Source: Hericium rajendrae (Eukaryota > Basidiomycota > Agaricomycetes > Russulales > Hericiaceae). From it: a stretch of DNA of 64,000 nt. A program made the position numbers and the translations under genes. Each line of letters begins with the position of its first letter. Position 1 is the first letter of the stretch. Below are positions 1 through 64,000 of the stretch, piece after piece. The stretch spans positions 1,674,001 through 1,738,000 of the forward strand of contig CM065889.1 of assembly GCA_033439255.1 (NCBI GenBank), given 5' to 3'. The notes beneath the pieces are model-generated. The model was not told where the DNA came from, made no database searches, and worked only from the letters and a program-made list of their open reading frames with translations.

Positions 1-55
1 CGGCTTCGAGCACTGCCCAGGGCAGTTGCAGCTGGCGTTTCGCCAGCTGCTTAAG

Positions 56-132
56 GTGCGTAGAACCTTTTTTTTTCATTCTATCCACTAATGATGAGCA
101 CCTTCGCTCGAAACGAGCGAGTTGGTGCTCAT
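56..132 (+). other. Splice-donor + branch motif + hairpin module 1
   Basis: A donor-like GTGCGT follows AAG at 56. A T-rich run leads to CCACTAATGATG, and the CTAAT motif runs directly into a hairpin at 94-132 whose arms start ATGAGCACC and end GGTGCTCAT, with an inner CGCTCG/CGAGCG stem. The same order recurs at 181-258, 21797-21874, 32744-32819 (minus) and 34636-34711 (minus). The hairpin is seen directly; splicing is inferred. Confidence 0.5.
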
Positions 133-180
133 TTGAAGTTGGGCCTTGCTGGAACTGGGGAGGATTAGAGGACCAAGTAG

Positions 181-258
181 GTGAGTAATTAACTTTCTTA
201 TTTCATTCTATCAACTAATGAAGAGCACTGGTCGCTCGTTTCGAGCAAGTTGGTGCTC
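181..258 (+). other. Splice-donor + branch motif + hairpin module 2
   Basis: GTGAGT is followed 30 bases on by TCAACTAATGAAGAG and then an imperfect hairpin (223-258) with arms GAGCAC and GGTGCTC and a CGCTCG/CGAGC inner stem. It is a diverged duplicate of the module at 56-132 within the same element. Confidence 0.5.
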
Positions 259-261
259 GTT

Positions 262-311
262 GGAAGCCCACACCCATTGGAAGCCCACACCCATTGGAAG
301 CCCACACCCTG
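262..311 (+). repeat. 17-bp tandem repeat, about 3 units
   Basis: The unit GGAAGCCCACACCCATT occurs in nearly perfect tandem immediately after the second hairpin. The following stretch to about 470 is GC-rich and partly repeats the first 60 bases of the window (a CCAGC...TTAAGGTGCGTA-like stretch). Confidence 0.8.
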
Positions 312-480
312 CAACATCCTGTCTCTCCACTCCCTCCGACCTCCTTCATTGCCCACCAAGACTCGCGAGCCAGGTCCAACGGCCTCATATCCCACCTCAC
401 GCCCTCGAGCACAGCCCGCGGCACGTCCCGCCAGCATTTTGCAAGCTGCATAAGGTGCGTACCAACCAGACGTGTACAGG

Positions 481-1048
481 CCCAAAATTGCGACCGTTTG
501 ATCGCAATTTTGGGTCAGTATGCCTTGTTCTTGCTGTATATAGTGTGGGTAGCACCCACAGGCCGTGCAGAGCCAGAAATGTCACCGTTTGGTGACATTT
601 CTGGTTCTACATAACATGGTCCGTTGTGGGTAGCACTCACACTCGTACAGGCCCAAAATCACGACTGTTTGGTCGCAATTTTGGGTCTGTATGACCTGAT
701 CTCATTCTGCACCGTGCGGGTAGCTCCCGCGTGTCGTTTAGAACCAGAAATGTCACCGTTTGGTGATGTTTCTGGTTCTACATGAAATGTTTCATGTCCA
801 TCCTGTGTGGGTAGCACCCACACTCATATAGGCTCAAAATTGCGACCGTTTGGTCACGATTTTGGGTCTGTATGCCTAGTTCTTGCTGTGCATGATGTGG
901 GTAGCACCCACAGGCCGTGCAGGGGCAGAAATATCACCAGTCGGCGACGTTTCTGGTTCTACACGAGACGTTTCATGTCCATGGCATGTGGGTAGCACTC
1001 ACACATCGTACAAGCCCAAAATCATGACCAAATGGTCGCAATTTTGAG
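481..1048. repeat. Periodic array of three interleaved palindromes (A-B-C-B)
   Basis: Three unrelated inverted repeats alternate in fixed order. A is about 34 bp (CCCAAAATTGCGACC and its complement) at 481-514, 652-685, 833-866 and 1015-1048. B is GTGGGTAGCACCCAC-type at 544-560, 625-641, 716-730, 805-823, 896-912 and 987-1003. C is about 32 bp (CCAGAAATGTCACC and complement) at 573-604, 741-778 and about 923-958. The order is A B C B A B C B A B C B A with a 171-182 bp period. B at 716-730 reads GCGGG...CCCGC instead of GTGGG...CCCAC, a paired change that keeps the stem. A further small palindrome, CATGAAATGTTTCATG, lies at 781-796. Confidence 0.9.
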
Positions 1049-1133
1049 TCTGTATGATAGATCTTATTACTTACTTTGTGTAGTACTGCAGCTGCTTAAA
1101 AATATATACAGTCTATTGTACTTTGATCAGATG

Positions 1134-1401
1134 TAGTAGTGAATCATAATGATATATTCATTGTTTTGCTCTCGGAATTGAGAGATCACGTGCATCAATG
1201 AGGACGGTCGAGCTTGCTGTTGCACATGATCAAAAAAGTCATGTGATCATGTTGGCTTTCAGCCACCCAGCCTTATTGCTGCCACACCTCTCTTGCTCTC
1301 TGCTGTCATCTCTGCTACAGACAAGGTAAGCTTCCACTCTCTCTTGTCCTATGTTAATGGTGCATCTAACCTTCTGTAGACCTCATCTGATCTTCACAAT
1401 C
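1134..1401 (+). promoter_or_regulatory. Upstream region and 5'-UTR intron of the JmjC-domain gene
   Basis: The stretch holds an inverted repeat around 1224-1253 (CACATGATC ... ATGTGATCATG) and a pyrimidine-rich leader. An intron-like segment runs from GTAAGC at 1326 through a CTAAC branch-like motif at about 1366 to CTGTAG at 1379. The first in-frame ATG of the following gene is at 1402. No TATA box is obvious. Promoter activity is inferred only from position. Confidence 0.4.
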
Positions 1402-2417
1402 ATGGCTTCCAAGTTAGCACAGCCAGATTTCAGGTATGACCCCTAAATGCATTCTTGATCTGCTATCTGATTTTACTGATGCTTTGTCAGCTGAATACCA
1501 GCCAAAGAGTTTGCTAAAACCAAACCTCCACTAGTCTTAGAGACTGTAAATAAGACACAAGCTCAGAATATGGATTTCAGACAAGAAGCAAAGTTGCTCC
1601 AAGCATTGCCTTGATTCAATGGTGATATCTTGACCATCTTCACACTCAAGACTCTCTTGCAGCGGAGGCATGTCAATCCTCCAACCAAAGAGGACTTGAA
1701 GGCTTTAGTTCTGGCAGATCAGGTTGTCGAAGACAAGTTGTCGGACGTGTATGAGGTAATGTTGTACTCTTTATTCGAGTTCTGATGTTGTGTATTAAAT
1801 ATATTCTAGAAATTTCTGACTCATATGGATGACTGGGGAAAGGAACAGTTCTATGATTTGCCTCCTCCTCAGAAAGGAAACCTGTGGAAGCTCCTAGTCG
1901 AAGGCGGTCAAAATCTAAACAATGAGCAGGACTGCCAAGCTATTTTTCATGCCGTTTTTAATATTGGTTCCAATCATCTTTCTCTGATTACCAACATCAT
2001 TGCTTGCTATCAGATTGTAGATGTCATCTGCAAGATTTATGATCTGTCACCTGCTCGAGGCTACAAGCAATTACATCTGCCTCAAGTTAGTGCATATAAG
2101 CAGCTTGTGCAGAAGGCAGGTATTCTCAAAGGGGTATGTGGTTACTTTTTCATTCTTTACTCAGTGATCTGATATATCCAAGGTTGTGGAAGATCTGAAG
2201 TCATGACCTAGTATTATGGAGAAGGCATACCATGCATTTCATAAAGACCAGGCCCAATTGCTCCTTTTAGAGACAGAGGCCACTACATCAAGTGACAGTA
2301 TCATTCTTACACCTAGTAAAGTGCTTGAAAGCTACTGGACTTCTACAACCTGGGATGATGAAACTGCTGTTGAAGTCTTTTGACTCAGCATCCTAGTGCA
2401 AAATCACAGCACAGTCA

Positions 2418-2589
2418 AGACTCGATCCTAGGTCCTTCTGCAAGCATGCGGACACCTGGAGTCGAGCCTAGGACTTGTGACTAGCTTGTAGTCTCTGAGA
2501 TTCGATCTTAGAGACACTTGCTTAGTGCGCACTACTCGGGAGTTGAACCTATGACCTTATGCTTTCATGCACTAGTCAGGATTCGAACC
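2418..2589 (-). repeat. Five T-arm/B-box-like units at ~40-bp spacing (copy 1)
   Basis: On the plus strand the complements of B-box-like motifs (GGNTCGANTCY and variants) start at 2418, 2459, 2498, 2539 and 2579, a spacing of 39-41 bp. Each sits in a small stem, for example the CCTAG/CCAGG pair around the GGCTCGACTCC unit. The first unit on the minus strand is the T-arm of the tRNA-like block. Confidence 0.8.
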
Positions 2590-2640
2590 CGGGACCCTTA
2601 CAGGTCGGTCTAGCACACTTTACCACTTAGCCAACTGGTT
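2567..2640 (-). other. tRNA-like sequence (copy 1)
   Basis: On the minus strand an A box (TGGCTAAGTGG) and a B box (GGTTCGAATCC) are spaced as in a tRNA gene, with a pairing acceptor-like stem. See the better-paired copy at 5372-5443. It is probably the internal Pol III promoter of the mobile element. Confidence 0.65.
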
Positions 2641-4229
2641 ATTGTTACAGGTCTATTTTTCTCGCTCGCATTGCCTTGTCTATTGCACTGCTTACTCTAT
2701 GGCTTACTTCACTTTCGCTCTTTCGGGCCTTGCCCTTGTTGGTTGTGTCTACTGTACAGTTTTGAAGCCACTGCCCGGCAACTTCCGTTGAGCGTCGTAC
2801 ACCTGCGGTCCCATCGACTGTGAGCTCCTTAGTTGCTCACATTGGACTGCAGGTGTGTTATAGTGTTTCTTTCTCATGTATTTAGTTGCTCACATTGGAC
2901 TGCAGTCTCTAATCGATCCCTGTGTCTCCCTTTCGCTTCCTGCGCTCCTGAGTCGCTCCCTATCGCTCAGATTCGCACTTTGACAACTGCAGCCAAGATC
3001 ACAAGTGCACTTGTGTGGGGTGTGGTGAAGAAAGACAAAGACAATCTAGTTTTTTCTATAATTCAGCACTTTGAAGCAGCAGCTGCTGGTCTACAAGCCA
3101 TGATGAAGGTAATAAAGCTCAAATGTTGTATGTCTTGATAAATTAATAATCTTACTTCAGACAGCTATATTTATCACAGATGAGGATACATTTTGAAAAG
3201 AGCTTTTTATGTGAGTCATAGTATTTATGCTTAATTTATTATTTGTTCTGACCGTGATCTTGCTATAGAGATGCAAACTTATCGGATGAAGACATTGCAA
3301 AAATAAAAACTCTCAGATGTCCTAAATTTATATCATCCATTCTTTTTTGCCTATCACTCTCTCCAATTGTGCTATTCTTGGGACGATCATTGTATACAGA
3401 TGCTTTTAGTCGTGCTGTATGTCTACAGGTATGTTTAATATATCTATTTCATTTTATCTGTTAACAATTTTATATGCATATGTTCTAGGTCTTCATTCTT
3501 TTAGGCAATGTTCAGCGAGCACCAAATCTGATCAAGTTTGAACGGATGATATGGATCACTCTGTTTGCTATCACACGGGGTGCACCTGCTAGTATGCATG
3601 TACCTCAACTTCTTTCCTTTTGGAAAGTCCATTTTTCTCAGAAGGCAGAGGTGGCTGATGAGAGTAGCTGGTTCCAAGAGCCTGGATATGGTAGGAATTT
3701 TGAACATCACTTGTAAATTGGTTTTTACTAATATATCTTTAGGACGAGCAGAAGAGCAGTCTGATAATACTGCATCTAATGATCAAGATGAAGATCAATT
3801 GGAAATAATAATGCAAAAACTCAACAATTGGTTCAGAGTTTATCAGAAGATCACCAACAGACTGTGGCAGCAATTGTAGCTGGACTTAACCCTAGCAAGG
3901 TAAATCCAAATACAATTGTGCGAGACCTTGTGGAAAGTTGGCAAAGCAAATCAAGTAAGTCATTATTTGTTATATATTTAATCTAATCAATTAATTCAAA
4001 TGTATGCAGGTGATGAAGAGGATGAGAATGAGGATGAGGACGATGAAAGTAGCATTGATCAAGGTAAGTAAAAAAAATCAATTGATTCTTGGCTTGATAA
4101 TCTATAATCTAATATGAATATATTTTAGCTAAAACAAAAAAGTCATTAAGGCAGAAGAAAGAGGTGAAAAAATCAGTTTACATAGAGTCTGAAGATGAGG
4201 AAGATGAGGAGCAGCAGAAGCAGAAGCAG

Positions 4230-4445
4230 AAGCAGAAAAAAGAGAAAGAGAAAAAGGAGAAGAAAAAGAAAGAGAAGAAAAAGAAAGACAAGGAGAGGGA
4301 GAAGAATGAGGAAAAAAAGGAAAAGGAGAAGAGGGAGAAGGAGAAGAGAGAGAAGGAGAAGAAGGAAAAAAAGAAGAGAGAGAAAGAAGAGGAGAAGAAA
4401 AAGGAGAAAAGAGAAAAAGAAGACAAGGAAAAGAAGAGACAGGAA
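4230..4445 (+). repeat. Homopurine tract encoding a Lys/Glu/Arg-rich segment
   Basis: About 210 bases are almost purely A and G, with only a handful of pyrimidines, in an AAGGAG/AAAGAG-type degenerate repeat. In the gene frame it encodes EKEKKEKKKK-type residues, likely a single charged helix. The complementary Leu/Phe-rich frames are shadows. Confidence 0.85.
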
Positions 4446-5371
4446 GAAATCCAAGCTGAGATAGACCCTAACAGGTTTATCAGAAATATGGAAGGCAGAA
4501 AGGAAGGTACTGGTGCATGTAGGGAGGCCATTGAGGAACTCAAAGCTAAGGTGAACATACTACTCTTTCAGCTGGCCATACTATCAGTAAGCTTCTCATA
4601 TCAATATCTTTGGATGCATATAAAGAACTAATTTTGTTTTAGAAAATATCTGTATTGGATAACAAACCTGCTAAGGTAAAAATGCTAGATTTATGTGAAG
4701 ATTTCTATGACTAACTTGTCTAATTTTGATCAGCTGCATTCTAAGCCTATCATGCTTCCTGCATATTGTGCAAAGAGTAATGATATAGTTCATATTTCCT
4801 ACAAACCTGTTATTATGGAGGATGAGATGAGAGATCAGTATATATATATTTGCACTGAGATTCTGATACATATCATTTAATAGGATGACTTTCAGATCAA
4901 GTTAGGCAACAAGTTAAAAACAGCTCTTGAATCTAGCTTGCAGCCTAATGGAAAGCTACGCATGTGTCAAGAATCTGCCAAGCAGCATGAACATTCTGAC
5001 AGAAATACTGGTTCTGCAGTCTATATGTCAAAGTGCGAATCTGAGCGATAGGGAGCGACTCAGGAGCGCAGGAAGCGAGAGGGAGACACAGGGATCGATT
5101 AGAGACTGCAGTCCAATGTGAGCAACTGGATACATGAGAAAGAAACACTATAGCGCACCTGCAGTCCAATGTGAGCAACTAAGGAGCTCACAGTCGATGG
5201 GACCGCAGGTGTACGATGCTCTACGGAAGTTGCCGGGCAGTGGCTTCAAAACTGTACAGTAGACACAATCAATAAGGGCAAGGCCTGAAAGAGTCAAAGT
5301 GAAGTAAGCCATAGAGTAAGCAGTGCAATAGACAAGGCAATGCGAGTGAGAAAAATAGTCCTGTAATAACA

Positions 5372-5443
5372 ACTAGTTGGCTAAGTGGTAAAGTGTGCTA
5401 GACTGACCTGTAAGGGTCCCGGGTTCGAATCCTGACTAGTGCA
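5372..5443 (+). other. tRNA-like sequence (copy 2), internal Pol III promoter
   Basis: ACTAGTT at the start pairs with GACTAGT at 5434-5440 as a 7-bp acceptor stem with one G-T pair. The A box TGGCTAAGTGG is at 5378-5388 and the B box GGTTCGAATCC at 5422-5432. The anticodon region reads GACCTGTAAGGGTC; the loop is irregular (GTA would be a Tyr-type anticodon). The mobile context argues for a tRNA-derived head rather than a working tRNA gene. Confidence 0.65.
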
Positions 5444-5600
5444 TAAAAGTATAAGGTCATAGGTTCAACTCCCGAGTAGTGCGCACTAAGCAAGTGTCTC
5501 TAAGATCGAATCTCAGAGACTACAAGCTAGTCACAAGTCCTAGGTTTGACTCTAGGTGTCTGTATGCTTGCAGAAGGACCTAGGATCGAGCCTTGACTGT
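5422..5600 (+). repeat. Five T-arm/B-box-like units at 40-bp spacing (copy 2)
   Basis: Motif starts are 5422 (GGTTCGAATCC), 5462 (GGTTCAACTCC), 5503 (AGATCGAATCT), 5543 (GGTTTGACTCT) and 5583 (GGATCGAGCCT). Spacings are 40, 41, 40 and 40 bp. Several lie in clear stems, such as GTCTCT...AGAGAC around the third and CCTAG...CTAGG around the fourth. The pattern is conserved in the copy at 2418-2589 despite base differences. Confidence 0.85.
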
Positions 5601-7413
5601 GCTGTAATTTTGCACCAGGATGCTGAGTCAAAAGACTTCAACACTATGTCACCTCCTGTGATAGTTTTGCAGAGCTAGACACCTCTATCATTCAAGATAT
5701 CTTCTCTCACAGGCATATCTTGGTACATGGTCAGCTTAGTTCTAGAAGATGGGGTTGGAATGAGGAATCTATGGAAAGATTGGGTGATCTAGATCAGATC
5801 ATTGAGATTCAGGGTAAGATCATACTTATATCATAGGACAGGTACTAACAAATGCTTATATGACAGACATGACTCATAGATCTGGACAAAAAGCACAGGC
5901 ACAGCTGAGAAAAGGCACATGTCATGATATTCTTCAAGCAGGCATGGATCCAGTGTCCAGTATGATGGCAAGATCTTGAATGGATTGGATAATCCTTGTC
6001 CAGAACCTTTGGCAGAAATGCCCAACTTCAGGTATGATTATAAATTATGTGTGCTTATTTATCATATTGACTTGGAGATATCTAGTGCTCTAGCTACTCA
6101 TGAACTTGTGCTGCGACACTTTGAAGCTATCCTCCAACCTAAGCATCATAATAGGCCAACAATAGATCTATCCTGGGCCATTGCAGCAACCAAGGGATCC
6201 ATCTCAGATTTTCATGAAGACACAGATGGCTTAGCTACAGCTTCAAAGCCACTAGTTGGCACCAAGCTCTGGATTTTGCTAACACCCAAAGATCCAAGCA
6301 AAGACAATATTGGCAACTTGAACACCTATCTGGACATTGAGAACTTTTCTGATCTTGATCTGGATAAGTATTATGTGGAGGGTATTCTTCTTCAGCCAGG
6401 TCAAACTTTGTAAGTAAAAATAATTTGCTTTGTGACTTTCAATTCTCACTTCTGACATTATTATAGATATCAGCGTGCTTGCACACCCCACTGGATGTAT
6501 GGAGTTGAGGCAACCCTTGTCTATGGGCATCACTTCTATGCCCAGTCATGCTTGGACCATAGCTTCTTAGGACAAATTCATTCTCAGATGGTGGGAACAA
6601 TTCACAACAACACCTCCCATCCATCTGTTCGTCCTATACTAGCTGACTTCATAGCTTGGTGGGCTCATCTGTTGGACCATCCCTCTCCTTGTGGTGAGTT
6701 CTATCTTACAATTTGATTTGTATTATCCTCTCTAAGTAAGTATTGTAGCTGAGTATCCCAATATCAAAACTGTTCAAGGGATGCACATCTTTTTAGCAGC
6801 TGCACATGCTGTCATCTTTGCTTCAAGCTTATCAGTTGTCAAGAACAATATACCTCGACCTGATGCTACAATTCAAGCCCACAGATCTATCAATGGACTT
6901 GCTCTTACAAAGATGATCATGCATTATCTCAGTGAAGGCTGTCATGAGAATTCACCCAATCCCTTGGCATTCTTTACTGAGAGCAGCAAAAAGGTGGCTC
7001 AGGCTTGAATCTATTATAGGGAGCAGATTGAAAAGAGGCCAGATCTCCTGGAGGCTGTTGATCTCAAGATGTCCTCTTTTTCATTATTTTCCTCTCTCTG
7101 CTCTGACTTGAAAACCTTCTGGACCAAGAAACTAAGGATGCAAGACCAAATGAACAGGTGGTGGCTTGATGCTAATGCGGACCTTCCTGAAAGCCTGCAG
7201 CCCTATGTTGGAGATAGATTACAATCAGTGTGGAAGAAGCCTGATGGCTATCAGAGTCCTCCCTGGATAGAGACTCACTTTGTAGAAAATATAAAGGTGT
7301 GGAAGACTATTGGTGCTGATAAGATAGTAGAGGAGGTGGAAAAGAGGAAGGGTATAGATGAGGAGGCAGATGAGAATTCAAGTCAGCCATCCAAGAAGAC
7401 TTGTCACAAGTAG

Positions 7414-7899
7414 TGGCATTACTCTACAGTAGAAATGATTGTATGGCACAATAGCAGAGTTTATTGACTTCTCTTTTATTTTTCACTAAGGCAAAGTACA
7501 AGAGGGCAGAGATCCATGATATAGTTAGTTCTCTGAATTTATTGCGCATAGTATTACATTAGATAAATCAATGTCACTGGTTTTACTTTGCTTTTTCTTT
7601 CTAATATTCTCTATATCATTTTAATAGATGCTATTCAGAGTGCAAAAAGGCCATGGCATACAGATCATCATGCAAGAAAAACTTGAGACTGAGTGTAAAT
7701 GTAAAAAGTCAGTTGGCTAGTTATACGAGCTAAGCCCTAACTTGAAGGCCAAGGATATCTCATCTGATGTGCCTAAAAGCAAGAAGCATACAGAAAGAGT
7801 CGCTCGTCATAAACTACCCATCAATAGTCTACAACCATGACTAATACAGATGCACACATCTCTCTACAAGCTTTGGTTATAATCAAGCATGACTGAAAG
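7414..7899. other. No gene recognised (3' flank of JmjC relic)
   Basis: AT-rich DNA with stop codons in all frames. It presumably includes the old 3' untranslated region. No repeat or motif was recognised. Confidence 0.5.
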
Positions 7900-8079
7900 C
7901 TGTATCGTGCTCAGTAAGAAAAGAGAAAACAAATGACAGATGGTGGAATCAAACCTACAACCTTATCTTTATATTTTAGGTGTGAGAAATTATTAACATA
8001 AAAGGCATTACATTGGCTGAGTGTCATCTTTTTTGAGTTGAAAAGTGAGTTAGAGTAAATGATTTCTAAGGAATCGTAA
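7900..8079 (-). mobile_element. tRNA-derived SINE-like fragment (second SINE family)
   Basis: Read on the minus strand it begins TTACGATTCCTTAG and contains a B-box-like GGTTTGATTCC near 7950. The same start recurs at about 25560-25726 and 39150-39187. It abuts the truncated end of the Gypsy pol relic. Confidence 0.5.
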
Positions 8080-9010
8080 TTGGGTGCCATTGATTGTCTA
8101 AGCCCTGTTGAGACAGTATTGCACCTGTTGCAAAATCTGATGCATCACATTCAACATGAAAGAGTTTGTCATAGTCTGGCATGACAAGTACTGGAGAGGT
8201 GTTAAAGGCTGTTTTGAGTGCATCAAAGGCCTTTTAACATTCGGTAGTCCATTGCCAGGTATAAGTCTTCTTTGTGAGCTTGAAGAGTGGTTTGGCGACT
8301 TTAGAAAAATCTTGTATGAACCGGCAATAGAAATTGCCAAAATCCAGGAATGACTGGGTCTGTTTGACCATATTTGATCATATGGGGTTCCAACCATTGA
8401 ATAACACCATCCACTTTGACTGGGTCCATGTGAAGCTGGTTGTGAGAGATGATTAGGCCAAGGTATTCCACTTCTGCTTTTTCAAATGAGCATTTTTTCA
8501 GTTTGAGGAACAAATCATTGTCATGCAATCTGGTGAGGACTTGGCGTACAATCCGGCGATGTTCTTCCAGTGTTTCGGTGAAGACCAGGATATTGTCCAT
8601 GTAGATGTTGCCGTGATCGATCAGGTCTTTGAACAGAGTGTTCATCATTGCCTGGAATGTGGCTGGGGAGTTGGTCAGTCCGAAGAACATGACTGTTGGT
8701 TCAAATAGTCCTCGGCTGCAACGAAAGATGGCTTTGTGTTCATCACCTTCTTTGATACAAACATTGTTATACCCTCATCGTAGGTCAAACTTGGAGAATA
8801 CTTTGGTGCCTTTGAGTTTATCAACAAGTTCACCGATGAGCGGTAAGGGGTATTTGTTGTGTATGGTCCTTTTGTTGAGCTCTCGGTAGTCTTGAAGCAG
8901 TTGGAGTTTGCCATCTTTCTTGGATATGAAAAAGAATGGGGCAGCCCAAGAAAATTTAGATTCTCAAATGTATCCTTTGCAGAGATTTTCTTCTAGAAAC
9001 TTGTCAAGTT
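8080..9010 (-). pseudogene. Gypsy reverse transcriptase and RNase H N-terminus (relic)
   Basis: The frame holds [17 protein letters not shown], then FDLR-stop-GYNNV (TGA where the family has Trp), FFGLTNSPATFQAMMN and the active-site box as YMDN rather than YMDD. A frameshift near 8385 leads to the tether and RNase H start (FLDFGNFYCRFI, ATGAILSQQG), with TAA at 8234-8236 in place of a Gln codon. Integrase is missing. The Asp-to-Asn change at the polymerase centre would abolish activity. All breaks fit G-to-A on this strand or C-to-T. Confidence 0.9.
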
Positions 9011-10373
9011 CCCCGAGCTCATGTGGAGCCATTGGGTAGGCCTTGGCAGAATGTGGCTCAACATCTGGTTTGAGGTCAATGGCATGGTCTCATGGTCTTC
9101 TGGTGGGCAGTCATTCTGATGCTTTTTCCTTAAAGACATTGCAAAATTTCTAGTATTCCTGTGGGATCATTTGGTTTAAAGTTCAGGTCTTCTGCTTACT
9201 AGCAAAGGCAGCAGCAAGTTCTTGGGCATTGATCACAGTGTGATTAATGCAGAATACCATGTCATCGGGTAATGATGGATCAAGGATACAATTGAAATCA
9301 TCATCAGGGTTGGAGATGCCAAGACCCTTGATGGACCAATCTGTGGGGATTGGCATGATGGATTCATCGGCATCTTCTATGAAATCTGGACGATGTGCAG
9401 ATGATAACCATGTGGTGTTTCAAATTCTCATTTTTCAGATCCTCCGAGTAGGTACAAGAGGTGTGTGCTTGTGCTTTTGGAAGGTCTTCAATCTTCATGT
9501 CCTCTTTGCTTCACCTAGATGAACATCGTTACATTGCTGTGTCTCCTGATCATCATTCTGGTCCTGTATGATATCCTGGGTGACGATATGGTCGTTTCGC
9601 AGGGTATCACAGTTGGAACTTTCCTTTTGCTCTGTCACTGCATCATTTACACAAGGGGAGGGCAGAGATAGCGATGCAAAACCTGAGTCGCACGTTGATG
9701 TCTCAGACGTTAAATCTGCATCTCGTGGATACTCTGGAGTTTGCTGCCCAACAATGTGAGTGTCAGCTTTCGTTACCTGCTCCAATGTTAACAGTAGTGG
9801 TAGCTGTCTTCTATCGCATTGAGACATCTCAAGATGATTTGGTGGCAGAGGAGGAAGTACTTTGGGCCCATTTTTGTGACTGGATCCACAGTTGGCAGTT
9901 GGGCATACAGCAGGGTGTTGGAGCAGTCCCTTCTGATGGTCCCCCTCTCCACTTCCAGGGTGTATTCTTGGGTCAACTTGCCATTCATGGAGATGATCCG
10001 TTCGACTTCGCATCTTATGGAGGGGCTTTGTGGCGAGGTTGGAAGGATGAGGCATCACTGGTAGGGTTTTCGACGGGGTGTGTGACAGATGTTGCTGCAG
10101 ACACCGAGCCTAGATCCCTGAGTGGTGGCAGTGTGGAGAGCGATGATGAGGACAAGGAAGTCGAGAGCATGGCTGAGGATGATGCTGGATCACGCAGGAA
10201 GAGAGTGAGACATAGCGAGGGTGAGGGAGGGCAGCAGCCCGAGTGTCGAATGAACTGAATAGGTAGCAAGCTATTTTCCTGGCTGCTTCCCACTGGGGTC
10301 GTTGGGCAAATGGTAGTGTATCCATGTTATTGACTTGGACTGGTCCATTGGTTACATGGCACTTATGTTGGCA
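9011..10373 (-). pseudogene. Gypsy pol linker between protease and RT (relic)
   Basis: This lies between the protease and RT boxes on the same strand. Open stretches exist (for example 9495-10058, rich in Gln, Asp and Ser) but no domain is recognised. The linker of Gypsy pol is poorly conserved, so the assignment rests on position. The part above 10025 is repeated in Gypsy copy 2 from 27672. Confidence 0.55.
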
Positions 10374-10832
10374 TCATTCTAGTACAAGCTGGTCTTGTTC
10401 CCAATTGATGTTGGGGTTGTGTTCTCGCAGCCAGTCGGTTCCTAAGATCATGTCATCTTGTCCTAAATCTGTGATGTAAAATCGTGTCTTCTCTGTGTGT
10501 GTTGCATTCCCAGGTCCCTTGATTCCGATGCGTAAGACACAGTAATGGGTAATTTGACCAAGGGCATTTTCCGAGTCATCGACATTTTTGACTGAGATAG
10601 GTTTCATGAGGGGAATTGTCTTGATGTGATACTGGTTGACAATCCTCCAGTTGATAAGAATGCCTGTGGCTCCACTGTTCACCAGGCCTTTAACAGCGAA
10701 GTTTTGTTGTTTTCTTAAAATCATGATAATAATGCAGATATATGGAGAACCATTATATTTCAATGAGGATATGTGTAAATTGGCTGGCCAATTTGGTAAA
10801 TAAGAGTCCATTGAAACATCATCATCTGGCAT
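10374..10832 (-). pseudogene. Gypsy retropepsin-like aspartic protease (inactive)
   Basis: A 152-residue open frame has the retropepsin order: FAVKGLVNSGATGILIN for the active-site loop, then ITDLGQDDMILGTDWLREHNP. The catalytic motif is NSGA, whereas copy 2 (28018-28479) keeps DSGA, so this copy has lost the catalytic Asp by one G-to-A change on its strand. It processes the Gag-Pol polyprotein in active relatives. Confidence 0.85.
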
Positions 10833-10909
10833 CGAGAGTATATCAAAATGATTTGGAGAAGCAATTTGCAGACCTTTCGTCCTTCATGACATCGTGGCAT
10901 GAGGACGCT

Positions 10910-13376
10910 CTAAAAATCCTCCTGGTCTTCAGGTACTTCATGGTTGAGGGCAGCTTGCATGAGGGTCCGAGCTTCTTGCAAGTCGGACTCATTCATCTGT
11001 TGCATGGCTCGAGCCATTGTGAAGAGGAGAGTAGGGGTTTCTATCTCGGTGTTCCTGGCATTGACCGATCCTCCTGTTGTAGCTCTGGTAGAGGAGGGTT
11101 GTCCATTCTGGTTGCAACAAAACATTGCAACATGGCCTGCTCCTTCACACTTGTAGCAGAGATTGTTGGCATGGCAACGTTCACACTCTTCTAGAGACAG
11201 ATGAGGGCCTTGGTATTTGCCAGGATGATATTGGAATGCCCTGACCAAGACTTTGGCTGAGTTTATGTCTGAGCAGCATTGCGGGTCCTTGGAGAGTGTT
11301 TCCAACAGCTGGTTGGGATATAGGAAACTTCCTCTTCCCTTAGTTTGATCCTGGTCTGAACGGCTTTCTCAAAGATGCATGTCCAGGGTGGTGGCTCGAT
11401 CCTGCCAATCAAGAAGGGTCTTTGGAGGGTTCTCTGCAATAGTTATCTGCTTTGAGATCTCACTATTAAGGCCTTTCTTGTAGGCACTGATGAGTCTCAC
11501 GTCATTAAGGAGGGAGATGTCGGCCAACATGTTAAAAGCGGTGGTGTATTCATCGACACTCCTGTTTCCCTGCCTGAGGCATTGGATGTCAAAGAGTGCA
11601 GATTCTGCTGCATGGATCTCTCCGAACTGCTTGCGGAGATCTGCTTTGAACTTGGCCCATGTGAGGGCTTCTTTCTCATCTTCCTTGAGTTCATCAAGTT
11701 GGTCGAAGTACATCAGGAACCTTCAAAACTTTCTGATGGATCCTGCAGAGTCTGATCAATTGCAAGACCTGATTCAGCTGCAGGCTCTAATTAGAGGACA
11801 ATTTCTGATCAGAGATTTTATATTTTGAAGTTAATAACTATTGGCAGATATAGTAGTCATCCAACTCTAATCATTAGATGCAACAAAGTTTTCAATATCT
11901 AAAATTTATATGAATCTGATCAGTTCTGATCAGTCTGCAAGCATTCTGCATTGATACTTTTTTGAATCTTGAGGTCAAATATTCTGCAGCTAGCTGAGAG
12001 TAGCTGATGCTGTCTGAGAGTGTCTGATGTGTCTGATGCAACTGCTGCAGATCATGCAGACACTGTCAGATGCCTCGCAGGTCAAACAGAAAGTTTTGAA
12101 GGTTCCTGATGTACTTGGCTGCCCAGGGTCCTGCAGTACCTCCCTGGATGTAGGAGAGGGTGAAGTAGATTTGTGTGGCTGCATCGGAGAATCGATTGGA
12201 TTTAAGTTTGAAATGGAGCTTGCATTGGCTGATGAACTCCTTGAGCTTAGTGCAAACACCCGTGAAAGATGTCAGCTTATTGACATCTGGACCTTTTGCC
12301 ATCTCGTCTTCTTCGTCACTGTCACTGTCTGCTGGGTCAATAGCTCTCTGGAGATCTCCGAGTTCCAAGAGGTCATGGGTTGGGTCTGTGGTAAAGGGTA
12401 ATGGGCAGAGTGCAGGGTTTGGTGTTGGATTAAAGGGCTCAAGGATGGGTCTGCTAATGGTTCTTGCTGTGAGGGGAGAGCTATTGGAGGGTTCTGAGTT
12501 GCTGTCTGAGTTTTCTTTAGAATTGGATGTCCTGGGTAGAGGAACCGGTGTTTCGGTGATGGGGTCTGAGATGGAAGGTAGGGAGATGGAGGGGTCGATG
12601 GGAGATGCTGCTCTAGAACTCTGGAGTTCCTCAAGTTTACCAGCTGAGGTTTTACTGATCCTAGGATCGGCGTAAGAAAAGGTGGTGTGGGAGTCGTAAT
12701 AGGTGACAGGTCTGACAAGGTCGATCTGTTCTTCCTGGATTGAGGCGTCTCTAGTTGTTCCATATAGAATATAGAATTGGTGCATCTTGTGGTCAAACTG
12801 GTAGTGGATTTTATTGATATCATCATAGAGGTAGCTAGACGATTCAGTCCTAGGAAATGTCGGAGTAGAGAGGAGTACACGCTCAGATTGTTGGACTATT
12901 TGCCTGTGTCATTCTCCTTTGAGTAGATAGTTTGTTCTGTAGAATTCTGCTGGGGCATTTTCCTTGGTAGAAGTGACTTTCTTTCCTTTCCTCCAGATCC
13001 TTATGAGTTTGCTGTCTTCATCATGGTATGTCAATTCTTTGTTGTAGTAAAGGAGGTCTGCTGCTTCATCATAGGTGTAGAGTTTTGGCCATGCCTTGAT
13101 TCTACAAATTCGGTAAGGGGTTGCTTGATCCTCCTCTAGGTAGCGACGATGTGCCCTTTGTTCGTCTGTTAATTAGTTTTCTGATGCCTTGAGGGGGAAG
13201 TATAGGGGAACGAGAGGAGCAATGGTGGTGTTTGGTGAGGGGGGTAACTCCGGTATGTGGAATAGACCTTAAAGATCTTCACAGAAGATTCTTGATAGTG
13301 GATGGAATGGTGGCAGTCTGTTGTCAAGACTGTAGACCGATTTGTGTAGGGTGAGCAGTAGGAGAGCTTAACCAAG
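10910..13376 (-). pseudogene. Gypsy Gag (relic, split by a MITE)
   Basis: The C-terminal part holds a CCHC zinc knuckle, CYKCEGAGHVAMFC (C-x2-C-x4-H-x4-C). The capsid region follows upstream (LTWAKFKADLRKQFGEIHA; LRQGNRSVDEYTTAF). The frame breaks at 11711-12111, where a MITE is inserted, and resumes at 12113 (IQGGTAGPWAAKY). The N-terminal part continues to about 13330 through stops at Gln/Arg positions (for example TAA at 13173-13175). Gag forms the particle shell and packages element RNA. Copy 2 (28620-31040) lacks the MITE at this site. Confidence 0.85.
11711..12111. mobile_element. MITE, CATCAGGAAC family, in gag
   Basis: The 401-bp element has ~25-bp perfect terminal inverted repeats starting CATCAGGAACCTTCAAAAC. 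TA flanks both ends (11709-11710, 12112-12113), and the empty site in Gypsy copy 2 near 29352 reads GAAGTACTTGG with a single TA. It has no coding capacity. The right 45 bp are also the left edge of the large duplication starting at 40979. Confidence 0.95.
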
Positions 13377-14151
13377 TGCTAAGGACTGACGTCCTGTAGT
13401 GACCAAGTAGGGGCTCAGGCTACACACAAACAACAAAGGCCATCAGGAACCCTTACAACTTTCTGATGCATCTGATTCTGTCTGACTCAATCTGATTTCA
13501 ATCTGATTGATCTGAAAAATGTTTTAAAGAACTTCTGAGCTTTGTATTATATATATAAAAGATAAAATATTGTAACTGTTTATATTTCAACTCTCAAATA
13601 TCTATTTCTTGAAAAATTAGATCAATCAGATTGAAATCAGATTGAATCAGACAGAATCAGATGCATCAGAAAGTTGTAAGGGTTCCTGATGGCTGCTGAC
13701 CTGCGCAAGAGGCGATCGACGATGAAGAGAGTCGAGAGCGATTGAGAGAGAGAAGCGCAAGGCAGAGGGACTTAAAGGACACTGGCAACTGACAGGAGGT
13801 AAATCCTATAGAGTTGCAAAGTGGTTAAGCTGAGGTCTAAGGGACTCAGCTCAACCAGTTAAATACAGGAGAATACACAACTACGAGTCATATCTAAGGT
13901 GATGGTAGTAACTGTGCATTGTGCAGCATCGTACTGCGCATGATGGAGATGAAACATGATGGAGGGGTAGATAGGGTAGCACTGCAATGATCATGATGGA
14001 AATGGATAGTGGATCGAGGCAGTGCGATAGCATCCATGTGTACATGTAGATATGGTTAAATAAAGAGAATAGAGCAACGGGACATCAACCATGGTAGGGA
14101 TGTCAAAAGGAGTGATGTCAAGTTAAGAAATGAAACGTACAGTTCTTAACA
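13377..14151 (-). repeat. 5' LTR of Gypsy copy 1 (approximate inner edge)
   Basis: The outer end is TGTTAAGAACTGTACG. The inner edge is set near AGTCCTTAGCA because an LTR should end in CA; no second LTR is available to confirm it. A 251-bp MITE is nested. A TTTATTTAA TATA-like box lies near 14060 on the minus strand. Confidence 0.6.
13441..13691. mobile_element. Foldback MITE, CATCAGGAAC family, in the LTR
   Basis: The 251-bp element has very long inverted arms: about 75 bp from each end are nearly complementary (CATCAGGAACCCTTACAAC...). GC flanks both sides, and the homologous region in copy 2 near 31090 has a single copy (AAAGGCTGACC). No open frame. Confidence 0.9.
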
Positions 14152-14752
14152 CCTGTCATCTCAACAACAGTGCTCAAATCTTGTCTTTTTCATGATTTTC
14201 TTTAGCAGTAAGTTTAATTATTCTTATAATCTTTGTGTAGATGTATAAAATGACTAAAATAAATCATAATACCCACTATTTTTAGCAATCTGAGTGTGGA
14301 TTGTCAATTCACTGGCATTTTGAGTACTTTTGGTATACTGTCAGAGCTGAGTGCTTCCTTTTAGCAGGTTATCTTGATAGTAAGCTATATTTTCCTTATA
14401 TCATATATGTATATATATGCTAATGCTATTATAGACAGAGGTCTCAATAGCAAAGAGTCGACCCCTAAAATCGGTGGCATTTTTGGAGCTTTTTGTAGGG
14501 TTTGAGCAGTTTGGTCAGTTCGGTGCAGGGTAAGTACTTCTTTTCAAGTGATTTTTTTTGCAGTGAATCTAATTGGTCTATCCATATGAGCCTAAAGCTA
14601 AAGATAGAGCAATAAATAGCTACTTTTCAACAACAACAATAAAAATATTTCAATTTGACATTTTTAGTGTTTTTTCTTTTTCTATAGTAAGTCAACTTCT
14701 CTCATATTGTTTGCAAGTACTAAGATTGATATAAATTATAATAAATATAGTT
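14152..14752 (+). other. Exon-like fragments upstream of the dioxygenase relic
   Basis: Coding-like pieces are separated by introns: ECGLSIHWHFEYFWYTV near 14290, an intron to about 14433, then SRPLKSVAFLELFVGFEQF near 14455, followed by GTAAGT at about 14531. No family was recognised. They may be the tail of a gene cut by the Gypsy insertion, or early exons of the next gene. Confidence 0.3.
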
Positions 14753-17700
14753 ATGGCTTCTCAAACTCTACCAAATGATCTAAAATCATTACAAATATAT
14801 GGTCAAGATTCTAAACTTCCTCCTATTAGCATACAACCAGATCATCCTTTGCATGCAAAAAACTTTTTGAATAGCGACAATCCTTTGTACAATACATTCA
14901 AGGATGGTACAACATATGTGTGCATAGTGAATACAAGTTCAGCAGGCAAGCAAAAAAATGCTGAGTATGCAACTTGGGTTGGAGTACCTTGGAGTACCTT
15001 GAAAGAGATGAAAGACAAATTTGGTGTGTGTTTTGTGAACATTTTTGGACAGCTACTAATAGAAATAATATTTGTCAGACTTGATTTAGTTGAATTCTGG
15101 TGACATGGTGTTTGTACGATCACAACAAGATGGAGATGTGACAGGCAAGATGGATCTTTTTCAGAGAACCATGATAGTAGGGTATGTTGTTTCAACTTTT
15201 TAGCTTGGTATCACTATACTAATTCAAGAACTTTATGTGATAGAAAATTTTTCTCTTCAAAAAAATGGAGCATTTGCAACAGACATTGGAAAATGCTCTT
15301 GGAGAAGAGGAGGAGAGTACAGCATCAATGTCTGTTTAGAATTCAGATTTTAAAATGTTAATGGGTGGTACTGCTTTTGAGTATACTGGTATCCTGCCAG
15401 ATAAATCCAGTAGAACATATCAGATTGGACCAACACATCAAATGCCACCACATCTTTTTGCACCTTCAAAAAATGGCAAGTTAGAGAAAGGTGAAGAGTT
15501 GACAGATGCATAGAAGATATCTAAAGAACTATTAGATGTAGGTTTATAAGATCTTTCTGATATCAATTTGGCTAAAGCTGTATAGGCAACTACTGGCTTG
15601 TTTTCAGAGAGCTATAAATGCTTGTCAGACATACCAAATTATGTTCAGTCTTTTGCAGACTTGCATTCTTTTCCCAAAATTGGATCGTTAGACAATTTTA
15701 TGACCCAGGCCATGCAAGTAAATATCTCAAATGCCACTACATCAATTGAACAAAGATTCAAAATTAATATCTACGTAGATGTGGATCTTGCATCTATCCT
15801 TGGTCATTATGGTGACAAACATAAAGATGGATATGATGCCCTTGGAGCTTTTACTGCTATGGTTTCTCATTCCAAGCATCCTAAAAATGAATATAATCCT
15901 GGTCACTTTCACTTGCTAGAGCATAGTGTTTTCATCATGCTAGAGGATACTTTGGCTTGTTATTTTTCAGGCTTGCTTATGCATGGTGGTACTTCTCCAA
16001 AGGCTCCTTTAAGAACATCAACATCAGCCTTGAAGACTATAGTTCACTTCAATGCTATTGATTATCCAAATGATATCTTGTATGATATGAAAGACATCTT
16101 ACCTTTGTATGCTTGGTCCTCAAAATCATCAAAGGAAGGCTTTTTACCTTTAGGAACTGAGGTTAAATATTATGAGTTCTACTTGTAATATTAAAGCTAT
16201 ATATATTGATTTATCTTTGTAAATTTAGTCCAGAGGATAGAAGTGACACTACAGATAATCCTATCAATGCTGGGAAGGGTAGCTGGGCTAGAGATGAACA
16301 TATCATCATGCAGCCTGACTCCTTACTTGATTTTATTGTATGACATCTTCTGTTGTTGTGTATCTTTATATATGCACAGATCTGGCCCAAGCTTCAAGTT
16401 TGTTGTTCTTACTTAATTATTTTGTTGATTATTGATATTTCACTCTATAGGTTCAAATTGATGTTGACAAGTTTGTCTCTGCTTTTAGCATCAAATCAGC
16501 AGATTCAAATTCATCTCATCGATATGTTGCAAAAATTTGAGCTCTAACATCTGGTTGGCAAGTTGCAGTGCATATCGATAACATTGATACCATCAGGAAC
16601 CCTACAAACTTTCTGCTGTGTCTGATGTATCTGATTGTATCTGATTGTTCTTATAAATCTGAAATCTTGTAAGTTATTTCTGATTATTTCTGACAGATGA
16701 CACCTGTCTTAGGTGTTTGACTACCTGATGAATCTAAATGTTGCTACCAGTTTCTCCAGATTTCAATCAGATTTTATAAGATTTTATAAGACAGTTTGTA
16801 GGATTCCTGATGACTATTCCTATCACTGTGGTTTCATCAGCTACAAATGGCCAAGAAGTGGTAGAAGATCCAAGACATCTTGTCCTGAAAAGATGGAAAG
16901 AATGGTTAATTCAAAACTACAATCTTATGCCCAGCAATCACAAGTCTTTTTCAAAGCTATTCATTGATCCAGATAATCCATTAGAGTCTCAAGTATTAGA
17001 TAGTAGTTATTTAGGAGGTGTGTTTACATTTTTTTTGATATAAAAGAGATTCAACTAAATTATCTTTTATATACTACTAAAGACAAAGGTCTATACAAGA
17101 TCCAAGCCAGGTATTAATTAACTTATGGTGCATTAGCTAAGACCTGATCACTCAACATTTTTTCTTTGTAATAGCAAAACTACGCAAACCTAAGTACTTT
17201 TCTGTTAGCAGTTTGAAAACATGTTCCAACATAAACAAGAAAATATGATCTGTAGCAGATGCACTTATTTCTCCATACAAGGAAAAAACATCAGACAAAA
17301 GAAAGAAAAGGACCAGAGAAGATGACAATGAAGAATGAATACAAAGAAGCAAGAGGTTGTGCCACAGGGTGAATTATGCATGTTAGTTTTTAACAATTAC
17401 ATATAACATATTTATTACATACTAAGCATAGTATGAGATCAGATAAAGATCAAGATCAAGATGAAGAAATGAGAGATGCTTCAGATGAAGATCAGTGGCA
17501 AGATCAAGATGAACAACATGATGATGAAGAATAGAAAAATGAAGATGAACAGGAAGAGGAGAACAGTGTTGATCAAGTACAAAAAAGCCTTACAAATGTG
17601 GAAGACTCTATCTTGGAGTCAAGAGTGCTTTAAAGATATGCTTTCCTCAAAAGAATCTGATGATAGAGATAATATTCAGCTTTCTTCTATTTTATGATGG

Positions 17701-19113
17701 AAAGGTATGGAGATTTTTTTTTAGTTAACAATATGAGTCTAACATCAAGAGCAGAATACTTTTCAGTAGAATCACTCAAAAATGACTTAAAAGCACTCTC
17801 TACTGATAGGAACTTCATTCCTGCATCCTCCTCTAGTTATGTTGTGAGGCCGTCTACATATATCAGCCTTAGCAACATAGCAACAGCTATTAAAAAATAC
17901 ACTCCTGGATGTCTAGATCCTTTGCTTTCAGTTCAGAAAGGCCTACAAAACATTTCTGATCTTCTTCATAACATTGCACTTCAATCTCTAGACACTCATT
18001 GCAATCAATTTATAGTCATGATGTCTCATATGACAGCATGGCTATGGATTGATTATATTGCAAGCTACTATGCAGATTAAGTCTTGAATGTCTATGCTGA
18101 GGATGAAGAAAACTGGATTGTAAAGCTCAGGCGAATATTGTTGGCTGCTGCTAATGCAAATAATTCATGCAATATCACTCTGACACCATCAAATTTTACT
18201 TTAAATCTTTCTACTGTGTCCATGTTATCTGTCTCCCACCTTGTTGCAATGATCTCAGCTCTGTTGACTTTAGTCCTCGAAAATACTTTCTTCACCAATC
18301 TTTACAAATGACTTTAGGAAAATGGTTAAATCCTGATCAAACTATCTCTCCTCATACTGTTGCTCAAGCAGTATTTGTACAGAATCTAGTCTCTATTGCA
18401 GGTATGTTTATATATCAATAGTAATATTTTATAATATCTCATCATGATAAACAGGGATAGAGATTCTTTACTTGGAAAAAACTTTTGTTCTCTTCTGTGG
18501 ATTTAGTTCAATGGTGGCAAAGAAAAAGCTATGGCGCTCAGTATCTCAAGATAATTTACAACATTTTTCAACTTGGCTATCTCATCATGCTATTGTCATA
18601 CCAGACACCGAGGAGCATAAACTCATGATGTCCATCAATGATGTTTGTGATCAATATTCTGATTTCAACAAAGATGCTCGTAAATATATTGAGACCTTGC
18701 CAATTCTCTCTACTGCTAGTCAGTCTGAAGAGAGACATTCTCCTTCACCACATCCTCCTCTATTTTCTCACCCTCCACTTGGCCACATAAAATGTCTAAA
18801 GTTTCTGCATGTAGCTATATTCTTCCTGGATAGATTTTCTTTGAAGAATAAGCTGTCATTTACAGGTGATCTAGAATCTGCACCTCCAGAACATCAGGCC
18901 CTCCTTACAAAAATGGCTACACGACTTGACCATTATCTTCCCTTTTGTCAGCATACACCAAGTCTTGTGAGGATGAAAGAAGATGATACTCCTTTTTCAC
19001 CAACAAATGTTCACTCTCAAGCTGGATTTTTCAGTGCTCTGATCTTCTGTGGCATCACTTATGGTTGCCAGTTTGTCTTGGATCAGAAGGTCATGTTTTC
19101 AGACCTAGAAGAC
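14753..19113 (+). pseudogene. TET/JBP-like 2-oxoglutarate Fe(II) dioxygenase gene relic
   Basis: A multi-exon gene starts MASQTLPNDLKSL. The piece at 15598-16188 has a double-stranded beta-helix signature: HKD (residues 75-77), a beta-rich stretch (GHFHLLEHSVFIML) and LMHGG (distal His at residue 129) followed by Arg. This is the H-x-D...H triad of Fe(II)/2OG enzymes, and the layout resembles fungal TET/JBP-type 5-methylcytosine oxidases; I cannot exclude another branch of the superfamily. Downstream are an acidic/basic low-complexity segment (17160-17600) and a long unrecognised C-terminus ending at 19113. Stops at 15511, 15547, 15583 and about 18078 all stand where CAA/CAG would fit. A MITE splits it at 16591. 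Confidence 0.45.
16591..16812. mobile_element. MITE, CATCAGGAAC family, in the dioxygenase relic
   Basis: The 222-bp element has terminal repeats CATCAGGAACCCTACAAAC and complement. AC flanks both sides (16589-16590, 16813-16814). Removing it and one AC restores a coding join (HIDNIDT-IPITVV), which shows precise insertion into an exon. Confidence 0.9.
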
Positions 19114-19311
19114 TAGTCAGCCTGTTATGACAGCCTTAAATCCAATAAATCCTCAAATTATTTTTGTAACACCACAGCTTATAGTTGTCCAACTCAGCAT
19201 AGTGTTGAATATGCAGAAAAATATTGGAGGACAGCAAACATAGAATGGAAGAATTTGGTGAAAAGAACAGCACATTGCTCTTTTACAGCATTCTACAAGT
19301 GCATCAAAAAC
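19114..19311 (+). pseudogene. Possible upstream exon of the helicase relic
   Basis: A coding-like stretch (FVTPQLIVVQLSIVLNMQK) with two or three stops lies between the dioxygenase tail and a repeat insertion. It may belong to the helicase gene that resumes at 19759. Confidence 0.3.
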
Positions 19312-19758
19312 TTGGTAAAAGAGGGCCAATGCTTTGCATAGCAATACAATTTCTTTTTCATTGTTAGTTATATTTAGAAACAGTGCATAAATGATGTCAA
19401 GTCTTACTGGTCAGATTGATTATAACTCTTTATAAATTCTCTAGCTACCTTAAGGTCAAGATCTTAAAAGGAAGATCTCAATTTTGAGTTTTGATTTTTG
19501 AGTTCTGGATGGACTGGGGCCTATGTAGCATGTCTGGAAAGCAATTATTCAGTACATTCAGGCACAATTTAGAATGAGTGAATCAGTGGAGAACTGCTAG
19601 ACTTATTCTAAGGTCAAGATCTTAGAGGGGAGATCTCAGTGTTGAGTTTTGATTTTCAAGTTTTGGATAGTATGGGGTCTATGTAGCATGTCTGGAAAGC
19701 AATTAATCAGTACATCCCAGCTCAATTTAGAACGAGTAAATCAGTGGAGCACTAAATG
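19312..19758 (+). mobile_element. Short copy of the tRNA-like/150-bp-repeat composite
   Basis: It begins CTTGGTAAAAGAGGGCC and matches the left edge of the large composite at 20378. About two ~155-bp satellite units follow (AAGGTCAAGATCTTA...; TCTGGAAAGCAATTA near 19535 and 19691). It separates two parts of the helicase relic. Confidence 0.55.
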
Positions 19759-20233
19759 TTAAGCAATCAAGAGCATTCAAAATTATTGCAAATCATGCTG
19801 TGACTCCACAGTCTGAGCTGCTCAAGATGTATTTAGGGGGTATGGCTGGCACAGGCAAGTCACAAGTCATCAATACTATGATCAAGTTTTTTGAGCAGAG
19901 ACAAGAGTCTTACAAATTTTTAATCATGGCACCTACAGAAGCTGCAGCAGCTTTGATAGGAGGATCAACATACTATTCTATGTTAGCTATCAATAAATTT
20001 CAACCAGAAGGAGGCAAAGGTGTATCTACTCTGGCTGATATTCATACTAGGCTTCAACATGTTCAGTACATCTTTTTAGATGAGGTGTCTATGGTAGATT
20101 GCAATAGTTTATACAATATCAGTACCCAAATGAGCAGTGCACTTAAAGTAGAAGATCAGCCTTTTGGAGGTGTAAACATCATTCTTGTGAGTGACTTTGC
20201 TCAACTGCCTCCTTCTGCTAATAGTGCCTTGTA
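19759..20233 (+). pseudogene. Pif1/Helitron-type helicase, N-terminal fragment
   Basis: The frame begins near AFKIIANHAVTP and gives GMAGTGKSQVI (Walker A), FLIMAPTEAAAAL (motif Ia), YIFLDEVSMVD (Walker B) and VSDFAQLPPS (motif III). This is the ATPase half of a superfamily 1 Pif1-like DNA helicase, as in Helitrons and their captured relatives. It stops at a TIR-element insertion at 20234. No replication-initiator (Rep) domain is seen nearby, so a complete Helitron is not supported. Confidence 0.8.
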
Positions 20234-20377
20234 CATCAGTACTCTTACAAACTTTCTGCTAGATCTTATTCTGTCTGATCTTGTCTGATCACCTTATCTA
20301 CCTGACAGATTGGTCATTTCTGGCTAAAAACAAAATCAGGCAAGTCAAGCAGAGTCAGATTTTATCAGATATGCATT
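20234..20377 (-). mobile_element. First half of a split E4-family TIR element
   Basis: It starts CATCAGTACTCTTACAAAC and matches, in reverse complement, 38401 down to about 38258. The match stops at GCATTTAC and resumes at 25727. The element was inserted in the helicase relic. Confidence 0.75.
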
Positions 20378-20559
20378 TACTTGGTGAAAGAGGGCCGATG
20401 CTTCGCACGGCAATACGATTCCTTTTTCATTGTTAGTTATATTTAGAAACAGTGCATAAATGATGTAAAGTCTCACTTGTCAGATTGATTATAAATCTCT
20501 ATAAAATCTATAGCTACCTCAAGGTCAACATCTGAGAAATATGTTACTGGTATATAACA

Positions 20560-20760
20560 CTATATTAGCTACATAGCTTTTCTAGGTCCATAGCTGTCCT
20601 CTTTTATACATAGCAGTCAAGTAAACAATGCAAAGCTATCATAGCTTGTCATAGCTATCATAGCATAGGGCATAAGCTATCATAGTTGTCATAGTTATTC
20701 TAGTATAAGATAACTATAGAAGCTATATTAACTATATAATATATCTCTATCATTATATTA
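20560..20760. repeat. Left subterminal AGCTATCATAGCT-type repeats of E1
   Basis: Near-palindromic motifs such as AGCTATCATAGC and CATAGCTGTC recur every 10-30 bp. Matching clusters occur at 23190-23400, 27460-27640, 31195-31480, 33780-34090 and 38880-39130. They are candidate transposase-binding sites. Confidence 0.75.
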
Positions 20761-20899
20761 TATCTAGCTAGTAAGATTTCTATCTACTCTATATTACTTC
20801 TATCAAATATGCTAAAATAGCATATAAAATAAATATATTATAGATTCAATAGTCTGATGTTTTACAGTCACAAACATCGAAAATTGGATAAATTATATT

Positions 20900-21240
20900 A
20901 CTCAAACAATTTCATTACAAAACATTACTATAGCTACAGAGACTACTACAGAACTATAAAAGGTAACAAACTTACAATGACTACAAAAAGCAAAAGATAC
21001 AAATAAGAAAAGACATGAGTATTAGAAGATAACAAAGATAATATATGAAGACTTACCAGATTAACAAAAAAGTGAAAATCTACAAGACAATTTGAAGATC
21101 AGTATAAGAAACAATCAAGCTTACCTAGTAGGACTACATGGTAGTGTAATAAGTATGAAGACATTAGTATAAGTTATAAGATAATTAAGAATAACAGTGT
21201 ACCTTTAACAACAAAGAGAACAATAATAATAAAATGAGCA
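20900..21240 (-). repeat. Intron-like repeat array of E1 leader (minus strand)
   Basis: Read leftward, donor-like GGTAAG(T/C), branch-like ATACTAATG and acceptor-like TTTTTGTAG motifs recur downstream of the promoter, with tandem copies of TTGCTCA-containing leader repeats at about 21240-21320. It resembles the longer array in E4. Confidence 0.5.
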
Positions 21241-21379
21241 AATGACAACGACGAGTGAGCAAATGATGACGATGAGTGAGCAAATAATGACAAGTGAGCA
21301 AATGATGACAACAAATGTGTTGACGTGGCAAGGGATGGTGGGGGTTAAAGAGCAAGAGGTAAAGCGCATCGTGCCAGCC

Positions 21380-21386
21380 TTATATA
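21380..21386 (-). promoter_or_regulatory. TATATAA box of E1
   Basis: On the minus strand CTATATAAGG is followed by GGCACGATGCGC and, further on, CTCTTTAACCCCCACCATC. The same arrangement occurs at 26773 and 33233. Confidence 0.65.
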
Positions 21387-21796
21387 GGAATCTCAGACGG
21401 AATCGGAATTTGTGGTTGCTGGGTGCTTGCCGAGTGTTGTGGCAGAAACTGGATGCCAGACTTTACTACGTTGATGCTGCTGCTCACAGATTCACAGTTC
21501 AGTAGATACACAGTGTTCTCATACATTCTAATTAAATGTATAATCTATCACTGTCCCTTTTTTCGTTGAATTTATACAAGTTTATTTGATTTGCTGAGGC
21601 TCGAGCAACAAAGCTTTGCTCATTCAGTGGCTGAAGCACCGAGTTTAACATGTCGAGACTTCACTCCTTTTTACCAGTCTCCCTTTCCCTCCTTCGTGTT
21701 TCCTCCTCCAGCCTCCTTCCTTCCATTTCTTTCATTCTCTATTGGCTTTCAATACGGCTGGGATGGTTTTTTTAGCAGATACTTAGAGGGCCTTAG

Positions 21797-21874
21797 GTGA
21801 GTAAAAAAAAAAGCCTCTTATCATTTTTTCATACTAATCAAGAGAGTGTCAATCATTTTTCGAGCGACACTCTC
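21797..21874 (+). other. Donor + branch motif + hairpin module of E1
   Basis: GTGAGT at 21797 is followed by an A- and T-rich stretch, CATACTAATCAAGAG and then a hairpin with GAGAGTGTC (21842-21850) pairing with GACACTCTC (21866-21874). The upstream leader (about 21560-21796) is pyrimidine-rich as in E2 and E3. Confidence 0.6.
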
Positions 21875-21889
21875 GATATCTTTTATTCT

Positions 21890-23090
21890 GTTGATCCCAC
21901 ATCCTCGCGCTATCATCCTATGATCCTGCTGCCTTTTTTGCACTCTCATCGCCCCTTCCTTGGCCTGTCTACGCCACATCCACGCCCTGCACACAGCTCG
22001 TACACCCCATGCCTGACTCCAACAGGCTGCGACCCCTGCGCATGCCTCCGACCACCATCTCCTTCCACGTGCACCAGCATGCACAAGGCTACAGCATGCG
22101 TGCATGTGTGTACCACGTGACGTCATCTGCACGATGTCAACAACATGTGCACACAGGCCACGTCATCACCCATGCCCCACGTCCGTGCATGTGCATGCAC
22201 CATAGTCCCGTTGCCATGGCAATGGGACTCGGACGTCATTCATGCCTATCGGCCACGACCCCACATGCTCGCCTCAATCCCTGCAAGGCCTCATGCTCAC
22301 GTTCAACACCGTGCACGCTTGCAATGTCCTGTCCATGCACTCAAGCCCCCACACCCACTCACAACACCCTGCACCTGCTCACAACGCCTCGGACATGCAT
22401 GCCATGCCCGGTTGCATGTATGCTCCTGCACCTGCTCAACTCAACATGCCCTGCGTGTGTGCACATCGATCTGCACAGGTGCACAACAATCACACATGCG
22501 TGACGTGCCATACAGTGCCTCTTTGTGCATGCAGAATGTTCTGCAGGCCCGCTTCAGGCCTCCTGCACATGCTCGACACCTGCGCGTGCCCGACATCCCC
22601 CGCACGTGTCCAGCTCCACCTCCACATGTGCACAGATGCCAGTGCATGGTGGCACTGCAAGACCCCATCCCACAACAATGCATGCACGACACCCAGCATT
22701 CACACTCAATGCCACTTGCCCACAACGCCCTGCATGCGCGCATGCTCTCGCGTGCCTGCTCAACACCCCGCACCCTCCAGATGCTCTGCGTACATGCGCA
22801 ACATCCCACATGCATGTACACAACCTGCATGCATGCACAGCAGCCCTGACCCCATTTGTGGGCATGGCCACCCGCATGCAGCTACACATGGTCCAGCTTG
22901 CCGTGCATGGACCATGTATGCTGTGTGCGGCCCACGCCTACCTCTGTGCTCTCTGTGCTGGCATTCGTGCATGCCGCACCACCTTTTGTATGTACATGCT
23001 GTCTTTTGTGTGCCTGCGCTGTCTTTGCACCTGTGCCTGTACCCTCCACAGTGACTTGCATGCCCTCCGCATCCTGTGCCCTATGCAGTA
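21890..23090 (+). other. C-rich, CpG-decayed core of E1
   Basis: The strand is C-rich with very many TGCATG/CATGCA words. It aligns in plan, and partly in sequence, with the reverse complement of the E2 core, which instead has GCGTGCG-type CpG-rich words. Long open frames exist in several frames at once, have no domain and low complexity, and look non-coding. Confidence 0.6.
22204..22229. repeat. Central palindrome of E1 core
   Basis: AGTCCCGTTGCCATGGCAAT continues to GGGACT, a 26-bp inverted repeat with one mismatch. It lies at the same place as TCGAGTCTCGTTGCC... at 32281 in E2, with a different stem sequence. Confidence 0.75.
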
Positions 23091-23426
23091 GCTCAACTAG
23101 CTTATATATGTATGGTAGTAGATTTATTACAATTTATTATGATAAATTCTGACTTGTAATATCTGGTGCTTATCTGACTTGTGGTAGTAATCATAGGCAT
23201 CATAGTAGCCATAGCACACCTTGTTAATCATGATAGCCCTATGTATATCAGACTACAAGCTATGGAGGCTATGATAACCCTATGAATGTCACACTGTCTG
23301 CTATGTAGGCTATGATAGCTCTCATAGCTCTACATAGCTGGATAAGCAAACTTCATAGCTCTGATAGCTCAATGATAGCACCTATAATGTAACCTGCAGC
23401 TATGTCAAATTTAAATTTCTCAGATG

Positions 23427-24480
23427 AAGATCTTGAAAGGAAGATCTCAGTTTCGAGTTTTGATTTTTGAGTTCTGGGCAGATTGGGGTCTATGTAGCAT
23501 GTCTGGAATGTGATTAATCAGTACATTCCAGCACATTTTAGAACAATTAAATTGGTGGGGAACTGCCAGACTTACCTTAAGGTCAAGATCTTGCATCAGG
23601 AACCTTCAAAACTTTCTGATGGACCCTGCAGAGTCTGATCAACTGCAAGACCTGATCCAGCTGCAGGCTCTAATTAGAGATCAATTTCTGATCAGAGCTT
23701 TTATATTTTGAAATCAATAACTATTGACAGATATAGTAGTCATCCAACTTTAATCATTAGATGCAACAAAGTTTTCAATATCTAAAATTTATATAAATCT
23801 GATCAGTTCTGATCAGTCTGTGAGCATTCTGCATTGATACTTTTTTGAATCTTGAGGTCAAATATTCTGCAGCTAGCTGAGAGTAGCTGATGTTGTCTGA
23901 GAGTATCTGATGTGTCTGATGCAACTGCTGCAGGTCATGCAGACACTGTCAGATGTCTCGCAGGTCAAACAGAAAGTTTTGAAGGTTCCTGATGTGGGGG
24001 GGAGATCTCAGTTTTGAGTTTTGATTTTTGAGTTCTGGATGGCATGGAGTCTATGTAGCATATCTGGAAAGCGATTAATCAGTACATTTCAATGCAATTT
24101 AGAACAATTAAATCGGTGAAGAACTGCCAAACTTACCTCAAGGTCAAAATCTTGGGGGGAGATCTCAGTTTCGAGTTTTGATTTTCGAGTTCTGGATGGT
24201 TTGGGGGCTATGTAGCATGGCTGGAAAGAGATTAATCAGTAGAGTTGAACGCATTTTAGAACGAGAGAATTGGTGAAGAATTGAAGGACTTACCTCAAGG
24301 TCAAGATCTTGAGGGGGTAATCTCAATTTCGAGTCTTGATTTTCGAGTTCTGGATGGTTTGGGGGCTATGTAGCATGGCTGGAAAGCGATTAATCAGTAG
24401 AGTTGAACACATTTTAGAACAAGAGAATTGGCAGAGAATTGATGGACTTACCTCAAGATCATTAGAATAATGATAATTGG
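23427..24480. repeat. ~150-bp satellite-like tandem repeats
   Basis: Units share TCTGGAAAGCGATTAATCAG and GAGTTCTGGATGG; landmark copies are near 23494, 24061, 24209 and 24364, a spacing of about 148-155 bp. A MITE interrupts the second unit. From about 24480 to 24950 the sequence is AT-rich with no gene or repeat recognised. Confidence 0.75.
23594..23994. mobile_element. MITE, CATCAGGAAC family, in the satellite
   Basis: The 401-bp copy is close in sequence to the one at 11711. TG flanks both ends, and the intact neighbouring satellite unit near 24150 shows the empty site (ATCTTGGGGGG). Confidence 0.92.
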
Positions 24481-24954
24481 TTGATTTTCAACTAGGCAGA
24501 TAGGCTAGCATAGCTCAGAAGGCCTCATCTGGAAGCAGCTATCAATATCATTTTGATAAGCTTCAATATACCTTAGTTGGTATCAGATTTAGAGACCTAT
24601 AAGTAAATTAGTCTGCCAGCTCAGCAAGTTAGATACATACAAGACGACCAAGGTGAGCCGCCGGGTCAAGTACCTCCTGGTTCCAAACCATCAACCACTC
24701 AGCGGATGACTTGGAGATACCCGTCGAGCTTTGCAGCCAACATGACAAGCATGCAGGATGTAAAGCTCATGAGAAAGCAAGACTTTACTGCTGGTGCTTC
24801 AAAACTGAAATTTTGATTATATAATCAGTCTTCAAAATCATAGATTTCTAGGCATTTCTGTACTTATAATATACTATAAGAGTAGACATTGTACTAATGC
24901 TAATTGCTCATTGATTATATTATTCTTAGTATTAAAAAATATTAAAAAAGTCTG
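24481..24954. other. Spacer, nothing recognised
   Basis: Mostly AT-rich, with a short GC-richer patch near 24650-24740 that has no clear coding potential. No repeat landmark was seen. Confidence 0.4.
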
Positions 24955-25015
24955 GCATAAACTGGAATTGAACTTGCAAACTCAAGAGAACTCACACTTC
25001 ACCACCGAGTTTTGA
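24955..25015 (-). mobile_element. tRNA-derived SINE fragment
   Basis: On the minus strand GAGTTTGCAAGTTCAATTCC is a B-box-bearing T-arm relic. It is nearly the same as GAGTTTGCAGGTTCAATTCC in the SINE at 25560-25726. Confidence 0.5.
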
Positions 25016-25038
25016 TTATGTAATCATCACATGATCAC

Positions 25039-25105
25039 CACCATGGTACGGCCGTACCATGGTGAAGTGCTCATGTGATCACAACCATGGTACAGCTGTA
25101 CCATG
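25039..25105. repeat. Two tandem perfect palindromes
   Basis: CACCATGGTACGG at 25039-25064 is the first arm of a perfect 26-bp palindrome. CATGGTACAGCTGTACCATG at 25086-25105 is a perfect 20-bp palindrome of the same core, in which ACGGCCGT has become ACAGCTGT. Confidence 0.9.
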
Positions 25106-25550
25106 ATGAAGTGCTTCACATTCTATGAGTTCTGCATGGATCAAAATGCAAAAAATATGATTCAAAAGCTATAAATGAGTAGTATTCGATTCACTTGAGA
25201 ACGAGTGAATTGGTGAAGAATTGATTGAGATAACTAAGAATCAAGCATACTAGGAGGAAAAATACAGAAGTACTTCGTGTTCTACGAGTTCTGCACAGAT
25301 CAAAATGCATAAAATATGGCTAGAAAGCAATGAATGAGTAAATTCTGATACATCTAAGAATGAGTGAATCAGTCAAGAACTGACTGAGCTAGCTGAGGAT
25401 CAAGCATACTAGGGGAAAAAATACAGGAATGCTTTGCATTCTGCAAGATCTGCATGGATCAAGATGCATAATATATGGTTAGAAAGTGATAAATGAGTAG
25501 ATTCTGGTGCATTTGAGAATGTGTGAATTGGTCAAGAACTGACCAAGTTA
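25100..25550. repeat. Divergent ~150-bp tandem repeats, three units
   Basis: Units contain GAGTTCTGCATGGATCAAAA, then AAATGAGTAG and GAGTGAATTGGT; landmark copies are near 25153, 25319 and 25472. They are related to the 23427-24480 array and more distantly to the array in E4. Confidence 0.7.
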
Positions 25551-25559
25551 CAGTAAACA

Positions 25560-25726
25560 AAGTGTAAAAGAAAAAGTCTAGCCAGAGCTGGAATTGAACC
25601 TGCAAACTCGTTAGATTGAAGATGTGTGATTATATAAGCCAACTGCCTAATGGGCATAGTCATTGTTTTGGTGTCGTTTTCACTATGAAAAGGCAGTATA
25701 GAGTAAACGATTCTAAGGAATCGTAA
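25560..25726 (-). mobile_element. tRNA-derived SINE-like element
   Basis: On the minus strand it begins TTACGATTCCTTAGAATCG, has an A-box-like GGCAGTTGGCTTATATAA and a B box GGTTCAATTCC, and runs into a T-rich stretch. It ends exactly where the split E4-family element resumes. Confidence 0.6.
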
Positions 25727-26755
25727 CACCCAGACCTAGTCAGATTTGAAATATCTTTTACTGTCAGACAGCTCAGGCAGGGTATAGTCTCCCAGACACA
25801 GTCAGATTTTGAATGTTGTTCAGATTTCAGATATTCTTCAGACTTTAGATGTTGATCAGATTTTTTTTTCTTGTCAGGTCAGCCAGGCAGGGTGTAGTCT
25901 CTCAGACACAATCAGATTTTAGGTGTCTTTCAAATTTTTTTGCTGTCAGACAGGTCAGGCAGGGTGTAGTCTCTCAGACACAGTCAGATTTTTGATGTTC
26001 TCCAGATTTTAATTGTTTATCAGATTTGTTTTCTTCTCAGTTTAGCCAGGCCGGTGTAATCTCTTAGACATAGTCAGATATCAATTTACATTTAGATTTT
26101 AGCTCAATATCAAATCAAGCAGAATAATTAAAAATTAACAAGTGTAGATAGATAGACATGAATATAAGACAGTGCACTAATGTGCATTGAATAAACTTGC
26201 AAGTGAAAATGAATGTGAGTTTGAACAGAGGATAGAAATTCAATATATCATTGTTACTAGATAAAGGCTATGCAGACCAGGTAGAATATTAGTGTTGTTA
26301 TATTGTACACTTTAGTTGTAGACCTACATCATAGATTACTGTACCATTTCGGTCGTAGGCTCATCAATGTTGGCCATGATCAAATTTTTAAAATCCAATA
26401 AATCAAAAGAAAATTATTGGCATTGGAAAACCTTAGGCTCGTAGGCCTCTGTGACCTGTGATCATTGATGCGAGCCTATGACCAAAATGGTACAGTACAC
26501 TGGCAGATGTTTATAAGTCTAATTAAAAATTTGGTCATGCCCAACATTATCGAGCCTATAACCAAAACAGATAGTAGTTTGCAACACATTGTAAAACTGC
26601 CTGAAGAGGCCTACAATAGATAATATGAACAACATTGAAACCTTCAAACTTTCTGTTTGACCTGCAAGGCATGTTAGTGTCTGATGCAACTGCTGCAGAT
26701 CATGCAGAGATACAATCAGACACTGTCAGATGCCTCATAGGTCAAACAGAAGCCA
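25727..26755 (-). mobile_element. Second half of the split E4-family element
   Basis: It is collinear in reverse complement with 38255 down to about 37395 of E4: repeated CAGGCAGGGTGTAGTCTCTC blocks, then a stretch with two AATGTTG... landmarks, then a partial internal MITE (GTCAAACAGAA). It stops at a junction with E5. Confidence 0.75.
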
Positions 26756-27671
26756 GCTTTGCTCGGGATTCCTATATAAAGTTTGTGCAACGTGCATTGC
26801 CTCTTGCTCTTTAACCCCCACTATCTCTTGCCACGTCAACGCCTTCGTTGATGTCCTTTGCTCGCTCGTCGTTGTTTTTTGCTCACTCGTCGTTATTTCT
26901 TGCTCATTGTTGCTGTCTCTAAGGTAATCTTTTGATTGTTGGTCTCTGATTGCTTATACTAATACTAATGTCTATAAGTTAGTTTTTTAGATTTTGCTTT
27001 TTGTTACTTTGGTAAGTTCTTATGCGTTATCTTCATCTTCTAAGACTCATGTTTTCTTATCTTTTCTTACTTAGTTTCTTATATTCTTTTATCTTATATT
27101 CTTTTACTTATCTTATCTTATCTTCTTTTACTTACCTTATCTTATCTTATTCTTATCTTATCTTTTTATTTTTTGACTTATATTTTTGCTTTTTAGTTAG
27201 TAGTAGTGTTTGTGATATCAATATAATTTTGATGCCTTGAAATACTTTATATCTGTGTGATCTTATGTTATTATTTTGACATAATTGTAGAAAAGATTTA
27301 AAGTTCTAATAAATTTTAATGCTTTAATATATATATCAGGTCTACATGTTAAATGTAAGATATATAAGACACATATTGAATATAAGATATGTGAGGCATA
27401 TATTATACATAGATTATGTGAGACACATATTGAATATAGGATATGTAAGACACATAAGCCTTATAGCTTTCATAGCTAGTCATACTATCATAGCTACATA
27501 GTCAGCTCTCATAGCTATGATAGTACTCCATAGCACTCCATAGCATCTCCTTTGAGCCTCATAGCACTACATAGCATTACCCTTTAGCTATGTGGGCTAT
27601 ACAATAAAGGGCAATACTATGAAGCTAGGAGATCTATGTAGACTATGTACCACTGGCAAATTTTTCAGATG
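26756..27671 (+). mobile_element. Right half of a GC-cored TIR element (E5)
   Basis: From left to right it has the CTATATAAA promoter (26773-26780), the leader with CTCTTTAACCCCCACTATC, TTGCTCA-type leader repeats, donor-like GTAATC and GTAAGTTC steps with TACTAAT motifs, subterminal AGCTATGATAGT-type repeats (27460-27640) and the terminus AAATTTTTCAGATG. The GC core and left arm are missing. Confidence 0.75.
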
Positions 27672-28017
27672 TTGTGGCAGGGTTGGGAGGATGAGGCATC
27701 ACTGGTAGGGTTTTCGACGGGGTGTGTGACAGATGTTGCTGCAGACACCGAGCCTAGATCCCTGAGTGGTGGCAGTGTGGAGAGCGATGATGAGGACAAG
27801 GAAGTCGAGAGCATGGCTGAGGATGATGCTGGATCACGCAGGAAGAGAGTGAGACATAGCGAGGGTGAGGGAGGGCAGCAGCCCGAGTGTCGAATGAACT
27901 GAATAGGTAGCAAGCTATTTTCCTGGCTGCTTCCCACCGGGGTCGTTGGGCAAATGGTAGTGTATCCATGTTATTGACTTGGACTGGTCCATTGGTTACA
28001 TGGCACTTATGTTGGCA

Positions 28018-28479
28018 TCATTCTAGTACAAGCTGGTCTTGTTCCCAATTGATGTTGGGGTTGTGTTCTCGCAGCCAGTCGGTTCCTAAGATCATGTCAT
28101 CTTGTCCTAAATCTGTGATGTAAAATCGTGTCTTCTCTGTGTGCGTTGCATTCCCAGGTCCCTTGATTCCGATGCGTAAGACACAGTAATGGGTAATTTG
28201 ACCAAGGGCATTTTCCGAGTCATCGACATTTTTGACTGAGATAGGTTTCATGAGGGGAATTGTCTTGATGTGATACTGGTTGACAATCCTCCAGTTGATA
28301 AGAATGCCTGTGGCTCCACTGTCCACCAGGCCTTTAACAGCGAAGTTTTGTTGTTTTCCTAAAATTATGATGATAATGCGGATAAATGGAGAACCATTAT
28401 ATTTCAATGAGGATATGTGTAAATTGGCTGGCCAATTTGGTAAATAAGAGTCCATTGAAACATCATCATCTGGTATCAA
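28018..28479 (-). pseudogene. Gypsy aspartic protease, motif intact
   Basis: A 153-residue frame has FAVKGLVDSGATGILIN with the catalytic DSGA retained and ILGTDWLREHNP downstream. It is nearly the same as 10374-10832, where the Asp is Asn. The surrounding pol is truncated, so it is a fragment. Confidence 0.85.
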
Positions 28480-28619
28480 GAGTATATCAAAATGATTTGG
28501 AGAAGCAATTTGCAGACCTTTCGTCCTCCATAATGTTGTGGCATGAGGACACTCTAAAAACCCTCCTGGTCTTCAGGTACTTCAAGGTTGAGAGCAGCTT
28601 GCATGAGAGTCTGAGCTTC

Positions 28620-31040
28620 TTACAGGTCAGACTCACTCATCTGTTGCATGGCTTGAGCCATTGTGAAGAGGAAAGTAGGGGTTTCTATCTCAGTGTTCCT
28701 GGCATTGACTGACCCTCCTGCTGTAGCTCTGGTAGAGGAGGGTTGTCCATTCTGATTGCGATAGAACATTGCAACATGACCTGTTCCTCTACATTTGTAG
28801 CAGAGATTGTTGGTGTGATGATGTTCACACTCTTCTGGAGACAAATGAGGGCCTTGGTATTTGCCGGGGCGACATTGGAATGCTCCAACCAAGACTTTGG
28901 CTGAGTCTATGTCTGAGCAGCATTGTGAGTCCTTGGAGAGTGTTTCCAACAGCTGGTTGGGATATAAGAAACTTCCCCTTCCCTTGGTCTAGTCTTGGTC
29001 AGAGCGGCTCTCTCGAAGGTGCATGTCCAGCATGGTGGCTCTATTCTGCCAATCAAGAAGGGTCTTTGGAGGATTCTCTGCAATGGTTATCTGCTTTGAG
29101 ATCTCGCTGTTGAGGCCTTTCTTGTAGGTACTGATGAGTCCCACACCATTAAGGAGAGAGAGGTCAGCCAGCATGTTAAAAGTGGTGATGTATTCATCGA
29201 CACTCCTGTTTCCTTGTCTGAGACACTGGATGTCAAAGAGGGCTGATTCTGCATCATGGATCTCTCTGAACTGCTTATGGAGGTCTGCTTTGAACTTGGC
29301 CCATGTGAGGGCTTCTTTCCCATCTTCTTTGAGTTCATCAAGTTGGTTGAAGTACTTGGCTGCCCAGGGTCCTGCAGTGCCTCCCTGGATGTAGGAAAGG
29401 GTGAAGTAGATCTGTGTGACTGCATCAGGAAATTGATCAGCTTTAAGTTTGAAATGGAGTTTGCATTGGCTGATGAACTCCTTGAGCTTGGTGCAAACAC
29501 CCGTAAAAGGTGTCGGCTTATTGACATCTGGACCCTTTGCCATCTCGTCTTCTTCATCACTGTCACTCTCTGCTGGGTCAATGTATCAGGAAGCTCCTAA
29601 ACTTTCTGAGATAGTCTGGCATTTTTACAATAATTGCAGCTACTGCAGAGTCTGATACACCTGTTACAAATTCTCATATGTTAATATCTCATTGAATATT
29701 TAGCTTAAACAGTAAAGACCTCTTGTCAGATGTAGTAGTTATCTATCTTTAATTATTAAATATAATACAATTTCTCTAATCTAAAATTTACAAAAATCTT
29801 TTGTTGTCTGAGATCATTTCTGACTGAATCTGGTAGTCAAATAATCTGACACTGTCTGATACTGTCTGATTCTATCTTAACCTAACTAATAGCTCTCTGA
29901 CATCATCTGATATATCTGACTTGACTCGCACGATGTCCTGCAGATCCTGCAGATTTTCACAAGTCAAATCAGAAAGTTTAGAGGCTTCCTGATGTGGTTC
30001 TTTGGAGATCTCCAAGTCCCAAGAGGTCATGGGTTGGGTCTGTGGTAAAGGGTAATGGGCAGAGTGCTGGGTCTAGTGTTGGATTGAAGGGCTCAAGGAC
30101 AGGTCTTCTAATGGTTCTTGCTGTGAGGGGAGAGCTATTGGAGGGTTCCAAGTTGCTGTCTGGGTCTTCTTTAGGATTGGATGTCCTAGGTAGAGGAACC
30201 GGTGTTTCGAAGATGGGGTCTGGGATGGAAGGTAGGGAGATGGAGGGGTCAATGGAAGATGCTGCTTTAGAACTCTGGAGTTCCTCAAGTTCACTGGCCA
30301 GGGTTTCACTGATCCTAGAATCAGCATAGGAAAAGGTGGGGTAGGAGCATAATAGGTGACAGGTCTGGTAAGGTCGACCTGTTCTTCCTGGATTCAGGTG
30401 TCTCTAGTTGTTCCATATAGGATATAGAATTGGTGCATCTTGTGGTCAAACTGGTAGTGGATTTTATTGATATCATCATAGAGGTAGCTAGATGATTAAG
30501 TCCTAGGAAATGTCAGAGTAGAGAGGAGTACACGCTCAGATTGTTGGACTATTTGCCTGTGTCATTCTCCTTTGAGTAGATAGTTTGTTCTGTAGAATTC
30601 TGCTGGGGCATTTTCCTTGGTAGAAGTGACTTTCTTTTCTTTCCTCCAAATCCTTATGAGTTTGCCATCTTCATTGTGGTATATCAAATCCTTGTTGTAG
30701 TAAAGGAGGTCTGCTGCTTCGTTTTAGGTGTAGAGTTTTGGCCACATCTTGATTCTACAGATTTGGTAAGGGGTTGCTTGATCCTCCTCTAAGTAGCAAC
30801 AATGTGTCCTATCTTTGTCAGATAATTGGTTATCTGATGATCTGAGAGGAATGTATAGGGGAACGAGAGGAGCAATGGTGATGTTTGGTGAGGGGGGTGA
30901 CTCCGGTGTATGGAGTAGACCCTAAAGATCTTCACAGAAGATTCTTGATGGTGGATGGAATGGTAGCAGTCTGTTGTTGAGACTGTAGACCAGTTTGTGT
31001 AGGGTGAGCAGTAGGAGAGCTTAACCAAGTGCTAAGGACT
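28620..31040 (-). pseudogene. Gypsy Gag, copy 2 (split by a MITE)
   Basis: The capsid part (28989-29543) is open for 184 residues (MAKGPDVNKPTPF; ALTWAKFKADLHKQF; LRQGNRSVDEYITTF). A zinc knuckle follows (CYKCRGTGHVAMFY, in which the last Cys has become Tyr). The N-terminal part above 29994 is broken by several stops. Loss of the fourth zinc ligand would weaken RNA binding. Confidence 0.8.
29584..29994. mobile_element. Divergent MITE (TATCAGGAAGC...) in gag
   Basis: The 411-bp element starts TATCAGGAAGCTCCTAAAC and ends in the complement GGCTTCCTGATG. TG flanks both ends, and copy 1 near 12332 has the uninterrupted site (GGGTCAATAGCTC). It is a third subfamily of the CATCAGGA group. Confidence 0.85.
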
Positions 31041-31182
31041 GATGTCCTGAAGTGACTGAGTAGGGGCTCAAGCTACACACAAACAACAAAGGCTGACCTG
31101 CTCAAGAGATGATCAACGATGGAGAGAGTCGAGAATGATTGAGAGAGGGAAGCGCAAAGTGGAGGGACTTAAAGGGCACTGG
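31041..31182 (-). repeat. LTR of Gypsy copy 2, inner part
   Basis: It matches copy 1 LTR at 13377-13790 without the foldback MITE. It continues at 34102 after E2. The inner edge is approximate. Confidence 0.55.
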
Positions 31183-31559
31183 CATCTCAAAAATGTGAAA
31201 TCTACATAGCTACCAGCCAATGCTATGCTTGCTTTTATAGTGCTATGGCTGCTATGTAGTTGGGCTGCACAACTATACAGAAGTATGAGAGCTATCATAG
31301 CTGCCATAGCTATGGGTGATAGCTATGTAGTACTACATAGCTATAGCACACTACTATGTCTGCTATGTAAGTTATATGTTTGAGTCTTCTTCTATGTAAG
31401 CTATGGATGCTATGTTCAATATACAGCTTCATAAGGCTGCTATGGAACCTCAGGTTGCTATACAGTCTGTAGGAGTCTATAGTTTCTAGCATTGTAATGT
31501 ATTACGACATTGAGGTAATTACACAACATTGAACTACTACAATATACTACATACAAAGT

Positions 31560-32740
31560 GGTTCGGTACTGGCATATGTGAAATCGTCGTCATCGCGGAC
31601 TCGCCCACACTGTCGCCAACACGACCTGTGCGCGGAGCTGACAGCCCCGCGTACGCAAGTCGAAACGGCAGCAGACACGTTACATGTGTCCGCCTTGTAC
31701 GTGCTGGCGCGGGGCGCGAGTCACAGCAGACGGCGCGCGGGGTGTACGGGGAGAGGCGGCGCGGCGACGGTGACATCGCAGGCGAGGGCACTGGGTGTCG
31801 TGCGCGCATCGTACGTGGAATGCGAGCGCAGTCCGGTGCATACGAAGGCGTGCACAAACAGGCGCGCACTGACGGGGACAGACGCGGCCGTGCGTGCGCA
31901 GTCCATAGCGTGCGTACGTAGTCGGCGGTGTGAACGGGTGAGCGGCAGTCGGCGGCGTGCGCCGGCAGGCGTGCATGCGCTGCTGGGGCCATGTGCGAGA
32001 TGTGCGGGTCGCGCGCGCTGCTTGGCTCATGCGCGTGCTGCGGCCGTGCGTGGGCCGTTAGGTCCGAGCTGGGCGGACTGAGGCTCTGCGCAACGCGGGC
32101 GTGCACACGCATACGCCGGCGTGCGTACGCTGCTGGTCTGCGTGTGCTGGCGCGAGCCTGTCGCACCGTCCGCTGGCGTAGATGGGCGTGGCGCTGTGCT
32201 GGCGCTGTCGTGCGGGGCCGTGCGCACGCGTGTTCGCGTGCGGGAGCAAGCGACGCAGTACGTGGCCGCACGACGCGTTATCGAGTCTCGTTGCCACGGC
32301 AACGAGACTCGACGTTGGCCTTGCTGGCCATCCACGGGACATGAGCAGGCTCTTGAGGCCGTTCACATGGTTGTTGGGAGTGCGGGGACGTGTGGGTGGG
32401 GGATACGCGCGTGTGTGGGTGTTGGGAGTGCGTATGCGTGGCGTTGGCCGATGGCGAGCCGGCGGGATCCCCGTGCGTTGTCGCGGCTGCGTGCACGGGA
32501 CGGAGCCCGTCGAAACCGCGCGTGGGTGACGTGTCGGGATGCCCGAGCACCCGCGGGCTGTGGCAAACAGGCGGGGGGTCGCTGATTGACGTGTCGGCGG
32601 CGCGGGAGTGGGCTATCGAAGGCGTGGGCGTGGGCTGTCGAAGGCGCGGGCACGGGGAGAGAGACAGGCGCGGGCGGTGCGTGGGAGGCGGAGTAGGGTG
32701 TCGAATGGCACGCGGGCGGGGAGTGTCGAAGAGCATGCAA
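31560..32740 (-). other. CpG-rich core of E2
   Basis: About 1.2 kb of strongly GC-rich DNA full of GCGTGCG/GTACG words is bounded by AT-rich arms. Overlapping long frames on both strands (for example 31537-32271) are Arg/Ala/Pro/His-rich, have no domain and are not conserved in E1, so I treat the core as non-coding. Confidence 0.6.
32281..32312. repeat. Central palindrome of E2 core
   Basis: TCGAGTCTCGTTGCC pairs with GGCAACGAGACTCGA around a 2-base centre. It is equivalent in position to 22204-22229 in E1. Confidence 0.85.
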
Positions 32741-32743
32741 GAA

Positions 32744-32819
32744 CGAGAGTCTCGCTCGATAACGAGCGAGACTCTCGAGATTAGTAGATACAATGGAAAT
32801 TAAAGCCTTAGAGACTCAC
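32744..32819 (-). other. Donor + branch motif + hairpin module of E2
   Basis: On the minus strand GTGAGT (donor G at 32819) is followed by TCTACTAATCTCGAGAG, and the 34-bp hairpin at 32744-32777 has perfect 15-bp arms (CGAGAGTCTCGCTCG). The stem sequence is unlike those in E0, E1 and E3. Confidence 0.65.
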
Positions 32820-33009
32820 CTTAGGCCACTCTGACTCCTACAAGACCCTTCCGGCTTCGAATGGAGGAGAAAGGGGGTTGTTCGAGCGAAGAGAGTGCAA
32901 CGAGGCGCGAAGGGAAGGATGTAACAAGAGGTAAATGCAGGACACAAGTCGAGCGACGCCTTCGGTTCTTCAGCCACACGCGAGTTTGAACGTTTTCGAA
33001 CGTAGTAAA

Positions 33010-33240
33010 TCATATAAAATCAGCTAAAATCGGAAAAAACGTGTACTGCTAGCTTTCGTTGGTACAATGTGATTGTATCAGATCCATGTCTAGGTAATGT
33101 ACTGTAAGCTACTGAGAAACGAAATGAAGTTAGCAGCATCTGGGACTTAGCCTCTGATGCCGTGCGCGGCAGCTCTCGGGCCGGGCCCCGACAGCCACAT
33201 TTGTGGCTCCGCCGGGCAAACCCGCGCTCACCTATATAAG
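33010..33240. promoter_or_regulatory. Divergent promoter region of E2 with TATATAAG box
   Basis: TATATAAG at 33233-33240 leads rightward into GCACGATGCGCGTCC and CTCTCCAACCCCCATCATC. On the other strand TTTTATATGATTTACTACG leads leftward into the pyrimidine-rich leader. E1 and E3 have homologous divergent arrangements. Transcription itself is inferred. Confidence 0.6.
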
Positions 33241-33339
33241 CCTCGCACGATGCGCGTCCTCTCTCTCTCTCCAACCCCCATCATCTCTCGTCTGTCGTCT
33301 CTCGCTCATCGTCTAACGTCTCTCGCTCATCGTCTCTCG

Positions 33340-33640
33340 TGTCTTGCTCATTGTAAGTTATTTCTTGCTCGTTGTCTCGTTTCTTGCTCATTGTCTGTTG
33401 TTTCTCGCTCGTCATTTTTATTTCATATTCTCTAGCATTTGGTAAGTCATCTCTTTTCTGTCTTTGTTGACTAATGCTTAATGTTCTTATCTTATAGATT
33501 ACATTTTCGCTTTCTTTGTTTGTTATGGCTTCTTATTTTATGATGTAAGCCTTCTAAGGTTGTTTTATTAGTTTATATTTTGATTTTTTTCGGTAAGGTC
33601 TAGTTTATGTTAATGTTATGTTTGTTAATATTATATTGTA
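33340..33640 (+). repeat. Intron-like leader steps of E2
   Basis: Donor-like TTGTAAGTTA and TTGGTAAGTC, branch-like GACTAATGC and acceptor-like CTTATAG/TTTTCGCTTTC stretches follow TTGCTCATTGTC-type leader repeats. It is a shorter version of the array in E4. Confidence 0.5.
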
Positions 33641-34101
33641 TCTTGTAGCATTATATATAGTAGTTATTGTGATGTAGTATTAGTTGGTCAATGCAATATA
33701 AATTTGTTCAAATAACAAATAAAATTATATTTATTTTGTGATAAATTGAATTAATCTTGACTAGTCACTTTTATAAGCTGATAAGGCTTTATAGTCAACT
33801 AAGAATATATATAGTTTTGATAGCTTTTATATCTTGCATAGATGAATTAAGTCTATCTATTCAGTATAGCATATGTCAATAGCATAGATCTGATAGCCTT
33901 GATAGATAGACATACTATGATAGCTGCATAGTCAGCTCTCATAGCTATGATAGCACTCCATAGCATCTCCCTTGAGCTTCATAGCACTATATAGCATTCC
34001 CCTTTAGCTATGCTGGCTATAGAGAAAAGGGCAGTGCTATGGAACTATGAAATCTATGTAGACTTCATAGAGCTATGTACCACTTACACATTTTTCAGAT
34101 G

Positions 34102-34469
34102 GGTGACTAATGGGAGGTAAGTCCTATAGAGTTGCAAAGTGGTTAAGCTGAGGTCTAAGGGACTCAGCTCAACCGGTTAAATACAAGAGGATGCACAGCT
34201 ATGAGTCGTATCTAAGGTGATGGTAGTGACTGTGCATTGTGCAGCATCATACTGTGCATGATGGGAATGAAACATGATGGAGGAGTAGATAGGGTAGCAC
34301 TGCAACGATCATGATGAAAATGGATAGTGGATCAAGGCAGTGCAATAGTGTTCATGCATACATGTAGATATGATTAAATAAAGGGAATAGAGCAACGGGA
34401 CATTGGCCATGGTGGAGATGTTGAAGGGAGTGATGTCAAGTTAAGAAATGAAATGTATAGTTCTTAACA
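34102..34469 (-). repeat. LTR of Gypsy copy 2, outer part
   Basis: It matches 13790-14151 of copy 1 and ends TGTTAAGAAC on the minus strand. It directly abuts the truncated core of E3. Confidence 0.8.
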
Positions 34470-34635
34470 TGCATTGGCATGTTGTCAATGGAGGTGGACA
34501 CTGGTGACATGACAGCGAGGTGATGTGATGGTGAAGTGGTGAGGTGGTGAGGTCAGAGAGGAGATGGGGTGATGGTGGAGGGACGAGGATGGGATGAGGA
34601 TGGGATGAGGATGGGCACGAAAGGATGAAGTTGTC

Positions 34636-34711
34636 GAGAGTATTGCTCAAATTTGAGCAATACTCTCTGCATTAGCAAACATACAAAATAAAAGGGTTTT
34701 GATTTACTTAC
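34636..34711 (-). other. Donor + branch motif + perfect hairpin module of E3
   Basis: On the minus strand GTAAGT (donor G at 34711) leads to GTTTGCTAATGCAG and a perfect 32-bp palindrome (34636-34667) whose arm is GAGAGTATTGCTCAAA. Here the branch-like motif is followed at once by a possible acceptor GCAG. Confidence 0.65.
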
Positions 34712-35217
34712 CTATGTTCCTCAACTTCCTACACATCTCTCTCCAGTGTTTGGTTCGACGATAAGAGAGAGAGGAGGAAGAGAGAAGAGGGAGGAGGAAG
34801 GGAGAGGAGTGAGAAGTGGTAAAGTCGAGATGAAGTTTGATGCATGTTTCAGTGCAGCAGCCACTAAACACACGTGCTCGAACATTTTCAAGCTTCATAA
34901 ATCAAATAAAATAGAATAAATTCTGAAAAAAAGAAAAACACTCTTATATACTCATAAGATACAATTGAATACTAATTATGGTACTACGAGCTACTCGACA
35001 GCAAGATGAAGTTAGTAAAATCTGCAACTAAGCTTCTGATGCAGTGTCTGGCAGTGTCCGAGCCAAGTCACAGCAGTCACATTTTGAGCTTCACTTGCCA
35101 CATCTACACATCAGTACTCTTACAAACTTTCTGGCCATGTCTGATTGCGCCTGGGAGCAACATTCAGACACATCAGGCAATCATGCAGGGTATAGTACCA
35201 CAGATACAATCAGATTT

Positions 35218-35345
35218 ATATCTGGCCTCAGATTTTATGCCTGGCTCCAGATTTTATGCCTGGCTCCAGATTTAATGTCTGGCCTCAGATTTCATGTCTG
35301 GCCTCAGATTTAAACCTGACAGCAGCTTTAAACCTGACAGCAATT
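35218..35345 (+). repeat. Short tandem repeats near the E4 left end
   Basis: CAGATTTTATGCCTGGCTC-type ~21-bp units are repeated about five times, then AAACCTGACAGCAGCTTT-type units twice. Confidence 0.8.
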
Positions 35346-35439
35346 TTAAATCTGATATTATACATTGAATTTATGCTTTTCAATCAATTAATATATCTAT
35401 AGGCTAGACAAACATCATATCAACTACATAAGTAATTAT

Positions 35440-36370
35440 CCTTATCTCAATTACAAAAAAAGCAAAAAAGGCTACAAATATAACAACATCAGGCTGAAAA
35501 ATATAACAAAGATTATAAGACTTATCTTAGAACTACCAAAAAAGTGAAACAGACTACAAAAATCACAACCTTACCTTATAATGACTACAAAAAAGCAAAA
35601 ATGAATCTGAAAAACTATAACTTTATTAGTCTTAACAAGAATACAAAGATAACAAAACTTATCTTAGAAGTGTAGTCAAGACTACAAAAAGCAAAAATCT
35701 ACTAAAAAGATAACAATATAAAAGTAAGGAATATAAGAAAGATAACAAAGCTTACCTTAAAAGTACACCAAAGTCTACAAAAAGTGAAAATGTAAGGAAA
35801 GATAGCAAAACAGAACTTACAATGATAAGAAAGACTACAAAAAAGCGAAATATAGTGAAAAGATTACAACATTAGTGTAAGCAAGATAAGAAAGATAACA
35901 AATTATACCTTAGAAGTATAACAAAGACTACAAAAAAGCGAAAATGAACTAGAAAGATAACAAACCTTATCTTACAGTTGTAGCAATGACTACAAAAAAG
36001 CGAAAGTAACAAAAAGATAACAACATTAGTTGTAATCAGATAACAAAGATAACAAACCTTACCTTAACAATGTAACAAACACTACAAAAAGCGAAAAGAT
36101 AACAATTTAAAAGGTAACAAACCTTACCTTGCAGTTGTAGCAATAACTACAAAAAAGCGAAAGTGTACAAAAAAGATAACAACATTAGTGTAAGGAACAT
36201 AACAAAGATAACAAATACTTATCTTAGAAGTGTAGTAACACTACAAAAAAGCGAAAAAGATCAGAAAGATAACAAAGTCAACAATACTTATCTTAGGAGT
36301 AGTAGTCACATAACTACAAAAAAGCAAAAATGAAGTCAAAGGTAACAAAGATAACAAACTTACCTTCAAG
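35440..36370 (-). repeat. Serial intron-like array (donor / branch / acceptor motifs) in E4
   Basis: Read on the minus strand after a leader CTGCAACCACCACCATCTC, about eleven acceptor-like GCTTTTTTGTAG motifs recur (plus-strand CTACAAAA near 36313, 36239, 36147, 36081, 35989, 35928, 35833, 35774, 35689, 35584, 35553). Each is followed 15-30 bases later by a donor-like AAGGTAAG or AAGATAAG. Longer units also contain a branch-like ACACTAATGTTG. Spacing alternates long (about 85-105) and short (about 60-75), giving a dimeric period near 155 bp. Splicing is inferred from motif order only. Confidence 0.6.
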
Positions 36371-36500
36371 AGCAGAGATGGTGGTGGTTGCAGAGAGAGA
36401 GGTATTTCGGAGCAAACCCATCAGATATGTCTTTTAATCGGAGTTTAAATCAGCCACATAGTCACAATTGAACAAAGACATATGATCTGGTGCTTGTAGC
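36371..36500. other. Leader and flank of the E4 array
   Basis: It holds the pyrimidine-rich leader (minus strand CTCTCTCTGCAACC) similar to those after the TATA boxes of E1, E2 and E5. No TATA box is seen here. Confidence 0.4.
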
Positions 36501-37230
36501 TCGCTCAATTTGTATCTGATTTCAACACTCTTAGATGCGTTCGAAAGGTCTTGTCAATCGCTTTCCAACAAGCCTTTATACGTTGTGTTATGTGAAAAAC
36601 TCGTGGAATGCGATGCATTTTTGTTTTTGAAGAAGATTGAATGATATCTTAGTCAATTCTGAGCGCTTTTTCTCGATCTTTGATGCATTGGAAAGGTGTG
36701 AAAAATAGCTTTCCAACAAGCCCTCATAGACTGAATTATGTGTCAAATTCATAGAATGCAATCCATTTTCTAGTTTCAATCTTCTGAGAAGAAGATAGAG
36801 GGGTACCTTGCTCACTTTGTATCTGACTTTGACACTCTTAGATGTATCAGAAAGGTCTTTTCAGCCACTTTCCAACGAGTGCTTATATGCTATGTTATGT
36901 ATTAAACTTGTAGAACACGATGCATTTGTGTTTTTGAGGAAAATTGAATGATATCTTAGTCAATTTTGAGTGCTTTTTCTCAATCTTGGATGCATTGAAA
37001 AGGTCTGATTTATTGCTTTTAAATAAGGCCTTATACAGTCTGATATTTGCAAAACTCATTTGTGCAGGACCATTCTGCTTCTGATCCTCTTAAACAAGAG
37101 ATCTTGATCTATCTCAATCAGTTTTTGTCTGATCATTATATTCTTAGATGTATTTGAAAGCCCTATATAATTGCTTCTCAACAAGCCCTTATGCATCATG
37201 CTATAGTACTATTTTGTATGGATGTGATCT
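36501..37230. repeat. ~152-bp tandem repeats inside E4, about five units
   Basis: Landmark CTTTCCAACAAGCC and variants occur near 36561, 36711, 36868, 37014 and 37172 (spacing 146-158 bp). Parts resemble the reverse complement of the satellite units at 24061-25550 (for example GCAGAATGC-like motifs after CTTTCC/CTTTCT). Confidence 0.75.
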
Positions 37231-37372
37231 GTAATCTTAGTCTACTGATCCAGAGGCAGTTTACAGCTAAAGATGACCCACAACCTTGAGTTTACAATAA
37301 CTTTGTCAACTACTTGCCACATCAGCAAATGTCTAGTACATGGATTGGAGCAACTTTTAGTTTATTTTGATT

Positions 37373-37511
37373 TATCAGGAACCTTCAAAACTTCTGTTTG
37401 ACCTATGAGGCATCTGACAGTATCTGATTGTATCTCTGCATGATCTGCAGCAGTTGCATCAAACACTAACATGCCTTGCAGGTCAAACAGAAAGTTTGAA
37501 GGTTTTTGATG
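37373..37511. mobile_element. Small MITE nested in E4
   Basis: The 139-bp element has ~40-bp inverted arms (TATCAGGAACCTTCAAAAC and complement with a few changes) and TT on both sides. A related partial copy lies at the end of the split element near 26640-26755. Confidence 0.75.
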
Positions 37512-38257
37512 TTGTTCATATCATCTACTGTAGGCCTCTTCAGGCAGTTTTACAATGTGTTGCAAACTACTATCTGTTTTGGTTATAGGCTCGACAATGT
37601 TGGGCATGATCAAATTTTTAATTAGGCTTATAAGCATCTGCCAGTGTAATCTATGATGCAAGTCTACAACTAAAGTGGTACAATATAACAACACTAATAT
37701 TCTGCTTGGTCTGCATAGCCTTTATCTAGTAACAACAATATATTGGATTTCTATTCTCTGTCCAAACTCACATTCATTTTCACTTGCAAGTTTATCTAAT
37801 GCACATTAGTGCACTGTCTTATATTCATGTTTATTCATCTACACTTGTTAATTGTTAATTATTCTGTTTGATTTGATATTGAGCTAAAATCTAAATGTAA
37901 GTTGATATCTGACTATGTCTAAGAGATTACACCTGCCTGGCTAAACTGACAAAAAAACAAATCTGATAAACATTCAAAATCTAGAGAACATCAAAAATCT
38001 GACTGTGTCTGAGAGACTACACCCTGTCTGATCTGTCTGACAGCAAAAAATCTGAAAGACATCTAAACTCTGATTGTGTCTGGGAGACTACACCCTACCT
38101 GACTGACCTGACAAAAAAAAATCTGATCAACATCTAAAATCTGAAGAATATCTGAAATCTGAACAACATTCAAAATCTGACTATGTCTGAGAGACTATAC
38201 CCTGCCTGATCTGTCTGGCAGCAGAAGATATTTCAAATCTGACTAGGTCTGGGTGTA
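37512..38257. repeat. E4 inner right arm with CTGAGAGACTACACCCTG repeats
   Basis: Blocks of ~75-90 bp with TCTGACTGTGTCTGAGAGAC and ACCCTGCCTGATCTGTCTG repeat about four times after 37900. The whole stretch is matched in reverse complement by 25727-26640. Confidence 0.7.
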
Positions 38258-39143
38258 AATGCATATCTGATAAAATCTGACTCTGCCTGACTTGCCTGAT
38301 TTTGTTTGTAGCCAGGAATAACCAATCTGTCAGGTATATAAGGTGATCAGACAAGATCAGACAGAATAAGATCCAGCAGAAAGTTTGTAAGAGTACTGAT
38401 GCATAAGGTGCGCAAGATGCACAACCTCTCTTTCCTCTCAACCACTACCATCTCTTGTCTTTGAGACTTCTTCCTTTGCTTTTTTGATGTTTTGTTATCT
38501 TTAGCAAGTTCTCTATGTTCTTATGTTCTTAATACCACTAATATAATTATGTTCTCAAGATATTTTCACTTTTTTATATGTTTGTTTGTAAATCTATTAT
38601 GTTTCTTCACTGTGACTCATGCTAATCTTTTTATTGTAAAGTTATATTTTTGCTTTTTATAGACTTTGTATTATCTTTATTATTATCTCTTCTAATAAAA
38701 AGTCTTATAAGGCCCATTAGAGTAGATTTTGTATAGTAGTACTTTCCAAATAATAATTTTCGATATTTTTGTTTATTTCAAGACTAAGAATTCTTCTAGT
38801 TTATTATGTCTATAAAATGCTTCATAATATTAGAGTGCTTGTATAAGCTATCTAATACATATATCAAGAAAAGAAGATGTAGTATATATAGTTGACATAG
38901 CTTTGATAGCTCAATATAATAGGATAGCATATATATAGCTCATAGCTAACATAGCTATTCTTTTATGCTATGATAGCTATGATTGCTACACCTTTGAGCT
39001 ATGGTAGCTATGGCAGCTATGATAGCTCTATATAAATGATCTTTAATCTATGGCTAGGCTATATATAAAAGAACACTGCTATGGACCTATCAGAGCTATA
39101 TAGCTGATATAGCTCTATATAACAGTGATAATTTTTTCAGATG

Positions 39144-39190
39144 TATAAAAAGATAGTATAAAGTAAATGATTCTAAGAAATCATAACTTA
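39144..39190 (-). mobile_element. SINE fragment at the E3 right flank
   Basis: On the minus strand GTTATGATTTCTTAGAATCA resembles the start of the SINEs ending at 8079 and 25726. It appears to have been cut by the E3 insertion. Confidence 0.45.
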
Positions 39191-40230
39191 AGGTAAAACT
39201 CCACATGCATATAGGGAATCCATTGCCTCCCAACCACCTCTATGACATTACAGCATGAGCAATGGATAACCACATATCTGCAGGTCAATATACTTGTCAT
39301 AGACATAGTGAATAGTTGACAGTGCAGTGCCTTTGTGTATCCTACAATGCAGCCTACAAATGATTATACAAGAATGTACCAAAGCATCATCAACTATGAT
39401 GCAGTAAATTCACCACTATCAGAAAGTGCTATAAATAAAAGTGAACTTACAGAGAACATTATATTAAGGCTTAGACATAGAGCTCTCTATACTTGTCAAA
39501 CTCATCTCAGATCTCTTGCTTAGAATTTGCTCTGTAACTGCAAATATATGTGTCTATATGTGAACATCAAAGTCTGCATACAGTCAAGATATACCTTGTA
39601 ATATTCAATATTATGCTCTCTCAAATAGATAAGTACTAAGCTTACCTAAGGGTAGTAAAAAATTTTTGAGAGAGTCCTGTCACTAAAAGTGAAGCCTACA
39701 GTCTCATGGTCCACACTGTCAAGACTCGGTCGTAGACAGCAGAGAACCACCCAAGTCACCAGCGATGATGGGAGCGAGAGAGCAGAGAGCGACTAGCAGC
39801 GCAGTGACCTGTATTGGAGGTACAGTACGGTACAGACGAAATGGACAATCTAGGGAAATAGGCGAGCGACAGGGAGCCTATAAGTACTGGGACGACAATG
39901 GGAAAAGAACAATGGACACCATAACGGGTCGAACAATAGAGTGAGAACAATGGTGGCCAAAAGGAGAACAATGGGAGGGAGAACAATAGGATGTCCCAAA
40001 GGGGAACAAGGGCATGGGTGAAGGATAGCCCCAGGTCATGTGAGGAAGTGAACATGTGATGGGGCTGCTGGAGCACATGACCGACGCGATGCCTTGATGG
40101 CAGAGAAGAAGGCGGAGAGAAATGGAGCGATCCGTGACACACACATCACCAGTCTCTGCTCAGATACATTGCAAAAGATTAATACACTCATTGTGATTGA
40201 CAAAATGGACGTGATGTGCCAAGATAGATG
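39191..40230. other. Unassigned region
   Basis: 39191-39540 has weak coding-like stretches (an open frame 39335-39523 with no recognised domain). 39700-40140 is purine-rich, with GAACAATGG-type short repeats and a CTATAAG motif near 39879; it might be a retrotransposon LTR but no partner or coding region is seen. Confidence 0.3.
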
Positions 40231-40631
40231 CATCAGGAACCTTCAAAACTTTCTGATGGATCCTGCAGAGTCTGATCAACTGCAAGACCTGATCCAGCTG
40301 CAGGCTCTAATTAGAGGTCAATTTTTGATCAGAAATTTTATATTTTGAAGTCAATAACTATTGGCAGATATAGTAGTCATCCAACTCTAATCATTAGATG
40401 CAACAAAGTTTTCAATATCTAAAATTTACATAAATCTGAGCAATTCTGATCAGTCTGTGAGCATTCTGCATTGATACTTTTTTAAATCTTGAGGTCAAAG
40501 ATTCTGCAGCTAGCTGAGAGTAGCTGATGTTGTCTGAGAGTATCTGATGTGTCTGATGCAACTGCTGCAGATCATGTAGACACTGTCAGATGCCTTGCAG
40601 GTCAAACAGAAAGTTTTGAAGGTTCCTGATG
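40231..40631. mobile_element. MITE, CATCAGGAAC family
   Basis: The 401-bp copy is close to those at 11711 and 23594. TG flanks both ends (40229-40230, 40632-40633). Confidence 0.92.
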
Positions 40632-40978
40632 TGGCAATAGTGTAAGCCAGCAATGAATGATGGTAGGCTGCATGCAACAGGTGACTGCAGATAATGGTGC
40701 AGGTATATGGTAGTCGAGAGAAAAGCTAGAGTCAAGAATTCCAAGCTCAAGAAGTGAGCAGAACCCTAATCTTCAGCTTGACTTAGAGAAAATTGATGTG
40801 CATTGATGTCTTATTAAAGTATTCACTAATCACTGAGTATGAGTGAACATTCACTCATCATTTCAGGATATTCTAATAACTTGTGACTTTCTTGCTTCAG
40901 CATTGAGAATAAATACACAGTGTAATGTATCTGAATGTTGCTATTAGTTTTTGCAGATTTTAGTCAGACACGTTTGAA
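40632..40978. other. Spacer before the duplicated block
   Basis: Mostly unique. The last ~60 bases (CTGAATGTTGCTATTAGTTT...) resemble a stretch beside the MITE end near 16733, so the edge may lie in an old MITE-like sequence. Confidence 0.4.
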
Positions 40979-43063
40979 CAGATGCCTCGCAGGTCAAACA
41001 GAAAGTTTTGAAGGTTCCTGATGTACTTGGCTGCCCAGGGTCCTGCAGTACCTCCCTGGATGTAGGAGAGGGTGAAGTAGATTTGTGTGGCTGCATCGGA
41101 GAATCGATTGGATTTAAGTTTGAAATGGAGCTTGCATTGGCTGATGAACTCCTTGAGCTTAGTGCAAACACCCGTGAAAGATGTCAGCTTATTGACATCT
41201 GGACCTTTTGCCATCTCGTCTTCTTCGTCACTGTCACTGTCTGCTGGGTCAATAGCTCTCTGGAGATCTCCGAGTTCCAAGAGGTCATGGGTTGGGTCTG
41301 TGGTAAAGGGTAATGGGCAGAGTGCAGGGTTTGGTGTTGGATTAAAGGGCTCAAGGATGGGTCTGCTAATGGTTCTTGCTGTGAGGGGAGAGCTATTGGA
41401 GGGTTCTGAGTTGCTGTCTGAGTTTTCTTTAGAATTGGATGTCCTGGGTAGAGGAACCGGTGTTTCGGTGATGGGGTCTGAGATGGAAGGTAGGGAGATG
41501 GAGGGGTCGATGGGAGATGCTGCTCTAGAACTCTGGAGTTCCTCAAGTTTACCAGCTGAGGTTTTACTGATCCTAGGATCGGCGTAAGAAAAGGTGGTGT
41601 GGGAGTCGTAATAGGTGACAGGTCTGACAAGGTCGATCTGTTCTTCCTGGATTGAGGCGTCTCTAGTTGTTCCATATAGAATATAGAATTGGTGCATCTT
41701 GTGGTCAAACTGGTAGTGGATTTTATTGATATCATCATAGAGGTAGCTAGACGATTCAGTCCTAGGAAATGTCGGAGTAGAGAGGAGTACACGCTCAGAT
41801 TGTTGGACTATTTGCCTGTGTCATTCTCCTTTGAGTAGATAGTTTGTTCTGTAGAATTCTGCTGGGGCATTTTCCTTGGTAGAAGTGACTTTCTTTCCTT
41901 TCCTCCAGATCCTTATGAGTTTGCTGTCTTCATCATGGTATGTCAATTCTTTGTTGTAGTAAAGGAGGTCTGCTGCTTCATCATAGGTGTAGAGTTTTGG
42001 CCATGCCTTGATTCTACAAATTCGGTAAGGGGTTGCTTGATCCTCCTCTAGGTAGCGACGATGTGCCCTTTGTTCGTCTGTTAATTAGTTTTCTGATGCC
42101 TTGAGGGGGAAGTATAGGGGAACGAGAGGAGCAATGGTGGTGTTTGGTGAGGGGGGTAACTCCGGTATGTGGAATAGACCTTAAAGATCTTCACAGAAGA
42201 TTCTTGATAGTGGATGGAATGGTGGCAGTCTGTTGTCAAGACTGTAGACCGATTTGTGTAGGGTGAGCAGTAGGAGAGCTTAACCAAGTGCTAAGGACTG
42301 ACGTCCTGTAGTGACCAAGTAGGGGCTCAGGCTACACACAAACAACAAAGGCCATCAGGAACCCTTACAACTTTCTGATGCATCTGATTCTGTCTGACTC
42401 AATCTGATTTCAATCTGATTGATCTGAAAAATGTTTTAAAGAACTTCTGAGCTTTGTATTATATATATAAAAGATAAAATATTGTAACTGTTTATATTTC
42501 AACTCTCAAATATCTATTTCTTGAAAAATTAGATCAATCAGATTGAAATCAGATTGAATCAGACAGAATCAGATGCATCAGAAAGTTGTAAGGGTTCCTG
42601 ATGGCTGCTGACCTGCGCAAGAGGCGATCGACGATGAAGAGAGTCGAGAGCGATTGAGAGAGAGAAGCGCAAGGCAGAGGGACTTAAAGGACACTGGCAA
42701 CTGACAGGAGGTAAATCCTATAGAGTTGCAAAGTGGTTAAGCTGAGGTCTAAGGGACTCAGCTCAACCAGTTAAATACAGGAGAATACACAACTACGAGT
42801 CATATCTAAGGTGATGGTAGTAACTGTGCATTGTGCAGCATCGTACTGCGCATGATGGAGATGAAACATGATGGAGGGGTAGATAGGGTAGCACTGCAAT
42901 GATCATGATGGAAATGGATAGTGGATCGAGGCAGTGCGATAGCATCCATGTGTACATGTAGATATGGTTAAATAAAGAGAATAGAGCAACGGGACATCAA
43001 CCATGGTAGGGATGTCAAAAGGAGTGATGTCAAGTTAAGAAATGAAACGTACAGTTCTTAACA
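40979..43063 (-). mobile_element. Gypsy copy 1, second occurrence (gag N-terminus and LTR only)
   Basis: It repeats 12067-14151. The first 45 bp are the right end of the MITE; gag N-terminal relic follows to about 42288 and the LTR to 43063. The capsid C-terminal part, protease and RT are absent because the duplicated block starts inside gag. Confidence 0.9.
42353..42603. mobile_element. Foldback MITE, second occurrence
   Basis: Repeat of 13441-13691 with the same GC flanks. Confidence 0.9.
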
Positions 43064-43664
43064 CCTGTCATCTCAACAACAGTGCTCAAATCTTGTCTTT
43101 TTCATGATTTTCTTTAGCAGTAAGTTTAATTATTCTTATAATCTTTGTGTAGATGTATAAAATGACTAAAATAAATCATAATACCCACTATTTTTAGCAA
43201 TCTGAGTGTGGATTGTCAATTCACTGGCATTTTGAGTACTTTTGGTATACTGTCAGAGCTGAGTGCTTCCTTTTAGCAGGTTATCTTGATAGTAAGCTAT
43301 ATTTTCCTTATATCATATATGTATATATATGCTAATGCTATTATAGACAGAGGTCTCAATAGCAAAGAGTCGACCCCTAAAATCGGTGGCATTTTTGGAG
43401 CTTTTTGTAGGGTTTGAGCAGTTTGGTCAGTTCGGTGCAGGGTAAGTACTTCTTTTCAAGTGATTTTTTTTGCAGTGAATCTAATTGGTCTATCCATATG
43501 AGCCTAAAGCTAAAGATAGAGCAATAAATAGCTACTTTTCAACAACAACAATAAAAATATTTCAATTTGACATTTTTAGTGTTTTTTCTTTTTCTATAGT
43601 AAGTCAACTTCTCTCATATTGTTTGCAAGTACTAAGATTGATATAAATTATAATAAATATAGTT
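43064..43664 (+). other. Exon-like fragments, second occurrence
   Basis: Repeat of 14152-14752; same unrecognised coding pieces. Confidence 0.3.
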
Positions 43665-46600
43665 ATGGCTTCTCAAACTCTACCAAATGATCTAAAATCA
43701 TTACAAATATATGGTCAAGATTCTAAACTTCCTCCTATTAGCATACAACCAGATCATCCTTTGCATGCAAAAAACTTTTTGAATAGCGACAATCCTTTGT
43801 ACAATACATTCAAGGATGGTACAACATATGTGTGCATAGTGAATACAAGTTCAGCAGGCAAGCAAAAAAATGCTGAGTATGCAACTTGGGTTGGAGTACC
43901 TTGGAGTACCTTGAAAGAGATGAAAGACAAATTTGGTGTGTGTTTTGTGAACATTTTTGGACAGCTACTAATAGAAATAATATTTGTCAGACTTGATTTA
44001 GTTGAATTCTGGTGACATGGTGTTTGTACGATCACAACAAGATGGAGATGTGACAGGCAAGATGGATCTTTTTCAGAGAACCATGATAGTAGGGTATGTT
44101 GTTTCAACTTTTTAGCTTGGTATCACTATACTAATTCAAGAACTTTATGTGATAGAAAATTTTTCTCTTCAAAAAAATGGAGCATTTGCAACAGACATTG
44201 GAAAATGCTCTTGGAGAAGAGGAGGAGAGTACAGCATCAATGTCTGTTTAGAATTCAGATTTTAAAATGTTAATGGGTGGTACTGCTTTTGAGTATACTG
44301 GTATCCTGCCAGATAAATCCAGTAGAACATATCAGATTGGACCAACACATCAAATGCCACCACATCTTTTTGCACCTTCAAAAAATGGCAAGTTAGAGAA
44401 AGGTGAAGAGTTGACAGATGCATAGAAGATATCTAAAGAACTATTAGATGTAGGTTTATAAGATCTTTCTGATATCAATTTGGCTAAAGCTGTATAGGCA
44501 ACTACTGGCTTGTTTTCAGAGAGCTATAAATGCTTGTCAGACATACCAAATTATGTTCAGTCTTTTGCAGACTTGCATTCTTTTCCCAAAATTGGATCGT
44601 TAGACAATTTTATGACCCAGGCCATGCAAGTAAATATCTCAAATGCCACTACATCAATTGAACAAAGATTCAAAATTAATATCTACGTAGATGTGGATCT
44701 TGCATCTATCCTTGGTCATTATGGTGACAAACATAAAGATGGATATGATGCCCTTGGAGCTTTTACTGCTATGGTTTCTCATTCCAAGCATCCTAAAAAT
44801 GAATATAATCCTGGTCACTTTCACTTGCTAGAGCATAGTGTTTTCATCATGCTAGAGGATACTTTGGCTTGTTATTTTTCAGGCTTGCTTATGCATGGTG
44901 GTACTTCTCCAAAGGCTCCTTTAAGAACATCAACATCAGCCTTGAAGACTATAGTTCACTTCAATGCTATTGATTATCCAAATGATATCTTGTATGATAT
45001 GAAAGACATCTTACCTTTGTATGCTTGGTCCTCAAAATCATCAAAGGAAGGCTTTTTACCTTTAGGAACTGAGGTTAAATATTATGAGTTCTACTTGTAA
45101 TATTAAAGCTATATATATTGATTTATCTTTGTAAATTTAGTCCAGAGGATAGAAGTGACACTACAGATAATCCTATCAATGCTGGGAAGGGTAGCTGGGC
45201 TAGAGATGAACATATCATCATGCAGCCTGACTCCTTACTTGATTTTATTGTATGACATCTTCTGTTGTTGTGTATCTTTATATATGCACAGATCTGGCCC
45301 AAGCTTCAAGTTTGTTGTTCTTACTTAATTATTTTGTTGATTATTGATATTTCACTCTATAGGTTCAAATTGATGTTGACAAGTTTGTCTCTGCTTTTAG
45401 CATCAAATCAGCAGATTCAAATTCATCTCATCGATATGTTGCAAAAATTTGAGCTCTAACATCTGGTTGGCAAGTTGCAGTGCATATCGATAACATTGAT
45501 ACCATCAGGAACCCTACAAACTTTCTGCTGTGTCTGATGTATCTGATTGTATCTGATTGTTCTTATAAATCTGAAATCTTGTAAGTTATTTCTGATTATT
45601 TCTGACAGATGACACCTGTCTTAGGTGTTTGACTACCTGATGAATCTAAATGTTGCTACCAGTTTCTCCAGATTTCAATCAGATTTTATAAGATTTTATA
45701 AGACAGTTTGTAGGATTCCTGATGACTATTCCTATCACTGTGGTTTCATCAGCTACAAATGGCCAAGAAGTGGTAGAAGATCCAAGACATCTTGTCCTGA
45801 AAAGATGGAAAGAATGGTTAATTCAAAACTACAATCTTATGCCCAGCAATCACAAGTCTTTTTCAAAGCTATTCATTGATCCAGATAATCCATTAGAGTC
45901 TCAAGTATTAGATAGTAGTTATTTAGGAGGTGTGTTTACATTTTTTTTGATATAAAAGAGATTCAACTAAATTATCTTTTATATACTACTAAAGACAAAG
46001 GTCTATACAAGATCCAAGCCAGGTATTAATTAACTTATGGTGCATTAGCTAAGACCTGATCACTCAACATTTTTTCTTGTAATAGCAAAACTACGCAAAC
46101 CTAAGTACTTTTCTGTTAGCAGTTTGAAAACATGTTCCAACATAAACAAGAAAATATGATCTGTAGCAGATGCACTTATTTCTCCATACAAGGAAAAAAC
46201 ATCAGACAAAAGAAAGAAAAGGACCAGAGAAGATGACAATGAAGAATGAATACAAAGAAGCAAGAGGTTGTGCCACAGGGTGAATTATGCATGTTAGTTT
46301 TTAACAATTACATATAACATATTTATTACATACTAAGCATAGTATGAGATCAGATAAAGATCAAGATCAAGATGAAGAAATGAGAGATGCTTCAGATGAA
46401 GATCAGTGGCAAGATCAAGATGAACAACATGATGATGAAGAATAGAAAAATGAAGATGAACAGGAAGAGGAGAACAGTGTTGATCAAGTACAAAAAAGCC
46501 TTACAAATGTGGAGAAGACTCTATCTTGGAGTCAAGAGTGCTTTAAAGATATGCTTTCCTCAAAAGAATCTGATGATAGAGATAATATTCAGCTTTCTTC

Positions 46601-48026
46601 TATTTTATGATGGAAAGGTATGGAGATTTTTTTTTAGTTAACAATATGAGTCTAACATCAAGAGCAGAATACTTTTCAGTAGAATCACTCAAAAATGACT
46701 TAAAAGCACTCTCTACTGATAGGAACTTCATTCCTGCATCCTCCTCTAGTTATGTTGTGAGGCCGTCTACATATATCAGCCTTAGCAACATAGCAACAGC
46801 TATTAAAAAATACACTCCTGGATGTCTAGATCCTTTGCTTTCAGTTCAGAAAGGCCTACAAAACATTTCTGATCTTCTTCATAACATTGCACTTCAATCT
46901 CTAGACACTCATTGCAATCAATTTATAGTCATGATGTCTCATATGACAGCATGGCTATGGATTGATTATATTGCAAGCTACTATGCAGATTAAGTCTTGA
47001 ATGTCTATGCTGAGGATGAAGAAAACTGGATTGTAAAGCTCAGGCGAATATTGTTGGCTGCTGCTAATGCAAATAATTCATGCAATATCACTCTGACACC
47101 ATCAAATTTTACTTTAAATCTTTCTACTGTGTCCATGTTATCTGTCTCCCACCTTGTTGCAATGATCTCAGCTCTGTTGACTTTAGTCCTCGAAAATACT
47201 TTCTTCACCAATCTTTACAAATGACTTTAGGAAAATGGTTAAATCCTGATCAAACTATCTCTCCTCATACTGTTGCTCAAGCAGTATTTGTACAGAATCT
47301 AGTCTCTATTGCAGGTATGTTTATATATCAATAGTAATATTTTATAATATCTCATCATGATAAACAGGGATAGAGATTCTTTACTTGGAAAAAACTTTTG
47401 TTCTCTTCTGTGGATTTAGTTCAATGGTGGCAAAGAAAAAGCTATGGCGCTCAGTATCTCAAGATAATTTACAACATTTTTCAACTTGGCTATCTCATCA
47501 TGCTATTGTCATACCAGACACCGAGGAGCATAAACTCATGATGTCCATCAATGATGTTTGTGATCAATATTCTGATTTCAACAAAGATGCTCGTAAATAT
47601 ATTGAGACCTTGCCAATTCTCTCTACTGCTAGTCAGTCTGAAGAGAGACATTCTCCTTCACCACATCCTCCTCTATTTTCTCACCCTCCACTTGGCCACA
47701 TAAAATGTCTAAAGTTTCTGCATGTAGCTATATTCTTCCTGGATAGATTTTCTTTGAAGAATAAGCTGTCATTTACAGGTGATCTAGAATCTGCACCTCC
47801 AGAACATCAGGCCCTCCTTACAAAAATGGCTACACGACTTGACCATTATCTTCCCTTTTGTCAGCATACACCAAGTCTTGTGAGGATGAAAGAAGATGAT
47901 ACTCCTTTTTCACCAACAAATGTTCACTCTCAAGCTGGATTTTTCAGTGCTCTGATCTTCTGTGGCATCACTTATGGTTGCCAGTTTGTCTTGGATCAGA
48001 AGGTCATGTTTTCAGACCTAGAAGAC
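43665..48026 (+). pseudogene. TET/JBP-like dioxygenase relic, second occurrence
   Basis: It repeats 14753-19113 with the same HKD and LMHGG motifs (frame 44510-45100) and the same stops. Here the stretch near 46510 has two extra bases (GGAGAAG instead of GGAAG), which keeps VQKSLTNVEKTLSWSQ in frame; the first occurrence is shifted there. A T-run differs near 46074. Confidence 0.45.
45503..45724. mobile_element. MITE in the dioxygenase relic, second occurrence
   Basis: Repeat of 16591-16812 with AC flanks. Confidence 0.9.
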
Positions 48027-49149
48027 TAGTCAGCCTGTTATGACAGCCTTAAATCCAATAAATCCTCAAATTATTTTTTTTGTAACACCACAGCTTATAG
48101 TTGTCCAACTCAGCATAGTGTTGAATATGCAGAAAAATATTGGAGGACAGCAAACATAGAATGGAAGAATTTGGTGAAAAGAACAGCACATTGCTCTTTT
48201 ACAGCATTCTACAAGTGCATCAAAAACTTGGTAAAAGAGGGCCAATGCTTTGCATAGCAATACAATTTCTTTTTCATTGTTAGTTATATTTAGAAACAGT
48301 GCATAAATGATGTCAAGTCTTACTGGTCAGATTGATTATAACTCTTTATAAATTCTCTAGCTACCTTAAGGTCAAGATCTTAAAAGGAAGATCTCAATTT
48401 TGAGTTTTGATTTTTGAGTTCTGGATGGACTGGGGCCTATGTAGCATGTCTGGAAAGCAATTATTCAGTACATTCAGGCACAATTTAGAATGAGTGAATC
48501 AGTGGAGAACTGCTAGACTTATTCTAAGGTCAAGATCTTAGAGGGGAGATCTCAGTGTTGAGTTTTGATTTTCAAGTTTTGGATAGTATGGGGTCTATGT
48601 AGCATGTCTGGAAAGCAATTAATCAGTACATCCCAGCTCAATTTAGAACGAGTAAATCAGTGGAGCACTAAATGTTAAGCAATCAAGAGCATTCAAAATT
48701 ATTGCAAATCATGCTGTGACTCCACAGTCTGAGCTGCTCAAGATGTATTTAGGGGGTATGGCTGGCACAGGCAAGTCACAAGTCATCAATACTATGATCA
48801 AGTTTTTTGAGCAGAGACAAGAGTCTTACAAATTTTTAATCATGGCACCTACAGAAGCTGCAGCAGCTTTGATAGGAGGATCAACATACTATTCTATGTT
48901 AGCTATCAATAAATTTCAACCAGAAGGAGGCAAAGGTGTATCTACTCTGGCTGATATTCATACTAGGCTTCAACATGTTCAGTACATCTTTTTAGATGAG
49001 GTGTCTATGGTAGATTGCAATAGTTTATACAATATCAGTACCCAAATGAGCAGTGCACTTAAAGTAGAAGATCAGCCTTTTGGAGGTGTAAACATCATTC
49101 TTGTGAGTGACTTTGCTCAACTGCCTCCTTCTGCTAATAGTGCCTTGTA
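48027..49149 (+). pseudogene. Helicase relic and upstream insertion, second occurrence
   Basis: It repeats 19114-20233. The short composite copy is at about 48228-48674; the helicase fragment with GMAGTGKS, FLDEVSMVD and DFAQLPP runs from 48675. A T-run near 48077 is three bases longer. Confidence 0.75.
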
Positions 49150-49293
49150 CATCAGTACTCTTACAAACTTTCTGCTAGATCTTATTCTGTCTGATCTTGT
49201 CTGATCACCTTATCTACCTGACAGATTGGTCATTTCTGGCTAAAAACAAAATCAGGCAAGTCAAGCAGAGTCAGATTTTATCAGATATGCATT
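49150..49293 (-). mobile_element. First half of split E4-family element, second occurrence
   Basis: Repeat of 20234-20377. Confidence 0.75.
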
Positions 49294-49444
49294 TACTTGG
49301 TGAAAGAGGGCCGATGCTTCGCACGGCAATACGATTCCTTTTTCATTGTTAGTTATATTTAGAAACAGTGCATAAATGATGTAAAGTCTCACTTGTCAGA
49401 TTGATTATAAATCTCTATAAAATCTATAGCTACCTCAAGGTCAA

Positions 49445-52344
49445 CATCTGAGAAATATGTTACTGGTATATAACACTATATTAGCTACATAGCTTTTCTA
49501 GGTCCATAGCTGTCCTCTTTTATACATAGCAGTCAAGTAAACAATGCAAAGCTATCATAGCTTGTCATAGCTATCATAGCATAGGGCATAAGCTATCATA
49601 GTTGTCATAGTTATTCTAGTATAAGATAACTATAGAAGCTATATTAACTATATAATATATCTCTATCATTATATTATATCTAGCTAGTAAGATTTCTATC
49701 TACTCTATATTACTTCTATCAAATATGCTAAAATAGCATATAAAATAAATATATTATAGATTCAATAGTCTGATGTTTTACAGTCACAAACATCGAAAAT
49801 TGGATAAATTATATTACTCAAACAATTTCATTACAAAACATTACTATAGCTACAGAGACTACTACAGAACTATAAAAGGTAACAAACTTACAATGACTAC
49901 AAAAAGCAAAAGATACAAATAAGAAAAGACATGAGTATTAGAAGATAACAAAGATAATATATGAAGACTTACCAGATTAACAAAAAAGTGAAAATCTACA
50001 AGACAATTTGAAGACATCAGTATAAGAAACAATCAAGCTTACCTAGTAGGACTACATGGTAGTGTAATAAGTATGAAGACATTAGTATAAGTTATAAGAT
50101 AATTAAGAATAACAGTGTACCTTTAACAACAAAGAGAACAATAATAATAAAATGAGCAAATGACAACGACGAGTGAGCAAATGATGACGATGAGTGAGCA
50201 AATAATGACAAGTGAGCAAATGATGACAACAAATGTGTTGACGTGGCAAGGGATGGTGGGGGTTAAAGAGCAAGAGGTAAAGCGCATCGTGCCAGCCTTA
50301 TATAGGAATCTCAGACGGAATCGGAATTTGTGGTTGCTGGGTGCTTGCCGAGTGTTGTGGCAGAAACTGGATGCCAGACTTTACTACGTTGATGCTGCTG
50401 CTCACAGATTCACAGTTCAGTAGATACACAGTGTTCTCATACATTCTAATTAAATGTATAATCTATCACTGTCCCTTTTTTCGTTGAATTTATACAAGTT
50501 TATTTGATTTGCTGAGGCTCGAGCAACAAAGCTTTGCTCATTCAGTGGCTGAAGCACCGAGTTTAACATGTCGAGACTTCACTCCTTTTTACCAGTCTCC
50601 CTTTCCCTCCTTCGTGTTTCCTCCTCCAGCCTCCTTCCTTCCATTTCTTTCATTCTCTATTGGCTTTCAATACGGCTGGGATGGTTTTTTTAGCAGATAC
50701 TTAGAGGGCCTTAGGTGAGTAAAAAAAAAAGCCTCTTATCATTTTTTCATACTAATCAAGAGAGTGTCAATCATTTTTCGAGCGACACTCTCGATATCTT
50801 TTATTCTGTTGATCCCACATCCTCGCGCTATCATCCTATGATCCTGCTGCCTTTTTTGCACTCTCATCGCCCCTTCCTTGGCCTGTCTACGCCACATCCA
50901 CGCCCTGCACACAGCTCGTACACCCCATGCCTGACTCCAACAGGCTGCGACCCCTGCGCATGCCTCCGACCACCATCTCCTTCCACGTGCACCAGCATGC
51001 ACAAGGCTACAGCATGCGTGCATGTGTGTACCACGTGACGTCATCTGCACGATGTCAACAACATGTGCACACAGGCCACGTCATCACCCATGCCCCACGT
51101 CCGTGCATGTGCATGCACCATAGTCCCGTTGCCATGGCAATGGGACTCGGACGTCATTCATGCCTATCGGCCACGACCCCACATGCTCGCCTCAATCCCT
51201 GCAAGGCCTCATGCTCACGTTCAACACCGTGCACGCTTGCAATGTCCTGTCCATGCACTCAAGCCCCCACACCCACTCACAACACCCTGCACCTGCTCAC
51301 AACGCCTCGGACATGCATGCCATGCCCGGTTGCATGTATGCTCCTGCACCTGCTCAACTCAACATGCCCTGCGTGTGTGCACATCGATCTGCACAGGTGC
51401 ACAACAATCACACATGCGTGACGTGCCATACAGTGCCTCTTTGTGCATGCAGAATGTTCTGCAGGCCCGCTTCAGGCCTCCTGCACATGCTCGACACCTG
51501 CGCGTGCCCGACATCCCCCGCACGTGTCCAGCTCCACCTCCACATGTGCACAGATGCCAGTGCATGGTGGCACTGCAAGACCCCATCCCACAACAATGCA
51601 TGCACGACACCCAGCATTCACACTCAATGCCACTTGCCCACAACGCCCTGCATGCGCGCATGCTCTCGCGTGCCTGCTCAACACCCCGCACCCTCCAGAT
51701 GCTCTGCGTACATGCGCAACATCCCACATGCATGTACACAACCTGCATGCATGCACAGCAGCCCTGACCCCATTTGTGGGCATGGCCACCCGCATGCAGC
51801 TACACATGGTCCAGCTTGCCGTGCATGGACCATGTATGCTGTGTGCGGCCCACGCCTACCTCTGTGCTCTCTGTGCTGGCATTCGTGCATGCCGCACCAC
51901 CTTTTGTATGTACATGCTGTCTTTTGTGTGCCTGCGCTGTCTTTGCACCTGTGCCTGTACCCTCCACAGTGACTTGCATGCCCTCCGCATCCTGTGCCCT
52001 ATGCAGTAGCTCAACTAGCTTATATATGTATGGTAGTAGATTTATTACAATTTATTATGATAAATTCTGACTTGTAATATCTGGTGCTTATCTGACTTGT
52101 GGTAGTAATCATAGGCATCATAGTAGCCATAGCACACCTTGTTAATCATGATAGCCCTATGTATATCAGACTACAAGCTATGGAGGCTATGATAACCCTA
52201 TGAATGTCACACTGTCTGCTATGTAGGCTATGATAGCTCTCATAGCTCTACATAGCTGGATAAGCAAACTTCATAGCTCTGATAGCTCAATGATAGCACC
52301 TATAATGTAACCTGCAGCTATGTCAAATTTAAATTTCTCAGATG
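49445..52344. mobile_element. E1, second occurrence
   Basis: It repeats 20529-23426 with the same CATCTGAGAAAT ends and AA flanks. The TATATAA box is at 50298-50304, the donor-hairpin module at 50715-50792 and the core at about 50808-52008. Two bases differ in number near 50014. Confidence 0.85.
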
Positions 52345-53398
52345 AAGATCTTGAAAGGAAGATCTCAGTTTCGAGTTTTGATTTTTGAGTTCTGGGCAGA
52401 TTGGGGTCTATGTAGCATGTCTGGAATGTGATTAATCAGTACATTCCAGCACATTTTAGAACAATTAAATTGGTGGGGAACTGCCAGACTTACCTTAAGG
52501 TCAAGATCTTGCATCAGGAACCTTCAAAACTTTCTGATGGACCCTGCAGAGTCTGATCAACTGCAAGACCTGATCCAGCTGCAGGCTCTAATTAGAGATC
52601 AATTTCTGATCAGAGCTTTTATATTTTGAAATCAATAACTATTGACAGATATAGTAGTCATCCAACTTTAATCATTAGATGCAACAAAGTTTTCAATATC
52701 TAAAATTTATATAAATCTGATCAGTTCTGATCAGTCTGTGAGCATTCTGCATTGATACTTTTTTGAATCTTGAGGTCAAATATTCTGCAGCTAGCTGAGA
52801 GTAGCTGATGTTGTCTGAGAGTATCTGATGTGTCTGATGCAACTGCTGCAGGTCATGCAGACACTGTCAGATGTCTCGCAGGTCAAACAGAAAGTTTTGA
52901 AGGTTCCTGATGTGGGGGAGATCTCAGTTTTGAGTTTTGATTTTTGAGTTCTGGATGGCATGGAGTCTATGTAGCATATCTGGAAAGCGATTAATCAGTA
53001 CATTTCAATGCAATTTAGAACAATTAAATCGGTGAAGAACTGCCAAACTTACCTCAAGGTCAAAATCTTGGGGGAGATCTCAGTTTCGAGTTTTGATTTT
53101 CGAGTTCTGGATGGTTTGGGGGCTATGTAGCATGGCTGGAAAGAGATTAATCAGTAGAGTTGAACGCATTTTAGAACGAGAGAATTGGTGAAGAATTGAA
53201 GGACTTACCTCAAGGTCAAGATCTTGAGGGGGTAATCTCAATTTCGAGTCTTGATTTTCGAGTTCTGGATGGTTTGGGGGCTATGTAGCATGGCTGGAAA
53301 GCGATTAATCAGTAGAGTTGAACACATTTTAGAACAAGAGAATTGGCAGAGAATTGATGGACTTACCTCAAGATCATTAGAATAATGATAATTGGTTG
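52345..53398. repeat. ~150-bp satellite, second occurrence
   Basis: It repeats 23427-24480, with shorter G-runs at two places. Confidence 0.75.
52512..52912. mobile_element. MITE in satellite, second occurrence
   Basis: Repeat of 23594-23994 with TG flanks. Confidence 0.9.
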
Positions 53399-54474
53399 AT
53401 TTTCAACTAGGCAGATAGGCTAGCATAGCTCAGAAGGCCTCATCTGGAAGCAGCTATCAATATCATTTTGATAAGCTTCAATATACCTTAGTTGGTATCA
53501 GATTTAGAGACCTATAAGTAAATTAGTCTGCCAGCTCAGCAAGTTAGATACATACAAGACGACCAAGGTGAGCCGCCGGGTCAAGTACCTCCTGGTTCCA
53601 AACCATCAACCACTCAGCGGATGACTTGGAGATACCCGTCGAGCTTTGCAGCCAACATGACAAGCATGCAGGATGTAAAGCTCATGAGAAAGCAAGACTT
53701 TACTGCTGGTGCTTCAAAACTGAAATTTTGATTATATAATCAGTCTTCAAAATCATAGATTTCTAGGCATTTCTGTACTTATAATATACTATAAGAGTAG
53801 ACATTGTACTAATGCTAATTGCTCATTGATTATATTATTCTTAGTATTAAAAAATATTAAAAAAGTCTGGCATAAACTGGAATTGAACTTGCAAACTCAA
53901 GAGAACTCACACTTCACCACCGAGTTTTGATTATGTAATCATCACATGATCACCACCATGGTACGGCCGTACCATGGTGAAGTGCTCATGTGATCACAAC
54001 CATGGTACAGCTGTACCATGATGAAGTGCTTCACATTCTATGAGTTCTGCATGGATCAAAATGCAAAAAATATGATTCAAAAGCTATAAATGAGTAGTAT
54101 TCGATTCACTTGAGAACGAGTGAATTGGTGAAGAATTGATTGAGATAACTAAGAATCAAGCATACTAGGAGGAAAAATACAGAAGTACTTCGTGTTCTAC
54201 GAGTTCTGCACAGATCAAAATGCATAAAATATGGCTAGAAAGCAATGAATGAGTAAATTCTGATACATCTAAGAATGAGTGAATCAGTCAAGAACTGACT
54301 GAGCTAGCTGAGGATCAAGCATACTAGGGGAAAAAATACAGGAATGCTTTGCATTCTGCAAGATCTGCATGGATCAAGATGCATAATATATGGTTAGAAA
54401 GTGATAAATGAGTAGATTCTGGTGCATTTGAGAATGTGTGAATTGGTCAAGAACTGACCAAGTTACAGTAAACA
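53399..54474. repeat. Spacer, palindromes and divergent tandem repeats, second occurrence
   Basis: It repeats 24481-25559: unrecognised spacer, SINE fragment, the two palindromes and three ~150-bp units (from about 54015). Confidence 0.65.
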
Positions 54475-54641
54475 AAGTGTAAAAGAAAAAGTCTAGCCAG
54501 AGCTGGAATTGAACCTGCAAACTCGTTAGATTGAAGATGTGTGATTATATAAGCCAACTGCCTAATGGGCATAGTCATTGTTTTGGTGTCGTTTTCACTA
54601 TGAAAAGGCAGTATAGAGTAAACGATTCTAAGGAATCGTAA
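54475..54641 (-). mobile_element. tRNA-derived SINE, second occurrence
   Basis: Repeat of 25560-25726 with the same A- and B-box-like motifs. Confidence 0.6.
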
Positions 54642-55670
54642 CACCCAGACCTAGTCAGATTTGAAATATCTTTTACTGTCAGACAGCTCAGGCAGGGTAT
54701 AGTCTCCCAGACACAGTCAGATTTTGAATGTTGTTCAGATTTCAGATATTCTTCAGACTTTAGATGTTGATCAGATTTTTTTTTCTTGTCAGGTCAGCCA
54801 GGCAGGGTGTAGTCTCTCAGACACAATCAGATTTTAGGTGTCTTTCAAATTTTTTTGCTGTCAGACAGGTCAGGCAGGGTGTAGTCTCTCAGACACAGTC
54901 AGATTTTTGATGTTCTCCAGATTTTAATTGTTTATCAGATTTGTTTTCTTCTCAGTTTAGCCAGGCCGGTGTAATCTCTTAGACATAGTCAGATATCAAT
55001 TTACATTTAGATTTTAGCTCAATATCAAATCAAGCAGAATAATTAAAAATTAACAAGTGTAGATAGATAGACATGAATATAAGACAGTGCACTAATGTGC
55101 ATTGAATAAACTTGCAAGTGAAAATGAATGTGAGTTTGAACAGAGGATAGAAATTCAATATATCATTGTTACTAGATAAAGGCTATGCAGACCAGGTAGA
55201 ATATTAGTGTTGTTATATTGTACACTTTAGTTGTAGACCTACATCATAGATTACTGTACCATTTCGGTCGTAGGCTCATCAATGTTGGCCATGATCAAAT
55301 TTTTAAAATCCAATAAATCAAAAGAAAATTATTGGCATTGGAAAACCTTAGGCTCGTAGGCCTCTGTGACCTGTGATCATTGATGCGAGCCTATGACCAA
55401 AATGGTACAGTACACTGGCAGATGTTTATAAGTCTAATTAAAAATTTGGTCATGCCCAACATTATCGAGCCTATAACCAAAACAGATAGTAGTTTGCAAC
55501 ACATTGTAAAACTGCCTGAAGAGGCCTACAATAGATAATATGAACAACATTGAAACCTTCAAACTTTCTGTTTGACCTGCAAGGCATGTTAGTGTCTGAT
55601 GCAACTGCTGCAGATCATGCAGAGATACAATCAGACACTGTCAGATGCCTCATAGGTCAAACAGAAGCCA
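54642..55670 (-). mobile_element. Second half of split E4-family element, second occurrence
   Basis: Repeat of 25727-26755. Confidence 0.75.
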
Positions 55671-56585
55671 GCTTTGCTCGGGATTCCTATATAAAGTTTG
55701 TGCAACGTGCATTGCCTCTTGCTCTTTAACCCCCACTATCTCTTGCCACGTCAACGCCTTCGTTGATGTCCTTTGCTCGCTCGTCGTTGTTTTTTGCTCA
55801 CTCGTCGTTATTTCTTGCTCATTGTTGCTGTCTCTAAGGTAATCTTTTGATTGTTGGTCTCTGATTGCTTATACTAATACTAATGTCTATAAGTTAGTTT
55901 TTTAGATTTTGCTTTTTGTTACTTTGGTAAGTTCTTATGCGTTATCTTCATCTTCTAAGACTCATGTTTTCTTATCTTTTCTTACTTAGTTTCTTATATT
56001 CTTTTATCTTATATTCTTTTACTTATCTTATCTTATCTTCTTTTACTTACCTTATCTTATCTTATTCTTATCTTATCTTTTATTTTTTGACTTATATTTT
56101 TGCTTTTTAGTTAGTAGTAGTGTTTGTGATATCAATATAATTTTGATGCCTTGAAATACTTTATATCTGTGTGATCTTATGTTATTATTTTGACATAATT
56201 GTAGAAAAGATTTAAAGTTCTAATAAATTTTAATGCTTTAATATATATATCAGGTCTACATGTTAAATGTAAGATATATAAGACACATATTGAATATAAG
56301 ATATGTGAGGCATATATTATACATAGATTATGTGAGACACATATTGAATATAGGATATGTAAGACACATAAGCCTTATAGCTTTCATAGCTAGTCATACT
56401 ATCATAGCTACATAGTCAGCTCTCATAGCTATGATAGTACTCCATAGCACTCCATAGCATCTCCTTTGAGCCTCATAGCACTACATAGCATTACCCTTTA
56501 GCTATGTGGGCTATACAATAAAGGGCAATACTATGAAGCTAGGAGATCTATGTAGACTATGTACCACTGGCAAATTTTTCAGATG
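55671..56585 (+). mobile_element. E5 half-element, second occurrence
   Basis: It repeats 26756-27671 and is one base shorter in a T-run near 56080. Confidence 0.75.
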
Positions 56586-56931
56586 TTGTGGCAGGGTTGG
56601 GAGGATGAGGCATCACTGGTAGGGTTTTCGACGGGGTGTGTGACAGATGTTGCTGCAGACACCGAGCCTAGATCCCTGAGTGGTGGCAGTGTGGAGAGCG
56701 ATGATGAGGACAAGGAAGTCGAGAGCATGGCTGAGGATGATGCTGGATCACGCAGGAAGAGAGTGAGACATAGCGAGGGTGAGGGAGGGCAGCAGCCCGA
56801 GTGTCGAATGAACTGAATAGGTAGCAAGCTATTTTCCTGGCTGCTTCCCACCGGGGTCGTTGGGCAAATGGTAGTGTATCCATGTTATTGACTTGGACTG
56901 GTCCATTGGTTACATGGCACTTATGTTGGCA

Positions 56932-57393
56932 TCATTCTAGTACAAGCTGGTCTTGTTCCCAATTGATGTTGGGGTTGTGTTCTCGCAGCCAGTCGGTTCC
57001 TAAGATCATGTCATCTTGTCCTAAATCTGTGATGTAAAATCGTGTCTTCTCTGTGTGCGTTGCATTCCCAGGTCCCTTGATTCCGATGCGTAAGACACAG
57101 TAATGGGTAATTTGACCAAGGGCATTTTCCGAGTCATCGACATTTTTGACTGAGATAGGTTTCATGAGGGGAATTGTCTTGATGTGATACTGGTTGACAA
57201 TCCTCCAGTTGATAAGAATGCCTGTGGCTCCACTGTCCACCAGGCCTTTAACAGCGAAGTTTTGTTGTTTTCCTAAAATTATGATGATAATGCGGATAAA
57301 TGGAGAACCATTATATTTCAATGAGGATATGTGTAAATTGGCTGGCCAATTTGGTAAATAAGAGTCCATTGAAACATCATCATCTGGTATCAA
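56932..57393 (-). pseudogene. Gypsy protease (DSGA intact), second occurrence
   Basis: Repeat of 28018-28479; FAVKGLVDSGATGILIN is retained. Confidence 0.85.
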
Positions 57394-57533
57394 GAGTATA
57401 TCAAAATGATTTGGAGAAGCAATTTGCAGACCTTTCGTCCTCCATAATGTTGTGGCATGAGGACACTCTAAAAACCCTCCTGGTCTTCAGGTACTTCAAG
57501 GTTGAGAGCAGCTTGCATGAGAGTCTGAGCTTC

Positions 57534-59954
57534 TTACAGGTCAGACTCACTCATCTGTTGCATGGCTTGAGCCATTGTGAAGAGGAAAGTAGGGGTTTCT
57601 ATCTCAGTGTTCCTGGCATTGACTGACCCTCCTGCTGTAGCTCTGGTAGAGGAGGGTTGTCCATTCTGATTGCGATAGAACATTGCAACATGACCTGTTC
57701 CTCTACATTTGTAGCAGAGATTGTTGGTGTGATGATGTTCACACTCTTCTGGAGACAAATGAGGGCCTTGGTATTTGCCGGGGCGACATTGGAATGCTCC
57801 AACCAAGACTTTGGCTGAGTCTATGTCTGAGCAGCATTGTGAGTCCTTGGAGAGTGTTTCCAACAGCTGGTTGGGATATAAGAAACTTCCCCTTCCCTTG
57901 GTCTAGTCTTGGTCAGAGCGGCTCTCTCGAAGGTGCATGTCCAGCATGGTGGCTCTATTCTGCCAATCAAGAAGGGTCTTTGGAGGATTCTCTGCAATGG
58001 TTATCTGCTTTGAGATCTCGCTGTTGAGGCCTTTCTTGTAGGTACTGATGAGTCCCACACCATTAAGGAGAGAGAGGTCAGCCAGCATGTTAAAAGTGGT
58101 GATGTATTCATCGACACTCCTGTTTCCTTGTCTGAGACACTGGATGTCAAAGAGGGCTGATTCTGCATCATGGATCTCTCTGAACTGCTTATGGAGGTCT
58201 GCTTTGAACTTGGCCCATGTGAGGGCTTCTTTCCCATCTTCTTTGAGTTCATCAAGTTGGTTGAAGTACTTGGCTGCCCAGGGTCCTGCAGTGCCTCCCT
58301 GGATGTAGGAAAGGGTGAAGTAGATCTGTGTGACTGCATCAGGAAATTGATCAGCTTTAAGTTTGAAATGGAGTTTGCATTGGCTGATGAACTCCTTGAG
58401 CTTGGTGCAAACACCCGTAAAAGGTGTCGGCTTATTGACATCTGGACCCTTTGCCATCTCGTCTTCTTCATCACTGTCACTCTCTGCTGGGTCAATGTAT
58501 CAGGAAGCTCCTAAACTTTCTGAGATAGTCTGGCATTTTTACAATAATTGCAGCTACTGCAGAGTCTGATACACCTGTTACAAATTCTCATATGTTAATA
58601 TCTCATTGAATATTTAGCTTAAACAGTAAAGACCTCTTGTCAGATGTAGTAGTTATCTATCTTTAATTATTAAATATAATACAATTTCTCTAATCTAAAA
58701 TTTACAAAAATCTTTTGTTGTCTGAGATCATTTCTGACTGAATCTGGTAGTCAAATAATCTGACACTGTCTGATACTGTCTGATTCTATCTTAACCTAAC
58801 TAATAGCTCTCTGACATCATCTGATATATCTGACTTGACTCGCACGATGTCCTGCAGATCCTGCAGATTTTCACAAGTCAAATCAGAAAGTTTAGAGGCT
58901 TCCTGATGTGGTTCTTTGGAGATCTCCAAGTCCCAAGAGGTCATGGGTTGGGTCTGTGGTAAAGGGTAATGGGCAGAGTGCTGGGTCTAGTGTTGGATTG
59001 AAGGGCTCAAGGACAGGTCTTCTAATGGTTCTTGCTGTGAGGGGAGAGCTATTGGAGGGTTCCAAGTTGCTGTCTGGGTCTTCTTTAGGATTGGATGTCC
59101 TAGGTAGAGGAACCGGTGTTTCGAAGATGGGGTCTGGGATGGAAGGTAGGGAGATGGAGGGGTCAATGGAAGATGCTGCTTTAGAACTCTGGAGTTCCTC
59201 AAGTTCACTGGCCAGGGTTTCACTGATCCTAGAATCAGCATAGGAAAAGGTGGGGTAGGAGCATAATAGGTGACAGGTCTGGTAAGGTCGACCTGTTCTT
59301 CCTGGATTCAGGTGTCTCTAGTTGTTCCATATAGGATATAGAATTGGTGCATCTTGTGGTCAAACTGGTAGTGGATTTTATTGATATCATCATAGAGGTA
59401 GCTAGATGATTAAGTCCTAGGAAATGTCAGAGTAGAGAGGAGTACACGCTCAGATTGTTGGACTATTTGCCTGTGTCATTCTCCTTTGAGTAGATAGTTT
59501 GTTCTGTAGAATTCTGCTGGGGCATTTTCCTTGGTAGAAGTGACTTTCTTTTCTTTCCTCCAAATCCTTATGAGTTTGCCATCTTCATTGTGGTATATCA
59601 AATCCTTGTTGTAGTAAAGGAGGTCTGCTGCTTCGTTTTAGGTGTAGAGTTTTGGCCACATCTTGATTCTACAGATTTGGTAAGGGGTTGCTTGATCCTC
59701 CTCTAAGTAGCAACAATGTGTCCTATCTTTGTCAGATAATTGGTTATCTGATGATCTGAGAGGAATGTATAGGGGAACGAGAGGAGCAATGGTGATGTTT
59801 GGTGAGGGGGGTGACTCCGGTGTATGGAGTAGACCCTAAAGATCTTCACAGAAGATTCTTGATGGTGGATGGAATGGTAGCAGTCTGTTGTTGAGACTGT
59901 AGACCAGTTTGTGTAGGGTGAGCAGTAGGAGAGCTTAACCAAGTGCTAAGGACT
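57534..59954 (-). pseudogene. Gypsy Gag copy 2, second occurrence
   Basis: It repeats 28620-31040; the capsid frame is 57903-58457 and the zinc knuckle keeps the same Cys-to-Tyr loss. Confidence 0.8.
58498..58908. mobile_element. Divergent MITE in gag, second occurrence
   Basis: Repeat of 29584-29994 with TG flanks. Confidence 0.85.
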
Positions 59955-60096
59955 GATGTCCTGAAGTGACTGAGTAGGGGCTCAAGCTACACACAAACAA
60001 CAAAGGCTGACCTGCTCAAGAGATGATCAACGATGGAGAGAGTCGAGAATGATTGAGAGAGGGAAGCGCAAAGTGGAGGGACTTAAAGGGCACTGG

Positions 60097-63015
60097 CATC
60101 TCAAAAATGTGAAATCTACATAGCTACCAGCCAATGCTATGCTTGCTTTTATAGTGCTATGGCTGCTATGTAGTTGGGCTGCACAACTATACAGAAGTAT
60201 GAGAGCTATCATAGCTGCCATAGCTATGGGTGATAGCTATGTAGTACTACATAGCTATAGCACACTACTATGTCTGCTATGTAAGTTATATGTTTGAGTC
60301 TTCTTCTATGTAAGCTATGGATGCTATGTTCAATATACAGCTTCATAAGGCTGCTATGGAACCTCAGGTTGCTATACAGTCTGTAGGAGTCTATAGTTTC
60401 TAGCATTGTAATGTATTACGACATTGAGGTAATTACACAACATTGAACTACTACAATATACTACATACAAAGTGGTTCGGTACTGGCATATGTGAAATCG
60501 TCGTCATCGCGGACTCGCCCACACTGTCGCCAACACGACCTGTGCGCGGAGCTGACAGCCCCGCGTACGCAAGTCAAAACGGCAGCAGACACGTTACATG
60601 TGTCCGCCTTGTACGTGCTGGCGCGGGGCGCGAGTCACAGCAGACGGCGCGCGGGGTGTACGGGGAGAGGCGGCGCGGCGACGGTGACATCGCAGGCGAG
60701 GGCACTGGGTGTCGTGCGCGCATCGTACGTGGAATGCGAGCGCAGTCCGGTGCATACGAAGGCGTGCACAAACAGGCGCGCACTGACGGGGACAGACGCG
60801 GCCGTGCGTGCGCAGTCCATAGCGTGCGTACGTAGTCGGCGGTGTGAACGGGTGAGCGGCAGTCGGCGGCGTGCGCCGGCAGGCGTGCATGCGCTGCTGG
60901 GGCCATGTGCGAGATGTGCGGGTCGCGCGCGCTGCTTGGCTCATGCGCGTGCTGCGGCCGTGCGTGGGCCGTTAGGTCCGAGCTGGGCGGACTGAGGCTC
61001 TGCGCAACGCGGGCGTGCACACGCATACGCCGGCGTGCGTACGCTGCTGGTCTGCGTGTGCTGGCGCGAGCCTGTCGCACCGTCCGCTGGCGTAGATGGG
61101 CGTGGCGCTGTGCTGGCGCTGTCGTGCGGGGCCGTGCGCACGCGTGTTCGCGTGCGGGAGCAAGCGACGCAGTACGTGGCCGCACGACGCGTTATCGAGT
61201 CTCGTTGCCACGGCAACGAGACTCGACGTTGGCCTTGCTGGCCATCCACGGGACATGAGCAGGCTCTTGAGGCCGTTCACATGGTTGTTGGGAGTGCGGG
61301 GACGTGTGGGTGGGGGATACGCGCGTGTGTGGGTGTTGGGAGTGCGTATGCGTGGCGTTGGCCGATGGCGAGCCGGCGGGATCCCCGTGCGTTGTCGCGG
61401 CTGCGTGCACGGGACGGAGCCCGTCGAAACCGCGCGTGGGTGACGTGTCGGGATGCCCGAGCACCCGCGGGCTGTGGCAAACAGGCGGGGGGTCGCTGAT
61501 TGACGTGTCGGCGGCGCGGGAGTGGGCTATCGAAGGCGTGGGCGTGGGCTGTCGAAGGCGCGGGCACGGGGAGAGAGACAGGCGCGGGCGGTGCGTGGGA
61601 GGCGGAGTAGGGTGTCGAATGGCACGCGGGCGGGGAGTGTCGAAGAGCATGCAAGAACGAGAGTCTCGCTCGATAACGAGCGAGACTCTCGAGATTAGTA
61701 GATACAATGGAAATTAAAGCCTTAGAGACTCACCTTAGGCCACTCTGACTCCTACAAGACCCTTCCGGCTTCGAATGGAGGAGAAAGGGGGTTGTTCGAG
61801 CGAAGAGAGTGCAACGAGGCGCGAAGGGAAGGATGTAACAAGAGGTAAATGCAGGACACAAGTCGAGCGACGCCTTCGGTTCTTCAGCCACACGCGAGTT
61901 TGAACGTTTTCGAACGTAGTAAATCATATAAAATCAGCTAAAATCGGAAAAAACGTGTACTGCTAGCTTTCGTTGGTACAATGTGATTGTATCAGATCCA
62001 TGTCTAGGTAATGTACTGTAAGCTACTGAGAAACGAAATGAAGTTAGCAGCATCTGGGACTTAGCCTCTGATGCCGTGCGCGGCAGCTCTCGGGCCGGGC
62101 CCCGACAGCCACATTTGTGGCTCCGCCGGGCAAACCCGCGCTCACCTATATAAGCCTCGCACGATGCGCGTCCTCTCTCTCTCTCCAACCCCCATCATCT
62201 CTCGTCTGTCGTCTCTCGCTCATCGTCTAACGTCTCTCGCTCATCGTCTCTCGTGTCTTGCTCATTGTAAGTTATTTCTTGCTCGTTGTCTCGTTTCTTG
62301 CTCATTGTCTGTTGTTTCTCGCTCGTCATTTTTATTTCATATTCTCTAGCATTTGGTAAGTCATCTCTTTTCTGTCTTTGTTGACTAATGCTTAATGTTC
62401 TTATCTTATAGATTACATTTTCGCTTTCTTTGTTTGTTATGGCTTCTTATTTTATGATGTAAGCCTTCTAAGGTTGTTTTATTAGTTTATATTTTGATTT
62501 TTTTCGGTAAGGTCTAGTTTATGTTAATGTTATGTTTGTTAATATTATATTGTATCTTGTAGCATTATATATAGTAGTTATTGTGATGTAGTATTAGTTG
62601 GTCAATGCAATATAAATTTGTTCAAATAACAAATAAAATTATATTTATTTTGTGATAAATTGAATTAATCTTGACTAGTCACTTTTATAAGCTGATAAGG
62701 CTTTATAGTCAACTAAGAATATATATAGTTTTGATAGCTTTTATATCTTGCATAGATGAATTAAGTCTATCTATTCAGTATAGCATATGTCAATAGCATA
62801 GATCTGATAGCCTTGATAGATAGACATACTATGATAGCTGCATAGTCAGCTCTCATAGCTATGATAGCACTCCATAGCATCTCCCTTGAGCTTCATAGCA
62901 CTATATAGCATTCCCCTTTAGCTATGCTGGCTATAGAGAAAAGGGCAGTGCTATGGAACTATGAAATCTATGTAGACTTCATAGAGCTATGTACCACTTA
63001 CACATTTTTCAGATG
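60097..63015. mobile_element. E2, second occurrence
   Basis: It repeats 31183-34101 with GG flanks. The core is at about 60474-61654, the palindrome at 61195-61226, the donor-hairpin module at 61658-61733 and TATATAAG at 62147-62154. One G-to-A difference lies at 60577, at a CpG. Confidence 0.88.
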
Positions 63016-63383
63016 GGTGACTAATGGGAGGTAAGTCCTATAGAGTTGCAAAGTGGTTAAGCTGAGGTCTAAGGGACTCAGCTCAACCGGTTAAATACAA
63101 GAGGATGCACAGCTATGAGTCGTATCTAAGGTGATGGTAGTGACTGTGCATTGTGCAGCATCATACTGTGCATGATGGGAATGAAACATGATGGAGGAGT
63201 AGATAGGGTAGCACTGCAACGATCATGATGAAAATGGATAGTGGATCAAGGCAGTGCAATAGTGTTCATGCATACATGTAGATATGATTAAATAAAGGGA
63301 ATAGAGCAACGGGACATTGGCCATGGTGGAGATGTTGAAGGGAGTGATGTCAAGTTAAGAAATGAAATGTATAGTTCTTAACA

Positions 63384-64000
63384 TGCATTGGCATGTTGTC
63401 AATGGAGGTGGACACTGGTGACATGACAGCGAGGTGATGTGATGGTGAAGTGGTGAGGTGGTGAGGTCAGAGAGGAGATGGGGTGATGGTGGAGGGACGA
63501 GGATGGGATGAGGATGGGATGAGGATGGGCACGAAAGGATGAAGTTGTCGAGAGTATTGCTCAAATTTGAGCAATACTCTCTGCATTAGCAAACATACAA
63601 AATAAAAGGGTTTTGATTTACTTACCTATGTTCCTCAACTTCCTACACATCTCTCTCCAGTGTTTGGTTCGACGATAAGAGAGAGAGGAGGAAGAGAGAA
63701 GAGGGAGGAGGAAGGGAGAGGAGTGAGAAGTGGTAAAGTCGAGATGAAGTTTGATGCATGTTTCAGTGCAGCAGCCACTAAACACACGTGCTCGAACATT
63801 TTCAAGCTTCATAAATCAAATAAAATAGAATAAATTCTGAAAAAAAGAAAAACACTCTTATATACTCATAAGATACAATTGAATACTAATTATGGTACTA
63901 CGAGCTACTCGACAGCAAGATGAAGTTAGTAAAATCTGCAACTAAGCTTCTGATGCAGTGTCTGGCAGTGTCCGAGCCAAGTCACAGCAGTCACATTTTG
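63384..64000 (+). mobile_element. E3, second occurrence, cut by window end
   Basis: It repeats 34470-35086. The perfect hairpin is at 63550-63581 and its donor at 63625. The window ends before the site where E4 is inserted in the first occurrence, so whether E4 is present here is unknown. Confidence 0.8.

Follow-up and report, generated by a model that had tools for sequence, protein, structure and literature searches.

Why should the opening part of an intron, with a splice donor, a branch-point motif and a hairpin placed right behind it, recur again and again in one stretch of fungal DNA? Introner and introner-like elements and fungal stwintrons are introns, or parts of introns, that multiply in fungal genomes. 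The stretch studied here, called the window below, comprises 64,000 nucleotides of Hericium rajendrae (contig CM065889.1, positions 1,674,001 to 1,738,000). An initial annotation, made from the letters of the window, described five such modules and proposed that the hairpin controls the choice of 3' splice site, blocks splicing or yields a stable lariat. Here the modules are located in the window and in the genome, their carrier is described, and the possible roles of the hairpin are weighed.

All five modules were borne out where they had been reported, starting at 56, 181, 21797 and, on the minus strand, 32819 and 34711, and 3 nt separate CTAAT from the hairpin in 5/5 (Table 1). Altogether the window contains these five modules and three duplicates, the latter inside a segmental duplication of 23 kb in which 12067-35086 is repeated at 40979-64000 with 99.94% identity. 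The duplication may be either real or an assembly artefact, and because of it the second copies of the E1, E2 and E3 modules are not independent. The AG at 21863-21864 is unpaired, because the upper stem of E1 is broken. E0a and E0b have an AAG 6 nt past the hairpin. Beside the E0 modules, window 455-1065 is filled by tandem long-stem hairpins in which CCCAAAATTGCGACC.. alternates with CCAGAAATGTCACC.., interleaved with GTGGGTAGCACCCAC; among the sampled genomic loci (L numbers), L028 has related sequence and L113 has such hairpins.

Table 1. Modules, carrier elements and associated features, in window coordinates.
Feature	Position	Strand	Details
E0a module	56..138	+	donor GTGCGT 56, CTAAT 88-92, hairpin 96-130, AAG end 138
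E0b module	181..266	+	donor GTGAGT 181, CTAAT 215-219, hairpin 223-258, AAG end 266
E1 TIR transposon	20529..23426	+	2898 bp, CATCTGAGAAATATG...TTTAAATTTCTCAGATG, AA/AA flanks; second copy 49445-52344
E1 5' splice donor GTGAGT	21797..21802	+	exon end ...GGCCTTAG
E1 branch-point motif CTAAT	21834..21838	+	presumed branch A 21837; 37 nt 3' of donor
E1 hairpin	21842..21874	+	lower stem 9 bp, GAGAGTGTC/GACACTCTC; upper stem broken
E1 candidate 3' splice site, first AG past hairpin	21995..21996	+	CACACAG, 120 nt on
E1 second palindrome	22204..22229	+	AGTCCCGTTGCC-AT-GGCAATGGGACT
E2 TIR transposon	31183..34101	-	2919 bp, CATCTGAAAAATG.../...CATTTTTGAGATG, GG/GG flanks; second copy 60097-63015
E2 second palindrome	32281..32312	-	15 bp perfect, about 508 nt past donor
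E2 candidate 3' splice site, first AG past hairpin	32635..32636	-	TTCGACAG, ACAG, 108 nt on
E2 hairpin	32745..32776	-	14 bp perfect, loop TTAT; 15 bp counting flanking C-G
E2 branch-point motif CTAAT	32780..32784	-	
E2 donor GTGAGT	32814..32819	-	
E3 first AG past hairpin	34502-34501	-	ACCAG, 133 nt on
E3 module	34636..34711	-	donor GTAAGT 34711, CTAAT 34675-34671, hairpin 34667-34636
E1 module, second copy	50715..50792	+	inside 23-kb duplication
E2 module, second copy	61659..61733	-	inside 23-kb duplication
E3 module, second copy	63550..63625	-	inside 23-kb duplication

The module is not confined to the window. Across the genome (46,767,965 bases in 19 contigs), a pattern of donor, branch motif and 5' arm, GGTRAGT-N20..45-CTAAY-N1..10-GAGNGT, has 404 matches (at least two places being entered twice) against 2 for the reversed pattern, and a pattern that holds no part of the hairpin, GTRAGTAAAAA-N14..34-TYRTRCTAAY, has 246 against 0. 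Among 60 copies of the 5'-arm pattern, 59 modules could be parsed and 53 of the 59 passed the hairpin score. The stem is shorter in four of the six that failed (L029, L030, L044, L052) and lost in L040, and the sixth, L088, is by its looks an ordinary host intron. A strong hairpin is also found in 18 of 20 copies of the hairpin-free pattern that were absent from the listed matches of the first, compared with 34 of 640 random places in 80 loci, a control that is if anything too high because hairpins of minus-strand loci were kept in. Thus the hairpin, whose absence from most genomic copies the initial annotation had named as the outcome that would speak against it, is present in the large majority of those sampled. 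Starting from the motif instead, 30 of 723 CTAA[TC] sites in the window and the first loci have a hairpin scoring at least 9 within 0-7 nt, against 49 of 7030 random positions; a donor-like GT lies upstream of 29 of these 30, which take in two duplicate pairs of the window.

The geometry is constant. In nearly all parsed copies the spacer between CTAAY and the stem is 3 nt, and its three bases are variable, neither CAG nor TAG being conserved there. The branch motif itself is altered in L026, a copy of E1. Modules also occur in series within one locus: L014 has five on its minus strand, and L020 and E0 have two each. Those of L014 (about 9247-7690) are spaced ~300-500 nt apart, and another starts on the opposite strand from about 9618, a back-to-back arrangement that suggests a divergent promoter.

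What carries the module? The initial annotation gave its account without a superfamily of terminal inverted repeat (TIR) transposons, in which many of the modules sit. E1 and E2 are bounded by TIRs of the CATCWGARAAA type, with CATCTCAAAAA at one end of E2, and L009 holds a 98.6% copy of E2. TIRs and 2-bp target duplications bound all 12 delimited elements (E1, E2 and ten loci, L013 once its end had been corrected by 1 base), so the delimited elements have both marks of a TIR DNA transposon, the repeats and the target-site duplication. These elements span 2.5-3.3 kb, and the donor is set more than 1.1 kb inward; measured from the left end, a donor-branch match puts it at 1157-1283 nt in 10 of 11 (E2 and the ten loci). 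In L022 a donor-like site at 1154 and a hairpin are present, with no CTAAY between them. The association extends beyond the delimited set: with 115 listed module places from both patterns, a same-strand module lies 1146-1773 nt inside 30 of the 42 exact TIR ends listed on contigs 1-3, while the other strand gives 0 and shifted places give 0, 1, 0 and 1.

Two other kinds of carrier were considered and set aside. A Helitron would have a 3' hairpin followed by CTRR and neither TIR nor duplication, and the delimited elements have TIRs and duplications. An introner or introner-like element is likewise rejected for these, given that TIRs and 2-bp duplications bound 2.5-3.3 kb in 12 elements and the donor lies more than 1.1 kb inside. 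Other mobile sequences are present nearby. A PIF1-like helicase ORF at 19740-20288 on the plus strand is perhaps from a Helitron, and ORFs for a Ty3-type capsid (28989-29585) and a retroviral-type aspartyl protease (10374-10883), both on the minus strand, belong to LTR retrotransposons. Outside the modules, Pfam families in 10 ORFs of the window and 10 of the loci included gag, protease, integrase, PIF1 helicase, Ulp1, F-box and Yae1.

The elements themselves appear to be non-autonomous and their presumed transcript non-coding. None of ten element ORFs (four of E1, five of E2, one of L017) matched a Pfam family. Past the hairpin, the one pair compared, L010 and L011, differs by indels of 2, 1, 23, 3, 1, 29, 17, 5, 1 and 3, and coding there was judged unlikely because these are mostly not multiples of three. 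On the other side, substitutions between the two are somewhat uneven by codon position (32, 31 and 18), and ATG-started open frames reach 406 aa in L017. Structured RNA of a known family was not found in the window either, with no Rfam match at gathering score and no tRNA in a tRNA scan. Plavaka transposases, considered as a candidate mobilizer that would share the TIRs, are abundant in the genome with 132 matches; the end motif CATCWGARAWA was absent from all 4 Plavaka loci searched, each about 4 kb, a length at which the element ends may fall outside. At C3:1368106-1372509, a Plavaka match stops where a TIR end and a module are located (1368993, 1370766) and continues from 1372234, which would fit insertion of a member of the TIR superfamily into a Plavaka gene.

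Several sequence features accompany the module in its carriers. In a number of elements a second palindrome, GTCGAGTCTCGTTGCC..GGCAACGAGACTCGAC or AGTCCCGTTGCC..GGCAATGGGACT, lies 367-510 nt past the donor. A long hairpin (CGTTCGGTGGCTGAACCACCGAA) stands in the presumed first exon of L025 at 8400-8456 and also in L010, there 163 nt ahead of the donor. In the window, 35450-36360 of the minus strand is a tandem array that by eye consists of apparent mini-introns and exons of about 19 nt (GTAAGG..ACTAATG..TTTCGCTTTTTTGTAG), and units similar to it occur in the left arm of E1.

The hairpin is kept although its sequence is not. Stem sequences differ by family (GAGAGTATCGCTCG, GAGAGTCTCGCTCG, GAGAGTACCGCTCG, GAGTGTCGCTCG, GCGAGTATCGCTCG, and GAGCACC in the E0 type). 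In an alignment of 78 distinct rows with hairpin-less ones kept, 58 of them chosen by the pattern that holds the start of the 5' arm, 93.5% of cells are paired, against at most 51.3% when the partner is shifted by 1-3 columns. An earlier alignment gave 90.6%, a figure that is biased because 21 of its rows were picked by the presence of a hairpin and the rest came from the list in the initial annotation. The check for covariation on genomic copies that had been suggested there turned out positive: in the 78 rows, 10 of 14 stem pairs show changes on both sides (53 cells, shuffled mean 14.1). Folded with their flanks, E2 (z -3.28), E3 (z -6.46) and E0a (z -6.35) are more stable than shuffles, E1 is only weakly so (z -2.00) and E0b is no better than shuffles (z -0.89). 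In 13 of 13 distinct E1 copies the upper stem is broken (GCTCG to AATCA; AATCG in L026), with 8-9 lower pairs kept in the 11 copies counted.

Does this conservation reflect selection on RNA? The earlier claim that structure is kept without sequence is true in that the stems differ and pairing persists, but selection on RNA is not thereby shown. G-U pairs number 40 against 35 A-C mismatches when four hairpin-less rows are left out, and 44 against 42 with all 78 rows; this lack of a G-U excess may reflect decay of dead copies or upkeep at the DNA level. The loops point the same way. Among 89 distinct modules, TTAT occurs 8 times, ATAA 7, AATA 0 and TATT 1, and when related modules with loops of equal length but different sequence are paired, 31 of 72 pairs are exact reverse complements and none are reversed only or complemented only, with the qualification that two-base AA/TT and AAAA/TTTT pairs are ambiguous and the pairs are not independent. 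For these two reasons, the absence of a G-U excess and the reverse-complement loops, covariation is no proof of RNA selection.

Both observations fit a palindrome maintained as DNA. Template switching in replication (quasi-palindrome correction), and not selection on RNA, would then preserve the match between the arms, and the palindrome may have a role in the DNA steps of transposition. Without a G-U excess there is no sign of a strand bias, DNA template switching could invert loops and so account for the reverse complements, and further palindromes lie in the same elements. According to one study (PMC8794818), template switching can give rise to hairpins, keep them and invert their loops, although in rRNA that study found compensatory changes together with loop inversion to be very rare. 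We nevertheless consider the DNA account unlikely. It leaves unexplained why the stem keeps a fixed 3-nt distance from CTAAY, why the donor is conserved and why AG is depleted past the hairpin, and correction of this kind has left the broken upper stem as it is in all 13 distinct E1 copies inspected. Because covariation is no proof of RNA selection here, a reading in terms of splicing rests mainly on signal geometry and AG depletion.

The AG depletion is pronounced. In the first 60 nt past the hairpin, 54 copies contain 5 AGs, compared with 48.7 in composition shuffles (minimum of 1000, 29), and 84 GAs; these copies are what remained of the 59 after L040, L088, L052, L032 and L044 were dropped as degenerate or non-members, L032 among them passing the hairpin score. 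A second set, the 18 of 20 copies of the hairpin-free pattern, contains 5 AGs where 20.3 are expected (minimum 9), and 15 GAs. With one copy per sequence cluster (16), there are 2 AGs against 17.0 expected, and 14 of the 16 clusters are free of AG against 5.7 expected (maximum of 1000 shuffles, 12). AG is also about two-fold low 80-240 nt downstream, and TA, GG and AA are low too, so part of the depletion is composition.

Where, then, would the intron end? Counting from the stem in all 72 copies, the first AG comes before 30 nt in 7, at 30-60 nt in 3 and at 60-110 nt in 37; in the other 25 it comes at 110 nt or more or is missing from the first 150 nt. Thus 10 of 72 have an AG no more than 60 nt past the hairpin. 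The base before it is C in 33, G in 12, T in 11 and A in 2 of all 72 copies, with C or T in 43 of 52 in the 54-copy set, while in the 18-copy set the first AG is frequently ACGAG or ATGAG. A second CTRAY near the distal AG shows no excess (4 of 48, shuffled mean 6.6). Depletion followed by a mostly CAG or TAG site would be the mark of a distant 3' splice site, for which this first AG is the candidate acceptor. A strict exclusion zone has no AG at all between branch point and acceptor; here the depletion holds past the hairpin, yet the 54 copies carry 185 AGs in the stretch from CTAAY to the end of the hairpin. Stem pairing takes up 146 of these completely, 34 precede or straddle the start of the stem, a few nucleotides from the branch point, and 5 are inside and not fully paired.

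A rival reading is a short intron, in which the GAG at the base of the stem would be the 3' splice site and exon 2 would begin with the hairpin. The arrangement CTAAY-NNN-GAG does put the end of an AG 7 nt past the branch A in most copies, and in E3 and some others the spacer makes a CAG just before the stem. GAG is a poor 3' splice acceptor, however, the variable spacer offers no conserved CAG or TAG in its place, and the AG depletion downstream would have no explanation, which makes this reading highly unlikely.

We favor instead, at what we judge to be even chances, that the module forms the 5' portion of a spliceosomal intron in an apparently non-coding transcript of a large superfamily of non-autonomous TIR transposons, and that the hairpin steers the choice of the 3' splice site. 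The signals and their spacing, the hairpin with its conservation, the depleted AGs and the place in the element can be read from the DNA; we infer that the element is transcribed and actually spliced, that the distal AG is used and that the fold forms in RNA. U1 would pair with GTRAGT and U2 with CTAAY. The hairpin, beginning at the fifth nucleotide past the branch A, would hide the earliest AGs by pairing (GAGAG in the 5' arm, CGAGC in the 3' arm). With the first AGs so paired, the second step would run through the C/T-rich, AG-poor stretch and would end at a distal, mostly CAG or TAG site, usually at least 60 nt beyond the hairpin. Among the roles offered by the initial annotation, control of the 3' splice site is therefore the one that gains from the data: AG is depleted until a mostly CAG/TAG site, most AGs before that point are stem-paired, and no second branch-point-like motif marks the distal AG.

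Several facts speak against a structured intron of this kind. A stem so near the branch A might hinder U2/SF3b. A distance above 100 nt from branch to acceptor is odd for a fungus, and the ordinary-looking intron of L088 has 10 nt. AG masking fits poorly with E1, where the CGAG is enclosed by the lower stem yet unpaired. The AG-free zone is partly lacking in the E0 type: E0a, E0b and three of eight E0 relatives (L117, L119 and L120) have an AAG within a few nucleotides past the hairpin; L113, L114, L115, L116 and L118 have no close AAG.

The first of these objections is turned into a function if the hairpin blocks or slows splicing, so that U2/SF3b is hindered at the branch point and a stalled spliceosome or a retained intron regulates the element or feeds RNAi. 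In Cryptococcus, poorly spliced transposon introns have been proposed to feed RNAi, and literature joining the terms stalled spliceosome, transposon and RNAi exists for that genus; the start of the stem at the fifth nucleotide past the branch A and the stable folds of the E2 and E3 modules would suit such a block. It gives no reason for the AG depletion or for the C or T before most first distal AGs, and we hold it to be improbable. That the hairpin caps the lariat tail and yields a stable lariat or intron RNA is highly unlikely: 3 nt past CTAAY it would presumably halt 3' to 5' trimming at the branch, but a 14-bp stem is below the length for Dicer.

The preferred reading, steering of the 3' splice site by a hairpin, can be set beside known systems. 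Like introners and stwintrons, the modules are intron parts multiplied in a fungal genome; unlike them, the mobile unit is a TIR element of 2.5-3.3 kb that contains intron signals, and not an intron that invades genes. The carriers resemble non-autonomous TIR DNA transposons in their TIRs, short target duplication and lack of a recognized protein, and differ from them in a conserved internal splicing module, which mobilization by TIRs alone would not lead one to expect. In yeast, cryptic acceptors can be hidden by stems that lie between branch point and acceptor (PMC12350175), and the hairpin described here would likewise be able to hide cryptic AGs in that interval. Compared with those yeast introns, the stem here sits 3 nt past CTAAY, is near-perfect in most copies, recurs at hundreds of sites in one genome and is usually followed by the next AG only at least 60 nt beyond it. 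Human introns with distant branch points have AG exclusion zones, and AGs very near the branch point can be bypassed (PMC1431707). With the human introns so described the module shares an AG-poor, C/T-rich run to a distal candidate acceptor, whereas here an AG-holding hairpin opens the zone, the host is a fungus and the sequence is that of a transposon. Searches of the open literature on Hericium transposons, fungal introners, TIR elements with introns and hairpins, branch-point hairpins, and DNA transposons with branch point and stem-loop, which leave most subscription journals outside their coverage, listed no paper that describes such a module. A structured intron with AG exclusion would be of a known kind, and its transposon carrier would be the unusual part.

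Most work on how folds between branch point and acceptor steer the choice of 3' splice site has dealt with single introns or with yeast. The genome examined here supplies natural variants by the hundred, in which the geometry is fixed, the stems change, loops occur inverted and a few copies are broken. If these variants are spliced, they would form a ready-made test set for how RNA folding guides splicing. They also carry a warning, in that template switching on DNA can keep stems that are near-perfect and covary. It is conceivable, though doubtful, that a spliced and structured non-coding RNA helps the superfamily to propagate, the intron being kept in hundreds of copies for its choice of 3' site or its lariat and being needed in expression, in escape from silencing or in mobilization. 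If the modules are spliced, why would transposons without recognized coding capacity keep a spliced leader?
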